Below are positions 1-64,000 of a DNA stretch of 64,000 nt, in pieces. The notes under the pieces are model-generated. The model worked only from the letters and a program-made list of their open reading frames with translations, was not told the DNA's origin and did no database searches. Made by a program: the position numbers and the translations under genes. Position 1 is the first letter of the stretch; every line of letters starts with the position of its first letter. The stretch is from Candidatus Peribacteria bacterium (lineage in GTDB: Bacteria > Patescibacteriota > Gracilibacteria > Peribacterales > Peribacteraceae). Location of the stretch: positions 882,146 to 946,145 of the forward strand of contig CP082927.1 in the NCBI GenBank assembly GCA_023038255.1, written 5' to 3'.

Positions 1-40
1 ACATCGCTAAGCTTCCTTTGATTTCTTTTCCACTTCTACA

Positions 41-235
41 ATGCCATTCAAATCAATCGATAAAATAGATGGTTCAGATACAGGCTTAACGCTTGAAGAG
101 ATTTTAACATATACAGAAAGAGCACGCGGACGTCAGTTTGTAGAACCCATGAGAAATGCGATGCAAAGTATTTCCAATATTTCTGCTCTCACAGTAGCCG
201 AAATGATCGACATACTAGACAGATTGGCAAGATAG
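41..235 (+). CDS. Small hypothetical protein (64 aa)
   Basis: A short open frame with no family I recognise. The product is soluble-looking and mostly helical, with acidic and basic residues mixed and no membrane segment or signal peptide. It ends 21 bp before the convergent dus gene. No Shine-Dalgarno sequence precedes the ATG. It is reported because it fills the space before dus and its composition is protein-like, but it could be a chance frame. Confidence 0.4.
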   Translation: MPFKSIDKIDGSDTGLTLEEILTYTERARGRQFVEPMRNAMQSISNISALTVAEMIDILDRLAR

Positions 236-256
236 GAATGTGCAGGAAGAATGAAT

Positions 257-1219
257 TTACCGACCGAACAGAATCTCCTTCGCCCCTGCAAACGTCTCCA
301 CACGCACCAGCTTCTGACGCATGTCGGATGCACCATCAAATCCCTTCACATAGCTAGCCAGGTGCCGGCGCATTTCCAGCATCCCCTTCTGTTCTCCTTT
401 GATTTTGACGGCAAGTTCGCAGTGCTCAAGGATCATCGGGATTTTTTCTTCAAATGTGCGTGGTGCAGAAGAGTCTGCCGAGCCTTTTCCGAGGGTCAGT
501 GCATCGACAATATCGCGCATCACCCACGGATTTCCGAATGTCCCCCGTCCGACCATCACACCGTCGAGATTGCCGATTTTTTCCAGTGCATCTGCAGCAG
601 AATACACATCACCATTGCCGATAACCGGGACCTTCACCGCTTTTTTGAGTTCGTAGATTTTCTCCCAGCGCGCCTTTCCCGTGAACTTATCCTGGAAGGT
701 GCGACCGTGGATCGCAAATGCCTGTGCGCCTGCCTCTTCAAGTTTTTGGCAGAACGGAATCAGTGTTTCATCGGTGTCCCACCCGAGTCGCGTCTTCACG
801 CTGACCGGAATCGAGACTACTTTCACGGTTGCCGCAACAAGCTCAGCAGCAAGTTCCGGCTTGCGGATGAGCGCGGCACCATGACACGAGGACACGACCT
901 TTGCTGCAGGACAGCCCATATTGATATCGATACCATCCGCACCAGCCTGTTCAATGATTTTTGCCGCTTCGAGGAAATGATTCGGATCATGCCCGAACAC
1001 CTGCACAATGAACGGCCGCTCAATAGCGGGATCGAAGTCCATCATTTTCATTGTTTTCTTGCCACCGAACGCGAGCGCATCCGTGCTTAAAAATTCTGTG
1101 TATACCACAGTCTCCGGTGCGATTTTTTTGATGAGCTGACGGTACGATGCATCGGTCACACCCGCCATGGGGGCGAGGGCAACAATGGGGCGCGCGGCAG
1201 TGGACCAGGAAAACGCCAT
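257..1219 (-). CDS. dus: tRNA-dihydrouridine synthase (Dus family)
   Basis: FMN-dependent reductase that converts uridine to dihydrouridine in tRNA D-loops. The 320-aa product has the family opening ALAPMAGVTD (about residues 14-23), the INMGCP motif with the catalytic Cys at about residue 103, and the internal IHGRT and GNGDV segments of the FMN-binding TIM barrel. The start at 1219 is chosen because the conserved barrel begins a few residues later; the frame stays open upstream, but that stretch would add about 30 unconserved residues and run into the divergent pilin gene. It stands alone, convergent with the small gene at 41 and divergent from the T4SS pilin. It cannot be assigned to DusA, B or C from sequence alone. 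Confidence 0.93.
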   Translation of the reverse strand: MAFSWSTAARPIVALAPMAGVTDASYRQLIKKIAPETVVYTEFLSTDALAFGGKKTMKMMDFDPAIERPFIVQVFGHDPNHFLEAAKIIEQAGADGIDINMGCPAAKVVSSCHGAALIRKPELAAELVAATVKVVSIPVSVKTRLGWDTDETLIPFCQKLEEAGAQAFAIHGRTFQDKFTGKARWEKIYELKKAVKVPVIGNGDVYSAADALEKIGNLDGVMVGRGTFGNPWVMRDIVDALTLGKGSADSSAPRTFEEKIPMILEHCELAVKIKGEQKGMLEMRRHLASYVKGFDGASDMRQKLVRVETFAGAKEILFGR

Positions 1220-1314
1220 GAGTGAAAGAAACACAATGTCTTTAAAATGCGAGCCAAAACACGGCTTTGCTCTCCAAGAATAGCGGAAAACTGCGTATCG
1301 TAGAAGCACTTTCC

Positions 1315-1701
1315 ATGCGTAAAGAAGCCCGTTTACCGGCCCTCGCTACTGCCGCCCTGTTCCTGTGGATGGTGACTGCGACCGATGCAGCCTTTGCACA
1401 GTTTCAGGAGGGGGTTGTGGTCAATGGAATCGGCGGATGCAATTTTACGACCGGCTACCTCAGTAGCGCCTGTATTCCGCAGTTTATCGGACATCTCATT
1501 ACCTTCGTGTACAGCTTTGTCGGAACATTTTTCGTCGTGAACGTGATGTACGCCGGCTATCAACTGGCCATCGCATACATTGGCGAAGGAGATAAAGGAG
1601 CTGGAAAAGAACGATTAAAATGGTCTATCGGAGGCCTGGTTGTGGCAACATGTACTTTTCTGATTCTTGATCTCGTCCTCTACGTCGTCCTCGGAACCTA
1701 A
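1315..1701 (+). CDS. Type IV secretion system pilin-like protein (VirB2/TrbC type)
   Basis: A 128-aa small membrane protein with an N-terminal signal sequence (about residues 8-28, ending near AFAQ) followed by two hydrophobic segments. Between the segments is a short charged loop with a GEGDKGAGKERLKW-like stretch, typical of the two-helix VirB2/TrbC pilin fold found in CPR T4SS loci. The ATG at 1315 is preferred over an upstream ATG because the signal peptide starts just after it. It begins a plus-strand run with the permease at 1734, and PrgI-like and TraC-like genes follow at 5.9-7.3 kb. The assignment rests on architecture and context rather than strict motifs. Confidence 0.7.
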   Translation: MRKEARLPALATAALFLWMVTATDAAFAQFQEGVVVNGIGGCNFTTGYLSSACIPQFIGHLITFVYSFVGTFFVVNVMYAGYQLAIAYIGEGDKGAGKERLKWSIGGLVVATCTFLILDLVLYVVLGT

Positions 1702-1733
1702 ACCTTAACCTCAATCTCATCCCTCCCACCCGT

Positions 1734-2996
1734 ATGGCTTCCAAGAAAAAGGCAGCAGACAACTTCACCTCCTTCCGCATCCTCGGAAAGCGGGCACAGG
1801 ATTTATTCCTCAAAGCAAAGGAGCTGAAAAAACGTGACACGGCGGGCGCGGAGCTGATGGATGTCGACGAACAGACCGGTGAACCCGATCTGACAGTTCG
1901 TTTCTCCCTGCTGAACATTGTGCAGGTGACGCTCATTATTCTCGCCATTGGCGTCGGCGCATGGATGCTTGTCATCATGCGCGACAAACTGATTCTCATG
2001 CTGCTTGCGTTCTTTGTGGCGGCGATTATTGATCCGGGTGTGCGGATGATGGAACGGATGGGATTTCCGCGCGGTATCGGCGTGCTGATCCACTATTTTT
2101 TGGCACTCTGTATCTTCCTGTTCCTGGTCCTCTCCTTCATTCCGATCATCGCGACCCAGCTGCAGCAGATTGCAATTCTTATTAATGACAGCGTGAACGC
2201 CTTCCTCACAAACCCGCAGATTTCTCTGCCGCTTGTGGGACCGGATGTCAATCAGCAGCTCACAGAGTTTGTCCGTGTGACACTCGAAAACCTCTCCATC
2301 AACCGCTTTACGGATGCATTGCAGACGGTGAGTACAAACATGACCTCTATTGCGCAGGGCTCCTTTGCATTTGCAACAAAAGTAGCGGGCAGCGTGCTCG
2401 ATTTCTTTGTGAATATGGTCATTGTGCTGGTGCTCGCATTCTTCATTCAGCTCGAGCGTGAACATCTGCGCTCCTGGTACAGAAGCTTCTTCCCGCCGCG
2501 TTACCGCGCATACATGGATACGAAGACAGAAGCGATGCAGCAGAAGATCGGACAGTGGGCACGCGGACAGATGCTGCTTGGCCTCAGCATCGGCCTGCTC
2601 GTGTTTGTGGCTCTTACGATTCTGCGCATGCCGTATGCGGCGACACTGTCGATCCTTGCAGGATTCACGGAATTCATTCCGTATGTCGGCCCCTTCATTG
2701 CAGCGATCCCGTCCGTACTGATTGCACTGACAGAAGGCGGGTTTGTCTGGGCACTGATTATTGCCGGCGTGTACTACGTCATTCAGTGGTGTGAAAATAA
2801 TCTCCTCGTACCCCTCATCATGAAGCGTGCGGTCGGCCTCTCGCCGATTGCCATCATCTTTGCGATGCTCACTGCCCTCAGCTTCCCGACCATCATCCAC
2901 CCGATCCTCGGCCTTCTGCTGGCAGTTCCCGTCACCACTATTATTACCATCTTCCTGGATGACTTCCGCCGCACTCCTCCAACGCACAAGCAGTGA
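1734..2996 (+). CDS. AI-2E family transporter (PerM/YdiK-like permease)
   Basis: Polytopic membrane protein of 420 aa, the usual size for the AI-2E/PerM family. A roughly 60-residue hydrophilic N-terminus precedes paired helices at about residues 60-130, a long periplasmic-type segment, then a cluster of helices at about 220-400. The family signature region GFTEFIPYVGPFIAAIPS and the later ENNLLVPLIMKRAVGLSP segment are present. Members export small molecules or act as Na+/H+ antiporters; the substrate cannot be read from sequence. It lies 32 bp after the pilin gene, with a C-rich spacer and no Shine-Dalgarno sequence, so co-transcription is likely. Confidence 0.88.
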   Translation: MASKKKAADNFTSFRILGKRAQDLFLKAKELKKRDTAGAELMDVDEQTGEPDLTVRFSLLNIVQVTLIILAIGVGAWMLVIMRDKLILMLLAFFVAAIIDPGVRMMERMGFPRGIGVLIHYFLALCIFLFLVLSFIPIIATQLQQIAILINDSVNAFLTNPQISLPLVGPDVNQQLTEFVRVTLENLSINRFTDALQTVSTNMTSIAQGSFAFATKVAGSVLDFFVNMVIVLVLAFFIQLEREHLRSWYRSFFPPRYRAYMDTKTEAMQQKIGQWARGQMLLGLSIGLLVFVALTILRMPYAATLSILAGFTEFIPYVGPFIAAIPSVLIALTEGGFVWALIIAGVYYVIQWCENNLLVPLIMKRAVGLSPIAIIFAMLTALSFPTIIHPILGLLLAVPVTTIITIFLDDFRRTPPTHKQ

Positions 2997-3099
2997 AGAC
3001 ATCTTTTCTTTGCATTGCCCAAAAAGAACACGTTTTTGGAGCCTGCACAGTTCCGCCGGAACCAAGAAATATGATAAAATCTCCGGAAGTTAGTTGTGT

Positions 3100-3126
3100 A
3101 TAGCACTCTCCATGCTAGAGTGATAA
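3100..3126 (+). promoter_or_regulatory. CIRCE operator upstream of clpC
   Basis: Inverted repeat ATAGCACTC-N9-GAGTGATAA, differing from the CIRCE consensus (TTAGCACTC-N9-GAGTGCTAA) at one position in each arm and with the exact 9-nt spacer. CIRCE is the operator of the HrcA repressor, which is encoded at 52846-53559. A second copy lies at the hrcA promoter. The site is 65 nt before the clpC start codon. Confidence 0.88.
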
Positions 3127-3144
3127 TTCCCTCTAATACGACTC

Positions 3145-3186
3145 CCCATAACCCATAACCCATAACTCGTAACCCATAACCCATCC
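3145..3186 (+). repeat. Heptanucleotide tandem repeat (CCCATAA type) before clpC
   Basis: Six in-phase 7-nt units: CCCATAA three times, CTCGTAA, CCCATAA, CCCATCC. They end 4 nt before the clpC ATG. The same degenerate unit recurs at 27934, 29257, 33885, 35632, 43969 and 63733. Confidence 0.9.
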
Positions 3187-3190
3187 CGTT

Positions 3191-5785
3191 ATGCACCCCT
3201 TCGACCGCTTCACCCCGAACGCAAAGCTCGCACTGCAGATTGCAGAGCAGGAAGCAAAGACGATGCAGAATACCTACATCGGGACGGAGCACCTGTTACT
3301 GGGCTTACTCAGCATTCCAAAATCACTCGCCTTCTCTATTTTTACCGGAGCCGGCGTCACACTGGAGAATGTCCGCATTCTTCTGAAGGCCTCGAAAACG
3401 CCGAGCATTGAGGGCAAGCACGTGAAGCACGGGCTCTCCACATTTTTGCACACGGTGATTGAGCAGTCTGTGGTGACCGCACACAAATTCCGCCACACGA
3501 ACGTGGGCACAGAACATTTGCTTTACGCCCTTGTCTCCACCGGAAAAAACGCCGGTACGATTCTGCTGGAAAACATGCAGGTCGATCCGGAAGAACTGAA
3601 GTCGCACATTGAAGAAATGTTCGGTCAGATTTCCCAGTTCCGCCAGCAGAATAAGAATGTCGAACAGTCACTGGAATCATTCTTCCACGGACTGCAGGGT
3701 GCCATTGCCGGCAGTCAGCCGACCGGTGCAGAACCGGAGGGCCTGAAGCGCCGCCGTGGTGACGGAAACAGCAAGACTCCTGCACTTGATTACTTTACAG
3801 ATGACCTCGTTGGAAAGGCGCGCGAGAATAAGATCGACCCGATTATCGGACGCGACAATGAGATTGAACGCGTGATCCATATCCTCAACCGCAAGACAAA
3901 AAATAACCCTGTGCTGATTGGTGAACCGGGTGTCGGAAAGACCGCGATTGTCGAAGGTCTCGCACAGAGAATTGCAACCGGCAAGGTTCCCGACTCTCTC
4001 AAAAACAAGCGCGTGCTCGTGCTGAATCTGGGATCACTCGTAGCGGGTACCAAGTACCGCGGTGAATTTGAGCAGCGGTTTGAAGACATTATCAAAGAGG
4101 CAGTCCAGAGCGACAAACAGATCATCCTTTTCATTGATGAAATCCACACGGTGGTCGGCGCTGGAAGTGCAGAAGGATCGCTCGATGCTGCAAATATTCT
4201 CAAGCCCGCCCTCAGCCGCGCCACCATTCAGGTGATTGGCGCAACCACTCTCGACGAGTATCGCACAGTGGAAAAAGACCGCGCCCTCGAGCGCAGATTC
4301 CAGCCGGTGCAGGTCGATGAGCCGACACTCAAAGACACCGTGGAAATCCTCAAGGGGCTCAAGCAGTCTTTCGAACAATTCCATCACCTCTCGATTGGTG
4401 ACGATGCCATTGAAGCTGCTGTACAACTCAGCAACCGCTACCTGACAGAACGTTTCCTGCCGGACAAAGCGATTGACGTGATTGATGAAGCATCCGCCGG
4501 AAAGAGCCTCCAGCACGCACGGATTTCCCCAGAACTCCAGGCTGTAGAAGATAAGCTGGAAACACTCGGACTGAAGCAGCAGGAAGCCGTAAAGGAGCAG
4601 AAGTACCATCAGGCACTCAAGCTCAAGCAGGAACAGCAGGAACTCAAAGAACAGCGCGAACGCATGCTTGCCGCTGCAGACGGTGACAAGCGCACGCCGG
4701 TCGCCATCACGCCTGATGATATCGCGGCTGTGGTTGCCCGCATGACGGGTGTTCCAGTTATGAAAATGATGAAGCCGGAAGTGAAGCGTCTCGCAACCCT
4801 CGAACAGATTCTCCGCGCCCATGTGATTGGTCAGGACGATGCGATCCGCAAAGTCTCCCGGGCCATCCGACGGTCCAGAGTCGGTATCGGCGACAGCCGC
4901 CGCCCGATCGGCTCCTTCCTCTTCCTGGGACCCACAGGAGTCGGAAAGACAGAGCTTGTCCGCACACTGGCACGCGAAGTCTTCCACCGCGACGACGCGC
5001 TGATCAAAATCGACATGTCCGAGTTCATGGAGCGCCACAACGTCTCACGTCTCATTGGCGCCACAGCAGGCTACGTGGGGTACGAAGAAGGAGGTCAGCT
5101 GACCGAAGCTGTCCGCCGCAAGCCATACTCCGTTGTGCTCTTCGATGAAGTGGAGAAAGCTCACCCGGAATTCTTCAATCTCCTCCTCCAGATTCTGGAG
5201 GACGGCACCCTCACCGACGGTCAGGGAAAGGTGGTCGACTTCAGAAACACGATCATCGTGATGACGTCGAACATCGGTGCTGCAAAGCTGACGAAGCAGG
5301 CTGCGAAGATCGGCTTCAAGCTGGAAGATGAAGCACAGAGTGAAGAGAGTGAATATGAAGCAAAGCGCCAGGAAGTGATTGCAGAACTCAAAGACAACAT
5401 GCGTCCGGAGTTCCTCAACCGCATCGATCATATTATTGTCTTCAACGCACTCAATCAGGTGCATATCCGCAAGATTGTGAAGACACATCTGGAAGAACTT
5501 GAGAAGCGCCTGAAGGAGCAGGGCTACGGACTGGAGATTGAACAGAAGGCTATCAATGTATTGGCGACCAAGGGCTTCGATCCGGAATACGGCGCCCGTC
5601 CGGTCCGCCGCGTCATCCAGGAACTCGTGGAAGATGAAATTGCGGAAGATATTCTGAAAGGTGTGTTCCACAAAGGAGATATCATCAAAGTTATCCGCAA
5701 ATCTGATGAAAAACTGGAATTAATGCACGGAAAGGCCAAAAAGGGCAGTTCTGTGAAGGAAGAACTGGAAATGGCGATCGTCTAA
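3191..5785 (+). CDS. clpC: ATP-dependent Clp protease ATP-binding subunit ClpC
   Basis: Hexameric AAA+ unfoldase that feeds substrates to ClpP. The 864-aa product has the double Clp N-domain repeat (about residues 5-145), D1 with Walker A GEPGVGKT (about 244-251) and Walker B ILFIDEIH, a short coiled middle domain rich in Gln/Glu/Lys (about 440-500), and D2 with Walker [10 protein letters not shown] (about 580) and [11 protein letters not shown]. An IGF tripeptide near residue 708 sits where the ClpP-docking loop is expected. No ClpP is encoded in the window. The upstream CIRCE operator predicts HrcA-controlled heat induction rather than CtsR control. A heptamer repeat separates the operator from the start codon. 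Confidence 0.97.
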
Positions 5786-5798
5786 ACATGCCTGAAAC

Positions 5799-5837
5799 GG
5801 GGTGTCTGAGCCAAAGACTGGTTCGGCACCCCTTTTT
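5799..5837 (+). terminator. Rho-independent terminator after clpC
   Basis: GGGGTG and CACCCC arms with an imperfect inner stem, directly followed by five T. It lies 13 nt past the clpC stop and just before a TATACT -10 for the next gene. Confidence 0.85.
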
Positions 5838-5873
5838 CTGCTATACTAAACAGATTTCCTGACACACATATCC

Positions 5874-6545
5874 ATGCCGATTGAACCCATCAAAATCCCG
5901 CAGAACGTCTACATTGAGGACCGCATTGTCGGCCCTCTGACCCTCAAGCAGGTGATCATCTGCGCGCTGGGTGGTGGTTTCAGCTACGCGATGTTCGTCT
6001 CCATCAGTCAGGCATACGGCGCTATCGCAATCCCCCTCCAGATTCTCATCTGGTTCCCGGCCGCTCTCTCTGTCATCTTTGCATTCGTGCGCATCAATGA
6101 CCTCAGCATGATGCGCCTGTGCCTTCTTCTTCTGGAGCGCATGAACAAACCGAGCACCAGAACATGGGCACCGCGCCGCGGTATTATCATCAACGTCCGT
6201 ACATTCCACACGGTGGCCGAGGACAAAACGGCACGCCGTCCTGTTGTTGCAGAAAAGAAAGTACAGAGACTCGATGAACTGAGCGACCTGCTGGACCTGC
6301 ATACAGGAAACGCACCGGTCCCGCCGCCTGTTCCTGCTCCCGTCAGTGATGATGAACTGTTCTCCGGTGGCGAACCGCTTGATACTGATGAGGAACTGAT
6401 GAGTGGCGACAACCCGAATGTGATCCGGCGTCCTGTCGATACAACGCGCATTTCTGTCAGCCCCGCTGTGAACGGCCAGAGTGTGGACGGTGTTGCCCCC
6501 GTCACCGGTTCCGTCTCGATTTTCCGTGATATCTCCCCCGCCTGA
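5874..6545 (+). CDS. PrgI-family T4SS membrane protein
   Basis: A 223-aa protein. The first 100 residues match the PrgI pattern seen in Gram-positive and CPR conjugation-like loci: an IPQNVYIEDRIVGPLT opening, two adjacent transmembrane helices at about residues 24-72, then LLERMNKPSTRTWAPRRG. The remaining 120 residues are a hydrophilic, Pro/Asp/Ser-rich tail of unknown role. A TATACT -10 lies at 5842-5847. The gene is 1 nt from the TraC-like gene, implying a coupled pair. PrgI proteins are inner-membrane T4SS components normally encoded next to the VirB4/TraC ATPase. Confidence 0.78.
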   Translation: MPIEPIKIPQNVYIEDRIVGPLTLKQVIICALGGGFSYAMFVSISQAYGAIAIPLQILIWFPAALSVIFAFVRINDLSMMRLCLLLLERMNKPSTRTWAPRRGIIINVRTFHTVAEDKTARRPVVAEKKVQRLDELSDLLDLHTGNAPVPPPVPAPVSDDELFSGGEPLDTDEELMSGDNPNVIRRPVDTTRISVSPAVNGQSVDGVAPVTGSVSIFRDISPA

Positions 6546-6546
6546 C

Positions 6547-7263
6547 ATGCCAGACAAAGAACCTAAAAGCACCGTGCGCACACGCAAGAACACCAGCAAG
6601 CTCTCCACGCAGCGCTCGCTCCCGGTCGGCGAAGTCCGCAACAATACAATCATCCTGAAAAACGGCGGCATGCGTGCCGTTCTTGCGGTCGAAGCGCTGA
6701 ACTTTAATCTCAAAAGCGAAACGGAGCAGCAGGGAATCATCGCCGGATACGGCGCGTTTGTGAACACGCTCACCTTCCCGCTGCAGATTGTCATCCGCTC
6801 CACCCGCACGAATATCGATGAATACCTGGCAGTGGTAAAAGGTATCGGTGAAAAGCAGGAGAACGAACTCCTCCGCAACCAGACACTTTCCTATGTGCTC
6901 TTCATGCAGAAACTGATCGAGATGGCCGACATCATGCAGAAGCGCTTTTATGTCATTGTGCCCATTGACCACACCGACCGTAAGAAAACGATGTTTGAGC
7001 AGTTCTTTGACTGGCTCCATCCGGATGACAGTGCCGCGAAAGCGAGCATCCGCAGCCACGAATTCACAACCGCTGCAGCCAAGCTCAACGAGCGCGTGGA
7101 CCTGATTTCCTCCGGCCTCAGCAACATCGGGCTTCACGTAAAGCGCCTGGAAACCCGCGATCTCATTGAAATGCTCTATCAGACCTACAACCCGAAAACG
7201 AGCCAGAACCAGAAGATTCCGAAGAGTATGGAAGATTTGGGGCTGGAAGCCACCGCGCTCTGA
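6547..7263 (+). CDS. TraC-like T4SS protein (no ATPase domain)
   Basis: A 238-aa protein resembling the N-terminal, non-catalytic region of TraC/VirB4 proteins: a beta-rich start (VGEVRNNTIILKNGGMRAVL), then the region about NLKSETEQQGIIAGYGAFVNTL and FPLQIVIRSTRTNIDEYL, which in VirB4 homologues precedes the ATPase. No Walker A is present and the frame closes before any P-loop domain. It starts 1 nt after the prgI stop. The next gene is rpsA with its own promoter, so a VirB4 ATPase is not adjacent. In CPR genomes stand-alone TraC-like domains do occur, so this need not be a truncation. Confidence 0.65.
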   Translation: MPDKEPKSTVRTRKNTSKLSTQRSLPVGEVRNNTIILKNGGMRAVLAVEALNFNLKSETEQQGIIAGYGAFVNTLTFPLQIVIRSTRTNIDEYLAVVKGIGEKQENELLRNQTLSYVLFMQKLIEMADIMQKRFYVIVPIDHTDRKKTMFEQFFDWLHPDDSAAKASIRSHEFTTAAAKLNERVDLISSGLSNIGLHVKRLETRDLIEMLYQTYNPKTSQNQKIPKSMEDLGLEATAL

Positions 7264-7278
7264 GGAAAACGGTGATAA

Positions 7279-7307
7279 TTGACAAATAGGCTTCATAGAA
7301 GCATACT
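7279..7307 (+). promoter_or_regulatory. Promoter of rpsA
   Basis: TTGACA (7279-7284), 17-nt spacer, CATACT (7302-7307). It is the best sigma70-type promoter in this part of the window. The transcript would have a leader of roughly 65 nt containing a GTGCT/AGCAC hairpin at 7321-7341, which could be a site for autogenous control by S1; that role is inference. Confidence 0.82.
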
Positions 7308-7381
7308 GTCGGTCGATTTGGTGCTGCTCGTGCAAGAGCACTGATCGCCTTTTTATTCTCTCCCCTTGCACCCCAGTTTTT

Positions 7382-8719
7382 ATGTCCCCAAAAACACTCG
7401 TCAAAGAACCAGTGAACGCACTGATGGAGAAGCTCATGGAGCAGTCTCCTGCTATTTTCCGTCCGCGTCCGGGCGAACTTGTGGAAGGCATTGTCGTCTT
7501 CCGCGGGAAGAACAAACTCCTCCTCGATATCCAGGGTGTCGCTACCGGTATCATCTCTGGCCGCGAACTCCGCGATTCATTCAACACCTTCAAGGAACTG
7601 GCAGTCGGCGACACCGTCGGCGCACTGGTGCTTGAAGATGAAAACGATGAAGGACTCGTTGTTCTGAGCCTCCGCATGGCGTCTCAGCGCAAGGCATGGG
7701 ATCGTTTCCACAAGCTGATTGAAGGAGAGCGCACCATGAAATTCACCGCTCAGGAAGCAAACAAGGGTGGTCTTATTGCCAACATCGACGGCATCCGCGC
7801 CTTCCTCCCGGTCTCTCAGCTCGCTCCGGTCAACTACCCGCGCGTCAACAACGCCGACTCCGGAGAAATCATCAACCGCCTCGCAAAGTTTATTGGTCAC
7901 ACCTTCACGGTCAAAATCGTGACGATGGATCAGGAAGCAGGAAAGATCGTTGTCTCTGAGCGTGACGCGATGGCTGAAGAGCGCTCCAAGGCTCTCGAAG
8001 GTCTCGCAATCGGCGCAGAGAAAGACGGTATCATTTCCGGTATTGTGAAATTCGGCGTCTTTGTGACCTTTGATGGTCTCGAAGGTCTCGTGCACATTTC
8101 TGAAATCGCCTGGGGCCATGTGAAGAACCCGGCTGAATACGCAGAAATGGGTGACCGCGTCCGCGTCAAAGTCATTGGCGTCGATGGCGACAAGCTCAGC
8201 CTCTCCATCAAGCAGCTCACGAAGGACCCATGGGAAGAGGTTGCTGAGCGCTACCCTGTTGGAAAGAAAGTATCCGGAACCGTCGTGCGCTTTGCAGACT
8301 ACGGTGCCTTCCTCCGCCTGGAGAAGGACATCAACGGTCTCGTGCACCTCTCCGAAATCGCCCACCACAAAGTGGCTGATCCGTCCGAGGCCCTGACCAT
8401 CGGTCAGAAGGTTGAAGCACAGGTCATCAACATTGATGTCGACGAACGCCGCATCGGTCTCTCCATCAAAGCTCTCCAGCCAATCGACAAAGAGACACTT
8501 GAGCGTATCCAGCGCGAACAGGCTGAGGAAGAGGCGGCAAAGGCAAAAGATTCCGACGATGCCAAGGATTCCGAGGAAAAATTGGAAGGCTTCGTAGCCA
8601 GCAAGGATGGCAAGAAGTACTACGATGCAAACACAGCGGCTGCAAAGAAGATCAAGGACGAGAACCGCGTGGAATTCAAGACTTCAGAAGAGGCAGAAGC
8701 AGCAGGTTACACTGCGTAA
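7382..8719 (+). CDS. rpsA: 30S ribosomal protein S1
   Basis: RNA-binding ribosomal protein that helps recruit mRNA to the 30S subunit. The 445-aa product contains four S1 (OB-fold) repeats at about residues 25-95, 110-180, 195-265 and 282-352; repeats three and four carry the typical GVFVTFDG-LEGLVHISE and GAFLRLEKDINGLVHLSE signatures. An acidic Ala/Glu/Lys tail follows, with a short C-terminal segment. Six-repeat S1 is usual in Proteobacteria; four-repeat forms are usual in Gram-positive bacteria and occur in CPR. The start was chosen as the first ATG after the promoter and leader; there is no clear Shine-Dalgarno sequence. Confidence 0.95.
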   Translation: MSPKTLVKEPVNALMEKLMEQSPAIFRPRPGELVEGIVVFRGKNKLLLDIQGVATGIISGRELRDSFNTFKELAVGDTVGALVLEDENDEGLVVLSLRMASQRKAWDRFHKLIEGERTMKFTAQEANKGGLIANIDGIRAFLPVSQLAPVNYPRVNNADSGEIINRLAKFIGHTFTVKIVTMDQEAGKIVVSERDAMAEERSKALEGLAIGAEKDGIISGIVKFGVFVTFDGLEGLVHISEIAWGHVKNPAEYAEMGDRVRVKVIGVDGDKLSLSIKQLTKDPWEEVAERYPVGKKVSGTVVRFADYGAFLRLEKDINGLVHLSEIAHHKVADPSEALTIGQKVEAQVINIDVDERRIGLSIKALQPIDKETLERIQREQAEEEAAKAKDSDDAKDSEEKLEGFVASKDGKKYYDANTAAAKKIKDENRVEFKTSEEAEAAGYTA

Positions 8720-8736
8720 TGACTGCTTTATAACTC

Positions 8737-8784
8737 ATGAAAATCGGAGGGATGCGTGACGACCGTCATCCCTCCGATTTTCAT
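8737..8784 (+). terminator. Perfect 18-bp hairpin after rpsA
   Basis: Two perfectly complementary 18-nt arms (8737-8754 and 8767-8784) flank a 12-nt loop, starting 17 nt after the rpsA stop. The 3' arm contains TTTT, but no clean U-tract follows the stem. It is most likely the rpsA terminator or a 3'-end stabilising hairpin. Confidence 0.75.
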
Positions 8785-8823
8785 ATAGGTCGATTGTGTC
8801 TCTTCCGTTACTCTGTCATTCCC

Positions 8824-9474
8824 ATGAAAGCATTCATTTTCGACTTCGACGGCGTGATTGTGGACAGCGAACGGCACTGGAAAGAGAATGCCTCCGCCTT
8901 TTTCCCGACCATCATCCCCCACTGGACCCCGACAGACAGCGGCCGCATGACCGGGCTTGGGCTGCAGGCCGGACATGAGTTGCTCATGCGCGAATATGGA
9001 CTGACAATGAATTACGATGAGTACATGAATCACCGTACAAAACTATCGGTCGATGCCAACATGGAGGAAAGAATCCAGATCGTGCCGGGCATTCCCGCCC
9101 TTCTGGACCGACTGGTTGCAGAAGATATTCCAATCGCCATCGGATCATCAGCACATCGGCCATGGATTGACCGCATGCTTGCACTGCTGGAACTCACATC
9201 GTATTTCCCTCTTATCTGCTGCGCGAACGACGTGGATGAGCGCGTGAAACCGGCACCGGATATCTATTTGCTGGTTGCAGAAAAGCTGAAGGTAGACCCG
9301 AAAGACTGTGTTGTGCTGGAAGATTCATTCTATGGAGTCACTGCTGCAAAAGCCGCCGGCATGTACTGCATCGGCTATCGATATGACTCAAATCATGAAC
9401 AGAATCTTGATGCCGCAGACAGGATCATCACCACTATGGATGAGCTGACTACAGGCATGCTCCGATCACTCTGA
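8824..9474 (+). CDS. HAD superfamily hydrolase (beta-phosphoglucomutase/phosphatase-like)
   Basis: A 216-aa HAD subfamily IA phosphohydrolase. Motif I is DFDGVIVDS (nucleophile Asp at about residue 7), motif II is the IGSS segment near residue 107, and motifs III/IV include KPAPDIYL and VLEDSFYGVTAAKAAGM. The cap is helical and inserted after motif I, as in PgmB/GPH-type enzymes; the substrate is not predictable. The start at 8824 places motif I at the N-terminus; the frame is open further up, into the rpsA hairpin. The last 9 bp overlap the convergent HIT gene. Confidence 0.88.
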   Translation: MKAFIFDFDGVIVDSERHWKENASAFFPTIIPHWTPTDSGRMTGLGLQAGHELLMREYGLTMNYDEYMNHRTKLSVDANMEERIQIVPGIPALLDRLVAEDIPIAIGSSAHRPWIDRMLALLELTSYFPLICCANDVDERVKPAPDIYLLVAEKLKVDPKDCVVLEDSFYGVTAAKAAGMYCIGYRYDSNHEQNLDAADRIITTMDELTTGMLRSL

Positions 9475-9798
9475 AAGCGACTGCTGGCTCAGAAAGTGCA
9501 GGTGCAAATAGAACACTTCCTGTCCCCCGCCCTTCCCGACGTGATACGTCAGTTTGTAGCCGTCGATTCCTTTCGCTTTGGCAAATTCCTGGGCCTTCAG
9601 AATAAGTAATCCGGGCAGATCTTTCGTCGATTCATCAATATCCGCAACAGACGCCACAAAGAGCTTCGGCACAAACAGAAGATGTGTGGGCGCTTTCGGG
9701 TGAATATCTTTGAAGGCGATCACATCATCGTCTTCGTACACGATATCCGCAGGGATCTCACGGGCGATTATTCTATGGAAGATTGTGGGTTCGGCCAT
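9466..9798 (-). CDS. HIT family (HinT-like) nucleotide-binding protein
   Basis: A 110-aa HIT-domain protein with FHRIIAREIPADIVYEDD at the N-terminus and the expected KAPTHLLFVPK strand. The histidine triad reads YLHLH instead of HxHxH: the first His is replaced by Tyr, while the second (nucleophile) and third His remain. The C-terminus is a short SQQSLSE tail instead of the usual GGRQM-type ending. HinT proteins hydrolyse purine nucleoside phosphoramidates; activity here may be altered. It overlaps the convergent HAD gene by 9 bp. Confidence 0.9.
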   Translation of the reverse strand: MAEPTIFHRIIAREIPADIVYEDDDVIAFKDIHPKAPTHLLFVPKLFVASVADIDESTKDLPGLLILKAQEFAKAKGIDGYKLTYHVGKGGGQEVFYLHLHFLSQQSLSE

Positions 9799-9922
9799 AG
9801 TGTCAGCTTACCTCCGATACGGGGCAGAATGGAAGATCATCGACAATGAAAAGAGTCATAAATTTGATACCTATAGGCCATTTCATTGAATTTTTTCATG
9901 AAAAGGAGCATAATAGATCTAC

Positions 9923-10417
9923 ATGGTAAACACCCCGTCAGAGAAGGCACCATCACTCACATCCAGTCCGGACTCCCTGTCCGCTGCGCCTGTTATTGTT
10001 GCCCAGCCGAAGAGCGTGGATCTCACATCTTTCATGGAGGGACTGGGACAGTTCACAGAGAATGCAAACGACAAGCCTGCGAATGATGGCAGCGGATCAG
10101 GCGGCACCGCAGTAAAAACAACCAGCCAGACACAGAGCGGTCTCTCTGCACGCGATCTCGCGATTGCAAACCTGCCGATTCCCGTCGTCATGCAGAAGGA
10201 ACTGGAACAGCACATCCGCGAAGAAGTGAAGAAATTGCGCAAGCAGGCAAAAGTGATTGCATCAATGTCTCGCCCGGGAAGCGCCTACAAGGCAAACCTG
10301 CTCTACGCCCGCATCCGCCGCTTGAATGCCCTGCTCGCAAGTTTGTTTGAAGCATCTGTGGAAGTCCTGAAAAGACTGTTCGTACGCGTGTTTATCGACA
10401 AACAGAGTATTCAGTGA
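9923..10417 (+). CDS. Hypothetical protein, helical C-terminal half
   Basis: 164 aa, no family recognised. The first 75 residues are low-complexity and rich in Ser, Pro, Ala and Gly. The rest is predicted helical and basic (EQHIREEVKKLRKQAKVIA, then LLYARIRRLNALLASLFEAS), ending in a hydrophobic stretch, compatible with a coiled coil or peripheral membrane association. An AAGGAG sits 14 nt before the ATG, too far for an ideal Shine-Dalgarno sequence, and CATAAT lies 8 nt before it, so leaderless expression is possible. Confidence 0.65.
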   Translation: MVNTPSEKAPSLTSSPDSLSAAPVIVAQPKSVDLTSFMEGLGQFTENANDKPANDGSGSGGTAVKTTSQTQSGLSARDLAIANLPIPVVMQKELEQHIREEVKKLRKQAKVIASMSRPGSAYKANLLYARIRRLNALLASLFEASVEVLKRLFVRVFIDKQSIQ

Positions 10418-10418
10418 G

Positions 10419-10504
10419 GGTATCGGTCACCGGGATATCAGTCACCGGGTATTTTTGGCATATCAAATAAAGATATTCAACCCCGATGACCGGTGACCGA
10501 TACC
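10419..10504. repeat. Long-spaced 15-bp inverted repeat between convergent genes
   Basis: Arms 10419-10433 (GGTATCGGTCACCGG) and 10490-10504 are perfectly complementary, with a 56-nt interior that holds a second imperfect GTCACCGGG/CCCGATGAC pairing. It lies exactly between the stop codons of two convergent genes and probably acts as a bidirectional terminator or recombinogenic palindrome. Confidence 0.8.
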
Positions 10505-10510
10505 TGATAC

Positions 10511-10807
10511 CTAGTCATTCTTTTTATCATGCTTCTTCGTTTTCTCATCCAAAAACCCCGACACCCACGCCATCGCCTGGTCAGCCATGGAGAGCGGCTT
10601 GAGGATAACGGTCTGCAACTCTTCAGTCACAATCTGCGTCCGCTTCATCACCTTGCGCAGATCCACCACAATGAAAATCACATGATACAGCACCACAACC
10701 AGCATGACGCCGATCACAATGTAGAGTCCGTGGATAATATCGAGGGAAGACCAGAGCATACGGGTCAGGTGAAGAGTACACTTCATACTAGTCATTTCGA
10801 ATTTCAT
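10511..10807 (-). CDS. Single-pass membrane protein, hypothetical
   Basis: 98 aa, no family recognised. One strong transmembrane helix (about IHGLYIVIGVMLVVVLYHVIFIVV, residues 25-50) is followed by a cytoplasmic-type segment with basic and helical character and a Lys-rich C-terminus. The start at 10807 is favoured because AGGAG lies 7 nt upstream; later ATGs at 10795 and 10786 are possible. Its ATG overlaps the divergent yidD ATG in the tetranucleotide CATG. Confidence 0.65.
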   Translation of the reverse strand: MKFEMTSMKCTLHLTRMLWSSLDIIHGLYIVIGVMLVVVLYHVIFIVVDLRKVMKRTQIVTEELQTVILKPLSMADQAMAWVSGFLDEKTKKHDKKND

Positions 10808-11105
10808 GCGCAATCTCCTGCAACACGTCCGGCGTCTGGAAGCAAGCTCGATCCTTATCGCGCTCATCACCGCGTATCAGAAAACTCTCTCTCCGGACCA
10901 CGGGCCGCTCCGGCATCTGTACACGTACGGCTACTGCCGGCATTCCCCCACCTGTTCGGAGTACGCGAAAATTCAACTCAAGGAACGAGGGGCAGTTATG
11001 GGATCTTTCCTGGCGATCAAGCGGGTTCTGAGCTGTAACCCGTTTACGCCTATTTCTGAGGAAAAATGGCGGGAAATGGCAAAGCGCCAAACCTCTTCCC
11101 TTTAG
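10806..11105 (+). CDS. yidD: Membrane protein insertion efficiency factor YidD
   Basis: A 99-aa member of the YidD (UPF0161) family, which assists YidC-mediated membrane insertion. The family pattern is complete: LITAYQKTLSPDHG, YCRHSPTCSEYA with two conserved Cys, then GSFLAIKRVLSCNPF. The N-terminal amphipathic region is present. In most bacteria yidD sits in the rpmH-rnpA-yidC cluster; here it is isolated. The start codon overlaps that of the divergent membrane-protein gene. Confidence 0.93.
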   Translation: MRNLLQHVRRLEASSILIALITAYQKTLSPDHGPLRHLYTYGYCRHSPTCSEYAKIQLKERGAVMGSFLAIKRVLSCNPFTPISEEKWREMAKRQTSSL

Positions 11106-11161
11106 GACCAGTTCTTAGTATCCTCTTGCAACGTTCTGGGGATAAAAAGCCCCTTTCACAC

Positions 11162-11220
11162 GCGGGTATCGTACCAGCCTTCGCCAAGGCTACGGCCGGC
11201 AAGCAGTGGTAAGGTATCTC
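11162..11220 (+). pseudogene. Partial tRNA-Gly copy interrupted by a palindromic repeat
   Basis: 11162-11173 repeats the first 12 nt of the tRNA-Gly at 11242 and 11204-11211 repeats the following CAGTGGTA of its D-arm. Between them lies a 30-nt element also found elsewhere in the window. No anticodon or T-arm follows, so this is a 5' tRNA fragment, not a gene. Confidence 0.75.
11174..11203 (+). repeat. 30-nt palindromic dispersed repeat, copy 1
   Basis: CCAGCCTTCGCC followed by AAGGCTACGGCCGGCAAG. It is related to copies at 21842-21871 (reverse orientation), 24321-24350 and 42729-42759. The insertion lies precisely inside the duplicated tRNA-Gly D-arm, so its borders can be read directly. 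Confidence 0.8.
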
Positions 11221-11241
11221 AGAAAAAGATCATTCTCATAA

Positions 11242-11315
11242 GCGGGTATCGTACAGTGGTAGTACATCAGCCTTCCAAGCTGAGGATGCGGGTTCGATTC
11301 CCGCTACCCGCTCCA
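11242..11315 (+). tRNA. tRNA-Gly (anticodon TCC)
   Basis: A 74-nt tRNA with a 7-bp acceptor stem (GCGGGTA/TACCCGC), a D-arm with GTGGTAGTAC, anticodon stem-loop CAGCCTTCCAAGCTG reading TCC, T-loop GGTTCGATTCC, discriminator T and an encoded CCA end. It is isolated, with no other tRNA alongside. Confidence 0.97.
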
Positions 11316-11336
11316 AAATTCCAGAGAATTTTGGAG
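11311..11336 (+). terminator. Hairpin overlapping the tRNA-Gly 3' end
   Basis: CTCCAAAATT and AATTTTGGAG form a perfect 10-bp stem around a 6-nt loop. The 5' arm includes the tRNA discriminator and CCA, so this hairpin competes with the acceptor end in the precursor. It probably terminates or marks the tRNA precursor. A further imperfect repeat (CTCTAA...TTAGAG, 11345-11395) follows. Confidence 0.6.
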
Positions 11337-11467
11337 CTTCCAAGCTCTAAAACAAGGAGCGCGCCAAGCATGCGACGCCGTTTTTGGCTTAGAGGGCAGT
11401 ACTGAGACAAGAGCCGAACAAGCATGCAAAAAATAAAACTGAATATGAATTTCATGAAAAACACTAC

Positions 11468-11473
11468 TATAAT
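11468..11473 (+). promoter_or_regulatory. -10 element placed for a leaderless transcript (gene at 11480)
   Basis: TATAAT with exactly 6 nt (CTGCTC) before the ATG at 11480, so transcription would start at or next to the start codon. Confidence 0.65.
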
Positions 11474-11479
11474 CTGCTC

Positions 11480-11995
11480 ATGGATCTCCACCCGCTCTTC
11501 ATTCACTTTCCTATAGCGTTACTCTCCGTCTACAGTTTCCTGGAGCTGATCAGATATTTTGCTGCAGGGGCACGGTGGACGCATACGCGAGGCGTTCTTG
11601 TAATCACCGGTGTGATAGGTGCATTCATGAGTCTTTCGACCGGCGAAACAGCAGAGCACCTTTTTAAAAAAGCTGAACTCCATGCCGTTCTGGAAATACA
11701 TTCCCTGCTCGCGAACGTGACGACATGGGTGTACGCAATTCTGGCAGCCGCGTATCTACTCCTCTGGTTACAGGGAACAACACTGCTTCAGTCGGTGCCA
11801 CAGGGATTCAGAACACCGATTTCCATAGGCATGCGGATCGCTTCGGTAATAACTAGCGCACGCATTGCACCTGTTCTTGCAACTCTTGGCTTTCTTGGCT
11901 TATTGATGGTCGGATCTCTCGGAGCGATCCTGGTGTATGGTCCGGATTTTGATCCGGTGACATCATTCATGTATCGCCTATTCTTTGGTGGATAA
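11480..11995 (+). CDS. DUF2231-like integral membrane protein
   Basis: 171-aa membrane protein with about four hydrophobic helices. The opening HPLFIHFPIALLSVYSFLEL and the later GVIGAFMSLSTGETAEHLF and LEIHSLLANVTTW segments match DUF2231, a family often annotated as predicted heme- or redox-related membrane proteins; the role is not established. There is no Shine-Dalgarno sequence. A TATAAT lies 6 nt before the ATG. Confidence 0.8.
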   Translation: MDLHPLFIHFPIALLSVYSFLELIRYFAAGARWTHTRGVLVITGVIGAFMSLSTGETAEHLFKKAELHAVLEIHSLLANVTTWVYAILAAAYLLLWLQGTTLLQSVPQGFRTPISIGMRIASVITSARIAPVLATLGFLGLLMVGSLGAILVYGPDFDPVTSFMYRLFFGG

Positions 11996-12032
11996 TACCT
12001 ATAACGCTTGCCAACTGTTTCCATTGCTTTCT

Positions 12033-12455
12033 ATGATCACCCCCACCCAAATCACCATCGAAACCACCGTCCATGCACCCCTCGAAAAAGCATGGGAATG
12101 CTGGAATACGCCGGAGCACATCATGCAGTGGAACCATGCATCAGACGACTGGCATTCCCCCTCCGCAACGGTGGATCTGCGTGAAGGTGGAACATTTACT
12201 GCACGCATGGAAGCCAAAGATGGCAGCGTCGGGTTTGATTTTGGCGGTACCTATACAACTGTCATCGACCAGAAAGAGATTGGCTACACCATGGATGACG
12301 GACGCACAGTTCGCATCACCTTTGACGGACATGGCGACCATACGCATGTGACCGAAACGTTTGATGCAGAAAGCGAGAACCCTGTAGAAATGCAGAGGGC
12401 CGGTTGGCAGTCGATTCTGGATAACTTCAAGACGTATACCGAGTCGCAGGCATGA
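12033..12455 (+). CDS. SRPBCC/AHSA1-like domain protein
   Basis: A 140-aa START-like (SRPBCC) domain protein. ITIETTVHAPLEKAWECWNTPEHIMQWN is the classic N-terminal AHSA1 pattern, and the C-terminal helix begins near EMQRAGWQSILDNFKTY. Such domains bind hydrophobic ligands; no substrate can be given. The ATG at 12033 is preferred to an in-frame GTG upstream because the domain begins at once. Its stop overlaps the next gene's start (ATGA), so the two are translationally coupled. Confidence 0.88.
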   Translation: MITPTQITIETTVHAPLEKAWECWNTPEHIMQWNHASDDWHSPSATVDLREGGTFTARMEAKDGSVGFDFGGTYTTVIDQKEIGYTMDDGRTVRITFDGHGDHTHVTETFDAESENPVEMQRAGWQSILDNFKTYTESQA

Positions 12456-12820
12456 GCAACAATAAGGCTACTATTGAACGGTATATTGATGGATTCAATA
12501 CGCTGGACCATGCACAGATTCTCTCGTGCCTGACAGACGACGTGGAGTGGATTATGCACGGCTTTTTTCATCACAAAGGAAAAGAGGCATTCGATGCAGA
12601 AATTGAAAACCCTGCCTTCTCCGGGAAGCCGGTCATTACCCTGACACGAATGACCGAAGAAAATGATGTCGTGATTGCAGAAGGAACAGTACAGGCACGC
12701 ACCAAAGACGGAGTGATCCTGCCACTCGTATTCTGCGATCTCTTTGAAATGCAAAACGGGAAAATCCGGAAGCTGATCGGATATATCGCGCAGGTCAAAA
12801 CAGCACCTGAACCTGCATAG
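12452..12820 (+). CDS. SnoaL-like / NTF2-superfamily protein
   Basis: 122-aa protein with the cone-shaped alpha+beta NTF2 fold pattern: an N-terminal helix with YIDGFNTLDHAQILSCLTDDVEW, central strands with MHGFFHHKGKEAFDAEI, and final strands FCDLFEMQNGKIRKLIGYI. This is typical of SnoaL-like ketosteroid-isomerase relatives; catalytic identity is unknown. Coupled to the SRPBCC gene by a 4-nt overlap, forming a two-gene unit. Convergent with the VIT gene 10 bp away. Confidence 0.82.
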   Translation: MSNNKATIERYIDGFNTLDHAQILSCLTDDVEWIMHGFFHHKGKEAFDAEIENPAFSGKPVITLTRMTEENDVVIAEGTVQARTKDGVILPLVFCDLFEMQNGKIRKLIGYIAQVKTAPEPA

Positions 12821-12829
12821 AGAAACAAA

Positions 12830-13567
12830 TTACGCTCCAGCCCCCACCGACTTCAAAAGCACGCCGACTCCGTAGGCTACGAAAGCACCAAGTGCTCCGA
12901 CAAGGACAATTTCGAAGGGGCCGCGCCAGAGCTTTTCGCGTGTCACAATACTGCGTGCGGCACCCAACAGAATCAATGACACAAATGTACCGAAAATGGC
13001 GATCGAAAAGCGGTCTGCAGGATTTACCCCCAGGAAATAAGGAATAAGAGGGATAGAGCCAAACAAGACAAACGAACAGAACGTCATGAGACCATCCAGC
13101 AGCGGCGTCGACTCCTCTCCTTTTACATACCCATGCTCCCCGACCATCATCATATCCGCCCACTGCTCCTTGTCGCTGGTGACAACCGCGACGGCACGAT
13201 CGAGGTCCTTTCCTGTAAACCCGAGTGTCGCAAGATAGTGCTTCACTTCCTCGCGCTCCATGTCCGGATGATCCTCAATTTCCTGCAGCTCCTCCAGGCG
13301 GATTCGCATGCGTTGCGCCTGCTGGGATTTTTCAGAGAGGTACGCACCCGTTGCCATGGAAAGACCGTCCGCAAAGAGATTTGCGAGACCGAGGATAATC
13401 ACAATCGTATGTGGGAGATCAGCCCCCATCGTTCCTGCAACTACAGCAAACGTCGTGACGATGCCATCGTTGCCACCGTACACAATTTCGCGGATATATG
13501 ATCCAAAGCGATGGCCATGGTGCTCCTGCGTGCGATGCCGTTCAAAAGCGGATACGTCGACTGTCAT
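12830..13567 (-). CDS. VIT1/CCC1-family iron/manganese transporter
   Basis: A 245-aa membrane protein with the family signature [24 protein letters not shown] (about residues 22-45), a second helix with [19 protein letters not shown], a cytosolic helical metal-binding segment rich in Glu ([22 protein letters not shown]), and three C-terminal helices. Family members move Fe2+ or Mn2+ out of the cytosol. GGGAGA about 8 nt upstream supports the ATG at 13567. Downstream of an MFS transporter and TfoX-like gene on the same strand. Confidence 0.9.
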
Positions 13568-13607
13568 AGAAGATGTCTCCCATGATAGTCCGCCTGTGCC
13601 TGTTTGC

Positions 13608-13931
13608 CTATTTTTTCTTAAGTCTGGGCGTCGGTATCTCTGCCGCCGTTTTCTCGATGAGAGTAGCCAGCCATTCACGATCCTCCCACCGCGCTTCGTC
13701 GATCAGGTAATACGGCTTGGCACCGGGGTACGGTGCGTCTTCGATGATATCGTCGATACACTCCTCCCCCGCCTTTGTTTTCTTCACATACAGCCGGTCA
13801 TCACAAATCAGAGCAATGACTTTTTCCTGGTAGTACAGCGCATATTCGCCAAACATTTTCCTGGTACGGATACCGGGCAAATCACTCAGTTGATCGACAA
13901 TATAATCAGCGGTGGATTGTGCGGTTGCCAT
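13608..13931 (-). CDS. TfoX N-terminal domain protein
   Basis: 107 aa matching the TfoX/Sxy N-terminal domain: [38 protein letters not shown], then [22 protein letters not shown]. Proteobacterial TfoX activates competence genes, but single-domain homologues are widespread and of unknown role. Its start overlaps the MFS transporter stop by one base (TGATG), so it is probably translated by coupling. The C-terminus is basic. Confidence 0.85.
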
Positions 13932-15238
13932 CAGTCAGAAGATAACGCTGTCTGGTACTGCTTCGACAGCACTGTGTAAAACCGTGAGCGCATAGCGATG
14001 AGCGTGACACATAGTCCGACAATACCGATAACAGTGAAGACAAGCGCAATACCACGGCCGGTGCCAACGCCAAACCAGGAACCGATCAGCTCTGCACCCT
14101 GTCCGCCTTCACTCATAAACGGAATGAAGAAGAACTGTGCAAGCGGGCCGATCAGAAAAGCCATCAGCGGGGAGACTGCCATTTCAACGCTCTGTGCAAA
14201 GCCCATCACGCGGCCCTGGCGTTCGAACGGCACGACCTTCTGCATGATGGTGTGCTCGGACGCTTCAATAAACGGCACGACTGCCAGGTAAATGAACATA
14301 CCGACCATCAGAAGAATGATGGAAGGCTGAACGGTGAAGAGCATGCTGACAGTCCAAATGGTGATGTTTGTCAGGAACAGCGAGCGAAGCGGATTCTTTC
14401 CCAGACCGAATTTGGAGATGATGATGCCACCCACAATGAAGGCGGTGCTAAGGATTCCCCACACAATGCCCCACATCTGCACCGATACGAGCGAGAGGCC
14501 GTACGCATCCATCAGAGACATAAAGGCACCTCCGAGGAAGTTGTTGAATGTCGTGAAAAAGATGAGGGCAAAGAGCCCGGGAATGGTGGAGATGACGGCG
14601 ATGGTACCACGGATATCCACCTTCTTCGGCTTCTCTGCAGTGTGCACAATCTTCTCTTCCGGAACATGCAGGAGCAGCAGATGCAGGATGACAGCGAGTG
14701 TGAGGCTGATCGAAAGAATCATCACATAAAACATGCCACCCTGCGCGACCAGAAAACCGGAGATGACCGACACCACCAGGAACGTGACACCGTTCACCAT
14801 ACCCACCAGTCCGTTCGCTTTATCGCGGTCATGTTCCGGCACAAGGATAGTCACGAGAGTGGCCAGCGCGATATTACGGATATTCCCGAAGATCACACCT
14901 ATAAGAATAAGCGTACTGAAGATCCACAGAATCGGGCTACTGACTGATGTGAATGCTTCTGCAGGAGCTAGCAGATAGATGGCAAAGGCAATGCTGAAAA
15001 TGACGAGAGTCACACTGCTCGAAAAAATCATCGCGGACTTTTTCCGGTGATGATCAACAATGCTCCCGAACCAGAAACTGGAGGACGACATCAGGATGAG
15101 ATACACACCCGCAAGCACCGACGTGGCAAAGACGGATTTGGTTTCAAGGTACACAAAGAACGTCAGCGCAAACCACACGACAAAGGTCGTCAGAGACGCA
15201 ATGAAGGTGTTGGCAATAATATGGTAGAAGGTTTTCAT
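13931..15238 (-). CDS. MFS transporter
   Basis: 435-aa major facilitator superfamily protein with 12 predicted transmembrane helices in two halves. The motif A-like loop FGSIVDHHRKKSAM follows helix 2, and the helix 4 region EHDRDKANGLVGMVNGVTFLV resembles drug-efflux and macrolide-exporter type MFS proteins. The substrate cannot be inferred. It heads a two-gene unit with the TfoX-like protein. Confidence 0.9.
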   Translation of the reverse strand: MKTFYHIIANTFIASLTTFVVWFALTFFVYLETKSVFATSVLAGVYLILMSSSSFWFGSIVDHHRKKSAMIFSSSVTLVIFSIAFAIYLLAPAEAFTSVSSPILWIFSTLILIGVIFGNIRNIALATLVTILVPEHDRDKANGLVGMVNGVTFLVVSVISGFLVAQGGMFYVMILSISLTLAVILHLLLLHVPEEKIVHTAEKPKKVDIRGTIAVISTIPGLFALIFFTTFNNFLGGAFMSLMDAYGLSLVSVQMWGIVWGILSTAFIVGGIIISKFGLGKNPLRSLFLTNITIWTVSMLFTVQPSIILLMVGMFIYLAVVPFIEASEHTIMQKVVPFERQGRVMGFAQSVEMAVSPLMAFLIGPLAQFFFIPFMSEGGQGAELIGSWFGVGTGRGIALVFTVIGIVGLCVTLIAMRSRFYTVLSKQYQTALSSD

Positions 15239-15306
15239 AGTCTGTTCATACTAGAGGAAAAAATGCCTTTGTATTGAGAAAAAGTGACGTTTTTCAGTCT
15301 GTAGTC

Positions 15307-15312
15307 TATGCT
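15307..15312 (+). promoter_or_regulatory. -10 element 6 nt before the gene at 15319
   Basis: TATGCT followed by TGCATC and then ATG. Same arrangement as the elements at 11468, 25451 and 45701. Confidence 0.6.
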
Positions 15313-15318
15313 TGCATC

Positions 15319-15570
15319 ATGTGGTCCATCCTCCGGAAAATCCTCGGCGTCATCTGTCTGATCCTCGGACTCGCTGCCCTCGTTACCCCCTTCACCCCGG
15401 GTTCGTGGCTGGCCCTGATCGGGCTGGAATTATTGGGTATGGGGTTTTTAATACCGAAGAAACTGCGGGCAGCAATGCGCCAGATGACTGAGAAGTTCAA
15501 GGCGCGGATCTTTAAGAAAAAAGTTCCGGACCCGACCCCTATTTCGCCATCAGATCCACAAGAACACTGA
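15319..15570 (+). CDS. Small two-helix membrane protein (PGPGW-like)
   Basis: 83 aa. The segment ILGVICLILGLAALVTPFTPGSWLALIGLELLGMGFLIPKK gives two transmembrane helices around a Pro/Gly turn, similar to the PGPGW family of small membrane proteins, although the signature here reads TPGSW. The basic C-terminus is cytoplasmic-type. The start at 15319 is set by the hydrophobic segment and the -10 element 6 nt upstream. Its last 32 bp overlap the convergent DUF1428 gene. Confidence 0.72.
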   Translation: MWSILRKILGVICLILGLAALVTPFTPGSWLALIGLELLGMGFLIPKKLRAAMRQMTEKFKARIFKKKVPDPTPISPSDPQEH

Positions 15571-15913
15571 AGCCGCCGACTGCGATGCGCTTCATATCGA
15601 AGGGCATGTTTTTGGCATCGGCCTCTGTATAGGTCGACTCCATTTCTTTCATGACCTTTGCATTTACGCGATCGCGGTGTGCTTTCGACTTGTAGATGAT
15701 GAAGGAGAAAACGACTGTCTCGCCGTCTTTCGCTTTGGCCATTTTCGGGAAAGGCATCGTGGAGTGTTCAGGTGTCAGATCATCACCGATGCATTCAACA
15801 TACTGAAGAGCACCGTGCTTCATCCACATCTTGCCACCCTCACCCGCCATCTTTTTATAGGCAGCAAGGTTCTTGGTCGGAAGAGGGAAAACATAACCAT
15901 CGACGTAACGCAT
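15539..15913 (-). CDS. DUF1428 (YbaA-like) protein
   Basis: 124-aa DUF1428 protein, a dimeric ferredoxin-like fold family. Typical segments are MRYVDGYVFPLPTKNLAAYKKMA, HGALQYVECIGDDL, VVFSFIIYKSKAHRDRVNAKVMKE, and the final DMKRIAVGGFSVLVDL. It is the last gene of an ArsR-AHSA1-DUF1428 cassette found in many bacteria. Function is unknown. Confidence 0.9.
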   Translation of the reverse strand: MRYVDGYVFPLPTKNLAAYKKMAGEGGKMWMKHGALQYVECIGDDLTPEHSTMPFPKMAKAKDGETVVFSFIIYKSKAHRDRVNAKVMKEMESTYTEADAKNMPFDMKRIAVGGFSVLVDLMAK

Positions 15914-15942
15914 AAGAGTGAGGGGAAGAGATGTGAAAAAGA

Positions 15943-16422
15943 TTACAGAGCTGCTTCGAGCTTGTCCAAAGACTGGTTCCAACCGACATTCGCATCGCCG
16001 GCCATCCCGGTAGGATGTCCTTCGTGTACAAGCGTGAGAGTTGTCTGGCCATTTTCCTCCGTAAAGGTGAATGTCACACGCATTTCATCCGGCCATTCTC
16101 CGGGCATACCGACGTCTTTGCCGTTCAGCAAATTTCCATCTTTGTCTGCAAAGTGATCGGTGCAGACAATCTTCTGCATCGGGATGATTTCCTCGTAGAC
16201 TCCCCCGCTCCAGAAATCCTGCTCAGGCATGCCAGGTCCCATCGCGCCGCGCATGCAGTAGAGATATTTTCCACCTTCGCGGAAATCGATATCTGCGTGC
16301 GGTGCCGTGAAATGCTCAGGGCCCCACCAGAGCTTAATCATCTCAGGATCTGTAAATGCCTGCCAGACACGGGCAAGGGGCGCATTGAATGTACGGGTGA
16401 TATGGATGGTCTTCGTGTCCAT
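15943..16422 (-). CDS. AHSA1/SRPBCC family protein
   Basis: 159-aa START-like domain protein: ITRTFNAPLARVWQAFTDPEMIKLWWGPEHF at the N-terminus, DFREGGKYLYCMRG in the middle, and the C-terminal helix GWNQSLDKLEAAL. Pairing with an ArsR-type regulator upstream is a recurrent arrangement, in which the SRPBCC protein is thought to bind a small hydrophobic ligand. Second gene of the cassette starting at 16799. Confidence 0.92.
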   Translation of the reverse strand: MDTKTIHITRTFNAPLARVWQAFTDPEMIKLWWGPEHFTAPHADIDFREGGKYLYCMRGAMGPGMPEQDFWSGGVYEEIIPMQKIVCTDHFADKDGNLLNGKDVGMPGEWPDEMRVTFTFTEENGQTTLTLVHEGHPTGMAGDANVGWNQSLDKLEAAL

Positions 16423-16451
16423 AGGAAAGGGAGAAAAAAATAAGAGAATGA

Positions 16452-16799
16452 TTACAATTCGGGGAATGACGCGAGGTATTTTTCGAGTGAATCGAGACGG
16501 TCATTCCAGAGCTTTTCATACGCAGACAGGTACCGGCTCGCTTCTCTAAAAGCAGCCGGAGAGAGTTGCACCATCTGCTCCTTCCCCTTCCGCTTCTTGA
16601 TAATGAGGCGCGCTTTCTCAAGGACACTCAGGTGCTTCGCGATGGCAGCAAAGGACAGTGTATACGGCTTTGCAACATCGGAGATCGACATCTCTTTCTT
16701 GTTCTTGGCGACTCTGCGGAGAATATCGCGGCGGGTCGGATCTGCGAGGGACTGAAAGATCGCATCGAGGCTGATCGGTGAGAGACTTAATTCAACCAT
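16452..16799 (-). CDS. ArsR family transcriptional regulator
   Basis: 115-aa winged-helix repressor: IFQSLADPTRRDILRRVAK, then the recognition region PYTLSFAAIAKHLSVLEKARLIIKKRKGKEQM. It lacks the metal-binding CVC motif of ArsR/SmtB and belongs to the subgroup coupled to AHSA1 proteins. Its own start codon lies within an 18-bp palindrome (16791-16808), so autorepression is likely. A TACTAT -10 is 11 nt before the ATG. Confidence 0.93.
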   Translation of the reverse strand: MVELSLSPISLDAIFQSLADPTRRDILRRVAKNKKEMSISDVAKPYTLSFAAIAKHLSVLEKARLIIKKRKGKEQMVQLSPAAFREASRYLSAYEKLWNDRLDSLEKYLASFPEL

Positions 16800-16808
16800 T
16801 TGGTTGAA
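16791..16808 (-). promoter_or_regulatory. Probable ArsR operator overlapping the start codon
   Basis: Perfect inverted repeat TTCAACC-N4-GGTTGAA; the ATG of the regulator lies across the spacer. Position and symmetry fit a dimeric winged-helix repressor that blocks its own transcription. Confidence 0.75.
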
Positions 16809-16878
16809 TGATAGTACAGAGAAAATCCCCTGTCAAAAAAGAAGTTGTCTATTGTATTGATCTAACAGAATACAGCAG

Positions 16879-16912
16879 AAATCCCCGCTGCGGCGGCAAC
16901 GGGGTTTCTTTG
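16879..16912 (-). terminator. GC-rich hairpin between the hypothetical gene and arsR
   Basis: CCCCG and CGGGG arms with an inner CCGC/GCGG pairing, ending in ATTTCT on the minus strand. It lies just after the stop of the minus-strand gene ending at 16936. Confidence 0.5.
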
Positions 16913-16935
16913 AAAGTCAGTCAGGTATGAATTCT

Positions 16936-17814
16936 TTAGAAGCAGCCATCAGAACAGTAGCCGCCATCTGGTAATGGAACGAAGGTGTCTTTGTTACAAA
17001 CATTACACACATTCAAGGCACGTACTGCAGTAGCCCAATCACGGAGCACCATTGTACGCAATGCTTCGGCCAGACAAAGATGATTCTGATACCCATTCGT
17101 CTCTACAGAGATATGCGGAATCCATGCCTGATCACGCCGTCTGCCATCAAACCCTATATCACGATAAGCATACACTCTGTAGGTCTGACCGGTGTGTGAT
17201 GTAAACGGTTTCCCTTCCTGGCAAATTTGCTGTGAATTCCAAGATATGCCGCTTCGCAGGCAAATGGATCGTGCTAGGTAATACGACTTTCTCATACGGT
17301 GCCCATGAAAACGCAGATACCCTTCTGTCAGAGTCGCTTCCCGAAGCCAGTGAAGCAATTCTTCCCTTTCCTTCCCCCCTTTCTGATTAACCTTAAGGGT
17401 CACAATATAGGGAGGTTCTATATCGCTCCGCTCAATGACAGCAACAGCATCGCCTCCGTGAATAATCCGCATGCCATGCTCTCCAACACTTTCGGTAAAC
17501 GAACCTGCTACAAAACGTTCGTGTTCATTCGGGCAATAACAAACATCGCCTGTTTCAATCAGGATTTCCTGAGGCAGAAGGAGCAAGGCCATAAATGAAC
17601 GAATGGGATCATCGTTCTCCGGACGTGATGCTGTCCAGACATGCCCTTCATCGAAACCGATTCTTCCACCAGGTAAGACGCTCACATAACCTGAAATAGA
17701 ACCGGCAACTCGGACATGACCATTCTTGGGAATGACCCTAAAACCTCCGTCTTCCTCACTTCCAAATTGATCGATTGCCAACAGTTCCTCGAATGTAAAA
17801 TACTGATTTGCCAT
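16936..17814 (-). CDS. Hypothetical protein with C-terminal Cys pairs
   Basis: 292 aa, family not recognised. Globular and mixed alpha/beta, with no signal peptide or membrane segment. The C-terminal 25 residues carry CNVC and CSDGC, a likely zinc-ribbon or treble-clef tail; another cluster (GDVCYCPNEHERF) lies near residue 92. GGAG 9 nt upstream supports the ATG at 17814 over a GTG 15 nt earlier. It is flanked by a terminator and the divergent recQ, so it is monocistronic. Confidence 0.7.
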   Translation of the reverse strand: MANQYFTFEELLAIDQFGSEEDGGFRVIPKNGHVRVAGSISGYVSVLPGGRIGFDEGHVWTASRPENDDPIRSFMALLLLPQEILIETGDVCYCPNEHERFVAGSFTESVGEHGMRIIHGGDAVAVIERSDIEPPYIVTLKVNQKGGKEREELLHWLREATLTEGYLRFHGHRMRKSYYLARSICLRSGISWNSQQICQEGKPFTSHTGQTYRVYAYRDIGFDGRRRDQAWIPHISVETNGYQNHLCLAEALRTMVLRDWATAVRALNVCNVCNKDTFVPLPDGGYCSDGCF

Positions 17815-18115
17815 GATGTAACACTCCACCGTTTAAAGCCCGGTCGGCTAGCCTGGACCAACGTACACATCTTCTTGCCCCAACGCAGGGCATTTCACTA
17901 TCACAACTCATACCCGTTGCTCTCAAAGAACGGATCAGGAAATTTTCCCTGACTATGTGTTAAATTACATTGAAAATAAAATACGTCAACTTCCCTGTTC
18001 TATAATGCAACAGAACAACGTTTATCGCTCCTTTCTAGATAAAAGGACTATCCTCCTGCAAAAAAATCTTGCACCTCATAGACGTGCTGCAGCAATCACT
18101 TTAGAGTGCAGCTTC

Positions 18116-19963
18116 ATGGATCTCCTGCATCTCCTCGAAACCCACTTCGGCTACAAAAGCTTCCGCCCGACGCAGGAAAAAATCATCAACACGATCCTCA
18201 ACGGCAATGACTGTCTGGTCGTGATGCCGACCGGGGGCGGCAAATCGCTGTGCTTCCAGGTACCCGCTCTCTGTCTGGACGGACTCACACTCGTGATTTC
18301 CCCACTGATTGCGCTGATGAAAGATCAGGTCGATGGACTCCGGAATAACGGCATCAATGCCGCCTTTTTAAACAGCAGCCAGACACAGGAAGAGCAGATG
18401 GATGTAATGGATGATGCAACCAATGGGCGCCTGAAACTCCTCTACGTCGCTCCGGAACGGTTGGGTGTGGCATCTTTCATGAACTACCTGCAGACATTGC
18501 CACTCCAACTGATCGCCATTGATGAAGCCCACTGTATTTCCGAGTGGGGCCACGACTTCCGGCCAGACTACCGGCTTCTCAAAAAACTGCGCGCGGCCTT
18601 CCCGCATGTTCCGTGCATTGCACTCACTGCGACAGCAACGCCACAGGTCCAGACCGATATCCGCAGTCAGCTGGGTCTCGACAATGCGCCCCTCTTTCTC
18701 TCCGGGTTCAACCGGACGAATCTCACGTACCACGTCTACCCGAAAGCCCGCACGTTTGACCGCTTACTCCTCATCCTCAAAAAAGCCGAACGCCTCCCTG
18801 CGGTCGTCTTCTGCTTCTCACGGAAAAGCACCGAGAGCCTCGCTGCAGATTTACAGGCTGAAGGGCTGCGCTGCCTCCCCTACCATGCCGGCATGTCGCC
18901 GCAGCTGCGCAAAGACACGCAGGATGCGTTCATGCGGGACGACGTGGAAATCATCACTGCGACCACTGCATTCGGGATGGGTATTGATAAGCCTGATATC
19001 CGGACTGTGGTTCATATTGATCTCCCGAAGAACATCGAAAGCTTTTACCAGGAAACAGGCCGCGCCGGACGCGATGGCCTCCCGAGCGACTGCATCCTCT
19101 TCTATTCCGATGCCGACCGCTTCAAGCAGGAATACTTCATCCGGCAGATTGAAGACCCTCTCCTCCAGCAATCCACCCGCGAGAAGCTCCAGCAGATGGC
19201 AGCCTACGGCGAACTCCGCACCTGCCGCCGCAAATATCTGATGGCGTACTTCAGTGAAGTCTACGACCAGGACAACTGCGGTAGCTGTGACCGGTGCTTG
19301 GCCAAAGACGAAGAACTGATTGATGTAACAGACCTTGGCACAAAGATTCTGGAAGCAGTCCAGGCTACCGGCGAACGCTTTGGCGGCGGGCATATTGTCG
19401 ATGTTCTCCGTGGAAAATCGACTGATAAGACACAGATGGCACAGCACGATAATTTGCAGATCTTTGGAGTCGCACAGGATCAGAGTGCACAGAAGCTGCG
19501 CTTCACGCTTGCAGAAATGGTCGCGGGCAATCTCCTCCGAAAAGCTGAGGGCTTGTATCCGACACTCTCGCTGACACTGAAAGGCAAAACCGCCCTCGAA
19601 AACGGCGAACCGATTTTCATCCGCAAACCGGAAGCCGAGGTCGCTATTGTCGAACGCAAAGTGGCCGATGTGGATGACGAGCGTTTCGAGCGCGCCCTCT
19701 TCGAGGAACTCCGTGCACTCCGCCGGAAACTTGCCGAGGAACAGAGGGTCGCTGCTTTCATTATTTTTGGCGACCGGTCACTCAAAGAAATGGCGAGCCT
19801 CTTCCCACAGAGCATCGAGAGTTTTATGCAGATCTATGGAGTATCGACGAAAAAGGCTGACAGATACGGAAAGCGGTTTACGGACATTATCCGGCGCTAT
19901 GCACAGGAGCATCGGCTGGAAGACAGAGTTACTGCAAAAATCCTCCCGGTATTTCCTTATTAA
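18116..19963 (+). CDS. recQ: ATP-dependent DNA helicase RecQ
   Basis: 3'-5' DNA helicase in recombination and fork repair. The 615-aa product has Walker A TGGGKS (about residues 38-44), the DEAH box IDEAHCISEWGHDFRPDY (about 134), helicase motif VI ETGRAGRDG, the RecQ zinc-binding site (C-x-R-R-K near 368, then CGSCDRC near 388), an RQC winged helix, and a C-terminal HRDC-type domain (about 530-600). The frame is open 159 bp upstream, but the conserved N-terminus begins right after the ATG at 18116. TAGAGT lies 8 nt before it. Confidence 0.96.
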   Translation: MDLLHLLETHFGYKSFRPTQEKIINTILNGNDCLVVMPTGGGKSLCFQVPALCLDGLTLVISPLIALMKDQVDGLRNNGINAAFLNSSQTQEEQMDVMDDATNGRLKLLYVAPERLGVASFMNYLQTLPLQLIAIDEAHCISEWGHDFRPDYRLLKKLRAAFPHVPCIALTATATPQVQTDIRSQLGLDNAPLFLSGFNRTNLTYHVYPKARTFDRLLLILKKAERLPAVVFCFSRKSTESLAADLQAEGLRCLPYHAGMSPQLRKDTQDAFMRDDVEIITATTAFGMGIDKPDIRTVVHIDLPKNIESFYQETGRAGRDGLPSDCILFYSDADRFKQEYFIRQIEDPLLQQSTREKLQQMAAYGELRTCRRKYLMAYFSEVYDQDNCGSCDRCLAKDEELIDVTDLGTKILEAVQATGERFGGGHIVDVLRGKSTDKTQMAQHDNLQIFGVAQDQSAQKLRFTLAEMVAGNLLRKAEGLYPTLSLTLKGKTALENGEPIFIRKPEAEVAIVERKVADVDDERFERALFEELRALRRKLAEEQRVAAFIIFGDRSLKEMASLFPQSIESFMQIYGVSTKKADRYGKRFTDIIRRYAQEHRLEDRVTAKILPVFPY

Positions 19964-20321
19964 CAATCCTCACAGAGCCTTTTTTCCCAAAGAATGAAGA
20001 CACTGCATGCAAAGGAGTATCAACATAAACTTGCTCTACTGTCTGCGGCTGTAGCTCAGCCTGCAGAAGCTCACGAATTTCTTTTCGAATGATGTTCTGC
20101 CTTTCCAGCGACACACCAAGACCCAAAAGCACCGACACACCATAGGCTTCAGGTGTCGTATAAAGTTCAACCGCGCAGACATTTGTATTCACCATAGCCC
20201 ATTTCCGAACCATTGTTGCAATACGAGGATACGGCAAAAAATCTTCTTTCAAACGCACCTCCACCTCCACCGGACGATCGGACATCGAATGAAGAAATCC
20301 TATAGCCACATGCGAAGACAT
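19929..20321 (-). CDS. Hypothetical protein (130 aa)
   Basis: No family recognised. Small alpha/beta protein with strands such as RPVEVEVRLKEDF and VCAVELYTTPEAYGVSVLLGLGV, followed by a helix (LERQNIIRKEIRELLQAEL). No signal peptide or transmembrane segment. The 3' end overlaps the convergent recQ by 35 bp. TAGAAT lies exactly 6 nt before the ATG, so a leaderless mRNA is likely; this also supports the start. Confidence 0.72.
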   Translation of the reverse strand: MSSHVAIGFLHSMSDRPVEVEVRLKEDFLPYPRIATMVRKWAMVNTNVCAVELYTTPEAYGVSVLLGLGVSLERQNIIRKEIRELLQAELQPQTVEQVYVDTPLHAVSSFFGKKGSVRIVNKEIPGGFLQ

Positions 20322-20327
20322 GTATCA

Positions 20328-20333
20328 ATTCTA
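20328..20333 (-). promoter_or_regulatory. -10 element 6 nt before the gene at 20321
   Basis: TAGAAT, then TGATAC, then ATG on the minus strand. Confidence 0.6.
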
Positions 20334-20354
20334 CCACAAAGCCGCCCCACAAAA

Positions 20355-21806
20355 TTACAGCGCCCCCAAATCCAGCTCCTCATTTACCTCCACGGATTTC
20401 ACGAAATCCTTGTCGTGGCTGATGAGGATCATGCCGCCTTTGTATTCGTTCAGCGCGTCGGCAATGACCGGAATGTGGCGGAAGTTGATGTGGTTGGTGG
20501 GCTCATCGAGAATCAGGAGGGTCGGTTTCAGGAGCATGAAGCGCGCGAAACAGAGGAGTCCTTTTTGCCCTTCGGAGAGTCCGCGGACTTTGGTCTGCAC
20601 CTTTTCACCCGGCAGCATGAAGCGCGCGGCGGCCTGGAAAATCAGCTGCTGATTCGGAGCTTCCATCGCTTCTTCCAGGACTTCATACACTGTTTTATCA
20701 AACGGCAATCCGGAGAAATCCTGACGGTAATACCCGACTACCACACCCGGCGTAATCTTGGCACCAGGCTCAGTACCATTAGCCATCGATTCAAGAAGCG
20801 TGGTTTTGCCGATGCCGTTTGGTCCGGTAATGAGCACACGATGACGCTTACGAAGCGTGACAGACACATTCTTCCGCACAGGCTTATGGTCTTTCATAAT
20901 GCCGACCGACGTGATTTCGGCCAGCGGTTTCTGGAAATCTGAAATCTCAATCGTGAACGGCGGAATGGTTTTATCCTCGCGGCGGACATCGACCTTATTC
21001 TCTTCCGCTTCTTCCACGTTATCACGCATTTTGCTCGCGAGCTTGCGCATCTTTCCTCCCTTGTGTGAGAAGAAGTTGATCTTGTCCTTCTGATCCTGAA
21101 TGTCTTTCTCCATGCGCGCGTTCTGGCGCTGCTCGCGTTCAATCTGCGCGGCAATTTCCTCCACCACATTGTAGTAGTCCCCCACGAACTGCTGGACCTT
21201 GTGCGTATGAGCATCGAGGTGCAGCACACCTTCCGTGAAGCTGTTCAGGAAATCCGCATCGTGGGAAATGACGATGCAGGTCTTGTCGTACATCACAATA
21301 AAACTCGTGAGATGATCGATACCGGCCTTGTCGAGGTTATTGGTCGGCTCATCGAGCAGCAGAATATCCGGCTCCTGGATAATGGCGTAGGCAAGGAGCA
21401 GACGCGCTTTCTGCCCTCCGGAGAAATCTTTGATTTTCTTATCGAGTGCCGCCTTCAGGTTCACAATATCCAGCACCCGGGCAATATCGCGCTCAATGTC
21501 GAACTTCTTTTCGTGGAACGCACCTTCAAAGTACTGCCTCACCGTCTTGTCCAGATCCTCATGCGCCACCACCTGCTTTGCAATACCGATTGTCGCTCCT
21601 TTTTTGAGATGGATTTGACCATGCTGGGGCTTGAGCTCCTTTGTGATCAGTTTGAAAATCGTGCTTTTGCCTGCACCATTCTGGCCCATAATAGTGAGCT
21701 TTGCGTTCTCACGGACCGAAAAAGCAGCTTCCTCGAGCACAGGGTAGCGGTGATCGTAATGAAACGTCACGTCATCAAACCGGAGGAGGACATCACCATG
21801 TTCCAT
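20355..21806 (-). CDS. ABC-F family ATP-binding protein
   Basis: 483-aa soluble protein with two ABC ATPase domains and no membrane segment, as in ABC-F ribosome-associated ATPases. Domain 1 has Walker A GQNGAGKST (about residue 41), signature FSGGQKARL and LLDEPTNN. A charged linker with Gln/Arg/Lys-rich coils follows (about 220-290). Domain 2 has GPNGIGKTT, LSEGQKGLL and ILDEPTNH. It is shorter than typical Uup/EttA proteins. The start codon is 36 nt from a palindromic repeat copy at 21842. Likely a translation factor; the specific subfamily is unclear. Confidence 0.92.
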   Translation of the reverse strand: MEHGDVLLRFDDVTFHYDHRYPVLEEAAFSVRENAKLTIMGQNGAGKSTIFKLITKELKPQHGQIHLKKGATIGIAKQVVAHEDLDKTVRQYFEGAFHEKKFDIERDIARVLDIVNLKAALDKKIKDFSGGQKARLLLAYAIIQEPDILLLDEPTNNLDKAGIDHLTSFIVMYDKTCIVISHDADFLNSFTEGVLHLDAHTHKVQQFVGDYYNVVEEIAAQIEREQRQNARMEKDIQDQKDKINFFSHKGGKMRKLASKMRDNVEEAEENKVDVRREDKTIPPFTIEISDFQKPLAEITSVGIMKDHKPVRKNVSVTLRKRHRVLITGPNGIGKTTLLESMANGTEPGAKITPGVVVGYYRQDFSGLPFDKTVYEVLEEAMEAPNQQLIFQAAARFMLPGEKVQTKVRGLSEGQKGLLCFARFMLLKPTLLILDEPTNHINFRHIPVIADALNEYKGGMILISHDKDFVKSVEVNEELDLGAL

Positions 21807-21841
21807 AAATACACGAAGAAAGAATGCGAATGGGAGGGCTG

Positions 21842-21871
21842 CAAGCCCGCCGTAGCCTCAGCAAAGGCGGG
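21842..21871 (-). repeat. 30-nt palindromic dispersed repeat, copy 2
   Basis: Read on the minus strand: CCCGCCTTTGCTGAGGCTAC then GGCGGGCTTG. It sits just upstream of the ABC-F start codon. Confidence 0.8.
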
Positions 21872-21941
21872 GGGATTGTAGGGGGAAAAATGCTGTCTGA
21901 ACAGTGGAAAAAGAGCCTTTTGGAAGGTAAACAGAGGTTTA

Positions 21942-21974
21942 TTGACATAATAAACAAAATGACTTGTATTAATA
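21942..21974 (+). promoter_or_regulatory. Probable promoter of the secreted-protein gene at 22037
   Basis: TTGACA at 21942-21947 followed by an AT-rich stretch with possible -10 hexamers TGTATT (17-nt spacing) or TAATAT (21-nt). The leader contains a small CCTGC/GCAGG hairpin near 22001-22015. Confidence 0.55.
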
Positions 21975-22036
21975 TAAATAGAAGATAGAATACCGAACCC
22001 CTGCAATGAGCAGGCATCTTTTCTTCCCCCATTTCT

Positions 22037-22669
22037 ATGAACATGTCTTCGAAACATCTTCAGTTTTCCCTCCTGACAGGACTCGTTGCAGTCTTCGGAC
22101 TCACCATCAGCTTTGCAAACGCTGACGGTATGCTGCCTTCCGTCACGCAGAGTTTCGTGCAGATACAGCAGAACTCCATTACCGAAGGTCCGTTTGCTGG
22201 CGCAAAGTTTGATATCGTCGGCTTCATGAGCCATCCGTGCTACGAGATGATCGGCACAGAGGTGCAGAGCTGTGAGTACTCCTACGGCATCAAGCAGCCC
22301 CTCAAGAGTTATGTAGAAGATGGCTCCCTCCTCGCGTGGCTCGGACAGAGCGCATTGCTTCCAAACGTTGCCATGTCGACAAGCTCCGTCTCCAGCGCAG
22401 CATCGTCCGCATCCTCTGTAGCAAGTGAAGGCACCATGGAACCGACTGTCACCATGACAGCTGCTCCGAAAGCAACCACAACGATCCTGAACAGCGATAT
22501 TGATACCTACGAAGAAATGGATGACCTCCGCACCGCACGCAGCAACAAGCTCTGGAACATCTGTGTCCGCAGAGACGGTGGCCGCGACCTTGCAGCAATC
22601 TGCTACCAGGACAACATCCGCCTCCTCATGCGTTTGGACATTGAACTGACAGAAGACACCGTTCGTTAA
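22037..22669 (+). CDS. Secreted hypothetical protein
   Basis: 210 aa with an N-terminal signal peptide (hydrophobic core about residues 9-25, cleavage likely after FANA). The mature part has four Cys that could form disulfides (near CYEMIGTEVQSCEYSYG and ICVRRDGGRDLAAICYQ) and a Ser/Ala/Thr-rich middle linker (about residues 113-155). No family recognised. It has its own promoter, a long AT-rich upstream region and a strong terminator, so it is a monocistronic, probably well expressed gene. Confidence 0.8.
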   Translation: MNMSSKHLQFSLLTGLVAVFGLTISFANADGMLPSVTQSFVQIQQNSITEGPFAGAKFDIVGFMSHPCYEMIGTEVQSCEYSYGIKQPLKSYVEDGSLLAWLGQSALLPNVAMSTSSVSSAASSASSVASEGTMEPTVTMTAAPKATTTILNSDIDTYEEMDDLRTARSNKLWNICVRRDGGRDLAAICYQDNIRLLMRLDIELTEDTVR

Positions 22670-22688
22670 TTCTTTGATCTGAGATCTT

Positions 22689-22715
22689 AAAAGGCCGCCT
22701 ATTGCGGCCTTTTTT
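22689..22715 (+). terminator. Rho-independent terminator
   Basis: AAAAGGCCGC-CTATT-GCGGCCTTTT followed by further T. Perfect 10-bp stem, 19 nt after the stop of the secreted protein gene. Confidence 0.93.
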
Positions 22716-22787
22716 GTATGCCAATCTGCAAGAATGCCCGTACTGGCACGTCTTAGTATCAGATTCAACCGCTTCCACTCATCTCAT

Positions 22788-24335
22788 ATGAAGACACAAC
22801 AAGACGCCGGATTCATGGAGACAACCTCACTGTGGATGGCCACAAAAACATTGCCTGCATTCGAGCCGCTCACCACTAATACACACGCCGATGTCTGTAT
22901 TATCGGCGCCGGCATCAGCGGACTGACGACTGCCTATCTGCTCTGCAAAGCAGGAAAATCGGTCATCGTTCTGGATGATGGCCCGATCGTGAGCGGCGAA
23001 ACAAGGCGCACGACAGCGCACATCACAAACGCCAACGACGACCGGTATCATGAGATGATCCGCATTCACGGACTAGAAAAGGCAAAGCTCATTGCAGAGA
23101 GTGAGACCAGATCGATTGATCAGATTGAAACAATTGTGAAAGAGGAAAACATTTCCTGTGACTTTGAACGGCTGGATGGATACCTGTTTGCCGCTCCAGA
23201 TATGCCCGCTGATGAGCTGCAGAAAGAGCTGGATGCTGTGCATGCGGTAGGCCTGGAAAACGTCGATTTACTGAAGCAAATGCCCGCAAAAAATCTGCCG
23301 ACTGCCTGTTTACTCTTCCCGAAACAGGCACAGTTTCATCCGCTCGCCTATCTCTCCGGACTAGCGCAGGCAATCACGAAGATGGGCGGACAGATCCATG
23401 CACACTCCCGCGTAACGGAGATTGAGGAAAAAGAATCCCCGTTCACCATCACTCTCGAAAACGGGCAAAAGGTGGCTGCCACGTCTCTGGCTGTTGCAAC
23501 CAATGCACCCGTCAACGATAACGCGATGGTCTTTACCAAGCAGTCTCCATACCGCACATTTGTGATCGGACTGACGGTTCCGAAAGGGGCCGTTCCGAAA
23601 GCGCTCTACTGGGATACACTCGATCCGTATCACTACATCCGCCTCCAGAAAGATGATGACGATGCGACCAAAGAGATCCTGATTGTCGGCGGAGAGGATC
23701 ACCGGTCCGGTGAATATGATGATGCGGAGAAGCGCTACGAGATCCTCGAAAAGTGGGCGCGACGGCATTTCCCTGACTGCAGTGATGTGCGGTTTCGGTG
23801 GTCCGGACAGGTACTGGAAACCATCGACGGCATCGCGATGATCGGACGCAAACCCGGCGGCCACGCACAGTCATTTATCACAACCGGTGACTCCGGTCAG
23901 GGCATGACGCACGGGACTATTGCCGGCATGCTGCTCACGGATCTCATCAGCGGGAAAGACAATGCGTGGGCCGACGTCTATAACCCGAGCCGCGTTCCGC
24001 TCGGTGCCATCAAAACATTTATCGAGGAAAATGCAGTGACCGCAAAAGATCTGGCTGGTGACTATATCACCCCGGGTGACGTCAAAAGTATGGATGAGGT
24101 AAAGCCGGGACAAGGTGCCACGATGCGCACCGGGCTCACAAAAATCGCACTCTACCGCGATACAGACGGCACGATGTTTGCACGCACCGCCATCTGTCCG
24201 CACAAAGGCTGCATGATCCGCTGGAACAGCGGCGAAAAGTCGTGGGACTGTCCGTGCCACGGGTCGCGGTATAATATCCACGGACAAGTTCTGAATGGAC
24301 CCACCATGAAAGATCTGCCGCCCGCCTCCGTTTAA
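22788..24335 (+). CDS. FAD-dependent oxidoreductase with C-terminal Rieske domain
   Basis: 515-aa two-domain protein. The N-terminal DAO-type FAD domain has the dinucleotide-binding motif VCIIGAGISGLTTAYLL (about residues 37-53) and a late GDSGQGMTHGTIAGMLL FAD motif. The C-terminus is a Rieske [2Fe-2S] domain with CPHKGC (about 470) and CPCHGS (about 489). This fusion resembles Bacillus YhfW-type proteins; substrate unknown. The last five residues and the stop are encoded by a palindromic repeat (24321-24350), so the native C-terminus may have been altered. Two ATGs (22788, 22815) are possible starts. Confidence 0.9.
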   Translation: MKTQQDAGFMETTSLWMATKTLPAFEPLTTNTHADVCIIGAGISGLTTAYLLCKAGKSVIVLDDGPIVSGETRRTTAHITNANDDRYHEMIRIHGLEKAKLIAESETRSIDQIETIVKEENISCDFERLDGYLFAAPDMPADELQKELDAVHAVGLENVDLLKQMPAKNLPTACLLFPKQAQFHPLAYLSGLAQAITKMGGQIHAHSRVTEIEEKESPFTITLENGQKVAATSLAVATNAPVNDNAMVFTKQSPYRTFVIGLTVPKGAVPKALYWDTLDPYHYIRLQKDDDDATKEILIVGGEDHRSGEYDDAEKRYEILEKWARRHFPDCSDVRFRWSGQVLETIDGIAMIGRKPGGHAQSFITTGDSGQGMTHGTIAGMLLTDLISGKDNAWADVYNPSRVPLGAIKTFIEENAVTAKDLAGDYITPGDVKSMDEVKPGQGATMRTGLTKIALYRDTDGTMFARTAICPHKGCMIRWNSGEKSWDCPCHGSRYNIHGQVLNGPTMKDLPPASV

Positions 24336-24350
24336 ACTACGGCGGGCAAG
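24321..24350 (+). repeat. 30-nt palindromic dispersed repeat, copy 3
   Basis: CCCGCCTCCGTTTAAACTAC then GGCGGGCAAG. It contains the stop codon of the Rieske oxidoreductase. Confidence 0.8.
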
Positions 24351-24387
24351 CTTGAAATTTCTATTCCTCCTGATACCATCTGTCGCT

Positions 24388-24993
24388 ATGCACACACTCC
24401 ACCCAGACAACAACGGCACATTCGCAAGTTTATTCAATAACCCGCCCCAGGAGCGCCCGGAAGCAAACAAGCCCCCGGATTCCATCCTGTCCGAGCCGGT
24501 CGAAGACGATGCAGAGGATATTGCCCTCCTGAAGCAGATTCAGGCTATGCCTCCTGTGAGCGATGAAGACGATGACGACACGGCGGAAGAGGCTCCGGCT
24601 GACGATATGAACACCACACCGCTCGCACAAGAAGCGCCGAAGAAAAAGGCAGCTGCCAAGAAAGCGAAGCCGGTGAAGAAAGCGAAACCTGCAAAGAAAG
24701 CCAAGAAAGCTGCTCCTGCAAAAAAGGCAAAGAAAGTCGCAGCCAAAAAGAAAGTGAAGCCAGCCAAGAAGAAAAAGACAGTCGCAAAGAAGACAAAGAA
24801 AACGGTGAAGAAAGTTGCGAAAAAGACGGTAAAGAAAGCAGCCAAAAAGGCCCCGAAGAAGACAGCTGCCAAGGCAAAGAAGACTGCAAAGAAAGTGACA
24901 AAGAAGACAGCAAAAAAGGCAAAGCCGGCAAAGAAAGCAAAAAAGACAGCGCCGAAGAAAGCCAAGAAAACAGCCTCAAAGAAGCGTAAATAA
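24388..24993 (+). CDS. Histone H1-like Lys/Ala-rich DNA-binding protein
   Basis: 201 aa with two contrasting halves. Residues 1-85 are acidic (clusters of Asp and Glu around residues 40-75). Residues 86-201 are almost entirely Lys, Ala, Pro, Thr and Val in repeated AKKAKPAKK-type units, as in histone H1 C-terminal tails and bacterial H1-like proteins. The basic tail should bind DNA nonspecifically; the acidic head may modulate this. It is followed by a strong terminator. Neighbours are an Ala/Lys coil protein and topoisomerase IB, suggesting a nucleoid-related cluster. Confidence 0.88.
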   Translation: MHTLHPDNNGTFASLFNNPPQERPEANKPPDSILSEPVEDDAEDIALLKQIQAMPPVSDEDDDDTAEEAPADDMNTTPLAQEAPKKKAAAKKAKPVKKAKPAKKAKKAAPAKKAKKVAAKKKVKPAKKKKTVAKKTKKTVKKVAKKTVKKAAKKAPKKTAAKAKKTAKKVTKKTAKKAKPAKKAKKTAPKKAKKTASKKRK

Positions 24994-25019
24994 ATCCAAT
25001 CGATCATGAATCTCAGAGA

Positions 25020-25044
25020 AACCGGACAGAGTGTCCGGTTTTTT
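25020..25044 (+). terminator. Rho-independent terminator
   Basis: AACCGGACA-GAG-TGTCCGGTT stem followed by TTTT, after the H1-like gene. Confidence 0.93.
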
Positions 25045-25078
25045 CTGTCATAGAGAGTACACCCTTCCTCCCACTCCC

Positions 25079-25426
25079 ATGCCAACAGATGACGACGTAA
25101 AAGCAGCGGAACAAGCGGCAAAAGATGCTGCAGCCGCAGCAAAGAAAGCAAAAGACGATGCGGAACGGGCAGCAAAAGAAGCAGCTGCAGAACAAAAGAA
25201 AGAGGCAGACAGGCAACGCCTGGAAGCAGAAAAACAACGGAAGAACACGGAGATTGCAACGAAAAAAGCAGCAGCAGATGCAGCGAAGTCGGCAGAAAAA
25301 GCACGTGTGGACGCATCGCTCGCCAAAAAACGCGCTGCCGTCCCCCAAGTCGTCCTCCCGCCCATGCCATCATCCGGTGATGGGCGTGCCAAAATAAAGG
25401 ACAAAGGAGACTTCTCCATGCTCTAA
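25079..25426 (+). CDS. Ala/Lys/Glu-rich coiled-coil protein
   Basis: 115 aa. Residues 5-90 are a continuous amphipathic helix built from AEQAAKDAAAAAKKAKDDAERAA-like alternations, expected to form a coiled coil or single alpha-helix. The last 25 residues are Pro-rich and end in DKGDFSML. There is no signal peptide. The composition overlaps with TolA-like stalks and with histone-like proteins; a nucleoid role is only suggested by its neighbours. Confidence 0.7.
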   Translation: MPTDDDVKAAEQAAKDAAAAAKKAKDDAERAAKEAAAEQKKEADRQRLEAEKQRKNTEIATKKAAADAAKSAEKARVDASLAKKRAAVPQVVLPPMPSSGDGRAKIKDKGDFSML

Positions 25427-25450
25427 CTTTTGTCTTTGAGTTGATCACGC

Positions 25451-25456
25451 TACGCT
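25451..25456 (+). promoter_or_regulatory. -10 element 6 nt before topoisomerase IB
   Basis: TACGCT, then AGCGTC, then ATG at 25463. Confidence 0.6.
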
Positions 25457-25462
25457 AGCGTC

Positions 25463-26533
25463 ATGCACATTAAACTGCCGGAAGATCTCGATCCGAAACA
25501 GGCTGCAAAAGACGCAGGCCTCCGTTACATGTCTGATGACGGTCCTGGCATTACGCGTCTGAAAAAGGGTGCGCATTTTTCGTACAAAGATGAGCACGGA
25601 AAAATAATCACCGATGCCGACACTCTCGCGCGTATCGCGTCACTGGTCATTCCTCCGGCGTGGACCGCTGTCTGGATCTGCCCGTCTCCGCGCGGACATA
25701 TTCAGGCAACAGGACGGGATGAAAAAGGACGGAAGCAGTACCGCTACCACGCAAAGTGGCGCGAGCTCCGCAATAAAACCAAATACGATAAGCTCGTATC
25801 TTTTGGCTTCGTGCTGCCATCAATCAGACAACGTGTCCTTGAGGACCTCGACCGTCCAGCCCTCAGTGAGGCAAAAATTCTTGCGACTATCGTGCGACTT
25901 CTGGATGTCACACATATGCGCATCGGCAACGAAGAATATGCAAAGGACAATCACTCGTACGGACTCACGACACTACGGAACAAGCATGTGAATGTGGATG
26001 GATCGACGATCCGTTTTTCGTTCCGCGGCAAAAGCGGTGTCGAACAGGAACTGGAAATCCACGACCGGCGGCTCGCACGCATCATTCACCAGTGTCAGGA
26101 TATTCCGGGTCATGAACTCTTTCAGTACATGGATGCAAAAGGGCGAAAGCAGGCCGTCAATTCCGAACATGTAAACGCGTACATTCACGACATCGCGAAA
26201 GAAGAATTCACTGCCAAAGATTTCCGGACATGGGGCGGCACCATCCGCGCTGCAGAATCACTCATGGAACTCGGAGAAAGTGATGACGAAAAATACATCA
26301 AAACCTGTCTGGTCTGTGCGGTAAAAGAGGCGGCGAGCGTCCTTGGAAACAGACCTGCAACATGCCGCAAGTACTACATTGATCCACGCATTTTTGAAGC
26401 GTATGAAGCCATGCAGCTCTGCAGAGAATTGGAGCGTTTTCTGAAGCAAAAAGCAGATCCAACGGCTTATGCGCTCAAGCCCATCGAGAAAGGGGTCCAT
26501 CATATCCTGCAGAAATCGTCTAAAAATGGCTGA
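25463..26533 (+). CDS. DNA topoisomerase IB
   Basis: 356-aa type IB topoisomerase of the bacterial/poxvirus class, which relaxes supercoils through a 3'-phosphotyrosyl intermediate without ATP. The N-terminal clamp region includes IPPAWTAVWICPSPRGHIQATGRDEKGRKQYRYH; the catalytic domain contains MRIGNEEYAKDNHSYGLTTL, RGKSGVEQE and FRTWGGTI, with the active-site Tyr in RKYYIDP near residue 305. It is uncommon outside Deinococcus, some Actinobacteria and Proteobacteria. A TACGCT -10 lies 6 nt upstream of the ATG. Confidence 0.95.
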   Translation: MHIKLPEDLDPKQAAKDAGLRYMSDDGPGITRLKKGAHFSYKDEHGKIITDADTLARIASLVIPPAWTAVWICPSPRGHIQATGRDEKGRKQYRYHAKWRELRNKTKYDKLVSFGFVLPSIRQRVLEDLDRPALSEAKILATIVRLLDVTHMRIGNEEYAKDNHSYGLTTLRNKHVNVDGSTIRFSFRGKSGVEQELEIHDRRLARIIHQCQDIPGHELFQYMDAKGRKQAVNSEHVNAYIHDIAKEEFTAKDFRTWGGTIRAAESLMELGESDDEKYIKTCLVCAVKEAASVLGNRPATCRKYYIDPRIFEAYEAMQLCRELERFLKQKADPTAYALKPIEKGVHHILQKSSKNG

Positions 26534-26678
26534 AGAAAGCCAAAAGAATGTGATGGTGATCAGACCATGAATTGCTGTTTCTGGTAGGTCTGTTGTCTCA
26601 TCAAAACACGTTTTTTCTGGTATAATCAGTAGATGTGCCGATGAAGGGTTCTCGGCCAACACAAAACAAAAAACACAC

Positions 26679-27890
26679 ATGTCTCTGCACTCGCTCATGT
26701 TCGGCTGGGAATATCCCCCGCTCCACTCTGGTGGACTCGGTGTGGCCTGCCACGGACTCGTGCGCGGACTTTTGAAAAACGGTGTGCAGGTCACACTCAT
26801 TCTGCCGACATCCGCACAGGACAATGTGACAGGACTTGCCATCCGCGGACCGGGCGATGATGTGCCGGTTATCCGGTATGTGAAGAGCACGCTGCGTCCG
26901 TACGAAAGCGTGGAAGAATTTGCAGCACGCATGCACATGGAAGCACCGGGCGAAGAAATTCAGGATCTGTACGGCCCCGGTCTCGGCGAAGCGGTCGAAC
27001 GTTTTTCCGATATGAGTGTCGCGATGACACACGACATTGATGCCGATGTCATTCACTGTCATGACTGGATGACCTACGGCGCCGGCATGAAAGCCGCGGC
27101 CCATCACCGTGTCCCGCTCGTCGCACACATTCACGCAACCGAACTCGACCGCACCGACTTCCACCCGAACCAGTGGATTTTTGATCGTGAGCAGCAGGGA
27201 CTGATGGCTGCGGATACCGTGATTGCAGTGAGCAACTATACAAAATCGATCCTCGTAAACCGCTACGGTATTCCGGCAGATAAAATCCGCGTCGTCCATA
27301 ACGGTCATGACCAGCCGGTGGCACAGAGCACGGACATTATAACGGATCTCGCACCAAAGCCCCCACTCGTCCTCTTCCTCGGACGCCTCACAGTGCAGAA
27401 AAACCCGTGGCAATTCCTGGAGACCGCGAAGGTCATTCACGAGCTGCGGCCGGACGTCCAGTTTGTCATGGCCGGTGACGGCGGCATGCTGAACGAACTG
27501 ATGGAACGGGCATGCGAACTGGGACTGACCGACTGTATGGCGTTCACCGGCAAAGTCAGCCGCGACCAGGTGAGCAGCCTCTACCGGCAGGCCAGCTGTT
27601 TCGTAATGCCGTCTCTCAGTGAACCATTCGGACTCGTTGCACTCGAGGCCATCGGACACAACGTGCCGGTCGTGCTCAGCAGACAGTCAGGAGCAGCCGA
27701 GGTGATCGACCACGGATTTGTGGTGGACTTCTGGGACACCGAACGCTTCGCAGACTGCATCCTCACCATCCTCCGCGAAACCCCGCTCGCTGAACAATTG
27801 ATTGCCGAAGCCCCGAACGTCCTCAAGCGCCTCAGCTGGAAAAACCAGGCCGGCGCCGTTTCCTCCATCTACCAAGACATCATCACATAA
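26679..27890 (+). CDS. GT4-type glycosyltransferase (glycogen synthase-like)
   Basis: 403-aa GT-B fold enzyme. The N-terminal FGWEYPPLHSGGLGVACHGLVRGL resembles the ADP/UDP-glucose glucan synthase opening, and the C-terminal SEPFGLVALEAIGH (about residues 313-326) is the donor-binding E-x7-E motif of GT4. It is followed by GH57 and GH15 enzymes in the same direction, which points to alpha-glucan metabolism. A TATAAT-like -10 lies about 55 nt upstream. Donor specificity cannot be read from sequence. Confidence 0.88.
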   Translation: MSLHSLMFGWEYPPLHSGGLGVACHGLVRGLLKNGVQVTLILPTSAQDNVTGLAIRGPGDDVPVIRYVKSTLRPYESVEEFAARMHMEAPGEEIQDLYGPGLGEAVERFSDMSVAMTHDIDADVIHCHDWMTYGAGMKAAAHHRVPLVAHIHATELDRTDFHPNQWIFDREQQGLMAADTVIAVSNYTKSILVNRYGIPADKIRVVHNGHDQPVAQSTDIITDLAPKPPLVLFLGRLTVQKNPWQFLETAKVIHELRPDVQFVMAGDGGMLNELMERACELGLTDCMAFTGKVSRDQVSSLYRQASCFVMPSLSEPFGLVALEAIGHNVPVVLSRQSGAAEVIDHGFVVDFWDTERFADCILTILRETPLAEQLIAEAPNVLKRLSWKNQAGAVSSIYQDIIT

Positions 27891-27933
27891 AAAATCATGC
27901 ACCGGTAACAGATAACCAATAACAATCCCCTTA

Positions 27934-27961
27934 CCAATAACCCATAACCAATCACCCATAA
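27934..27961 (+). repeat. Heptanucleotide tandem repeat before the GH57 gene
   Basis: Units CCAATAA, CCCATAA, CCAATCA, CCCATAA, followed by CCCGC and the ATG. Related degenerate units extend upstream to about 27901. Confidence 0.88.
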
Positions 27962-27966
27962 CCCGC

Positions 27967-29277
27967 ATGTCCCAATCCCCCCTCCTCTGCTTCTACTTCC
28001 AGGTCCATCAGCCCTACCGCCTGAAGGATCTGCGTGTGCGTGACATCGGCACGGACGGCATGGATTACTTCGATGATGAAAAGAACGAAGCCATCTTCCG
28101 CAAGGTTGCCGAGAAGTGCTATCTCCCGACAAACACCCTGATGCTGGAGCTCCTGAAAAAACATCCGGACTTTGCCATCAGTTATTCGCTCTCCGGTGTG
28201 TTTCTGGATCAGTGCAAAGAGTACGGACAGGACGTCCTCGATTCGTTTGTAGCCCTCGCTCAAACTGGTCGTGTCGAATTTTTGTCCGAGACGTATTATC
28301 ACTCTCTCAGCTCGGTAAAGTCGCTTCCGGAATTCTGTCAGCAGGTCAAAAAGCACATGCAGACAATCGAAGAACTGTTCGGTCAGACGCCGACCATGTT
28401 CCGGAATACCGAGCTGATTTTCAATAATGAGATTGCGCAGATGGTAAAGCAGATGGGATTCAAAGGCATTGTCGCCGAAGGCGCGGATCACCTGCTCCGG
28501 CACAGAAGCCCGAACATCCCCTACCGCCCGCCCGAGTTCCAGCTCTCGCCGGAAAAGGAAGAAATAATCGCAGAGTACCGCCCGCATATGAAACCGAGTG
28601 ACTCGATTCATATTCTCCTCAAAAACTACCGACTGAGCGACGACGTTGCCTTCCGCTTCTCAGACAAAAACTGGGCAGCATTTCCGCTGATGAGCCACAC
28701 GTATGCAGACTGGCTCCAGGGCAACAGCGGCCACAGCATCAACCTCTTCATGGACTACGAAACCTTCGGAGAACATCAGTGGGAACACACCGGTATTTTC
28801 GACTTCCTGCGCTCACTGCCGGATGAATGCGAGAAGCGGGGCATCAAAGCTGCAACCCCCTCCGCTGTGCTTGATCTCTGGAAGGACAGTGAGACCGATA
28901 CCTATGATGTGCATAACACCATCTCCTGGGCAGATACCGAACGCGATCTCTCCGCCTGGCTCGGAAACCATATCCAGCGCTCCGCTCTCGACGCTATCTA
29001 TGCGATGGAAGAAGCAGTCAAAAAGACCGGCGATCAAAAACTGATTGATACCTGGCGCAAACTCCAGACGTCCGACCACTTCTACTACATGTGCACCAAA
29101 TACTGGAGTGACGGCGACGTACACAAATACTTCAGTCCCTATGACTCCCCCTACGAAGCCTACCGAAGATTCAGTCACGCTCTGTGCGATCTGAAGTCAC
29201 GCGTGACCATGACCTCCGAATCCGACATTCACACACATCAAAAAAACAATTCCATCCCCATAACTCATAACCAATAA
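27967..29277 (+). CDS. Glycoside hydrolase family 57 (alpha-amylase/amylopullulanase-like)
   Basis: 436-aa GH57 enzyme acting on alpha-glucans. Recognisable regions are FYFQVHQPYR (about residues 9-18), MFRNTELIFNN with the catalytic Glu near residue 149, and LFMDYETFGEHQW with the conserved Asp/Glu near 260. No signal peptide, so it acts in the cytoplasm, presumably on stored glucan. Located between the GT4 synthase and GH15. Its last ten residues (SIPITHNQ) are encoded by a heptamer repeat, which also supplies the stop codon. Confidence 0.93.
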   Translation: MSQSPLLCFYFQVHQPYRLKDLRVRDIGTDGMDYFDDEKNEAIFRKVAEKCYLPTNTLMLELLKKHPDFAISYSLSGVFLDQCKEYGQDVLDSFVALAQTGRVEFLSETYYHSLSSVKSLPEFCQQVKKHMQTIEELFGQTPTMFRNTELIFNNEIAQMVKQMGFKGIVAEGADHLLRHRSPNIPYRPPEFQLSPEKEEIIAEYRPHMKPSDSIHILLKNYRLSDDVAFRFSDKNWAAFPLMSHTYADWLQGNSGHSINLFMDYETFGEHQWEHTGIFDFLRSLPDECEKRGIKAATPSAVLDLWKDSETDTYDVHNTISWADTERDLSAWLGNHIQRSALDAIYAMEEAVKKTGDQKLIDTWRKLQTSDHFYYMCTKYWSDGDVHKYFSPYDSPYEAYRRFSHALCDLKSRVTMTSESDIHTHQKNNSIPITHNQ

Positions 29278-29291
29278 CCCATAACTCGTTC
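29257..29291 (+). repeat. Heptanucleotide tandem repeat across the GH57 stop codon
   Basis: Units CCCATAA, CTCATAA, CCAATAA, CCCATAA, CTCGTTC; the stop of GH57 is inside the third unit. Confidence 0.88.
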
Positions 29292-29322
29292 CGTCCCCAA
29301 CCCTAACCTTACCCTAGACCCT

Positions 29323-31368
29323 ATGCCACGCAGCCTCGTCCTCGGAAACGGCACCCTCCTCGCGACGTTCGACGACCGTCTCCAGATGCGCGACCTCTAC
29401 TTCCCGTATGTCGGCATGGAGGACCACACGACATTCGGCACCATGCACCGCCTCGGTGTGTATGTGGAAGGGAAAGGCTTTGCCTGGACGACCGATGAAA
29501 ACTGGACGATCGAACTCGGCTACAAGTCGGATACGCTGGTTGGAAACTCCACACTTACACACCACGGACTCGGGATTACTATGACGATCGAAGACTGTGT
29601 GCACCCGGTCCATAACGTCCTCCTGCGCCGCTTCAAAATCCGCAGCCTGGATAATGAGCAGAAGATCGTAAAACTTTTCTTCCACCACGACTTCCACATT
29701 TACGGCGACAATCAGAAAGACACCGCCTTCTACGAACCCTACACCAACTCCGTCATCCACTACCGTCAGACCCGCTACTTCCTGGTTGGCGGGGAGACGA
29801 GTAATCCGGAGGAATGTTTCCTCGGTCACGGCGGCGGCGCCTACGATTCCGTGCTCCACAGCATGAAGCGCGTCGGCAGCTGCGGCATCTCGTCCTTCAC
29901 GGTCGGGAAAGCAAACTACCGCGGCTACGTCGGAACCTGGAAAGATGCAGAAGACGGCGTGCTCTCCCAGAACACGATTGAGCAGGGGTCAGTCGATTCC
30001 ACTGTGGCAATCCACAGCATCGTGCCTCCGAATACCGATACCGAAGTCGTGATGTGGCTGTGTCTCGGTACCACGCTCGACGAAGTCGTGCACTTGCAGC
30101 AGACCATTTTGGAAGAAACACCGGAGCGCCTCAGCCGCAATACCGCCAACTACTGGAAAAGCTGGGTCCACAAAACCAATGACGATTTCGGCACCCTCTC
30201 CACTACCAGCATTGATCTCTACAAACGCAGCCTGATGATGATCCGCGTCCACGCCGATAACCACGGCGGCATTGTGGCGGCAGCCGACAGCGACATCATG
30301 GCCTTCAACCGCGACACCTACACCTACGTCTGGCCCAGAGACGGCGCATTCGTGTCACTCGCTCTCGACGAAGCCGGTTACAGCGAAGTCGCGCGCCGCT
30401 TCTTTGAGTTCTGCAAACGCGTCCAGTCTCCCGACGGCTACATGCTCCACAAGTACAACCCGGACGGTTCTGTGGGCTCAAGCTGGCACCCGTGGTTCAG
30501 AGACGGTGAAGCACAACTCCCTATTCAGGAAGACGAAACCGCACTTGTGCTCTACGCCATGTGCAAACATTTCGAGAAAACCCAGGACTTCGAATTCCTG
30601 CAGCAGATGTACGAGACCTTTATTAAAAAAGCAGCACAATTCCTCTGCGACTTCCGCGAGGACGAAACCGGCCTCCCGCTCCCCAGCTACGACCTGTGGG
30701 AAGAGCATCGCGGCATCTTCACCTACACCATTGCCACAGTGATCGCAGGCCTTCAGGCTGCAGCGACGATGTCCCAGATGCTCGGGCATCACACCCATTC
30801 CGAACGCTACCACCAGGTTGCAGACGATATGAAGCAGGCACTCCTCTTCCATATGTTTGATGAAAAAGAGCAGCGCTTCGTGAAGAAGATCAAACGCAAG
30901 AACGGTAAAACAATCGAGCGGGACCTGACTCCCGATGCCTCGATCGCGATTGTCTGGAAACTCGGCGTCCTCCCACCGGATGATCCGCGCGTGATTTCCA
31001 CCATGACACAGCTTGAACGCATGCTCAGGGTGAAGACCTCTATCGGCGGACTCGCACGCTACACCATCGACCATTATCAGGCAGTGACCACACCCGGAGA
31101 AGAAGTGCCCGGTAACCCGTGGATTATCACCACACTCTGGAACGCACAGTGGCAGATTGCGTGCGCAAAGACAAAAGCCGATCTCATTGCCGCAAAGACA
31201 GCCATTGAGTGGGCCGTGCAGTACGCGTCAAACACCGGCATTCTTCCCGAACAGCTGCATCCATACACCGGCGCACCTGTCAGCGTCGCGCCGCTCACCT
31301 GGAGTCATGCGACGTACGTGGAAACAGTGCTCGCGTATGTGAAAAAAGAACGGGAGCTGCTAGACTGA
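29323..31368 (+). CDS. Glycoside hydrolase family 15 (glucoamylase/trehalase-like)
   Basis: 681-aa GH15 enzyme releasing glucose from alpha-glucans. The N-terminal beta-sandwich occupies about residues 1-270; the (alpha/alpha)6 barrel includes YVWPRDGAFVSLALDEAGY (about 335), the QEDETALVLYAM helix with a catalytic Glu, and the C-terminal LPEQLHPYTG with the second Glu near residue 643. No signal peptide, so cytoplasmic. Third gene of the GT4-GH57-GH15 unit. Its stop codon overlaps the putative CTG start of the next gene. Confidence 0.95.
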   Translation: MPRSLVLGNGTLLATFDDRLQMRDLYFPYVGMEDHTTFGTMHRLGVYVEGKGFAWTTDENWTIELGYKSDTLVGNSTLTHHGLGITMTIEDCVHPVHNVLLRRFKIRSLDNEQKIVKLFFHHDFHIYGDNQKDTAFYEPYTNSVIHYRQTRYFLVGGETSNPEECFLGHGGGAYDSVLHSMKRVGSCGISSFTVGKANYRGYVGTWKDAEDGVLSQNTIEQGSVDSTVAIHSIVPPNTDTEVVMWLCLGTTLDEVVHLQQTILEETPERLSRNTANYWKSWVHKTNDDFGTLSTTSIDLYKRSLMMIRVHADNHGGIVAAADSDIMAFNRDTYTYVWPRDGAFVSLALDEAGYSEVARRFFEFCKRVQSPDGYMLHKYNPDGSVGSSWHPWFRDGEAQLPIQEDETALVLYAMCKHFEKTQDFEFLQQMYETFIKKAAQFLCDFREDETGLPLPSYDLWEEHRGIFTYTIATVIAGLQAAATMSQMLGHHTHSERYHQVADDMKQALLFHMFDEKEQRFVKKIKRKNGKTIERDLTPDASIAIVWKLGVLPPDDPRVISTMTQLERMLRVKTSIGGLARYTIDHYQAVTTPGEEVPGNPWIITTLWNAQWQIACAKTKADLIAAKTAIEWAVQYASNTGILPEQLHPYTGAPVSVAPLTWSHATYVETVLAYVKKERELLD

Positions 31369-32276
31369 AAACCATCGCCCTCCTCCCGCTTATTATCGGA
31401 CTGATCATTGCAAGCAGCGCACCCGCGCATGCCGCCACTGGTTTGACTGTGACTGCGGTGACAACCACAACAGGGAGCACCGTGATGGAAACGGGAGCAA
31501 TCATCCGGATGCAAATAGGTGAACTCAAGCAATTGCTCGGTCGCCCGCTCCCTGCAAAGCGCAGTGACCTGATTCCCACTCCTGCAAAAGAAACCGCATG
31601 GCAATCCGACGTCGCGCGCTATCTGGAGAAGAGCAGTGAATACCGTGCAAACTGTTACGAAGCAATCCGGCGTGCGAACAGAGACACGATTGTGAAGCAG
31701 GCAACCACGTGCATGCGTGGCGATTTACTCCTGCATATTTCCTATCTGCGTCAGCAACAGGGATACATCTCTGCTATTCCTCTCCTGCAGCAAACAGTGC
31801 AGTCCGGCGCCGTTCTTTCTATGAAAAATCTGATTGATGCGGAGATGACAATCGTGAATGCCATCGATGCAAACCTCTACACAACCGCCGATATTCTCGC
31901 CGATACGAAGGCAAAACTCCGCGACCAATACCGCCTCCCGTACTGGCTCTCCCTCACACACATTCGGGCCGATCGTCAGTTGACATTTATTGGACTTATG
32001 TTAAAACGACTTGAGGAAATAGTACTGGAAAACAACAACACTCCCCTTATGGAGAAAACCACTCTACAGGCACTTCGTTGCCTGATGACGGGTGCGGAGG
32101 CGTACCAATCAGTTGTCACAGCAACCGACGGTGTGCTCGCGTCTAAAACCATCAGCGAGGCCGGGAAGAGCCTTTCTACGTGCAAAAATACCGTCTGGAC
32201 TGTCGGTCATCTGAAGAAACGGCAGTCAACCTCATTGAGCGGAAGTGGGACTTTGCAGACAGAAGCGCAAAAGTAG
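31365..32276 (+). CDS. Exported hypothetical protein with probable CTG start
   Basis: 303 aa. The frame has no ATG, GTG or TTG near the 5' end that keeps the signal sequence intact; a CTG at 31365 gives LKTIALLPLIIGLIIASSAPAHA, a textbook signal peptide cleaving after AHA. That CTG overlaps the GH15 stop (CTGA), like the common ATGA coupling. The mature part is helical with three Cys and no family I recognise. Next ATG-type starts would delete the signal peptide. The start is inferred; the frame itself is clearly coding. Confidence 0.7.
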   Translation: MKTIALLPLIIGLIIASSAPAHAATGLTVTAVTTTTGSTVMETGAIIRMQIGELKQLLGRPLPAKRSDLIPTPAKETAWQSDVARYLEKSSEYRANCYEAIRRANRDTIVKQATTCMRGDLLLHISYLRQQQGYISAIPLLQQTVQSGAVLSMKNLIDAEMTIVNAIDANLYTTADILADTKAKLRDQYRLPYWLSLTHIRADRQLTFIGLMLKRLEEIVLENNNTPLMEKTTLQALRCLMTGAEAYQSVVTATDGVLASKTISEAGKSLSTCKNTVWTVGHLKKRQSTSLSGSGTLQTEAQK

Positions 32277-32356
32277 GAGGAAATGATGATTACAAAATAT
32301 CCGGCCCTGAAGACAACTTCCCAAGGGCTTTTTCGGCGCATAAGCTTACCAGTCCT

Positions 32357-33055
32357 ATGGCGAGCAGACCCCTCAGACACCGCATAGAATACACGAAAAA
32401 CAAGCACTCACGTGCTGTGTGCAAAGGCGATACCATCATTATTCGGCTCGCAAAAAATTTGTCGAAAACCGAAGAGCAGGAACACATTCAGTCACTGCTC
32501 CGCCGCATGACACATCTTGTGCTGGAAGAGCACGAGAAAAAAATGATCGATCCGTTCCGTCATCTTCTGAACGGTGGTCAGACACAGACAGTCACGCTCG
32601 CAACCGGAAAAAAATATGTGATTGCTCTGCACCCGGGAACACGCACATCTGCAAAAGCGTATGCACACGGTTGGAGAATCGATGTAAGCCCGCAGGTGCG
32701 CCGCTCCAGTCTGCACAGACTGTTCTGGTCTCTCATCTCCGAGCGCGAACTCGCACGCGTCACCGCCCTCGTGCATAAGATCAATGAGGAGACATTCAAT
32801 GTCCGCATCCGCGAGGTACACCTCAGTTTTGCCACGACACAGTGGGGCAGCTGTTCCCCGCGCGGTGTGATCATGCTCAACACTGCACTGCTCTTCCTGC
32901 CACCATCTCTTCTGCGCTACGTCATCATCCACGAACTCGCCCACCGCAAGCAGGCGAACCATTCCCCTGCATACTGGCGCGAAGTGGAGTCCATGCTCCC
33001 CGGCTATAAGAAGCCGTACAAGGAGCTTCATAACTACAGACTGCCCCAGGCCTGA
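32357..33055 (+). CDS. YgjP/DUF45-like metallopeptidase
   Basis: 232-aa zinc-dependent peptidase-like protein of the YgjP/SprT-type group. The metal site is HELAHRKQANHSPAYWREVESMLPGYKK: HExxH (HELAH) with the third His six residues on, followed by the family's FW/YW motif. The preceding WGSCSPRGVIMLN strand-helix is also diagnostic. Cellular role is unknown in most bacteria. The start at 32357 is the first ATG near the conserved region; an upstream extension of about 59 codons reads into the previous gene and is rejected. Confidence 0.85.
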   Translation: MASRPLRHRIEYTKNKHSRAVCKGDTIIIRLAKNLSKTEEQEHIQSLLRRMTHLVLEEHEKKMIDPFRHLLNGGQTQTVTLATGKKYVIALHPGTRTSAKAYAHGWRIDVSPQVRRSSLHRLFWSLISERELARVTALVHKINEETFNVRIREVHLSFATTQWGSCSPRGVIMLNTALLFLPPSLLRYVIIHELAHRKQANHSPAYWREVESMLPGYKKPYKELHNYRLPQA

Positions 33056-33090
33056 TCCTCCGCAATGCGCGAAGAAAAGCCGTCATTTTT

Positions 33091-33118
33091 TTGATCGTGT
33101 CGCGAAAATCCATACAAT
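33091..33118 (+). promoter_or_regulatory. Promoter of the 46-aa acidic protein gene
   Basis: TTGATC (33091-33096), 16-nt spacer, TACAAT (33113-33118). Confidence 0.72.
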
Positions 33119-33146
33119 AGAAGAATACTTATTCCCCCACCTTAGT

Positions 33147-33287
33147 ATGTGGTTAGACGGCGACGACGAAGACACCAACGGCACAAAAGATGAACCGATG
33201 GGCGGCCCGGAAGCGGGCGACTACACCCATGCCGACCCCGTTCCGGGCGAACCTCAATCTGGTCTGCCAAGCAATAGGGATCTGTAA
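33147..33287 (+). CDS. Small acidic protein (46 aa)
   Basis: A short frame starting MWLDGDDEDTNGTK and ending in SNRDL. It is strongly acidic at the N-terminus and rich in Asp, Gly and Pro; likely disordered. A good promoter lies upstream with the expected leader length, and the stop codon directly abuts the stop of the convergent maf gene. No family recognised. Its size puts it below common annotation cut-offs. Confidence 0.6.
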   Translation: MWLDGDDEDTNGTKDEPMGGPEAGDYTHADPVPGEPQSGLPSNRDL

Positions 33288-33863
33288 TCAGAGAACGAAG
33301 CCAGCCTCACGTGCCAGCTTCCCGAACAAGTACACGGGCAATCCGACAATACCGGACCAGTCCCCTTCAATCCGCTCAATCATCAGCTGCCCGGGGCCGT
33401 CTATCTGAAAGGCCCCGCTTCGGCCTGCCCAGAGATGTGTCCCGATCCACCATTCAATGTCTTCATCGGTCAGTGTCTTGAAAAATACAGATGAGGAATC
33501 AAGCCCTTCATGAAGCTGACCGTTCGGATCAATCAGACACACAGCAGAATAGACAATCGACTCACCGCCACTCTGCAGACGAAGCATGTGTCTTGCCTCA
33601 TCAGCATCCGCAGGCTTCTCAAGCAACGTTCCGTTTTTGCTCACGACAAGCGTATCGGCACCCAGCACAAAGGATCCCGCATGATCGTACGCCACATTCT
33701 CCGCTTTCAGACGTGCAAGGGTCTGCGACCGCTTGGCCGGCTCCCGCTCCGGATGAATGTCTTCATCAACCGTACTTGGGACAATATCGAAAGAAAGACC
33801 CAGCCCCTTCAGAAGCGATGCGCGTTGCGGACTCGTGGATGCCAAAATCAAAGAAGCACTCAT
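33288..33863 (-). CDS. maf: Maf family nucleoside triphosphate pyrophosphatase
   Basis: 191-aa Maf/YceF-type house-cleaning pyrophosphatase that hydrolyses non-canonical or excess NTPs. The N-terminal LILASTSPQRASLLKGLG motif and the VLGADTLVV and KPADADEARHMLRLQSG segments are typical, as is the late SGAFQIDGPGQLMIERIEGDWSGIVGLP. TAGACT lies exactly 6 nt before the ATG, indicating leaderless expression. Confidence 0.94.
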   Translation of the reverse strand: MSASLILASTSPQRASLLKGLGLSFDIVPSTVDEDIHPEREPAKRSQTLARLKAENVAYDHAGSFVLGADTLVVSKNGTLLEKPADADEARHMLRLQSGGESIVYSAVCLIDPNGQLHEGLDSSSVFFKTLTDEDIEWWIGTHLWAGRSGAFQIDGPGQLMIERIEGDWSGIVGLPVYLFGKLAREAGFVL

Positions 33864-33869
33864 ATCTAC

Positions 33870-33875
33870 AGTCTA
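33870..33875 (-). promoter_or_regulatory. -10 element 6 nt before maf
   Basis: TAGACT, GTAGAT, ATG on the minus strand. Confidence 0.62.
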
Positions 33876-33884
33876 GAGTTACCG

Positions 33885-33919
33885 CCAATCAACCAGCAAC
33901 CAGAAACCAGCAAACAAGT
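33885..33919 (+). repeat. Degenerate heptanucleotide repeat upstream of maf
   Basis: Units CCAATCA, ACCAGCA, ACCAGAA, ACCAGCA, AACAAGT. Same period as the clpC and GH57 repeats but shifted in sequence to CCAGCAA. Confidence 0.75.
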
Positions 33920-33926
33920 AACACAA

Positions 33927-34517
33927 TCACCACGTACGCTGCACTCCTTTGTTCGCTTTGATAATCTCATCCAGCGTCGGTGCCGGCTGCGTCTCTGCGC
34001 CATTCGGACCGGTAATCACAGTGCGTCCGCGGACACGCTTGATATTCACCACAGACTGACAGAGTTCATAGAAGCCAGGGAGATAGTCCTTCAGGGATTC
34101 CGGACAGGTGTTGATACGCTGGAAACGGCGGAGCTGGTTCACATCAAACGTGGTCAGATCCTCCTTGGTGAGGACAACCTTGCCCGTACCTGTCACGGTG
34201 ACAGCCTTTTCATTCTCATGCGTCTTCAGGAAAATCTGGATACCGGATAAATCGTTCACATCCGGACAGGTAATATCTTTCCCATTCGCCTGGAGCTCTT
34301 CACACAAGTCGCGTGCGACCTGGAAGTCGCGGCGGTTATCGCGGTAGAAGCGGTAGTTCGCCAGAGCCTTCTCCTGAATAGTGGTACCCGCAACAAGCGA
34401 TGCAGCGAGCGCAGTATCTGTAACAGACACCGGCGGTTCGACCGCAAACGGGAATCCTGCAATGAGTGCGAGGACTGCTCCGAGGAAGTATTCAGACTTC
34501 TTGAAGGACTTTTTCAT
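33927..34517 (-). CDS. Exported hypothetical protein
   Basis: 196 aa. The N-terminus has a basic head (KKSFKKSEYF) and a hydrophobic core (LGAVLALIAGFPFAV), giving a signal peptide or anchor. The mature part is mixed alpha/beta with four Cys (LCEELQ, ITCPDV, INTCPESL, ELCQSV) that could pair. The C-terminus includes a GRTVITGPNGAETQ segment. No family recognised. The start at 34517 is chosen to begin the signal sequence; TACCAT lies 8 nt upstream. Confidence 0.72.
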   Translation of the reverse strand: MKKSFKKSEYFLGAVLALIAGFPFAVEPPVSVTDTALAASLVAGTTIQEKALANYRFYRDNRRDFQVARDLCEELQANGKDITCPDVNDLSGIQIFLKTHENEKAVTVTGTGKVVLTKEDLTTFDVNQLRRFQRINTCPESLKDYLPGFYELCQSVVNIKRVRGRTVITGPNGAETQPAPTLDEIIKANKGVQRTW

Positions 34518-34577
34518 ACAAGAGGATGGTAATGGATTTTGATGTGAATGTGTCATTATTATAGCGTAATTTGCCTT

Positions 34578-35540
34578 TTATCGCAATCCAATCGCCTTTC
34601 TGACCCGTTCCATGGTCTTTTCCGCAATTGCAGACGCCTTCGCCGCTCCATCTTTCATAATGGCTGCGACATGCGCCGGATCTGCAGCAAGCTGTGCACG
34701 CTTGGTACGCATGGACGCAAAGTAATCCATGTAGGTCTCCAGCAGCTTCTTTTTGGCATCACCGTACGCAAGGCCGGCACGGTATTCCTCAGCAAGCGTC
34801 TTTTGCGCAGATGCATCGAGGAAGAGCTTATGGATGTTATAGACAATACAGCTGTCCGGATCTTTCGGATCGGTCGGTCCTTTGGAATCGGTCACAATCC
34901 CCATGATCGCTTTCTTGATGACTTTCTCATCACCAAAAAGCGGAATCGTATTGCCGTAACTCTTACTCATCTTCTGACCGTCTGTGCCCGGTACCACCGC
35001 CACATCCTCACGGATTTTCGGCTCCGGAAGAACGAACGTCTCGCCGTAGGTATTGTTGAATTTCACTCCAAGATCGCGCGCAATCTCCACATGCTGTTTC
35101 TGATCTTTTCCAACCGGCACAATCTCCGCATCGTACAGAAGAATGTCTGCCGCCATCAGCACCGGATACGTGAAGAGTCCGACAGACGCGGCAATCCCCT
35201 TTTCCACCTTGTCCTTGTAGCTGACCGCACGTTCCAGAAGCCCCATGGGCGCAAGCGTGGAAAGAACCCACATCAGTTCCGTGTGTTCGGGAACATCGGA
35301 CTGGTAGAAGAGAATCGATTTCTCGGGATCGAACCCGGACGCAAGCAAATCCAGAACCGCATCCGTCCGATACTGACGGAGCAATGCAGGGTCCTGCACA
35401 GTCGTAAGAGCGTGGAGATCCACAATAAAATAGAAGCTCTGATCCGACTCCTTCTGCAGATCCACATTCGGCTTAATAGACCCGAAGTAGTTTCCGAGGT
35501 GCAACTGACCCGATGGCTGGATGCCGGAAAAGACGCGCAT
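34578..35540 (-). CDS. trpS: Tryptophanyl-tRNA synthetase
   Basis: 320-aa class I aminoacyl-tRNA synthetase, compact as usual for bacterial TrpRS. FSGIQPSGQLHLGNYFGS carries the HIGH-equivalent HLGN, and KMSKSYGNT (about residue 190) is the KMSKS loop. The start at 35540 is fixed by the conserved N-terminus and by a TATACT exactly 6 nt upstream. Confidence 0.97.
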   Translation of the reverse strand: MRVFSGIQPSGQLHLGNYFGSIKPNVDLQKESDQSFYFIVDLHALTTVQDPALLRQYRTDAVLDLLASGFDPEKSILFYQSDVPEHTELMWVLSTLAPMGLLERAVSYKDKVEKGIAASVGLFTYPVLMAADILLYDAEIVPVGKDQKQHVEIARDLGVKFNNTYGETFVLPEPKIREDVAVVPGTDGQKMSKSYGNTIPLFGDEKVIKKAIMGIVTDSKGPTDPKDPDSCIVYNIHKLFLDASAQKTLAEEYRAGLAYGDAKKKLLETYMDYFASMRTKRAQLAADPAHVAAIMKDGAAKASAIAEKTMERVRKAIGLR

Positions 35541-35546
35541 AGGGAA

Positions 35547-35552
35547 AGTATA
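35547..35552 (-). promoter_or_regulatory. -10 element 6 nt before trpS
   Basis: TATACT, TTCCCT, ATG on the minus strand. Confidence 0.65.
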
Positions 35553-35631
35553 GGGCTGTGTTGCTGCTAAAGCTATATCTTGGGTTATGGGAATAGTGAA
35601 AGAAGACGTATTTACAAAAAAGAATTCCACC

Positions 35632-35659
35632 CCAATAACCCATAACCAATTACCGATTA
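35632..35659 (+). repeat. Heptanucleotide repeat overlapping the stop of the RluA-family gene
   Basis: Units CCAATAA, CCCATAA, CCAATTA, CCGATTA, the last containing the minus-strand stop codon. An inverted unit (TTATGGG) occurs at 35584. Confidence 0.85.
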
Positions 35660-36313
35660 CTTTTTTGCGCGTAGTTCGCGCAAAACCTTTTCAAACACCG
35701 GTGAAATCGGCGCTTCGATATGCAGCTTCTCTCCCGTGATCGGATGTGGCAGATCGAGTGAGTACGCATGCAAAAAGAAACGGTGATATTTGAAGTGCTT
35801 TTTAAACAATTTGTCCTGCTCCTGATTTCCATACAGTGGATCGAGCAAGAGCGGATGCCCGATGAACTTGAGATGCTGACGGATCTGATGCTTGCGGCCG
35901 GTGTCGATTTTCACTTCTACATACGACGCCGTCGGGAATGTTTCGATCACTTTGAAATGTGAGACGGCCGGAATGAGATCCTTGCTTGTACGTGCAGCAA
36001 GGGAGCGGTCAATGGTGCCGGATTTTCTGTCCATGTACCCGGCAGCCAGCGCGCGGTATGTCTTCACCCACCCCTTGAATTCCTTCGCGCGGATATTGCG
36101 CACAGCCTCCGCCGTCTTTCCGAATACAATGATACCGGACGTTCCAAAGTCCAGACGGTGCACCACGCGGAGCGTGGGATAGTCTTTCTTCAGGAAATCG
36201 AACAGCGGCTTCTTCCCAAATCCCCCTGCAGCCACGACAAGCTCACCCTCCAGCTTATTTACAATAAGCAGGTGGTCGTCTTCAAAAAGGATACGGTCCG
36301 GGCGGATAGGCAT
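35657..36313 (-). CDS. RluA-family pseudouridine synthase
   Basis: 218-aa pseudouridine synthase. The catalytic motif is HRLDFGTSGIIVFGKT (Asp in HRLD), followed by the KTYRALAAGYM strand and the GRKHQIRQHLKFIGHPLLLDPLYG C-terminal motif. There is no S4 domain, so it resembles RluA/RluC-type stand-alone enzymes; the RNA target cannot be named. Two ATGs (36319 and 36313) are 6 nt apart; a TATTCT directly before the first and 6 nt before the second favours 36313. Confidence 0.92.
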   Translation of the reverse strand: MPIRPDRILFEDDHLLIVNKLEGELVVAAGGFGKKPLFDFLKKDYPTLRVVHRLDFGTSGIIVFGKTAEAVRNIRAKEFKGWVKTYRALAAGYMDRKSGTIDRSLAARTSKDLIPAVSHFKVIETFPTASYVEVKIDTGRKHQIRQHLKFIGHPLLLDPLYGNQEQDKLFKKHFKYHRFFLHAYSLDLPHPITGEKLHIEAPISPVFEKVLRELRAKK

Positions 36314-36319
36314 GCGCAT

Positions 36320-36325
36320 AGAATA
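36320..36325 (-). promoter_or_regulatory. -10 element before the RluA-family gene
   Basis: TATTCT followed by ATGCGC and the ATG at 36313. Confidence 0.6.
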
Positions 36326-36415
36326 CAGGAAAACAGCCCGTTTTATACCAGAAACTCCGGTACAAAACGGGCGTATGTGCCCATTCATGAAGGATTGCAA
36401 CGACTTTTCCCTCCC

Positions 36416-36595
36416 TTAGGTGAGAATAATGCCGACAGCAATGCCGCAGACGAGAGCGATCAAAACCAAGCGGAAACCCTGCCCTGACGGCTCTGCTGCG
36501 TTGTTCGCCTGCGCTTTTGTACCGCTGTCTGTCCGTAAGGCAAATGGCGCATTTTTAAAATCGGACAATCGAAATGTCGGAGAACTAATCGTCAT
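36416..36595 (-). CDS. Small C-tail-anchored membrane protein
   Basis: 59 aa. A soluble Ser/Ala/Asn-rich segment is followed by a single C-terminal hydrophobic helix (FRLVLIALVCGIAVGIILT) that ends the protein, so it looks tail-anchored. The ATG at 36595 has AAAGGG 8 nt upstream. No family recognised. It lies between the RluA-family gene and tRNA-Val. Confidence 0.6.
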   Translation of the reverse strand: MTISSPTFRLSDFKNAPFALRTDSGTKAQANNAAEPSGQGFRLVLIALVCGIAVGIILT

Positions 36596-36680
36596 CGTAA
36601 GCCCTTTTCTGAATGAACGATGTGGGTAAGAACCGGAAGTCGGCTCTTTTTCTATGGAAAGAATAGCAAAAGCAGGATTA

Positions 36681-36709
36681 TTGCCAAGCATGAGCGTCTT
36701 GCCTAGACT
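36681..36709 (+). promoter_or_regulatory. Promoter of tRNA-Val
   Basis: TTGCCA (36681-36686), 17-nt spacer, TAGACT (36704-36709), 24 nt before the mature 5' end. Confidence 0.72.
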
Positions 36710-36733
36710 GTGAGCTCTTTTGGTTTACAGCAC

Positions 36734-36810
36734 GGACGATTAGCTCAGCTGGTTAGAGCGTACGATTCACATTCGTAAGGTCCTCGGTTCGATCCCGAGA
36801 TCGTCCACCA
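36734..36810 (+). tRNA. tRNA-Val (anticodon CAC)
   Basis: 77-nt tRNA: acceptor GGACGAT/ATCGTCC, D-arm AGCTCAGCTGGTTAGAGC, anticodon loop ATTCACATT reading CAC, T-arm CTCGGTTCGATCCCGAG, encoded CCA end. Confidence 0.97.
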
Positions 36811-36824
36811 CATATTGCACATAG

Positions 36825-36859
36825 AAAAACCGCAACACTCATCCAAAAGTGCTGCGGTT
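36825..36859. terminator. Bidirectional hairpin between tRNA-Val and the antiporter gene
   Basis: AACCGCA/TGCGGTT outer arms with an ACACT/AGTG inner pairing. On the minus strand the stem is followed by TTTTTC, so it terminates the antiporter gene; it may also end the tRNA transcript. Confidence 0.8.
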
Positions 36860-36880
36860 CCATGGATCCTTAGGTCCGTT

Positions 36881-38233
36881 TTACAGGCTTGGAAGATACC
36901 AAAAGCAAATCATGGTGATGATGGTTGCGGGCAAAGCACCCAGAAACAGTCCTAAGGGGCTGATACCATTTTTACCAAAAACAGGATTCACAATCGAATA
37001 GCCTGCAGGATTAGGTGCGTTCGCTATCACCGTCAGACCGCCGCCGCTGACCGCTCCCGCAACCAACGCGTACTTCTTTCCGTCACTTAATCCCTCGACT
37101 TGGGAGCCGAGGAATGTCAGTGCGGCGTTGTCGGTAATAGCTGTTAATGCCGTTGCACCCAGGTAGAGCTGCAATTCATTCAGGCTGGCTAACAGTGGTT
37201 CCAGCCACCAGGATTGCAATCCTCCTAAAGTAACGAGGCCGGCAAGAAAGCCACCGACCAGCAATCCCTGTTTCACTTTGAGTTCCTCCTGATATTCGTG
37301 TGTCACCACACAAAATCCCAGGAAAAAGACAAAAACCCCCATGAACACATCCGAGTGATGTGCAGTAACCACCACAAGCGCAAGAGTGCCCAGATGTACC
37401 CCAATCACCCACCAAGGAGCCTTCTTCATTTCTACGGAACCAGAGGCATGCAATTCATCATCTGTCAGAAGAGGCATGGCACAGAGCTGCCGAAAGAAAA
37501 CAACAACCATCAAGACCGAACTGGTCAAAATCGCCACCGCTGCCTTCCAGCCAAAATGCCTCTCCATATACACAATGTCCCAATCCCATTTGTCTGCCAC
37601 CATCAAAACAGGCGGTGCGGCAAAGGGGGTATGAACGCCTCCAATCGATACAAGAACTAGCAGAGTGCCGAAAAGCATATATTTGAAGATACGACTGTAA
37701 CCTCTACTAAAATATTGTCGTACCAGCAAAATTGCTGTTACTGTCATGGCAGCAGGTTCTGTAATAAAACTTCCCAACTGCGCTCCAATGAACAGAGCCG
37801 AAAGTAAAAACGCTGCAGAAGACGGGAGCGGAATGAGTCGCGCGCCAGCTCGAATGATTGCATCCGCCAGATCAATAACAGGCTTCGTGCCTGCAATGAC
37901 CATAATAACGAATACAAATTTCGCCTCTGTATAGTTTAAGCTCTCAATATAATGAATGGCCTCATGCCACCCATGACCAAATCCTCCTGTAACATTAGCG
38001 AGTGAATAGGGGTGACCATTCACATGATGCAGTGCACTGATACATATATGCACTAACCAAAGAACGCCGGCCCAAAGGATGAATACCGCCTCTGTCTCCC
38101 CTAATAAGTGAAACAGATTTTCTGCCTTGGATCCCTCGGGGTATTTGTGAGCCAGTTTTTGAAATTGCGACACCAAAAAGGTGTGCAAAACTGCCAACAC
38201 AAAAATTGCTGTCGCTGCATGTTCAATCCGCAT
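36881..38233 (-). CDS. Putative Na+/H+ antiporter
   Basis: 450-aa membrane protein with about 12 hydrophobic helices, matching the putative Na+/H+ antiporter family often listed as Na_H_antiport_2. Conserved stretches include the SALFIGAQLGSFITEPAAMT helix with polar residues in the membrane, GGVHTPFAAPPVLMV, and LGATALTAITDNAALTFLGSQ. The ATG at 38233 has GAAAGGGAC immediately upstream; a TTG 15 nt earlier is less likely. It follows the AT-rich dcd region on the same strand. Confidence 0.85.
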   Translation of the reverse strand: MRIEHAATAIFVLAVLHTFLVSQFQKLAHKYPEGSKAENLFHLLGETEAVFILWAGVLWLVHICISALHHVNGHPYSLANVTGGFGHGWHEAIHYIESLNYTEAKFVFVIMVIAGTKPVIDLADAIIRAGARLIPLPSSAAFLLSALFIGAQLGSFITEPAAMTVTAILLVRQYFSRGYSRIFKYMLFGTLLVLVSIGGVHTPFAAPPVLMVADKWDWDIVYMERHFGWKAAVAILTSSVLMVVVFFRQLCAMPLLTDDELHASGSVEMKKAPWWVIGVHLGTLALVVVTAHHSDVFMGVFVFFLGFCVVTHEYQEELKVKQGLLVGGFLAGLVTLGGLQSWWLEPLLASLNELQLYLGATALTAITDNAALTFLGSQVEGLSDGKKYALVAGAVSGGGLTVIANAPNPAGYSIVNPVFGKNGISPLGLFLGALPATIITMICFWYLPSL

Positions 38234-38244
38234 GACTGTCCCTT

Positions 38245-38376
38245 TCAATTTTGAACTACGTAGTTGTGAAATTCAGATAGTAAATCTTCTTCCAAGCCGG
38301 TGGACTCAAAGATCACTCCCTCTTCCAAACGTGAAAGAAGAATGATTGAAATACCATTTTCTCGCAAAAATATCAA
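38245..38376 (-). CDS. Possible small ORF coupled to the antiporter gene
   Basis: Directly after the dcd stop, in the same frame, an open stretch encodes ...ALIFLRENGISIILLSRLEEG... and ends at a TGA lying inside the Shine-Dalgarno sequence of the antiporter gene. The sequence is protein-like with alternating hydrophobic and charged residues. The only plausible start is TTG at 38376 (43 aa). It could be a small coupled gene, an eroded gene, or chance. Confidence 0.3.
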   Translation of the reverse strand: MIFLRENGISIILLSRLEEGVIFESTGLEEDLLSEFHNYVVQN

Positions 38377-38412
38377 GGCTCTAAGAGTCCCCCTTTCCGG
38401 TTTATACCACGT

Positions 38413-39006
38413 TTAGAGCATGCTTTTTGCAAATTCCGTATCCGTCATAATTCTGCTCTCTTCAGGCAAAATTTGATTTAAATACTTACTATTTGGCTTC
38501 AAATTATAAGGAGTTTCAGCCGGGCTTGTCATCATTTCAAACGCTAACTGACAAATACGCATACCTGGATACAAAGCAACTGGCATTCTATTTAAGTTAC
38601 TTATTTCCAAAGTAATAGTTCCTGAAAAGCCAGGATCAACAAATCCAGCTGTTGAATGCACAATAATACCCAAACGGCCAAGTGAACTACGTCCTTCAAC
38701 TCTTACAACCAAATCATCAGGAACAGTAATGCTTTCCATGGTTACTCCTAATACAAATTCCCCTGGTTGTACTATAAAAGAATCACCATCTGTAATAGTG
38801 ATCATGCGCATTCTATCGGTAAAAGTTTCTGGGTTTTTTGGATCTAATATTGCAAATTTACTATGTTCATACAGCTTAAAAGTATTACCTAAACGCAAAT
38901 CCATTGAACTAGCATGAATATGTCTGAATAACTCAGGTTGTGCTGAATCAATTTTTACACGTCCACTTTCTATAGCCTTTTTAATGTCTCGATCAGATAA
39001 AATCAT
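38413..39006 (-). CDS. dcd: dCTP deaminase
   Basis: 197-aa dCTP deaminase of the dUTPase fold, making dUTP (or dUMP in bifunctional forms) for dTMP synthesis. MILSDRDIKKAIESGRVKI opens the protein, SMDLRLGNTF and VRVEGRSSLGRLGIIVHSTAGFVDPGFSGTITLE contain the active site. The gene is visibly richer in A+T than its neighbours, with codons ending in A/T preferred, and is flanked by AT-rich intergenic DNA, suggesting recent acquisition. Confidence 0.96.
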   Translation of the reverse strand: MILSDRDIKKAIESGRVKIDSAQPELFRHIHASSMDLRLGNTFKLYEHSKFAILDPKNPETFTDRMRMITITDGDSFIVQPGEFVLGVTMESITVPDDLVVRVEGRSSLGRLGIIVHSTAGFVDPGFSGTITLEISNLNRMPVALYPGMRICQLAFEMMTSPAETPYNLKPNSKYLNQILPEESRIMTDTEFAKSML

Positions 39007-39342
39007 AGGAATGAAAAGAAAGTTTTATTCAGCTTTATATCCAATAAATAAAATAACCTAAACAAATAATAAACAATTACCTAATAGCTTAGAGAGTTCC
39101 ATTCTTAAGTTCTAGTGAATATACGCAATTAGAGGAAAAAATTAGTTCTAATACATTCTTATTAAATTAAGATTTAATATATTTTTTTCAAACGAAAGTT
39201 ATTGGAATAACCAAGAAAAAACTCTCTTAATGAGAAATTTATGTACTATTAATTGTGCATTAAACTACTAATACACACTATATATTGTGGAGGGAATACT
39301 TGAGTTCAGCATCACGACCAGTCAGAATGCACCTCACACCCC
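39007..39342. other. AT-rich intergenic region
   Basis: About 340 bp of AT-rich DNA between dcd and the large repeat protein, which are divergent. No convincing ORF or RNA is seen. It presumably holds both promoters; several TATA-like hexamers exist but none stands out. Confidence 0.6.
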
Positions 39343-41427
39343 ATGCCAAACAATACCCTATCGTCGGCCGGAAGCGGGTCTCTGTTGGAAGACTACGAAG
39401 GCAGTGAGGCACTGACTTTTGCCAATGAGCGTGCAGAGAAAGAATCCAAGCTGCAGGATGTGCGCGATATACTGCACGAGGCGGCAACGGGACGGGATCA
39501 GTACCTGCATCCTGACACCGCCGAGCGCTGGTTTCAGGAAACTGTTGATACAGACCGTCCGCGCAGCCACTTCGAACAGCAGATCCGTCCACGTATGAAA
39601 GAGGCACAGGCCACCAGACAGGAATATGACGACGTGACACAGGAACTCAAAAAACGGGGAAGCAGTTTTGATGCACTCGCTCCGGACGCATTCTGGAAAT
39701 TGAGCAGTAACGACCGCAAAAAATATCTGGAGCAGGCGCGGGAATATATGAAAGGTCCGAAGAATTTTGAATCGAGATGGGGCGCGATTTCAGACAAAGT
39801 GCGCAACTTCGTGAAGATCACGTTTGACGAACTTGGTGCGGCGTCATCCAGCGAAAGTAAGGCGCTTCTGGAAGGGCTCAAGTATAAGCCGCAGGATGAA
39901 AAGGAATTGGAGGGCTGGGAAGAATATGTGAATGGGGAAATGCAGAAGCAGCTGAAATTTGCCCGCCGCCTCTACTTTGAGGAATTGATGGATCCCCTGC
40001 TCCGGGAACTGAAAAACAAAACCATCTCCGAGCGCGTGCTGAAAGAAATGGACAAGAAATTCCGCGATAAGAACGTCGACTATAAGAGCAAGGAAACATA
40101 CATCCAGAAGGTGCTCCCGACTCGCATTAAGGAATGGCAGACAGTGAAGGCAAAGCGCGACGGACTCGCGGAACAGTTAAGCGCAGATTCACAGCTCAAG
40201 CGACTGGTGACCAAACGCGTGGGATCATCAAAAACAGGAAAATTAAATGCCTTCATGAACCCGGATGCGTTTGCAAAAATGACCTACCCCGAGCGTAAGG
40301 GCATCACGGATCTCATTGATTCCATTATCAAAGCCGACAAAAACAACATGCTTCAGCTGCACGGCATTGTGCACTCAAAACTGGAATCTTTCAGCCAGGA
40401 CGGCCGCATGCATCCGTCCAAGGTGGGAACATGGATGGACAGAATTTTCACACACCACGCGACCCCGCAGGAAGTGCAGGCGTACCTGACAAACACCGTC
40501 TATCCGAACGCAGAGCGCTGGAAGCAGGCACGCGTGGATTTCGATGCACTCAATGCAAAAATCAAACAGAAAGGACTGCCTCGCGGCATGCACCAGAACA
40601 CGCTCAATCAATTCCTGCTGATGGATTACGAGCAGCGTGTGTCTTACCTGGAAGAAGCAACACAGCGCATGGAACACAATGTAAATGAGCAGAGTGAAAT
40701 CAATAACCTCATCCTTGGCATTCGCCACAATTTCGATACGCATGACTGGGAAGAAGCTGAAGAACTATTGAACGAAGCAAAGGCGCTTGATCCAGAGAAC
40801 AGAGCAGTGCAATCCATGGATCGGTATCTGCGTGCGCACCGTCCGCGCATTGTGGAAGAAAAAGAGGATCTGGAAGCAGAGGAGCTTGTGACAGATTTGC
40901 GCATGATGCTCAAAAATATTCCGGGCATGATGGGCAAAACATACGAACGTGCCATGCTGCTCGGCTCACAAGAACTGTCTGCCATCACCACCGGAGCGTA
41001 TAACCTCGTGTGGGTCCATGAGCACCGCTACAGCACACCGCAAAAAGACCGCATCGCGAGCGAGAGTGATTTCAATAAAGACAAAACCCGCAACTACATT
41101 GAAGACGGCCACAGCCGGAAACTCGAACACAATATTCTCGGTGGTGATACCGCCCACCCGAATGCCATCCGCGACGAATGCAAAAAGGCACAGATGGTCC
41201 ATATTCAGGATAAGGAAGGCGCAGCCGTCACCGTTGATAAGTTCAAACAGAAACAGGACGATAAACTGTTCCTCTACTGGACGACGCTGCATTTTGACGA
41301 TGTCTCCTACGAAGAGCACCGCAGAGTGGTCCGGAACTATAACTATCCGCTCAAAACCAAAATGCGCGCACTGGATAAGATGGGCTACAAATTCACATTA
41401 GACGGTGCACCGCAGAAAAAGGACTAA
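39343..41427 (+). CDS. Large helical repeat protein of unknown function
   Basis: 694 aa, cytoplasmic, predominantly alpha-helical and highly charged. No known family recognised. Three copies of a diverged module of about 85-105 residues can be aligned by eye at about 56-136, 226-330 and 357-443; each ends in a motif like L-x-F-x-x-P-x-x-F-x-K-M-x-x-x-E-R-x-x-Y-L-E. A TPR-like helix pair with DWEEAEELLNEAKALDPENRAV follows near 465-500, then a C-terminal globular region with HEHRYSTPQKDRI and LHFDDVSYEEHRR. Probably a scaffold or binding protein. Preceded by AT-rich DNA and followed by a lipoprotein gene. Confidence 0.8.
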   Translation: MPNNTLSSAGSGSLLEDYEGSEALTFANERAEKESKLQDVRDILHEAATGRDQYLHPDTAERWFQETVDTDRPRSHFEQQIRPRMKEAQATRQEYDDVTQELKKRGSSFDALAPDAFWKLSSNDRKKYLEQAREYMKGPKNFESRWGAISDKVRNFVKITFDELGAASSSESKALLEGLKYKPQDEKELEGWEEYVNGEMQKQLKFARRLYFEELMDPLLRELKNKTISERVLKEMDKKFRDKNVDYKSKETYIQKVLPTRIKEWQTVKAKRDGLAEQLSADSQLKRLVTKRVGSSKTGKLNAFMNPDAFAKMTYPERKGITDLIDSIIKADKNNMLQLHGIVHSKLESFSQDGRMHPSKVGTWMDRIFTHHATPQEVQAYLTNTVYPNAERWKQARVDFDALNAKIKQKGLPRGMHQNTLNQFLLMDYEQRVSYLEEATQRMEHNVNEQSEINNLILGIRHNFDTHDWEEAEELLNEAKALDPENRAVQSMDRYLRAHRPRIVEEKEDLEAEELVTDLRMMLKNIPGMMGKTYERAMLLGSQELSAITTGAYNLVWVHEHRYSTPQKDRIASESDFNKDKTRNYIEDGHSRKLEHNILGGDTAHPNAIRDECKKAQMVHIQDKEGAAVTVDKFKQKQDDKLFLYWTTLHFDDVSYEEHRRVVRNYNYPLKTKMRALDKMGYKFTLDGAPQKKD

Positions 41428-41499
41428 ATCGGCGTTTTGCGCTGATTGAGGAAAAATGCCTTCTCCTCTAGAATAGGACCTCTTTTGCCAATCTCACTT

Positions 41500-42081
41500 A
41501 TGAAACACGCACGTACCCTCCTTCTCATCGCTCCTCTCTTCCTCGCAGCCTGCGGCACAACGCAGACCGGAGGCAGTAACACACTGGACGAGAATCTGGG
41601 AAATCCCCTCTTTGCGCAGCGGTATTATACCGACCTCGCAGAGCACATGGTGTCGCTCCAGCTTCGGGAAGACCCGATCATGAAAGATGCTGGCAAGAAA
41701 GCAGTCATCGACCGCACGCGTGCGAATGCTGCAGAGAAGGCACAGGACGCCATCGATTTGAACGCCAAAGGACAGAAAGGATACTTCATCAGTGAGCGTG
41801 ACCTGTCACTCGGCAGCGTGACTCTGGTGAACGGCATGCTGTATTTCAGCCCCGACTTTATCAGCACGCCGGGACCATCCCTCCATGTGTATCTGTCCGA
41901 TGTAACCGATCCGCGTCAGGGAGAATTTCCCGATGCCAGCGCGGTGGATCTCGGACTCCTGAAAAACATTATTGGAGCGCAGTCATTCGCACTGCCAGAA
42001 AAAGCCGCAGACTCCTACCGGACAGTCGTCCTCTGGGACGACGATCTTGGTATTGTCCACGGCTTCGTTCAACTCGACTAA
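41500..42081 (+). CDS. DM13-domain lipoprotein
   Basis: 193 aa with a lipoprotein signal peptide (hydrophobic core then LFLAAC, lipid-modified Cys near residue 18). The C-terminal half matches the DM13 domain: SLGSVTLVNGMLYFSPDFISTPGPSLHVYLSD, then DLGLLKNIIGAQSFALPEKA and TVVLWDDDLGIVHGFVQL. DM13 domains are proposed to act in extracytoplasmic redox or electron transfer. Convergent with a DsbA-like lipoprotein 3 bp away. Confidence 0.85.
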   Translation: MKHARTLLLIAPLFLAACGTTQTGGSNTLDENLGNPLFAQRYYTDLAEHMVSLQLREDPIMKDAGKKAVIDRTRANAAEKAQDAIDLNAKGQKGYFISERDLSLGSVTLVNGMLYFSPDFISTPGPSLHVYLSDVTDPRQGEFPDASAVDLGLLKNIIGAQSFALPEKAADSYRTVVLWDDDLGIVHGFVQLD

Positions 42082-42084
42082 ACA

Positions 42085-42681
42085 TTACAGTCTGCTTCCT
42101 GCACTTCCGACTGCATCCTGAATTGCTTTGCCGATGTCTGCGATAGTTGCAGGGACAACGACGCCATTCACGAAGTATGTCGGTGTGCCGCGGACACCCA
42201 GTTTTGTGCCGGCATCATACTCAGCCTGAATGACTTTGCGCTTGATGTTCGAGCTGCGGCAGCGGTTGAAGAGGTCCATATCAAGCCCGATCTGCTCACC
42301 CCAGTTTTCAATGGCGCTGGAGCTCAGCTGTTCCTGATTTTCATAGTTGAGATCCAGGAAATCCCAGAACTTACCCTGGTCAGCGGCACATTCGCTCGCT
42401 TCAGCAGCTTCCATCGCAAAAGGATGAATGGACGCCAGAGGGAACTGACGGAATTCAAATGCAATCTGTGAACCGTACTGGGCAATCATCGGCTCTGTCA
42501 CCAGTGTGAGTGCCGACTTGCAGGACGGACACTGGAGATCGCCGTATTCCACCACGCTGACAGCTGCATTGGCATTCGTCTGCGGATGAACAGTTTTGGA
42601 CGTTTCAGCACTGAGCCCGGTCGTATCGACACACGCAGTCAGCGCAACGAGGGAAATGGAGAGGAGGAGGGAGTGTTTCAT
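42085..42681 (-). CDS. DsbA-like thioredoxin-fold lipoprotein
   Basis: 198-aa exported thiol-disulfide oxidoreductase. The signal peptide ends in a lipobox-like LTAC. The DsbA-type domain has the active site CPSC in VVEYGDLQCPSCKSAL, a helical insertion, and the cis-Pro loop VRGTPTYFVNG near the C-terminus. It probably introduces disulfides in exported proteins; several Cys-rich exported proteins are encoded within 6 kb. Confidence 0.9.
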   Translation of the reverse strand: MKHSLLLSISLVALTACVDTTGLSAETSKTVHPQTNANAAVSVVEYGDLQCPSCKSALTLVTEPMIAQYGSQIAFEFRQFPLASIHPFAMEAAEASECAADQGKFWDFLDLNYENQEQLSSSAIENWGEQIGLDMDLFNRCRSSNIKRKVIQAEYDAGTKLGVRGTPTYFVNGVVVPATIADIGKAIQDAVGSAGSRL

Positions 42682-42728
42682 AGTGCGGGCAGGATGGCAG
42701 GATCTCGAAAAGAAGGCAACCGGATCGA

Positions 42729-42759
42729 CCAGACTTTGCACAAGGCTACGTCCGGCAAG
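42729..42759 (+). repeat. 30-nt palindromic dispersed repeat, copy 4 (degenerate)
   Basis: CCAGACTTTGCACAAGGC then TACGTCCGGCAAG; 31 nt, most like copy 1 at 11174. It lies between the DsbA-like gene and dnaX. Confidence 0.65.
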
Positions 42760-42815
42760 CAAAAATGCGACATTCCTTTCATACTTGATCCCCGATCCCC
42801 TATACTGCTTTTCCT

Positions 42816-44333
42816 ATGTCCCTCTACCGCCAATACCGCCCGAAAACCTTCGCCGACGTCGCTGGCCAAAGCCCGATTGTCGACACGTTGAACCAGGCTG
42901 TGTTGCAGGACAAACTCGCACATGCGTATCTGTTTGCCGGTATCCGCGGAACAGGAAAAACATCCATCGCACGCATTCTTGCAAAAGAACTGCTCACGCG
43001 CGGGGTGGAAGATGAGGTGCTGACGCGCAATATTCTTCAGGCTATTGAGGAAGGAAATCTGGTGGATTTGATTGAAATTGATGCAGCGAGCAACCGCGGT
43101 ATAGACGATATCCGCAGCCTGCTGGAAAAAATCCAGTTCACGCCGGTGGTGGCAAAGGCAAAGGTCTACATCATTGATGAGGTGCACATGCTCACAAAAG
43201 AAGCATTCAACGCGCTCCTGAAAACTCTCGAGGAACCGCCGGCCTATGCCTTCTTCATCCTGGCCACGACAGAACTCCACAAAATTCCCGCCACTATCCA
43301 GTCCCGCTGTCAGCGTTTCCTGTTCCGGCAAATCCGCGAGGAAGACGTGGTTGGCAGGCTCCGGTTTATTGCCGACGCCGAATCCATCAGCATTGATGAC
43401 AAAGCACTGAAAGCCATCGCCCATCACAGCGGCGGCAGTATGCGCGACGCCATCTCACTCCTTGATCAGCTGCGGTCTCTCACCAAAGACATCACGATGC
43501 AGGATGTGAAAGAGCGCATCGGGGAATCGGGACATGAATACGTTGAGCAATTACTCACTGCCATTCAGACCGGCGATACCGGCACGATTGTGACCATTGT
43601 TCGCAGTATGGAAGAGTCCGCAGTCCCCTTTGAAAACGTCACGCGGCTTCTGCTGGAAGAAGTACGGAAGCAATTGCACACCGCCGTGCAGGACAAGAAA
43701 AACACTGCCCCGTTTGTCCGCGTGCTCGACGCATTCATGGATACCATCCGCGACCTGCGCATTGCACCAGTCCCAGGACTCGTTCTCGAATCGACACTGC
43801 TGTCTCTCACGCAGCCGCAAACTGTAGCACCTGTAGAGATGGCAAAGCCTGTGATCTCACAGCCAGCAGCTCCTGTGATACAAAAAGTACCCGCTCCAGT
43901 CGTCACGCCAGCTGCACCCGTCACTGAATCAAAACCGATCGCATCCCCAGTCGCCGATCCAGAGATTCCCAATAACCAATTACCCATAACCGATAACCCA
44001 ACCGCTCCAGCTGCCGTCGACCTGATGTCCCTGAAAAACGCCTGGCCCGACATCGTCGCAAAAACGGAACCTGCTTACGTCCGCATGTCCCTGAAAAACG
44101 GCCATCTGCACGCCGTCGAAGGAAACAACATTATTGTCGTCTTCGGCTCCTCCTTCCACCGCGACAAAGCATCCTCCCCGGAAGGCGCACGCAGCATAGA
44201 CACCGTGATGGAATCGATATTCAAAGTACCGCTGCGCATCAAGTGCGTCCTCGAATCTGATGTCCGCAGCTCGGGCGTTGTGCCGCACGCAGAAGCCGTC
44301 AACCTCGCCGAAGCCGCAGCTGATATTTTTTAA
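42816..44333 (+). CDS. dnaX: DNA polymerase III subunit gamma/tau
   Basis: 505-aa clamp-loader subunit. MSLYRQYRPKTFADVAGQ is the classic opening; Walker A is GIRGTGKTS (42-50), Walker B is VYIIDEVHML, the SRC motif is QSRCQRF. The zinc module normally found between Walker A and EIDAASNRG is reduced and contains no Cys. The tail after residue 340 is Pro/Ala/Val-rich with a heptamer-repeat-encoded stretch near residue 385, then a C-terminal domain. No tau/gamma frameshift site was obvious. TATACT lies 9 nt before the ATG. Confidence 0.95.
   Translation: MSLYRQYRPKTFADVAGQSPIVDTLNQAVLQDKLAHAYLFAGIRGTGKTSIARILAKELLTRGVEDEVLTRNILQAIEEGNLVDLIEIDAASNRGIDDIRSLLEKIQFTPVVAKAKVYIIDEVHMLTKEAFNALLKTLEEPPAYAFFILATTELHKIPATIQSRCQRFLFRQIREEDVVGRLRFIADAESISIDDKALKAIAHHSGGSMRDAISLLDQLRSLTKDITMQDVKERIGESGHEYVEQLLTAIQTGDTGTIVTIVRSMEESAVPFENVTRLLLEEVRKQLHTAVQDKKNTAPFVRVLDAFMDTIRDLRIAPVPGLVLESTLLSLTQPQTVAPVEMAKPVISQPAAPVIQKVPAPVVTPAAPVTESKPIASPVADPEIPNNQLPITDNPTAPAAVDLMSLKNAWPDIVAKTEPAYVRMSLKNGHLHAVEGNNIIVVFGSSFHRDKASSPEGARSIDTVMESIFKVPLRIKCVLESDVRSSGVVPHAEAVNLAEAAADIF
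43969..44003 (+). repeat. Heptanucleotide repeat inside dnaX
   Basis: Units CCAATAA, CCAATTA, CCCATAA, CCGATAA, CCCAACC. They read through in frame as PNNQLPITDNPT in the linker of the protein. Confidence 0.85.
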
Positions 44334-44371
44334 ACATTCCACCTCCGGTAACCGATCCCCGATCACTCATC

Positions 44372-44959
44372 ATGCACATCCGCGATGAAAAACAGTTGCT
44401 CCGGACACGAATCGGGGAAAGGGCGAAAAGACTTCTCCCGAAAGAGCGCGACGCAGAAAGCCGCAGCATTTGCAGAAGAGTCGTCGAAAATCTTCCGGAA
44501 GGCCAGTTAACAATCTGCGCCTATATGCCGATGGCAAGCGAAGCAGACATTGCGCCGCTTGTGGAAAAGCTGATCGGGATGGGACATCGTGTCTTCATCC
44601 CCCGCTTCACCCGTGTGCACTTTGAATTCCGGCAGATTCTTTCCATGAAGGATCTCTTCCCCGGAAAATTCGGCTTGATGGAGCCGCTCGCAAGCGCACC
44701 GGAACTCGACCTGAAAACCGTCTCACTCGTCTTGCTCCCTGCCGTCGGATTTGACCGCACAGGCAACCGCCTCGGCCGCGGCAACGGAGGCTACGACCGG
44801 TTTGTAGAGGAGCTGAAAAAAGTGAATCCGGATGCACGCATCTGGGGCATTGCACTGGAACATCAGCTGACAGATCATGTGCCAACTGAACTGCATGACA
44901 GACCTGTCGACGCAGTCATTACCGCACGGGAGTTAGTGACTCCTCAACCCAAACCGTAA
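44372..44959 (+). CDS. 5-formyltetrahydrofolate cyclo-ligase
   Basis: 195-aa enzyme converting 5-formyl-THF to methenyl-THF with ATP. The opening DEKQLLRTRIGERAKRLLPKERDAES has the Arg-rich nucleotide-binding helix, and LLPAVGFDRTGNRLGRGNGGYDRF is the diagnostic ATP/folate-binding loop. It is 38 bp after dnaX in the same direction. Together with glyA nearby it represents folate one-carbon metabolism. Confidence 0.93.
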   Translation: MHIRDEKQLLRTRIGERAKRLLPKERDAESRSICRRVVENLPEGQLTICAYMPMASEADIAPLVEKLIGMGHRVFIPRFTRVHFEFRQILSMKDLFPGKFGLMEPLASAPELDLKTVSLVLLPAVGFDRTGNRLGRGNGGYDRFVEELKKVNPDARIWGIALEHQLTDHVPTELHDRPVDAVITARELVTPQPKP

Positions 44960-44967
44960 CCCAGACC

Positions 44968-45648
44968 TTATTTCGCTGTCGTCACCGTCTCCGCAATTTT
45001 CTTGAGGAGCGCAATACCGTCAATCACTTCCTGCGACGGTGTACTGACAACAGTGTTTACCACCTGCTCCACATCGGCGTAGAGGATTTTTGCGTTGTCG
45101 TCCGGCGGCCAAATCACGGCGCTCGGGTGTGTCTCGACGAACGCATCGACTTTCTCGTTGGCGCTTTCTTCTGCAATCGGGAAGTCGGCCACTTTGGTAA
45201 GCATTGCAGCACCTTCCGCTTTAAAGGTCAGAATCATGCTTTCCGGGTACGCCGTCCCCCCATCCGGACGCCCGATTCCAATCAGGTACGCAGACACCAG
45301 CCCCGCTTCACTCGTCACAATACCGCACTGCATCGGCTTTGCTGTATCAATAGGCAGATACACACCGGTTCCCTGGAGAGGCAAACAGCTCTGTGTCGCA
45401 ATAACAGCATTCTTTGCAGTGGTGGAAATCGTCCAGTCTTTCAGCCCCGAGGGGATATGATCGTATTGGATAAGTGCAGACACCGTACCCGCAAGCGGAT
45501 CAGCAGCCTTGGATGAGTGTACCGGATACAGGAAGCTGAGGTTGAGTGCGGAGCTCTGCACGGTTTTCCAACTGACCGTCTCTCTGCTCATAAAGAAATA
45601 GAGGCCGATGACTGCCGCAACAACAGCGAGGGGAAGAAGTTTTTTCAT
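44968..45648 (-). CDS. Membrane-anchored hypothetical protein
   Basis: 226 aa. One N-terminal helix (LLPLAVVAAVIGLYFFMS, about residues 4-21) anchors an extracytoplasmic domain of mixed strands with two Cys (TQSCLPLQG, PMQCGIV) that may form a disulfide. No family recognised. Start at 45648 fits the anchor; TACACT is 9 nt upstream. Divergent from glyA with overlapping promoters. Confidence 0.72.
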   Translation of the reverse strand: MKKLLPLAVVAAVIGLYFFMSRETVSWKTVQSSALNLSFLYPVHSSKAADPLAGTVSALIQYDHIPSGLKDWTISTTAKNAVIATQSCLPLQGTGVYLPIDTAKPMQCGIVTSEAGLVSAYLIGIGRPDGGTAYPESMILTFKAEGAAMLTKVADFPIAEESANEKVDAFVETHPSAVIWPPDDNAKILYADVEQVVNTVVSTPSQEVIDGIALLKKIAETVTTAK

Positions 45649-45700
45649 AGTGGACTGAGTGTAGCAATTTTTTGACCGTGACAGCAACCATCTATCTTCG

Positions 45701-45706
45701 TATGCT
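45701..45706 (+). promoter_or_regulatory. -10 element 6 nt before glyA
   Basis: TATGCT, CCGCGC, ATG. The ruvA gene has nearly the same sequence (TATGCT, CCGCGCAT, ATG) at 63135. Confidence 0.65.
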
Positions 45707-45712
45707 CCGCGC

Positions 45713-46972
45713 ATGCCTTCGTTTGATTTTCTGAAAAGCGGCGACCCCGCCATCTACAACGCATTGATGGGTGAAATGCAGCGTCAGGTGGATGGAGTGG
45801 AACTGATTGCATCTGAAAACTACATCTCCCCTGCGGTGATGGAGGCGATGGGCAACGTCTTTAACAATAAATATTCCGAAGGATATCCGGGGCGCCGCTA
45901 CTACGCGGGACAGGAATATACGGATCAGATTGAGACCCTTGCGATTGATCGTGCAAAAAAATTATTCAATGCGGGACATGCAAACGTGCAGCCGCACGCA
46001 GGCGCACCGGCAAACGTCGCCCTCTACTTCGCACTCCTGGAACCGGGTGACACCGTGATGGGCATGGATCTGAGTCACGGCGGACACCTCACACACGGGC
46101 ATCCGGTCACGTACCTGACAAAGATCTTCAAGTTTGTGCGTTATAAGATGAAAGACACGGAGACCGGGGAAATTGACTACGATCTGATGCGCCAGGTGGC
46201 CCTCGCCGAGAAACCAAAAATCATTCTGGCAGGTTTCTCTGCGTACCCCCGTGAACTCGACTACGCAAAAATGAAGGCAATCGCACAGGAGGTCGGTGCC
46301 TATACCGTCGCAGACATGGCACACATTGCCGGACTGATTGCCGGCAAGCAGCTCAGAAACCCGTTTGATGACGGCTTTGACGTTATTACAACCACAACCC
46401 ATAAAACGCTCCGCGGCCCCCGCGGCGGCATGATTCTGTGTCGTGATCCGGAACTCGGAAAGAAGATCGACAAGTCCGTCTTCCCCGGCTTCCAGGGTGG
46501 CCCCATCATGCAGATGATCGCAGCCAAGGCTGTGGCTTTTGGCGAAGCGCTCCAGCCGGAATTCCAGGAGTACGCTGCGCAGATCATTAAAAACAGCAAG
46601 CACCTCGCCCAGTTCTTCATGGACCGCGGCGCAAAGCTCGTCACAAACGGAACCGATAACCACCTGATGCTGATCGACTGTATGACCTCCTTCGGCGTTC
46701 CCGGGGGCGAAGTTGAAACTGTGCTCGATAGAGTCGGCATCACGCTCAACAAGAACATGATTCCCGATGACCCGCGAAAACCGATGGATCCATCCGGCGT
46801 GCGCCTGGGAACCCCGGCTATCACCACCCGCGGCATGAAAGAAGCGGATATGGAAACACTCGGACAATTCATGCTCCGCGCCATCGAACACCGTGCGGAT
46901 GATGCCGCTTTGCTGTCGTTGCACGGGGAAATCAAAGAGTTCTGCCACACATTCCCGGTGCCGGGAATCTGA
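45713..46972 (+). CDS. glyA: Serine hydroxymethyltransferase
   Basis: 419-aa PLP enzyme interconverting serine and glycine with THF. Conserved regions include ELIASENYISPAVMEAMG, YPGRRYYAGQEYTD, NVQPHAGAPAN, and TTTTHKTLRGPRGG with the PLP-binding Lys at about 231. Complete in length and ends at the usual position. Convergent with the DUF4215 gene 3 bp away. Confidence 0.98.
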   Translation: MPSFDFLKSGDPAIYNALMGEMQRQVDGVELIASENYISPAVMEAMGNVFNNKYSEGYPGRRYYAGQEYTDQIETLAIDRAKKLFNAGHANVQPHAGAPANVALYFALLEPGDTVMGMDLSHGGHLTHGHPVTYLTKIFKFVRYKMKDTETGEIDYDLMRQVALAEKPKIILAGFSAYPRELDYAKMKAIAQEVGAYTVADMAHIAGLIAGKQLRNPFDDGFDVITTTTHKTLRGPRGGMILCRDPELGKKIDKSVFPGFQGGPIMQMIAAKAVAFGEALQPEFQEYAAQIIKNSKHLAQFFMDRGAKLVTNGTDNHLMLIDCMTSFGVPGGEVETVLDRVGITLNKNMIPDDPRKPMDPSGVRLGTPAITTRGMKEADMETLGQFMLRAIEHRADDAALLSLHGEIKEFCHTFPVPGI

Positions 46973-46975
46973 TCG

Positions 46976-47662
46976 TTACTCTGTTTTGCAGTTAAAACAC
47001 CCGTCATACTGACGGTTATTTCCGTCATCGCAGGTCTCCCCTGTCTCGACAATGTCGTTGCCACAGTAGGCAGGGATTTTGCAGACACTTGGAGATCCGG
47101 AACACTTGTACCCGAATTCGTCTTTGCAGGAAGCAGAGCACCCGTCACCGTTTTCCAGATCACCATCATCGCACCGTTCGTTCGATGCAGTCACGCCATC
47201 TCCGCACAGGGACCAGCACTTCGATGGCTGACCTGCACATTCAAAGCCGCTTTCGACTGCACAGCTTGCGGAACAACCATCGCCAGAGACGGCATTTTTG
47301 TCATCGCATGTTTCCGCTCCGGTCATCAGTCCATCACCGCAGCCGGCTTTAATGGCTGTTGCAGGCGCAGAGCTTGTACGCGTTATAACCAAAGCACCCG
47401 TACTGCGGCGGCGCTTGCTAAGGACAGGGGCAACGGCACGCAGAGATGCGACAGAGGATGATCTGGAACTGACACGCCGGCCCCGCACACTGCTTGCAGA
47501 AGACGATGATGCAACCGAACTGACACGCGGCAAAAGCAGCGCACTCATATCCTGTCTGCCTGCCGGTAATGATTGCTGCAATGCGGCAATACCACTCAGG
47601 GCAAAAAGTGCCGAGAGCAGAAAGGATGTGCGACGGGAGGAGAAAGGTGCAGCGTGCTTCAT
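46976..47662 (-). CDS. Exported Cys-rich DUF4215-type repeat protein
   Basis: 228 aa. A signal peptide (about residues 14-32) is followed by a Ser/Arg/Val-rich linker (about 45-100) and three CGDG-x-ETCDDGN-type disulfide repeats (about 107-228), as in the Myxococcus cysteine-rich (DUF4215) repeat family. Each unit has CGDG, CDDG, DGCS and C-x-x-x-C. These repeats occur in secreted, surface-attached proteins. A LPAGRQ stretch near residue 33 resembles a dispersed CPR repeat translated in frame. Adjacent to a second protein of the same kind. Confidence 0.88.
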   Translation of the reverse strand: MKHAAPFSSRRTSFLLSALFALSGIAALQQSLPAGRQDMSALLLPRVSSVASSSSASSVRGRRVSSRSSSVASLRAVAPVLSKRRRSTGALVITRTSSAPATAIKAGCGDGLMTGAETCDDKNAVSGDGCSASCAVESGFECAGQPSKCWSLCGDGVTASNERCDDGDLENGDGCSASCKDEFGYKCSGSPSVCKIPAYCGNDIVETGETCDDGNNRQYDGCFNCKTE

Positions 47663-47692
47663 ACAGAAACAGGAAGGAATAGGGACATGATA

Positions 47693-48310
47693 TCAGAATT
47701 CCGCAGGCACTGGCACCTGCTCCGTACACACACTCGGACTGCCGGTACATACATACATGTGATCCGTCTGGCAGGCAGCATTGCACCCATCATAATCCGT
47801 CCTATTTCCATCGTCACACTCTTCACCGCTTTCAATCGCTCCGTTGCCACACGGCGGACGGTGCCGGCAGGTTCCGGGGCCATCGCACACATAACCCGGC
47901 TCTGTTTCACACCGGTATGAACAGCCATCGCCGTCTCTGCCATTTCCATCATCACACATCTCCCCTGCCTCAATACGAGTGTTTCCACATCCCGTTTTCC
48001 CCGCTGACGTTTTTACGCACACGCTCGGTTCCCCGACGCACGCATACGATGCATCCACCAGACAACGCGTACAGCCATCGTAATCCCAGTCATTCCCGTC
48101 ATCACACTCTTCAGACTCTTCAATCAATCCGTCACCACACACACTCAGTGCTGATGTGGTATCGGACACGACTTCAATAGATGACACTGTCTTTCCCTCG
48201 CCCTCTGTGCGCAGCATGAATTGCCAGGCAATAAGGAATGCCATAAGAGCAAGGACAGTCACAATGCCGCAGAAGACCAAAAGCCGGTGGAAGAAGGATG
48301 CATGTGCCAA
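47693..48310 (-). CDS. Membrane-anchored DUF4215-type repeat protein
   Basis: 205 aa starting at TTG. An N-terminal helix (LLVFCGIVTVLALMAFLIAWQFM) anchors three cysteine-rich repeats (CGDGLIEESEECDDGN, CGNTRIEAGEMCDDGN, CGNGAIESGEECDDGN). It precedes the related gene ending at 46976 by 30 bp on the same strand, so both are likely co-transcribed. TATACT lies 8 nt before the TTG. Possibly a surface adhesin pair; function unknown. Confidence 0.87.
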   Translation of the reverse strand: MAHASFFHRLLVFCGIVTVLALMAFLIAWQFMLRTEGEGKTVSSIEVVSDTTSALSVCGDGLIEESEECDDGNDWDYDGCTRCLVDASYACVGEPSVCVKTSAGKTGCGNTRIEAGEMCDDGNGRDGDGCSYRCETEPGYVCDGPGTCRHRPPCGNGAIESGEECDDGNRTDYDGCNAACQTDHMYVCTGSPSVCTEQVPVPAEF

Positions 48311-48501
48311 ATCTCTCTAGTATAGCAAAAAAACACATTTTTCAGAAGGTGTAGCGTCGTCTGAAGCAGGAAAATTGGCTTGTAGACAAATCAGAAAAAT
48401 ATCAACTATTGAACGCAGCAGTAAGCCAAAAAACAACATGTCACTTTTTGATCACAAATTGTATCCATATAACATCATTGTTTTTACACCATGACAGATT
48501 G

Positions 48502-48530
48502 TTGCACTCACCTGCTGCCGTGCGTACGAT
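48502..48530 (+). promoter_or_regulatory. Possible promoter of the 48.5-49.0 kb RNA
   Basis: TTGCAC (48502-48507), 17-nt spacer, TACGAT (48525-48530). No coding gene follows before the terminator at 48934. Confidence 0.5.
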
Positions 48531-48536
48531 GATATG

Positions 48537-48964
48537 AAACGTGACGCACAGAGCAGCACATTTCACCCCACAAACAACAAAGACAAACATAGTTTCTTTT
48601 ACATCACCGAGACATAACAGAGAGAGTGGTAATCATCCTGGAATACGGACACGTTCCCCTCAGCCACCCCTTGCTTCCTATGCATCATCCTGAGCATGGA
48701 AACGTGATAGCCCCCTTAGATGTTCCACAAGTGTGGTTACCCCCCTCTCTGCCGTGCAACGCTCGCAGTCTCGTAGCGGTACGATCCTGCGCAACCCCCT
48801 CCACTTCCGCGGTTCTCTCTGGCGCAAGCCTTACGACGAACCAATCCCCGGAACTTCGTCAGGTCACGAGGAGAAACAAGAGACCAGAGCACAGCAGTCC
48901 CAGGAGTCCCCCAGGACAAACACAAAAACAGAGAGACTCGAATGATGTATTCGGGTCTTTTTTG
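48537..48964 (+). ncRNA. Probable structured non-coding RNA, class unknown
   Basis: The 710 bp between the DUF4215 gene and dgkA has no convincing protein, yet holds a candidate promoter and a strong terminator in the same direction. Inside are several stems: GACGAA/TTCGTC (48835-48860), GGC-GCAA-GCC with a GNRA-like tetraloop (48821-48830), CTCTGG/CCAGAG enclosing both, and GGTC/GACC (48862-48885). I could not match it to RNase P RNA, tmRNA, 6S or SRP RNA consensus. A cis-acting leader of dgkA is an alternative, though dgkA has its own -10. Confidence 0.4.
48934..48964 (+). terminator. Rho-independent terminator before dgkA
   Basis: AGACTCGAAT and ATTCGGGTCT form a 10-bp stem (one G-T pair) with a 5-nt loop, followed by six T. 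No coding gene lies upstream on this strand within 1.9 kb. Confidence 0.88.
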
Positions 48965-49010
48965 TATGAGATTGAGGTTGCCGAAGCTCGCGAGCTCAGG
49001 GTGACACTGC

Positions 49011-49016
49011 TACACT
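49011..49016 (+). promoter_or_regulatory. -10 element 7 nt before dgkA
   Basis: TACACT, GCACTCC, ATG. Confidence 0.55.
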
Positions 49017-49023
49017 GCACTCC

Positions 49024-49422
49024 ATGCGCCGCATGAAACGCAGCCTCGGCTTCGCCCTCGTTGGCCTCCGCCACGCCTTTGAGCGTGAAAAGAACCTCCG
49101 GATGTTCCTCTGGGTCTATATTGTCGTCATCGGCCTGGGCGTGTATCTGCACCTGCTCCTCTGGGAATGGCTGGCTGTCGTGATGGCAGGCGGCATGTTC
49201 ATGGCAACGGAACTCTTGAATACCGCCATCGAACGCTTTGTGGATGTGATTGATCACAACCGTAAAATTGAAGGCAACGAGGGTTACCACCACAATCTCA
49301 AAGCAGCCAAAGACGTCGCGGCAGCGGCATCACTGATTGCACTTCTCACGAATATTATCGTCATCGGCATCGTGTTCTATCCGTACGTGGATATGACCAT
49401 CCGTGCGATGATTAAGCAGTAA
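49024..49422 (+). CDS. dgkA: Diacylglycerol/undecaprenol kinase (DgkA family)
   Basis: 132-aa trimeric integral membrane kinase. Three transmembrane helices; the signature MATELLNTAIERFVDVI (about residues 59-75) contains the catalytic Glu, and the N-terminal FALVGLRHAFEREKNLRMFL amphipathic region is typical. In Gram-positive-like envelopes this family phosphorylates undecaprenol; in Gram-negatives, diacylglycerol. Convergent with a small membrane protein gene. Confidence 0.93.
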   Translation: MRRMKRSLGFALVGLRHAFEREKNLRMFLWVYIVVIGLGVYLHLLLWEWLAVVMAGGMFMATELLNTAIERFVDVIDHNRKIEGNEGYHHNLKAAKDVAAAASLIALLTNIIVIGIVFYPYVDMTIRAMIKQ

Positions 49423-49448
49423 GAAGTGTTCCCTTGCGAAGAAACATT

Positions 49449-49682
49449 TCAGAGATGCTTTGCATTGTGTGCTAAATCTAAAACTGTCCACCGACGGAAC
49501 CAGAAACCCATGTAGAAAAGGTTGAGGAGCAGGATCACTATCATTGATCCAGAGAGCCACACACCGTTCATTCCATAGATTCCAGCAATAATCATGATCG
49601 TAATACCAACCGGAAGTTCTCCACACAAAAAAAGGAGGACAGCCCACCACAAACGTGAGGCGGCGGTTTCTAAGTCAGTCAT
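49449..49682 (-). CDS. Small two-helix membrane protein
   Basis: 77 aa with two transmembrane helices (WWAVLLFLCGELPVGITIMIIAG and LSGSMIVILLLNLFYMGFWF) and a short basic C-terminus. The ATG at 49682 has AGAAAGG 7 nt upstream; a GTG 6 nt earlier is possible. No family recognised. Downstream of a second small membrane protein gene (49829-50005) and a terminator. Confidence 0.72.
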   Translation of the reverse strand: MTDLETAASRLWWAVLLFLCGELPVGITIMIIAGIYGMNGVWLSGSMIVILLLNLFYMGFWFRRWTVLDLAHNAKHL

Positions 49683-49750
49683 GATCACACCTTTCTTTCA
49701 AAGATCGCAAGGGAACACCAAAAGCATTCCAGAGCAGACGACGTCTGTAC

Positions 49751-49784
49751 AGTAAAACTGACCCTGTGCTCTTTCGGGGTCAGT
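49751..49784 (-). terminator. Terminator after the 58-aa gene
   Basis: ACTGACCC and GGGTCAGT arms with a 12-nt loop; on the minus strand the stem is followed by TTTACT. It separates the two small membrane-protein genes. Confidence 0.78.
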
Positions 49785-49828
49785 CGGTTTTCACGTCTAT
49801 CGCAGTGACAGAACAAAGGGAAAACCAT

Positions 49829-50005
49829 TTAGACACGCTCATTTTTTGCCACATGATACACACGCGGCTTTCGTTTCCACGGGTGATGCCACAGCTCAAT
49901 CAGCTGTGCCAAAAGGACCATCGCACCAAAAGGAACATTCATCGGATTGGCCAGATACGAACCGATCGATACCTCAAAAAAATCTCCAAATGGTGTAAAG
50001 GACAC
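49829..50005 (-). CDS. Small membrane-associated protein (58 aa, GTG start)
   Basis: The sequence begins MSFTPFGDFFEVSIGSYLA (GTG start), has one hydrophobic helix (PFGAMVLLAQLIELW), then a basic tail WHHPWKRKPRVYHV. A perfect GGAGG (50012-50016) sits 6 nt before the GTG, and a terminator follows, so expression signals are complete. No family recognised. It lies 75 bp after the coupling-type ATPase gene on the same strand. Easily missed because of its size and start codon. Confidence 0.68.
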   Translation of the reverse strand: MSFTPFGDFFEVSIGSYLANPMNVPFGAMVLLAQLIELWHHPWKRKPRVYHVAKNERV

Positions 50006-50011
50006 GGGACA

Positions 50012-50016
50012 CCTCC
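50012..50016 (-). promoter_or_regulatory. Shine-Dalgarno sequence of the 58-aa gene
   Basis: GGAGG on the minus strand with 6-nt spacing to the GTG start. Such a canonical site is rare in this window and decides the start. Confidence 0.72.
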
Positions 50017-50080
50017 AATCTGTGAAAGAGCACAGGGATTACCTCTACTCTAGAACGAACTTTCTCCAATACAAGGACTG

Positions 50081-52840
50081 TTACGCCGCAGGCGCCTCCC
50101 CTTCCTCCGCTTTCTTTTTCGGCACATAGGTTCCATCCTTCTTGGCTTTTGCGTCGATCATGCCTTTGCTTGGAGGCGGAATACCACCGGATGCTTCCAG
50201 TTTTGCACCGAGCTCTGCCATCAGCGCCAATTCAGCTTCGGTAACAGGCTCATCCAAAAACTGCTTCTTGCGCACGGAATTATATTCATTGGTCCACATT
50301 TCGCGGTCACGCCAGACACGGTAGTCAGCCAGAGACATTTTCTTGGCACGCGCCTTCTTGATCTCTTCTTCTTCTTTCTCCTTTGCCTTTTCATTCGTCT
50401 TGGCAGCGATTTTCGCCTCACCGGCGGTTGCCGCCCACCGGAGGATTTTCTCCTCCACCACAGCGCGTTTCTGAGCGTAGCGTTCACGACTCAGATCACG
50501 AAGTGTCTGCACGCGTTCTTCATCCACTTCCACCTTAGGCGGCGCAAGTGTTGCGAGAGAAAACGGCTTGCTGGGGATACCATCAATCATCAGGCGGATA
50601 TACGCGTTATATTTCGGAAGACTGAGAATATCTTTCGCGCTGACCATTTCTTCAAACTGCAGACTCAGGTCTTCTGCATCATCAGAGCCGATCTGGAAGC
50701 TGACCATGGAACCGACGTTTCCGAACACCGCGTCACGGAGGGCCGTGTCGTTTCCTGCAATAAGAAGCTGTCCGACGTACTGGTGCGCCATTGTGAGAGC
50801 CAGTTTATATTTGCGGGCCTCGGAGAGAATCGTCGCGAAGGACTTGGTCGCGAAGTTCTGGAACTCATCCACGTACAGATAGAACGGGCGGCGCTGTTTT
50901 TCCGGAATATCGGCGCGGCTCATCGCATCAATCTGGAATTTGGTCACAAGCATGGAACCGAGGAATGCTGCGGTATCTTCTCCGATCTTTCCCTTACTGA
51001 GATTCACGAGCACGATTTTGCCGGTATCCATTGCGTGGCGGACATCAAGCGTGCTTTTCACCTGACCGATGATATTGCGGATGAGCGGTGTTGTGAGCAG
51101 CTGTCCGATCTTGTTCTGGATAGCAGCCACAGCCTCTGTACGGTACTTATCGGTCCAGCCGGCGTACTCGGTTTCCCAGAAGCTCTTCACGACCGGATCA
51201 GTGATATTGCTGACAATTTTGGCGCGGTACGCGTCGTCGCCGAACATGCGGAGAATACCGAGCATGGAGGAGCCTTCATTTTCAAGAAGCGCGAGCAGTG
51301 TATTGCGCAGAATGTGTTCCATACGTCCGGAGAACGCTTCCGGCCAGAGCTTGGTAAAGACGCTCATGAGACCGGAGCAGATCAGCGAACGCTGATCCGG
51401 ATTCGCACACTCCAGCATGTTGAAAGAAATCGGGAAATCGCGGTCTGCAGGATCGAACAGAATGATGTCGTTGGAACGGTGTTTCGGCGTGAAGCGCAGA
51501 ATATCTTCGATAAGATCTCCGTGAGGGTCGATGACTCCGATCCCCTTTCCGCTGTAGATGTCGGAGTAAATCATGTTTTCGAGCAGTGTTGATTTTCCCA
51601 TACCCGTCTTTCCGATCACGTACATGTGGCGGGCGCGGTCTTCCGGGCGGATACCAAACTGCGTGCGACGACCGTGGAAGACAGACTCTCCGAGAATGGT
51701 GAGGTTTTCCTCGGGATCGGTCACATTCGGAATCGGCATGTTGACCGGTGGTTCGAGCTTTTTGGCGGTCACCCAGTCAATATTCGGGGTTTTCACAAGG
51801 ATATTCGGGATGTGCCAGAGCGTGGCGATTTCTTCTGCAGAGAGCACGTACGGCGCGGAACGAAGTCCCGTCGGCAAATGAGCCGATGCATGGACCTCAT
51901 GCATGTGGAAACCATTACTGTGCGGCAGCGTGAACTGGCGGAAACTGCTCGCGATCTCCTGCACCTTCGCGACCGCTTCATGCTTGCAGCTAAGAGGTGC
52001 AATCACACTCACGCGGACATTGGTCTTGAAGAGCAGACGATTCAGTTTGTCGGCAGCACCCATCATCTTGTCTTCGCGATCATGTGTGCGGGCACTAATC
52101 TGCAAATGATCGTCCGTTCCTTCCTGTTCCACATCGGCACCCGTAAGAAGCGAGACAGACGTTTTTGATTTGAAGCCACCGAACCACACTTTCCATCCGC
52201 CCATCAGCATATCGAGCGGGAAATACAGCAGACGTTCCATACCGGTTGCCAGGTGCACTTTCGCAAACAACTTGGCATACGCAGTCCAGTGCTTGGAAAT
52301 GCCGCGCTCGAGGAACGGCAGCATCTTGAGTGCACGCTTGCGGTACGCTTCGCCAATCGGTTCAAACGCCACCTGCACATGTCCGCGCATCCCGAGTTTC
52401 GGGTAACGGACGAGAGTCGACGTAATACCCGCAATCGAGTCGATGGTCTGCTTGCTCACCAGGTCCGAAAACTGCGGATAACGCTTGATGGGAAACAGAT
52501 CCGGTTCGACGAGAGAGAGATCCGCATAGACCACCACTTCGCCTTCTTTCGGATCGAAGAGATCAGTAGGAGCCACTTCAATTTCTGCATCGGGAAACTG
52601 TCCGTAGAGCTGGCTTTCAATCAGCGCAGCAGCACTTCCGTGTGAGCGCGCAAACAGTCCGATTTTTCCATCAGCAAGACCGATTTCCAGACTCATTTCT
52701 GCATCGCGGTCTTCCAGGGAATGCAGTGCGGAGAGCGCCGTTTCCATCATGAGCGGGCCACGGCTGGCACTGATGTCATCCTGCGTCGGGAGAGACGGGC
52801 GGATGCGCAGGAGCACGGTGTTGTGCTTGGAAGAACTCAT
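50081..52840 (-). CDS. T4SS coupling protein-like ATPase (VirD4/TraD type)
   Basis: 919-aa protein. Residues 1-390 form a large N-terminal region with no obvious transmembrane helices at the very start but a possible hydrophobic stretch near LLYFPLDMLMGGWKVW. The P-loop ATPase has Walker A IGKTGMGKST (about 410-419), IDPHGDLIEDIL, and Walker B FYLYVDEFQNFA (about 655), followed by the sensor region MAHQYVGQL, as in VirD4/TraD/TrwB and related HerA-like ATPases. The C-terminus is a charged coiled segment (KTNEKAKEKEEEEIKKARAKK). It starts 5 nt after hrcA. Probably the DNA- or substrate-pumping ATPase of the T4SS-like apparatus. Confidence 0.85.
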   Translation of the reverse strand: MSSSKHNTVLLRIRPSLPTQDDISASRGPLMMETALSALHSLEDRDAEMSLEIGLADGKIGLFARSHGSAAALIESQLYGQFPDAEIEVAPTDLFDPKEGEVVVYADLSLVEPDLFPIKRYPQFSDLVSKQTIDSIAGITSTLVRYPKLGMRGHVQVAFEPIGEAYRKRALKMLPFLERGISKHWTAYAKLFAKVHLATGMERLLYFPLDMLMGGWKVWFGGFKSKTSVSLLTGADVEQEGTDDHLQISARTHDREDKMMGAADKLNRLLFKTNVRVSVIAPLSCKHEAVAKVQEIASSFRQFTLPHSNGFHMHEVHASAHLPTGLRSAPYVLSAEEIATLWHIPNILVKTPNIDWVTAKKLEPPVNMPIPNVTDPEENLTILGESVFHGRRTQFGIRPEDRARHMYVIGKTGMGKSTLLENMIYSDIYSGKGIGVIDPHGDLIEDILRFTPKHRSNDIILFDPADRDFPISFNMLECANPDQRSLICSGLMSVFTKLWPEAFSGRMEHILRNTLLALLENEGSSMLGILRMFGDDAYRAKIVSNITDPVVKSFWETEYAGWTDKYRTEAVAAIQNKIGQLLTTPLIRNIIGQVKSTLDVRHAMDTGKIVLVNLSKGKIGEDTAAFLGSMLVTKFQIDAMSRADIPEKQRRPFYLYVDEFQNFATKSFATILSEARKYKLALTMAHQYVGQLLIAGNDTALRDAVFGNVGSMVSFQIGSDDAEDLSLQFEEMVSAKDILSLPKYNAYIRLMIDGIPSKPFSLATLAPPKVEVDEERVQTLRDLSRERYAQKRAVVEEKILRWAATAGEAKIAAKTNEKAKEKEEEEIKKARAKKMSLADYRVWRDREMWTNEYNSVRKKQFLDEPVTEAELALMAELGAKLEASGGIPPPSKGMIDAKAKKDGTYVPKKKAEEGEAPAA

Positions 52841-52845
52841 GAATG

Positions 52846-53559
52846 TTATCTGGCGGAACGCAGGAGATCTGCGACCATATCGAGGGCAATAGTGTTATAG
52901 GCGTAATCCATACGGGTCGGACCAAGAATGCCGATGGCGCCCGCTTCTCCATTGATGGTGTAGCGTGTCACAAGCATCGAACAGCTCTGGAATTGCTCAC
53001 ACAAATCCGTCTGCCCGATGAAGTACTGCACCTCATCCGTCAGATCGATCTCCGCCATCAGTTCCCCCAGTCTCTGCTCCAGCACTTCCACCACATTCGA
53101 AAAGAGCTGTGGATCGGACTGGAACTCCGGCTGGCGAAGCGCATTGGAAAGGCCGAGGTAATACACCTGTTCGCGGTGCGGCACCGTTGCGAAGCTCACG
53201 TTTGGAATCATGCGCGCAAGAAGGCTGACCGCCTCGTACACGCGCTCTCGGTCTTTGTGTTCGGTGTACTGTCTGCGGAATTGTTCAAACTGAGACCGCA
53301 CCTGCTTCTCCTGCACACTCGGGTCCATGAATTCCTGCACGTAGGCGCGGTAGCCTTTCACGGTAGGAATGCGGCCTGCAGACGTATGTGGCTGACCGAT
53401 GAATCCTTCATCACCCAGAACCTGCATTTCATTGCGAATAGTCGCTCCACTCACGGAGAAAAATCCACGATCGATAATCTGCTTGGATCCAACCGGCAAA
53501 GCCGTCCTCGTAAACTCGTCGATAATCGCTGCTAGAAGCTTTGCTTGCCTCGTGTTCAT
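52846..53559 (-). CDS. hrcA: Heat-inducible transcription repressor HrcA
   Basis: 237-aa HrcA. The N-terminal winged helix reads RQAKLLAAIIDEFTRTALPVGSKQI and SGATIRNEMQVLGDEGFIGQPHTSAGRIPTVKGYRAYV, which is diagnostic. The C-terminal GAF-like domain is shorter than in Bacillus (about 340 aa) but retains LLARMIPNV and QRLGELMAEIDL-type segments, and ends GILGPTRMDYAYNTIALDMVADLL. A CIRCE operator overlaps its -10, implying autorepression. It shares a transcript with the T4SS ATPase. No grpE-dnaK-dnaJ or groEL is in the window. Confidence 0.95.
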   Translation of the reverse strand: MNTRQAKLLAAIIDEFTRTALPVGSKQIIDRGFFSVSGATIRNEMQVLGDEGFIGQPHTSAGRIPTVKGYRAYVQEFMDPSVQEKQVRSQFEQFRRQYTEHKDRERVYEAVSLLARMIPNVSFATVPHREQVYYLGLSNALRQPEFQSDPQLFSNVVEVLEQRLGELMAEIDLTDEVQYFIGQTDLCEQFQSCSMLVTRYTINGEAGAIGILGPTRMDYAYNTIALDMVADLLRSAR

Positions 53560-53571
53560 ACGCTCTTGATT

Positions 53572-53598
53572 ATAGCACTCTTTACAAAAGAGTGCCAG
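53572..53598 (-). promoter_or_regulatory. CIRCE operator overlapping the hrcA promoter
   Basis: On the plus strand: ATAGCACTC, 9-nt spacer, GAGTGCCAG. The left arm overlaps the minus-strand -10 TATAAT (53569-53574), which itself ends 9 nt before the hrcA ATG, so bound HrcA would block its own promoter. Confidence 0.88.
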
Positions 53599-53643
53599 GA
53601 GCTCACACGGCATCCATGGCTCATTTTGAACCATAATTTCACT

Positions 53644-53666
53644 AAAAAACCCGCTTTCGCGGGTTT
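53644..53666 (-). terminator. Rho-independent terminator after rpmE
   Basis: AAACCCGC-GAAA-GCGGGTTT followed by TTT on the minus strand, between rpmE and the hrcA promoter. Confidence 0.92.
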
Positions 53667-53691
53667 GTAATCATCAGGATGAAATCGTGAG

Positions 53692-53919
53692 TTACGCGTC
53701 TTTCTTCTTTGCAGCCGTTTTGTCCATACGGCTCTTGAAGCGGTCGATACGGCCTCCGCGGAGATCCTTCTGCTGCTTACCGGTATAGATCGGGTGGCAC
53801 ATGCGGCAGATTTCAACGGTCTGCTCGGCAACCGTGCTCGGAATCTCAAACACTGTTCCACAGGTGGAGCAGGTTGTTTTCGCCTTTAGATGCATTTCTG
53901 GGTGGATTCCGGACTTCAT
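53692..53919 (-). CDS. rpmE: 50S ribosomal protein L31
   Basis: 75-aa L31 of the zinc-binding type: MKSGIHPEMH opening, Cys at about 17, 20, 38 and 41 (CSTC and CRMC), and the HPIYTGKQQ motif followed by GRIDRFKSRM. The basic Lys/Ala tail is slightly longer than usual. It has its own promoter and terminator. Confidence 0.96.
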   Translation of the reverse strand: MKSGIHPEMHLKAKTTCSTCGTVFEIPSTVAEQTVEICRMCHPIYTGKQQKDLRGGRIDRFKSRMDKTAAKKKDA

Positions 53920-53928
53920 AGTAGGGGC

Positions 53929-53956
53929 ATTGTACATAATAATTTTGATGGTGCAA
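53929..53956 (-). promoter_or_regulatory. Promoter of rpmE
   Basis: Minus strand TTGCAC (53951-53956), 16-nt spacer, TACAAT (53929-53934), 9 nt before the ATG. The expected transcription start leaves almost no leader. Confidence 0.72.
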
Positions 53957-53957
53957 G

Positions 53958-53983
53958 TAGGGGCGTGGCATGCCACGCCCCTA
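53958..53983. repeat. Perfect 26-bp palindrome between gyrA and rpmE
   Basis: TAGGGGCGTGGCA and its exact complement, with no loop. It abuts the rpmE -35 and lies 26 nt after the gyrA stop. The sequence resembles a GTAGGGGCG-type dispersed palindrome of environmental bacteria (recollection, not checked). Confidence 0.85.
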
Positions 53984-54008
53984 GAGACCAAAAACAACGA
54001 ATTATATC

Positions 54009-56651
54009 TTATTTCACCTCTTTTACCGCCTTCTTCTTGCTCTTCTTGGCAGCCTTTTCGACCATTTCCGCCTCTTCAAAGAGCTCTTCCGCCTCTCCTG
54101 CGCGCTCCTCTTCCGCTGCGAGCAACAGTGCCTCCTCCGCCTCTTTATCAAACATCACGACGCTCATGGTGGCGACTTTATCCGGCGGATCGAGGCGCAT
54201 GACAATCACACCCTGTGTGGCGCGTCCGCGGGACGGAATGTCTTTGAGCCCCATGCGGATGGTCTGACCCTGCTTGCTGATACAGAGAAGATCGCCTTCT
54301 GCACCTTCCTCCAGCACCACGGCTCCGATGATGTCACCGGTCTTGGCGGTGAGCTGTGCTGCCTTCACCCCGGATCCTCCGCGTCCCTGGAAGCGATATT
54401 CTGTGACCGGACTCATTTTGCCGAGACCGTTTTCCATCACCACCATCAGTTTGCTCTTGGATGCATCGCGGATGACGCCTGCCTCGACCACGCGGTCGTT
54501 ATCAGCCAGGCGGATTCCGTAGACACCGGCGGCGCTGCGGCCCATCGGGCGGACGTCGTCTTCCTTGAAGCGGATTGCTTTTCCTTTCTGGGAGACAATG
54601 AGGATTTCGTTCTTGCCATCGGTCGCAACCACCCACTGGAGGTTCTCGCCTTCCGGCAGCTTCTGTGCAATGAGACCACTCTTGCGGATATTCTGGAATT
54701 CGCCGACTTCCGTGCGCTTCACAGTGCCGTGATCGGTCACCATGAAGAGGAATTTCGCTTCGCTCAGATCCGCTTTGAGGATCGCTGTGATGCGCTCATC
54801 AGGTTTGAGCTGAAGCATGTTCACAATCGCCTGTCCGCGCGCGATGCGTCCGGCCTGCGGCAGTTCGTATGCAGGCATCTGGAAGAGACGACCGGTGTTT
54901 GTGAAGTACAGGAGGTCGTCGTGGTTCATGATGTGCAGGATCGAGAGCACTTCGTCGTCGTCGCGCACATCGGCTCCTTTGATTCCCTTTCCTCCTCTGT
55001 GCTGGGCACGGAATTGGAGCGGGCTGAGTCTCTTCACGTAACCGCTGCGTGTGAGCGTCACGATCATCGGAGCGTTCGGGATCGTGTCCTTCGCGCTGAA
55101 CTCTCCGGCGGCATTCGGCACCACCGCAGTGCGGCGCTCGTCACCGTAGGACTTTTTGATCTCGATCAATTCGTTCTGGAACACGGCATCGATCTTCTTT
55201 TTGTCAGCGAGGATCGCGTTGCATTCGTCAATGAAGCGCTTCACTTCCTTGAGCTCATCGACAATCTTCTGGCGCTCGAGTCCGACAAGTGTCTGAAGGC
55301 GCATTTCGAGGATCGCAACCGCCTGAATCTCGCTCAGTTTGAATTTCTTCATGAGACGCTCTCTCGCCATTTCGCGGTTATCGCTCTTGCGGATGGTATC
55401 AACCACTTCGTCGATGTTATCCAGTGCAATGACGAGACCCTCCAAAATATGCGCACGCTCCATCGCTCTGTCACGCTCAAAGGTAATGCGGCGTGTGATG
55501 ACCACACGGCGGTGTTCAATGAAGACTGCAAGCAATTCCTGCAGGTTCATGAGGCGCGGCTGCAGACCGTCTGCGAGCGCGATCATGTTGTACCCGAAAC
55601 TGCTCTGGAGGTCTGTGTGCTTGTAGAGCTGGTTGAGAATCTTCTGCGGATACGCGTCCTTCTTGAGTTCGACAATAATACGGATTCCCTCGCGATCGGA
55701 TTCGTCGCGGATATCGGAAATGCCGACGATAATTTTGTCATTCACCAGTGCCGCCATCTTCTGGATGAGCACGGATTTGTTCACCTGGTACGGAATCTCG
55801 CTGATGCGGATGTGGAAGCGGCCACTGGTTGTTTCTTCAATCTCCGCCTTTCCACGGATCATCACAGAACCGCGACCGGTCAGATATGCCTGCTTGATGG
55901 CTTCTTTGTCGTAAATAATACCTCCTGTCGGGAAGTCCGGGCCCTGCACAAATTTGAGCAGATCTTCCACAGACGCTTCTGGATGTTCGAGGAGATAGTT
56001 CAGGGCGTTGATGAGTTCATGCAGGTTGTGTGGCGGGATGTTTGTCGCCATACCAACCGCGATACCAACGGTACCGTTCAAAAGCAGATTCGGGATTTTG
56101 CTCGGGAGCACAGAGGGCTCCTTGCGGGATGCGTCGTAGTTTGGAACAAAGTCGACGGTGTCTTTATCAATATCACTGAGGATATCATCCGTGATCTTTT
56201 CCATGCGGGACTCCGTATAACGCATGGCCGCCGCTCCGTCTCCGTCAATGGAACCGAAGTTTCCCTGACCATCCACCAGCGGATAGCGCATCGAGAATTC
56301 CTGCGCCATACGGACGAGCGCTTCGTAAATGGACGAGTCACCATGCGGGTGATACTTACCCATCACGTCACCGACGATGAGCGCAGACTTGCGGTACTTG
56401 GCTGCGGAACGAAGTCCGAGCTGATGCATGCCGTACAGAATACGACGGTGCACCGGCTTCAGACCGTCACGTGCATCGGGCAGGGCGCGGGAGACAATAA
56501 CGCTCATCGCGTAGCTCAAATAGCTCTCCTCCATTTCTGTCACAATCGGGCGCGGTTTGATGCGACCAATGGATGACAACGATTCGCCGCCTTCGCCGGC
56601 AGTCAATTCCTGCTGTCCTTCGGTTGGGTTGATATCGTCTTTTGAAGCCAT
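54009..56651 (-). CDS. gyrA: DNA gyrase subunit A
   Basis: 880-aa type IIA topoisomerase subunit. The breakage-reunion domain has [52 protein letters not shown] and the catalytic Tyr in [10 protein letters not shown]. The C-terminal beta-pinwheel includes a GyrA-box-like [10 protein letters not shown] (about residue 540) that distinguishes gyrase from topoisomerase IV. An extra N-terminal segment of about 35 residues and a Lys/Glu/Ala-rich tail flank the core. The first ~20 codons and the 5' leader are duplicated at 58828-58916. GyrB is not in the window. Confidence 0.96.
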
Positions 56652-56756
56652 AGAGAAAAGAAGAATAGGTCGCGGAGATGATAGAGGAAAGCGACAGGCG
56701 AAACAAACAGAGGGTACAGGAAAACCATTGAGAAGCTGGCTATACTTGCTTTTTTA

Positions 56757-56785
56757 TTGATTTTGTTTTTTGGTAATACTATAGT
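56757..56785 (+). promoter_or_regulatory. Promoter of the paralogue pair
   Basis: TTGATT (56757-56762), 17-nt spacer, TATAGT (56780-56785), 8 nt before the ATG at 56794. Confidence 0.72.
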
Positions 56786-56793
56786 GTGGGACC

Positions 56794-57789
56794 ATGGAAA
56801 CAATGATGACCACCCGGCAGGTTGTGGATGCAATTCATGAAGGATTGCCTCTTGCCAAAAAATCTGAGGAAGCAGGAACGCCGCTGGGTAAAACAGAAGT
56901 GGCCGATGGCTTTTCTTTCATGATGGCACCCGTTAACGCAGCGCAGAATCATTGGGCATACCGACTGAGACAGGAAGAAATTGATACGATGCATCGTGCA
57001 ATGCAGCAGGCTACATCTATTCGTTCGTTGATTGCCGACATACGCATAGCTATGAAGCCATCGTTCGATACGGCACTCGTCTATTTTTTAGAGGTGTTGG
57101 AAGAAGAAACAGCAAAGATTCCAATCCTTAATGAACAGTATCCTCATTTTAAAATGCAGCACTGGCTTCGGCAAAATAAAACCAAACCGTACGCAGCAGA
57201 GGGAATACGAAAAAAATACCCTGATGCATCGGAAGAAGAGCTGGCAAAACAATCTCTAACGGAAACAATGGTAGGAGGTATACAGAATTATTCATTTAAT
57301 TCTCTGGCATCCATCTTCACTGCACCCAAACTGTTCGAAGAACAATATGATGCTGTCATAGAACCAACGGATTGGCGGCTGGCATCGGAATCGTCTCTCC
57401 CAATGCTGAAACACATTGCATCATCGGAATCAGATGTTTTTATTGATGGTATTAGCTGGGCAATGTTAACTGGTGAAGTAACGCGCCCGGAAAAAATACC
57501 TGATAGTGAACCCGCCTTCAGTGAAGATAACTTTGACTGGCCGGCATACGACCCCTGGGCTTTTCGATTGAATGGAAATATGGAGATGCATCTGCATGAG
57601 CGGATTATTGAACCGACACGCGAAAGACTGCTGGGCTTGATTGCATCAGGCGATAGTAAGGTCACAGGCGAAAGAACGGGCTGCCCCGTACGCCTGGCAT
57701 TCCCCTTCGTTCACAAGCGCATCATGCTGGCTGCAGAAAAAGTAATTTTCCCGTATGCCGAAAAAATTCTCTCACTCCCGTCCGAATAA
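56794..57789 (+). CDS. Unrecognised protein, paralogue 1
   Basis: 331 aa, soluble, no family recognised. It opens with MMTTRQVVDAIHEG, has a central helical region and closes with VTGERTGCPVRLAFPFVHKRI...AEKVIFPYAEKILSLP. Paralogue 2 (57793) shares this opening, the closing TGxRxGCPxR motif with a downstream His, and SDVF-type segments in between. Codon and base use is more AT-rich than the flanking housekeeping genes. The Cys/Arg motif near the C-terminus might be a metal, heme or catalytic site; this is speculation. Confidence 0.8.
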   Translation: METMMTTRQVVDAIHEGLPLAKKSEEAGTPLGKTEVADGFSFMMAPVNAAQNHWAYRLRQEEIDTMHRAMQQATSIRSLIADIRIAMKPSFDTALVYFLEVLEEETAKIPILNEQYPHFKMQHWLRQNKTKPYAAEGIRKKYPDASEEELAKQSLTETMVGGIQNYSFNSLASIFTAPKLFEEQYDAVIEPTDWRLASESSLPMLKHIASSESDVFIDGISWAMLTGEVTRPEKIPDSEPAFSEDNFDWPAYDPWAFRLNGNMEMHLHERIIEPTRERLLGLIASGDSKVTGERTGCPVRLAFPFVHKRIMLAAEKVIFPYAEKILSLPSE

Positions 57790-57792
57790 ATT

Positions 57793-58752
57793 ATGAAGCC
57801 CATGATGACCACCCGGCAGATCGTAGATGCTATTCACGAAGGCATCCCCAAGTCAGCTTTAACAATGCAAGAATTGGCGGCGCCTCCCAAGGGGAAAACA
57901 GGAAATAATCTTGCACATTTCTTTCAGGGTCTGCATTCCATTAAGGAGGACCCCCGTTTTGCGATCACTCCTGAAAAGAAAGATGCATTGCGAGCGATCG
58001 TTGAAAATGCCACATCCATCCGTCAGCTTATCGATGATTTACGCATGACTTTGAACCAACCATTTCATGACATGGTCGTAAAAGTGATCAATCAACATAT
58101 TACGGAGGACGGACAAGAATTTGCATTTCTTGCTGCAGATCACTGGGGCAGGCTAGAAGTTGCATTACCCGGCAGTAATCAAAATCTTCAGAAGACCTAC
58201 CCGGATATTCCTGAAAAATGGCACACCGTCGCACTGGTGCAAATTATTCTGGGAGGTATTCAAAATGTGACACATGGCGATTTGGCCGGCATCCTGTGTG
58301 TCCCAGAACTCTTCAAAGAAACAAAACAAGAAATCGTGAAACCTAAGACATGGGAACATATTGCAGATTCAATGCTTCCGCTTCTGTTAGATATCACATC
58401 ATCCGAACAAGATGTATTTGATTATGGAATCGGCTATGCCATGAAACACAAAAATACGAAACCCACTGCACCGCTGGAGACAGGGCTGACGAATTTTAAT
58501 TTTCCTGGATACGATGTGCGGGCTTTACGTCTGAACGAAGAATTAGAAATTTGCCTGCATCCTCGCATTATCAAATCAACGCAAAAACGAGTTCGTCAAA
58601 AAATAGAACAAGGACTTGCCCGGGTGACCGGTGATAGACATGGATGCCCTGGCCGTCCTCTTTTTGGACTGATTCATCGACGTATTATGAGTATGGCACC
58701 GGAAGTGATCTTTCCGCATGCAGAGCATATTCTTTCACTTCCCATGGAATAA
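57793..58752 (+). CDS. Unrecognised protein, paralogue 2
   Basis: 319 aa, homologous along most of its length to paralogue 1: MMTTRQIVDAIHEG, TSIRQLIDDLRM, VQIILGGIQNVTHGDLAGIL, SSEQDVFDYGIGYAM, GYDVRALRLNEELEICLHPRII and VTGDRHGCPGRPLFGLIHRRI. It begins 3 nt after paralogue 1, so they form a tandem duplication expressed together. No membrane segment or signal peptide. A truncated third opening follows at once. Confidence 0.8.
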   Translation: MKPMMTTRQIVDAIHEGIPKSALTMQELAAPPKGKTGNNLAHFFQGLHSIKEDPRFAITPEKKDALRAIVENATSIRQLIDDLRMTLNQPFHDMVVKVINQHITEDGQEFAFLAADHWGRLEVALPGSNQNLQKTYPDIPEKWHTVALVQIILGGIQNVTHGDLAGILCVPELFKETKQEIVKPKTWEHIADSMLPLLLDITSSEQDVFDYGIGYAMKHKNTKPTAPLETGLTNFNFPGYDVRALRLNEELEICLHPRIIKSTQKRVRQKIEQGLARVTGDRHGCPGRPLFGLIHRRIMSMAPEVIFPHAEHILSLPME

Positions 58753-58830
58753 ATGAGTGACCACAGAATGAACTCATGGCAGATCATCAATGCGATCCAT
58801 GAAGGATGGTCGATTGAAAAAGATGAATCG
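58753..58830 (+). pseudogene. Truncated third paralogue (N-terminus only)
   Basis: The frame starts at ATG 58753, directly after the stop of paralogue 2, and encodes MNSWQIINAIHEGWS, matching the paralogue openings. After about 25 codons it runs into antisense gyrA sequence and loses homology. Confidence 0.75.
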
Positions 58831-58916
58831 CCGGCAGTCAATTCCTGTTGTCCTTCGGTTGGGTTGATATTGTCTTTTGAAGCCATAGAGAAAAGAAGAA
58901 TAGGTCGCGGAGATGA
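58828..58916 (-). repeat. Duplicated gyrA 5' end (89 bp)
   Basis: Matches 56593-56681 with two mismatches over 89 bp, including gyrA codons 1 to about 19, the start codon and about 30 nt of leader, in the same orientation. It is a gyrA fragment fused to the third paralogue remnant. Confidence 0.92.
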
Positions 58917-58985
58917 CACCCGAAGATACTGTTACAGGAAGAGGCTTGGGCGAATTGGACAAGAAAAATGAACAGACAAAACAAA

Positions 58986-59008
58986 CCGGAGTACACAAGG
59001 TACTCCGG
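58986..59008 (-). terminator. Terminator after the coiled-coil/winged-helix gene
   Basis: CCGGAGTAC and GTACTCCGG, a perfect 9-bp stem with a 5-nt loop; on the minus strand it is followed by TTTGTTTTGT. Confidence 0.82.
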
Positions 59009-59047
59009 AATGTCGGTAGCAATACTTTCTTGGTAAGACGCGAAATC

Positions 59048-59509
59048 CTACGAAACCTTCGCCGTGGCAGCGCGTGCCACCTTATAACGCCCATCACCTT
59101 GGGGGAGGAAAATCTCCGGGTTTTGGTAGAGGCACTGATACAACACGCCCTTGAAGTTGGCGCTACTGGACACATATCCAGTCGCTTGGACCAATTCCAA
59201 CACTTCCCCGACCTTCAATCCCTTCTTCCCTGCCATCACCTCAATGGCAACGTTCTTCAGGGACTTCTTGTTCTGCGCCAGGGCTACCCGGCGATCCGTT
59301 GCTGTTCGACGCGTAGAGCCCGATGGACGGCGAATGCCACGTCGGGTTCCGTTTCTGCCTTCAAGCGCCGCAATCTCTTCATCGATCGTGCGGACTTGAT
59401 TCTCAATCTCCTGCCGGCGCTCATACAACGTCTGCACATGACCCTTCCGGGCCTCGAACAATTGCTGCAGTTGCACCAACGACATTTGACCTGCGGCTGT
59501 CTTCTTCAC
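59048..59509 (-). CDS. Coiled-coil protein with HARE-HTH-like winged helix
   Basis: 153 aa starting at GTG with TAAGGA 8 nt upstream. Residues 10-55 form a coiled coil (LQQLFEARKGHVQTLYERRQEIENQVRTIDEEIAALE); a basic Arg/Thr/Ser-rich linker follows; residues 83-150 resemble a HARE-HTH-type winged helix (NVAIEVMAGKKGLKVGEVLELVQATGYVSSS...FKGVLYQCLYQNPEIFLPQGDGRYKVA). Likely DNA-binding. A perfect GACGACAGC/GCTGTCGTC inverted repeat lies in its upstream region. Confidence 0.75.
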   Translation of the reverse strand: MKKTAAGQMSLVQLQQLFEARKGHVQTLYERRQEIENQVRTIDEEIAALEGRNGTRRGIRRPSGSTRRTATDRRVALAQNKKSLKNVAIEVMAGKKGLKVGEVLELVQATGYVSSSANFKGVLYQCLYQNPEIFLPQGDGRYKVARAATAKVS

Positions 59510-59575
59510 TAATCGATTCCTTAAAAAAAATGACTCACGAGCGAATGCTCAACTCTTGCGTGTCATCCCACTGAT

Positions 59576-59623
59576 GACGACAGCCTCTTATCTACTATCT
59601 TAAATAGACAAAACGCTGTCGTC
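59576..59623. repeat. 9-bp inverted repeat upstream of the winged-helix gene
   Basis: GACGACAGC (59576-59584) and GCTGTCGTC (59615-59623) with a 30-nt AT-rich interior. A candidate operator or cruciform between divergent transcription units. Confidence 0.6.
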
Positions 59624-59777
59624 CTCCATTGCTACCGACAAAGTGAATGATCACCCCAAGCCAAAAGCCTGGGAGTATAATATTATGATGATTTATAGAA
59701 ATATGTCAATTATAGATGACAAAGCGGATTTATCTCTACCCTATCCCCTAAAAGCTAAAACCTATAAGCTATAAGCC

Positions 59778-60455
59778 ATGTTATCGATAGTTGCCACCCC
59801 CATCGGAAACCTTGGAGATATCACACTACGAGCAATCCAGACATTCAAAGATGTCTCGGCGATTGTGTGCGAAGACACGCGCGTGACGGGCAATCTGCTA
59901 CATCAGCTCGAACTTCCAAAGAAAGAACTGATCAGCCTGCACGGCTATACAGATCCACGAAAACTCGACTCAGTGATCACAAGACTTGTTCAAGGTGAAC
60001 ATATCGCCCTCGTGAGTGACGCAGGCACGCCGGGTATTTCTGATCCAGGCTACCTCCTCGTCAGCCGCTGCCGCGAAGAAGGCATCAAGATGGAAGTGAT
60101 TCCGGGCGCATCCGCGTTCCTCGCTGCCCTTTCGGCGTCGGGCCTGCCCATCAATCATTTCCTCTACCTCGGATTTTTGCCGCTCAAGAAAGGACGCAAG
60201 ACGATGATTGCGGGATTCGCAGACACCAAAGAGACGATCGTGTTCTATGAATCGGTCCACCGCATCGAGAAAACGTTGATGGAACTGCATGAAGCGCTGA
60301 AGGATCAGCCGCAGCGTGCGGTGGTGATTGGGCGTGAATTAACAAAAATGCACGAGGAGATGACACACGCAACCGTTGAAGCGCTACCCGATGTTGCAAA
60401 GAAAATCATGAAAAAAGGAGAATTTGTCGTCGTGATCGGTCCCATGGAACGCTGA
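59778..60455 (+). CDS. rsmI: 16S rRNA (cytidine-1402-2'-O)-methyltransferase
   Basis: 225-aa SAM-dependent methyltransferase of the tetrapyrrole-methylase fold. LSIVATPIGNLGDITLRAIQTFKDV is the family opening; CEDTRVTGNLL, LVSDAGTPGISDPGYLL and GFLPLKKGRKT are also diagnostic. It lacks the extra C-terminal domain of longer homologues. It overlaps queA by one base (TGATG), so they are coupled. A TATAAT lies at 59676, about 100 nt upstream. Confidence 0.96.
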   Translation: MLSIVATPIGNLGDITLRAIQTFKDVSAIVCEDTRVTGNLLHQLELPKKELISLHGYTDPRKLDSVITRLVQGEHIALVSDAGTPGISDPGYLLVSRCREEGIKMEVIPGASAFLAALSASGLPINHFLYLGFLPLKKGRKTMIAGFADTKETIVFYESVHRIEKTLMELHEALKDQPQRAVVIGRELTKMHEEMTHATVEALPDVAKKIMKKGEFVVVIGPMER

Positions 60456-61492
60456 TGGAAAACAGTCTTGATGATGTGCTGGCTCCCTTTGATTACACGT
60501 TCCCGCCGGAACTCATTGCACAGTCCCCCGCTTCACCGCGCGATTCTGCGAAGTTACTGATTCATGATCGCAAAACTGCGCAGACATCCTTCGATATGTT
60601 CCGAAACATCATCGACTATCTGCCGGAGCACTGCGTCCTTGTGTTCAACCAGACCAAAGTCTTTCCCGCGCGTTTTCATCTGAAAAAAGAAACAGGTGGC
60701 GCAGTCGGGGCACTGTATCTGGAACAGAAAGGAAATCGCATCCGCGTGATGGCCGACGGCAAATTCAAAGCGGGTGACAGGCTTGAGTGGAATGAGAATC
60801 ATTTCTTTATGGTGGAAGAACGCGACGGAAAATACGCACTGCTCACACCGTCGTTTCCGATGGATCAGTTGCAGTCATTGCTGCAGCAATTCGGGGAAAC
60901 GCCGCTGCCTCCGTACATCAAGGAATCACCGCTCTCGGAAGAGCAGCGCCGCAGTGAATATCAAACAGTCTACGCAAACCAAACCGGATCAGTTGCGGCA
61001 CCGACGGCTGGCTTGCACTTCACGGAAGAATTGATCAAAAAAATTGAACAAAGTGGCCGGCATGTGCGGTATGTCACCCTCCACGTGAACCTCGGCACCT
61101 TCGCGCCGCTCACCAACGAACATTGGAAAGAAAAGAAGCTGCACGAAGAGTTCTATGAAATCGATCCGGACACCGCCGCACTGCTCAACGACGCAAAGAA
61201 AAATCACCGTCCGATTATCGCAGTCGGTACCACCAGTGTCCGCACATTGGAGTCTGCAACAGTCGATGGATCACTCCAGAGACTCAGCGGCATCACCGAT
61301 ATTTTCATTACAGAACATGATCGTCTGAACTTCGTCGACGGGCTCATCACCAATTTCCACGTCCCCCGCAGTAGCCTCCTGATGATGGTCTCTGCATTCA
61401 CCGGTCGCGAAACGCTGCTTGATCTCTACAAACAAGCAATGGAGAAAAGGTTCCGGTTCTTTAGTTTTGGGGATGGAATGCTGATTCTCTAA
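60455..61492 (+). CDS. queA: S-adenosylmethionine:tRNA ribosyltransferase-isomerase
   Basis: 345-aa QueA, which adds the epoxycyclopentane ring to preQ1 in tRNA during queuosine synthesis. FDYTFPPELIAQSPASPRDSAKLL is the family N-terminus; GSVAAPTAGLHFTEELI and ITNFHVPRSSLLMMVSAFTGRE are conserved catalytic and SAM-binding regions. No tgt is in the window. Second gene of the rsmI-queA unit. Confidence 0.97.
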   Translation: MENSLDDVLAPFDYTFPPELIAQSPASPRDSAKLLIHDRKTAQTSFDMFRNIIDYLPEHCVLVFNQTKVFPARFHLKKETGGAVGALYLEQKGNRIRVMADGKFKAGDRLEWNENHFFMVEERDGKYALLTPSFPMDQLQSLLQQFGETPLPPYIKESPLSEEQRRSEYQTVYANQTGSVAAPTAGLHFTEELIKKIEQSGRHVRYVTLHVNLGTFAPLTNEHWKEKKLHEEFYEIDPDTAALLNDAKKNHRPIIAVGTTSVRTLESATVDGSLQRLSGITDIFITEHDRLNFVDGLITNFHVPRSSLLMMVSAFTGRETLLDLYKQAMEKRFRFFSFGDGMLIL

Positions 61493-61535
61493 AAATGCCC
61501 TACCGACGAGGTAGGGCTGCTGTCTGGTTTTTTGC
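61493..61535. terminator. Bidirectional terminator after queA
   Basis: CCCTACC-GACGA-GGTAGGG stem. T-runs lie on both sides: TTTTTAG directly after the stem on the minus strand and TTTTTT twelve nt further on the plus strand. Confidence 0.78.
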
Positions 61536-61558
61536 TCTCCAATTGCTTGGCGATTGAA

Positions 61559-61747
61559 TCAATTTCTCTTTAGCATTTTCGCTTTGTGAGCTTTCTTGAG
61601 GTGACCGTCGATATGGCTCGCAAACGTCTGTGTTCCACAGACACAAATCATGGGTTCGCCGCGCGCCCGTCTGGACGCCGCTTTTCCGACTTTAGGGTTA
61701 TGACCGCGCCGACTGGAGTACGTTCTGTCATCGTCATACCATGGCAT
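61559..61747 (-). CDS. Small protein with Cys/His cluster
   Basis: 62 aa. A basic, Arg/Ser/Gly-rich N-terminal half is followed by CVC (Cys about 35 and 37) and three His at about 45, 49 and 54, spaced like a compact C2H2-type zinc finger with a Lys-rich end. GAAGGAGA lies about 5 nt before the ATG, an unusually good Shine-Dalgarno sequence for this window. Possible nucleic acid-binding protein; no family assigned. Confidence 0.72.
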   Translation of the reverse strand: MPWYDDDRTYSSRRGHNPKVGKAASRRARGEPMICVCGTQTFASHIDGHLKKAHKAKMLKRN

Positions 61748-61838
61748 AGCAATCTCCTTCTATAAGCAAAAGAGCAACCAGACAACAAAAGACAACTAAA
61801 CACCATCGTACGCCTGCCATCTTCAGGAGCAAGGGGTA

Positions 61839-63074
61839 TTAGGGAAGCACTGTCGCAGGATCCACATTCACCCCGCCATGAATCACTTCAAAGTGCAGGT
61901 GCGCTGCAGTCGTCATCGGACCAGCACCGTGTGTGCCGGGAGTTCCACCACTGATCGCAATCTGCTGACCGCCCGTCACATCCTGTCCTGCGCTCACGAG
62001 TGCCTGCGAGACATGTCCGTAGAGCGTTGCATAGCCGTCGCGGTGACCGATGAGAATGTAGCTGTAGCCTTTCAGTCCTCCATCGCGGACAAGGAAGACG
62101 ACACCGTCTGCTGCTGCATAGACAGCACTGTCCTGCGGCACGACGATATCGGTCCCGAGGTGCGGTACGCCGAAGAATTTCTTGTAACTGGCATTCATGA
62201 ATCCGGCAGAAACAGAACCGTAGGCCGGCCAGTGGAATACCGGCGTGGATGGAACGGATGAACCGCCTGCAAGTTTCGAGGGATCGAGCAGACCTTTTTC
62301 GATGAGCGCACGTTCGGCTTTGCTCTTCAGACGGGCATCAATACGTGCAAGATCGCTCTGGATTTTGAGCACCTGGTTATGCACATCCATCGTGATTTTC
62401 TGGATCTCTGTCAGACTCGAATCCCCGCTCTCTTCCAGTTGCAACCCATCAGCTATTTCCTGCTGTGCGGCATTGTAATCAGCCATAACGGCTGCACGTT
62501 CTTTTTCCAGAACCGGCAGTGCGAGGAATGCTTTCTCGGCAATGGAGAGATCTGCAAGGAAGCGCATCTGGGCGGACTGCATATCGTCCGCATCTATCAG
62601 CGAGTTGTTTCCCGCCGCAGCATGAAGCATGGAATCGACAATGATCTGACGCGGCGCATCGTTTGTGGAAAGCTGCAGGCGGAAATACCGCGCGCGGACC
62701 ATGCGGACCAGACGCGTTTTTTCGGCAGTAATCACTTTCGCAATCTGACCGCTGCCTGTGAGGGTGATGCCGTACACTCTCGAGACAGTCGCAATCACTT
62801 TTTTCTGTGCGACGATTTTTTTACGGAGTTCCAGTTTGCGCGCTTCGAGCTGCTGAATACGCGCCTCCCCTTTCTCCTGCAGACTCTGACCTTTTGTTAA
62901 GCGCGACTGAGCTGCACCGCGCTGGCGGTAACTGTTCACTGCGTCGTTCAGTGCATCCTGCAGCGATTCCTCCGCCTGTTCCCGCTGATCCAGTGACACA
63001 AGCGCAAACGTACCGGCCGGTAACATAACGACCAGAACAAAGAGCGCAGTCAGGATCCGGTTAAGGGTGTGCAT
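61839..63074 (-). CDS. M23 family peptidase with coiled coil (EnvC-like)
   Basis: 411-aa exported murein hydrolase or amidase activator. Signal peptide at about residues 7-25; a long coiled coil spans about 30-260; the LytM/M23 domain lies at about 295-411 with HLGTDIVVP (His and Asp zinc ligands), LIGHRDGYATLYGH and HLHFEV (final HxH). The metal-binding residues are kept, so it could be an active endopeptidase. TATAAT is 8 nt before the ATG. Divergent from ruvA, likely a cell-division function. Confidence 0.9.
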   Translation of the reverse strand: MHTLNRILTALFVLVVMLPAGTFALVSLDQREQAEESLQDALNDAVNSYRQRGAAQSRLTKGQSLQEKGEARIQQLEARKLELRKKIVAQKKVIATVSRVYGITLTGSGQIAKVITAEKTRLVRMVRARYFRLQLSTNDAPRQIIVDSMLHAAAGNNSLIDADDMQSAQMRFLADLSIAEKAFLALPVLEKERAAVMADYNAAQQEIADGLQLEESGDSSLTEIQKITMDVHNQVLKIQSDLARIDARLKSKAERALIEKGLLDPSKLAGGSSVPSTPVFHWPAYGSVSAGFMNASYKKFFGVPHLGTDIVVPQDSAVYAAADGVVFLVRDGGLKGYSYILIGHRDGYATLYGHVSQALVSAGQDVTGGQQIAISGGTPGTHGAGPMTTAAHLHFEVIHGGVNVDPATVLP

Positions 63075-63148
63075 TTCCAGATATTATACATGAAAAAGGC
63101 ATTTCCGGAAAGCACATGCCCGCAGGCAGTTTGCTATGCTCCGCGCAT

Positions 63149-63727
63149 ATGATCGCAAGTCTGCGGGGAACCATCGGCAAAACGACTCCCGGCAGCATTA
63201 TTGTGGACGTACAGGGCGTCGGCTACGGCGTCTCGGTGCCTATCACCATGTGGGATGATCTGGAGGAAGGGGTGGTTGCGCAACTGCATGTCAGCACCTA
63301 CGTGCGCGAAGACCGGTTCGATCTGTTCGGATTCACCGATATGCAGACCAAACACCTGTTTGATGCACTCATTCAGGTCAACGGCATCGGTCCGCGGATG
63401 GGACTCGAGCTCTGCGCCGTCCCGCGCGGCATTCTGGTGCAGGCAATTAATGAAGAAGATCCTGCCGTTCTCACATCCATCAAAGGAATCGGCAGAAAGA
63501 CAGCAGAAAAATTACTCCTTGAACTCAAGTCTCTCGCGGAGAAACACATGGAAATGTTCTCGACAGAAGCGATGGCGATTTCCGGTTCCCGCTTCGACCG
63601 CGACGCAATTGCCGCCCTCTCCCAACTCGGATTTGCCAGCCCGGACATCATGCGCGCCCTCGAATCATTACCATCAGATCTCACATCCACCGAGGAGCGT
63701 GTGACCGCCGCACTACGCAATCTATAA
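63149..63727 (+). CDS. ruvA: Holliday junction DNA helicase subunit RuvA
   Basis: 192-aa RuvA. The OB-fold opening is MIASLRGTIGKTTPGSIIVDVQGVGYGVSVP; helix-hairpin-helix motifs are VNGIGPRMGLELC and IKGIGRKTAEKLLLELK; the C-terminal RuvB-binding domain starts near DAIAALSQLGF. Start at 63149 fits the family N-terminus; TATGCT is 8 nt upstream. ruvB and ruvC are not in the window. Confidence 0.97.
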   Translation: MIASLRGTIGKTTPGSIIVDVQGVGYGVSVPITMWDDLEEGVVAQLHVSTYVREDRFDLFGFTDMQTKHLFDALIQVNGIGPRMGLELCAVPRGILVQAINEEDPAVLTSIKGIGRKTAEKLLLELKSLAEKHMEMFSTEAMAISGSRFDRDAIAALSQLGFASPDIMRALESLPSDLTSTEERVTAALRNL

Positions 63728-63732
63728 GCATC

Positions 63733-63767
63733 CCAATAACCAATCACCAGTAACCAATAACCCGCCC
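63733..63767 (+). repeat. Heptanucleotide tandem repeat before the last gene
   Basis: Units CCAATAA, CCAATCA, CCAGTAA, CCAATAA, CCCGCCC, ending 2 nt before the ATG at 63770. Confidence 0.88.
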
Positions 63768-63769
63768 GT

Positions 63770-64000
63770 ATGCTTCACCTCGACATCACCTCCGTCCTCG
63801 CCAAAGTCCTCACGCCGTCTCTGGGACTCCCTGAACATGAGCTGACCGCCATGAAAACGTCCATGAAACGGATGATTGCGGACGTGCAGCTGGAACGGCA
63901 AAAAGGCCAGCATGCGTGGATGGAAGATCCGTTCAATGAAGCGATGGTCAAGCGATGCCGCGAGATTGCGGAACGTGCGCAGAGCGAAAAAATCCAGACT
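63770..64000 (+). CDS. Partial CDS, possibly glucose-6-phosphate isomerase
   Basis: 77 residues run to the window end without a stop. The pattern AWMEDPFNEAMVKRCREIAERAQSEKIQT resembles the N-terminal region before the IGIGGS sugar-phosphate motif of bacterial phosphoglucose isomerases, but that motif lies beyond the window, so the identity is tentative. A heptamer repeat forms the spacer after ruvA. Confidence 0.5.
   Translation, partial: MLHLDITSVLAKVLTPSLGLPEHELTAMKTSMKRMIADVQLERQKGQHAWMEDPFNEAMVKRCREIAERAQSEKIQT

Follow-up and report, generated by a model that had tools for sequence, protein, structure and literature searches.

Dispersed heptamer arrays at gene edges and within genes of a Candidatus Peribacteria genome

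Short arrays of a CCCATAA-type heptamer recur along a 64,000-nt stretch of a Candidatus Peribacteria chromosome (hereafter the window, positions 882146-946145 of a single-contig genome of 1,239,242 bases, 99% complete), which raises the question of what kind of element they are and how copies of it came to lie where they do. An earlier note on this DNA had described telomere-like repeats at seven loci between genes, always with the C-rich strand on the plus strand, and had proposed strand-linked spread or a replication bias instead of a promoter element. In this study, we followed the arrays across the genome, into related genera and into the published descriptions of comparable repeats.

Arrays in the window and their format

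A search of the window for three units with at most 4 mismatches returned 7 arrays on the plus strand and 0 on the minus strand, against 0 in 20 dinucleotide shuffles, a 14-mer scan gave 24 matches where 0.85 were expected, and TRF also detects the arrays, which are thus real (Table 1). Period-7 arrays were confirmed at 3145, 27934, 29257, 35632, 43969 and 63733, with the C-rich strand as the plus strand at all six, while the seventh supposed CCCATAA locus, 33885, has CAACCAG as its unit. As described before, four arrays lie close upstream of start codons (ATG at 3191, 27967, 29323 and 63770), but the array at 43969 is situated in frame inside dnaX and not between genes, and the inverted unit at 35584, formerly regarded as isolated, is the degenerate partner arm of the 35632 array.

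Table 1. Heptamer arrays and associated features of the window
Feature	Window position	Strand	Units and context	Basis
C-arm	3145..3186	+	CCCATAA x3, CTCGTAA, CCCATAA, CCCATCC; 4 nt upstream of ATG of ClpB/ClpC-type ATPase gene (3191-5785)	Pfam for gene
Two tandem C-arms	27902..27968	+	Upstream of GH57 glycosidase gene start (27967-29277)	
C-arm	29257..29291	+	Overlaps 3' end of GH57 gene; 31 nt before GH15-type gene (29323)	
CAACCAG period-7 array (other unit)	33883..33918	+	Separates two minus-strand genes; 8 nt from stop of the upstream one (33927-34517)	
Degenerate partner G-arm of 35632 array	35578..35591	-	CCCATAACCCAAGA on minus strand	
Inner flank, A-run and TTCC	35611..35631	+	ACAAAAAAGAATTCCACC; precedes C-arm; flank recurrent in the element	
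Array	35632..35660	+	Adjoins, and is in register with, the stop of a pseudouridine synthase gene on the minus strand (35657-36319); reads as a trailing G-arm in gene sense	
Array inside dnaX (42816-44333)	43969..44003	+	In frame; encodes PNNQLPITDNPT in proline/alanine-rich linker	
C-arm	63733..63767	+	Between ruvA (63149-63727) and next gene (start 63770)	

Other repeats were also seen in the window. Between convergent genes at 10421-10512 stands a facing pair with CCGATGA/CCGGTGA units (TATCGGTCACCGGG ... CCCCGATGACCGGTGACC), probably an element of the CCCATAA-array kind that has diverged. A period-7 array of the unit CTAAAAG/CTATAAG at 59746-59780 ends at an ATG at 59778 and represents a further heptamer family in the genome, and the gene at 24388-24993 encodes a product with long lysine/alanine-rich tandem repeats that resembles histone H1-like proteins.

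Across the whole genome, the 14-mer CCMATAACCMATAA with up to 1 mismatch has 102 forward and 52 reverse matches, and 90 arrays (57 plus, 33 minus) were found in 316 kb, a sample composed of stretches around pattern matches plus background, so that array sampling used the pattern itself. The claim that the C-rich strand is always the plus strand is thus true of the window and fails for the genome, whereas the placement between genes, despite the dnaX copy, holds for the genome-wide majority, 73 of the 90 arrays being intergenic although about 85% of the sampled DNA falls within called genes. Genes were called by a simple in-house caller with a dicodon model, on which the gene starts depend, and the sequence was read as stretches of about 436 kb in all, about 35% of the genome, together with the whole-genome pattern counts. 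Only 2 arrays were present in 170 kb picked independently of arrays, thus the window is locally rich in them.

The format of the arrays is constrained. They have 3-6 units in 89 of 90 cases with a fixed internal order, and thus lack the long, pure runs that the term telomere-like would imply. The consensus of about 35 nt reads CCCATAA, CCCATAA, a variable third unit CCNATHA, CCCATAA and CCCRTCA; in intergenic arrays aligned at the first strong unit, CCCATAA makes up 60%, 52%, 10%, 40% and 3% of units one to five, respectively, and CCCRTCA-like forms dominate at the fifth. The inner (5') side of the element often bears an A-run and TTCC, and an A-run of at least 5 within 32 nt upstream accompanies 24 of 67 arrays vs 11.5% of random intergenic stretches. 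Arms are direct heptamer arrays of about 35 nt in which we found no self-complementarity or palindrome, and the spacer between paired arms is not conserved. Folded as RNA, paired arms reach -27 to -49 kcal/mol, no better than swapped arms (p = 0.99), and their similarity is likewise not above that of swapped arms (p = 0.98), which indicates that arms are drawn from a genome-wide pool and rules out that one arm arose as a local inverted copy of its partner. Single CCCATAA heptamers outside arrays are not enriched (16 observed vs 11.5 expected). Taken with the fixed five-unit order and the likeness of paired to swapped arms, this identifies the array as the dispersed unit.

It has been proposed that the GGGAATC repeats of Xanthomonas and Nostoc are G-quadruplex elements, oligonucleotides of which fold into G4 in vitro (Rehm et al., PMC4692102), and the GGGTTAT units of the present arrays resemble telomeric G-strands. 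However, four G3 tracts with loops up to 12 nt occur in only 21 of the 90 arrays (2 of 90 with loops of 7) and in 2 of 37 arrays of relatives, and placement is the same regardless, thus a G-quadruplex role is extremely improbable here.

Placement and polarity at gene edges

Between co-directional genes, the C-arm (CCCATAA in gene sense) has its median position 19 nt before the start codon and the G-arm (TTATGGG in gene sense) 4 nt after the stop codon, stop-side arrays being as common as start-side ones. Arrays that follow stop codons or lie inside genes rule out a promoter element, in agreement with the earlier note. Among 72 intergenic arrays, the 3' end of the C-rich strand is directed into the nearer gene in 52 vs 20 (p = 2e-4), and opposite-sense arrays within 130 bp of each other are always ordered G-arm then C-arm, 15:0 in this genome and 18:0 at loci bearing the same repeat that a scan of 85,000 genomes located in other genera, mostly of other phyla (Bacteroidota, Desulfobacterota and Cyanobacteria among them). 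While the idea of a spreading repeat is upheld, its orientation is set by the nearer gene edge and not by the strand. The plus-strand-only pattern of the window is local chance, 33 arrays lying on the minus strand elsewhere, and is explained by its plus arrays, which lead plus-strand genes or trail minus-strand ones. A replication bias survives in weak form, the C-strand lying on the C-rich replichore strand in 51 of 78 arrays (p = 0.009), but it is confined to one chromosome half (41:17 vs 10:10 in the other), and replication-strand spread was rejected on this weak and one-sided bias.

Arrays are also in register with codons at gene edges. For 15 of 27 trailing G-arms the stop codon is in phase with the heptamer (p = 7e-7), TGA or TAA opening a unit as in TGACGGG or TAATGGG, and the ATG is in register with the leading C-arm in 6 of 15 (p = 0.013).

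Such placement might be kept by selection on RNA at gene borders, in which a G-free C-arm would provide an unstructured leader that aids translation without a Shine-Dalgarno (SD) sequence, and a G-arm with a T-run would end transcription. The median distances of both arms from start and stop codons are as expected of such an element. SD-like motifs were found in only 9 of 151 array-free leaders, which are also poor in G relative to C (skew -0.19), thus this lineage seems to initiate translation without SD; further, a run of at least five T follows 15 of 26 G-arm ends vs 34 of 108 other ends, and the excess of upstream A-runs of five or more (24 of 67 arrays vs 11.5% background) points in the same direction. 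On the other hand, 17 of the 90 arrays lie within coding sequence in both senses, many C-arms are by inspection upstream of the likely -10 and not in the leader, a minority of genes has an array, array-free trailers show no G excess, and the arms lack hairpin co-variation. We consider a selected gene-border RNA element rather unlikely. Rho-utilisation sites were ruled out separately, as a TIGR00767 profile search of this 99% complete genome gave only sub-threshold matches (38-44 bits vs a cut-off of 509), that is, no Rho above the family cut-off.

Copies inside genes and heptamer dialects of relatives

The 17 arrays inside genes occupy complete open genes in both senses, those of SecA, AlaRS, MurD, SufS, TsaB, UvrC and DnaX among them, and encode peptides such as PITHNSLPIT and VMGYGLSVMG; PITHNSLPIT-like peptides are thus repeat-derived, which is relevant to annotation and to structure prediction. 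The SufS and SecA copies add residues relative to homologs, the former in a loop longer than in relatives and the latter in a stretch that is gapped when compared with solved structures, whereas the MurD copies do not. The AlaRS loop is only a few residues longer than in PDB structures, a difference that leaves insertion and replacement unseparated. In-frame copies in housekeeping genes recall the Rickettsia palindromic element, which is an inserted palindrome of 100-150 nt, while the present arrays measure about 35 nt and are no palindromes. In a locus of another genus (L102 of genome G014), the SufS loop holds a different interspersed sequence (CHPEPDEGRHAQDV..., CATGTCATCCTGAGCCCGACGAAGGACGACATG-like), which suggests that this loop is a general landing place for repeats.

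Dispersed inverted pairs with a spacer, the intergenic bias, in-frame insertion and the lengthened SufS and SecA proteins would be consistent with transposition of the REP/BIME or MITE type, driven by a Y1 (RAYT) transposase or another one. We regard this as quite improbable. The genome, a single contig that is 99% complete, has no match to the Y1 transposase (PF01797), the arms form no hairpins alone and are not palindromes with a GTAG-like foot, the spacer is not conserved, and the MurD sites are without net insertion.

Relatives were sampled as 400 kb from 14 genomes, 10 of them in the same family and all from other genera. Period 7 is prominent among periods 4-12 in these genomes, with 31 arrays vs 0-5 at periods 6 and 8-12 and 0 in shuffles, while the unit varies by genome (TTTGGAA, TGCAAAA, AATGAAT, AGTATTC, AGTTATA); facing pairs occur there as well. 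Genus dialects are real, at least three genera having a genome-wide heptamer of their own. The unit CCCATAA is also found in cyanobacteria (L178, L200, L213) and Bacteroidota (L183, L202, L219), in some arrays of up to 44 units, thus the unit itself arose or moved widely.

Orthologous sites were compared at the SufS-SufU junction and in the loops of MurD and SufS; length is mostly constant in MurD, and the loop is longer in SufS. At the SufS-SufU junction, three genera or more (our genome, G008 and G016 among them) have arrays whose units differ. In MurD, the loop flanked by SPGIPP and TQIF has a strong period of 7 in 12 of the 47 genomes, vs 0 at lags 5, 6, 8 and 9, and under a looser cut holds an array in 14 of 33 genera, with at least ten different units mostly at constant loop length; 9 of 15 array loops measure exactly 24, the commonest loop length of genomes without an array. 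On a quick MurD tree built without the loop, array presence requires 11 changes, about as scattered as shuffled labels (12.8), although well-supported branches force only 3. The same permissive sites have thus been used repeatedly in different dialects.

Genus dialects and in-place change at permissive loops might also arise if the heptamer were an uptake sequence (DUS) recognised by the competence machinery and accumulated by biased transformation, with dialects as in Neisseriaceae. Our arrays share with DUS the inverted pairs at gene ends that characterise such sequences, and ComEC is encoded in this genome (G000:C1:988383-989174) and in 37 of 39 genomes searched. However, single units are not over-represented outside arrays (the 16 vs 11.5 given above), the arrays are whole, with a fixed five-unit format, and the copy number is low, all of which leaves an uptake function with a small probability.

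Units of the MurD loop differ in how far they extend through their genomes. GATGCAA is both the loop unit and a genome-wide unit in G045, with about a dozen loci, and is nearly absent from five other genomes, and AAACTCA is the loop unit and a genome-wide unit in G043 and G058. On the other hand, in G006 a perfect AAACTCA array in MurD is the only occurrence of the unit in the genome, in better agreement with a local origin than with genome-wide copying, and a local origin of arrays is possible in such cases. Growth and shrinkage of simple tandem repeats by 7-nt replication slips would explain this restricted, perfect array, and period 7 is the commonest long SSR period in bacteria according to literature cited in PMC4679880. 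As a general account, slippage is very improbable given the fixed five-unit order with its divergent third unit (CCCATAA 10% vs 40-60% at units one, two and four), the genome-wide dialect, the absolute polarity of pairs, and the narrow range of 3-6 units in 89 of 90 arrays.

A proposed copying process and comparison with known repeats

We propose that the arrays belong to a dispersed heptamer-array element, here in the form peculiar to one lineage, of which entire arrays are copied into permissive DNA, and give this reading a probability of about one half. The spreading unit would be the whole array of about 35 nt and not the single heptamer, and copies would be written into DNA that tolerates them, both variable protein loops and intergenic DNA as far as the very stop and start codons. 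The G-rich strand would typically begin at the gene edge and extend away from the gene, a rule to which 20 of the 72 intergenic arrays run counter, and translation alone does not account for the G-richness of trailing arrays. The same permissive sites would be refilled in changing genus dialects, often without net length change, and insertion and replacement may both occur, SufS and SecA being longer and MurD not. As to the mechanism, DNA synthesis would putatively copy whole arrays out of the genome-wide pool. Its most plausible form is repair in which the G-rich strand is made as a short patch or by extending a 3' end, starting from an anchor that may often be a stop-codon-like TNA; if both 3' ends of a break were extended in this way, exactly the order G-arm then C-arm would result, and selection would only remove harmful copies. 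A more specific and quite unlikely variant is that these bacteria, and others with heptamer arrays, have a dedicated templated process, telomerase-like at chromosome breaks, which adds G-rich heptamers to 3' ends from a genus-specific template. If true, templated 3'-end addition would give arrays that leave gene edges, facing pairs, period 7, and sites rewritten in each dialect.

Heptamer repeats at gene borders have been described before. The STRR of heterocystous cyanobacteria are short tandem heptamers scattered between genes, and the likeness in form of our arrays to these cyanobacterial repeats, drawn in the earlier note, is upheld, the two being set side by side by description only. In Xanthomonas and Nostoc, GGGAATC and GGGGA(T/C)T heptamers lie mostly between genes (Rehm et al. 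2015, PMC4692102). At 0-50 bp after stop codons, which they overlap, the coding strand carries the G-rich sequence, and at 0-50 bp before starts the C-rich one; Xanthomonas has about 70 inverted pairs. The same placement rule, the overlap with stop codons and the facing pairs (Xanthomonas) recur in our genome, where inverted pairs in convergent (G..C) orientation and gene-edge placement were both found. The differences lie in the unit and the phylum, in the length of the Xanthomonas/Nostoc arrays, which are sometimes long and have been interpreted as G4 elements (PMC4692102), and, on our side, in about five units with a variable third, most arrays without G3 quadruplex capacity, many in-frame gene copies, and related genera that use G-tract-free units.

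In Geobacter metallireducens, 49 elements consisting of four GGACCGG heptamers each lie both inside genes and between them, class 3 sites have five heptamers, and Gmet_I sites occur mostly in pairs (PMC2700814). Our arrays resemble these in the four- or five-heptamer format, in sites both in and between genes, and in pairing; the Geobacter elements have been interpreted as IHF/HU or RNA regulatory sites, and the text of PMC2700814, as far as available, contains no dialect, polarity or orthologous-site comparison. In marine Beggiatoaceae, TAACTGA repeats of 2-6 units stand mostly in one orientation just before starts, replacing the Shine-Dalgarno sequence, and a translation role kept by selection has been proposed (MacGregor 2015, PMC4679880). 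While the units are similar (TAACCCA here vs TAACTGA there), inverted pairs are almost absent from Beggiatoaceae (one; PMC4679880), and stop-side arrays are as frequent as start-side arrays in our genome. Lineage-specific dialects of a short dispersed sequence are also known in Neisseriaceae DUS (PMC3630211), but these are single 10-12-mers in thousands of copies, whereas our single units are not enriched.

The repeats thus belong to a known, unexplained kind of gene-border heptamer, to which this study adds the fixed format of five units, a pair polarity that holds without exception across phyla, arrays in register with the stop codon, and shared sites written in genus dialects. Our literature search, in which subscription journals are thinly covered, returned no paper uniting format, polarity, register and dialects. 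In cyanobacteria, Xanthomonas, Geobacter and Beggiatoaceae, such repeats were each described and explained on their own, as G4, as IHF sites or through translation. The common rule of period 7, about five units, G-arm then C-arm in 33 of 33 pairs, stop register and dialects suggests one shared process behind them, which is testable in that each dialect should track a trans-acting factor.
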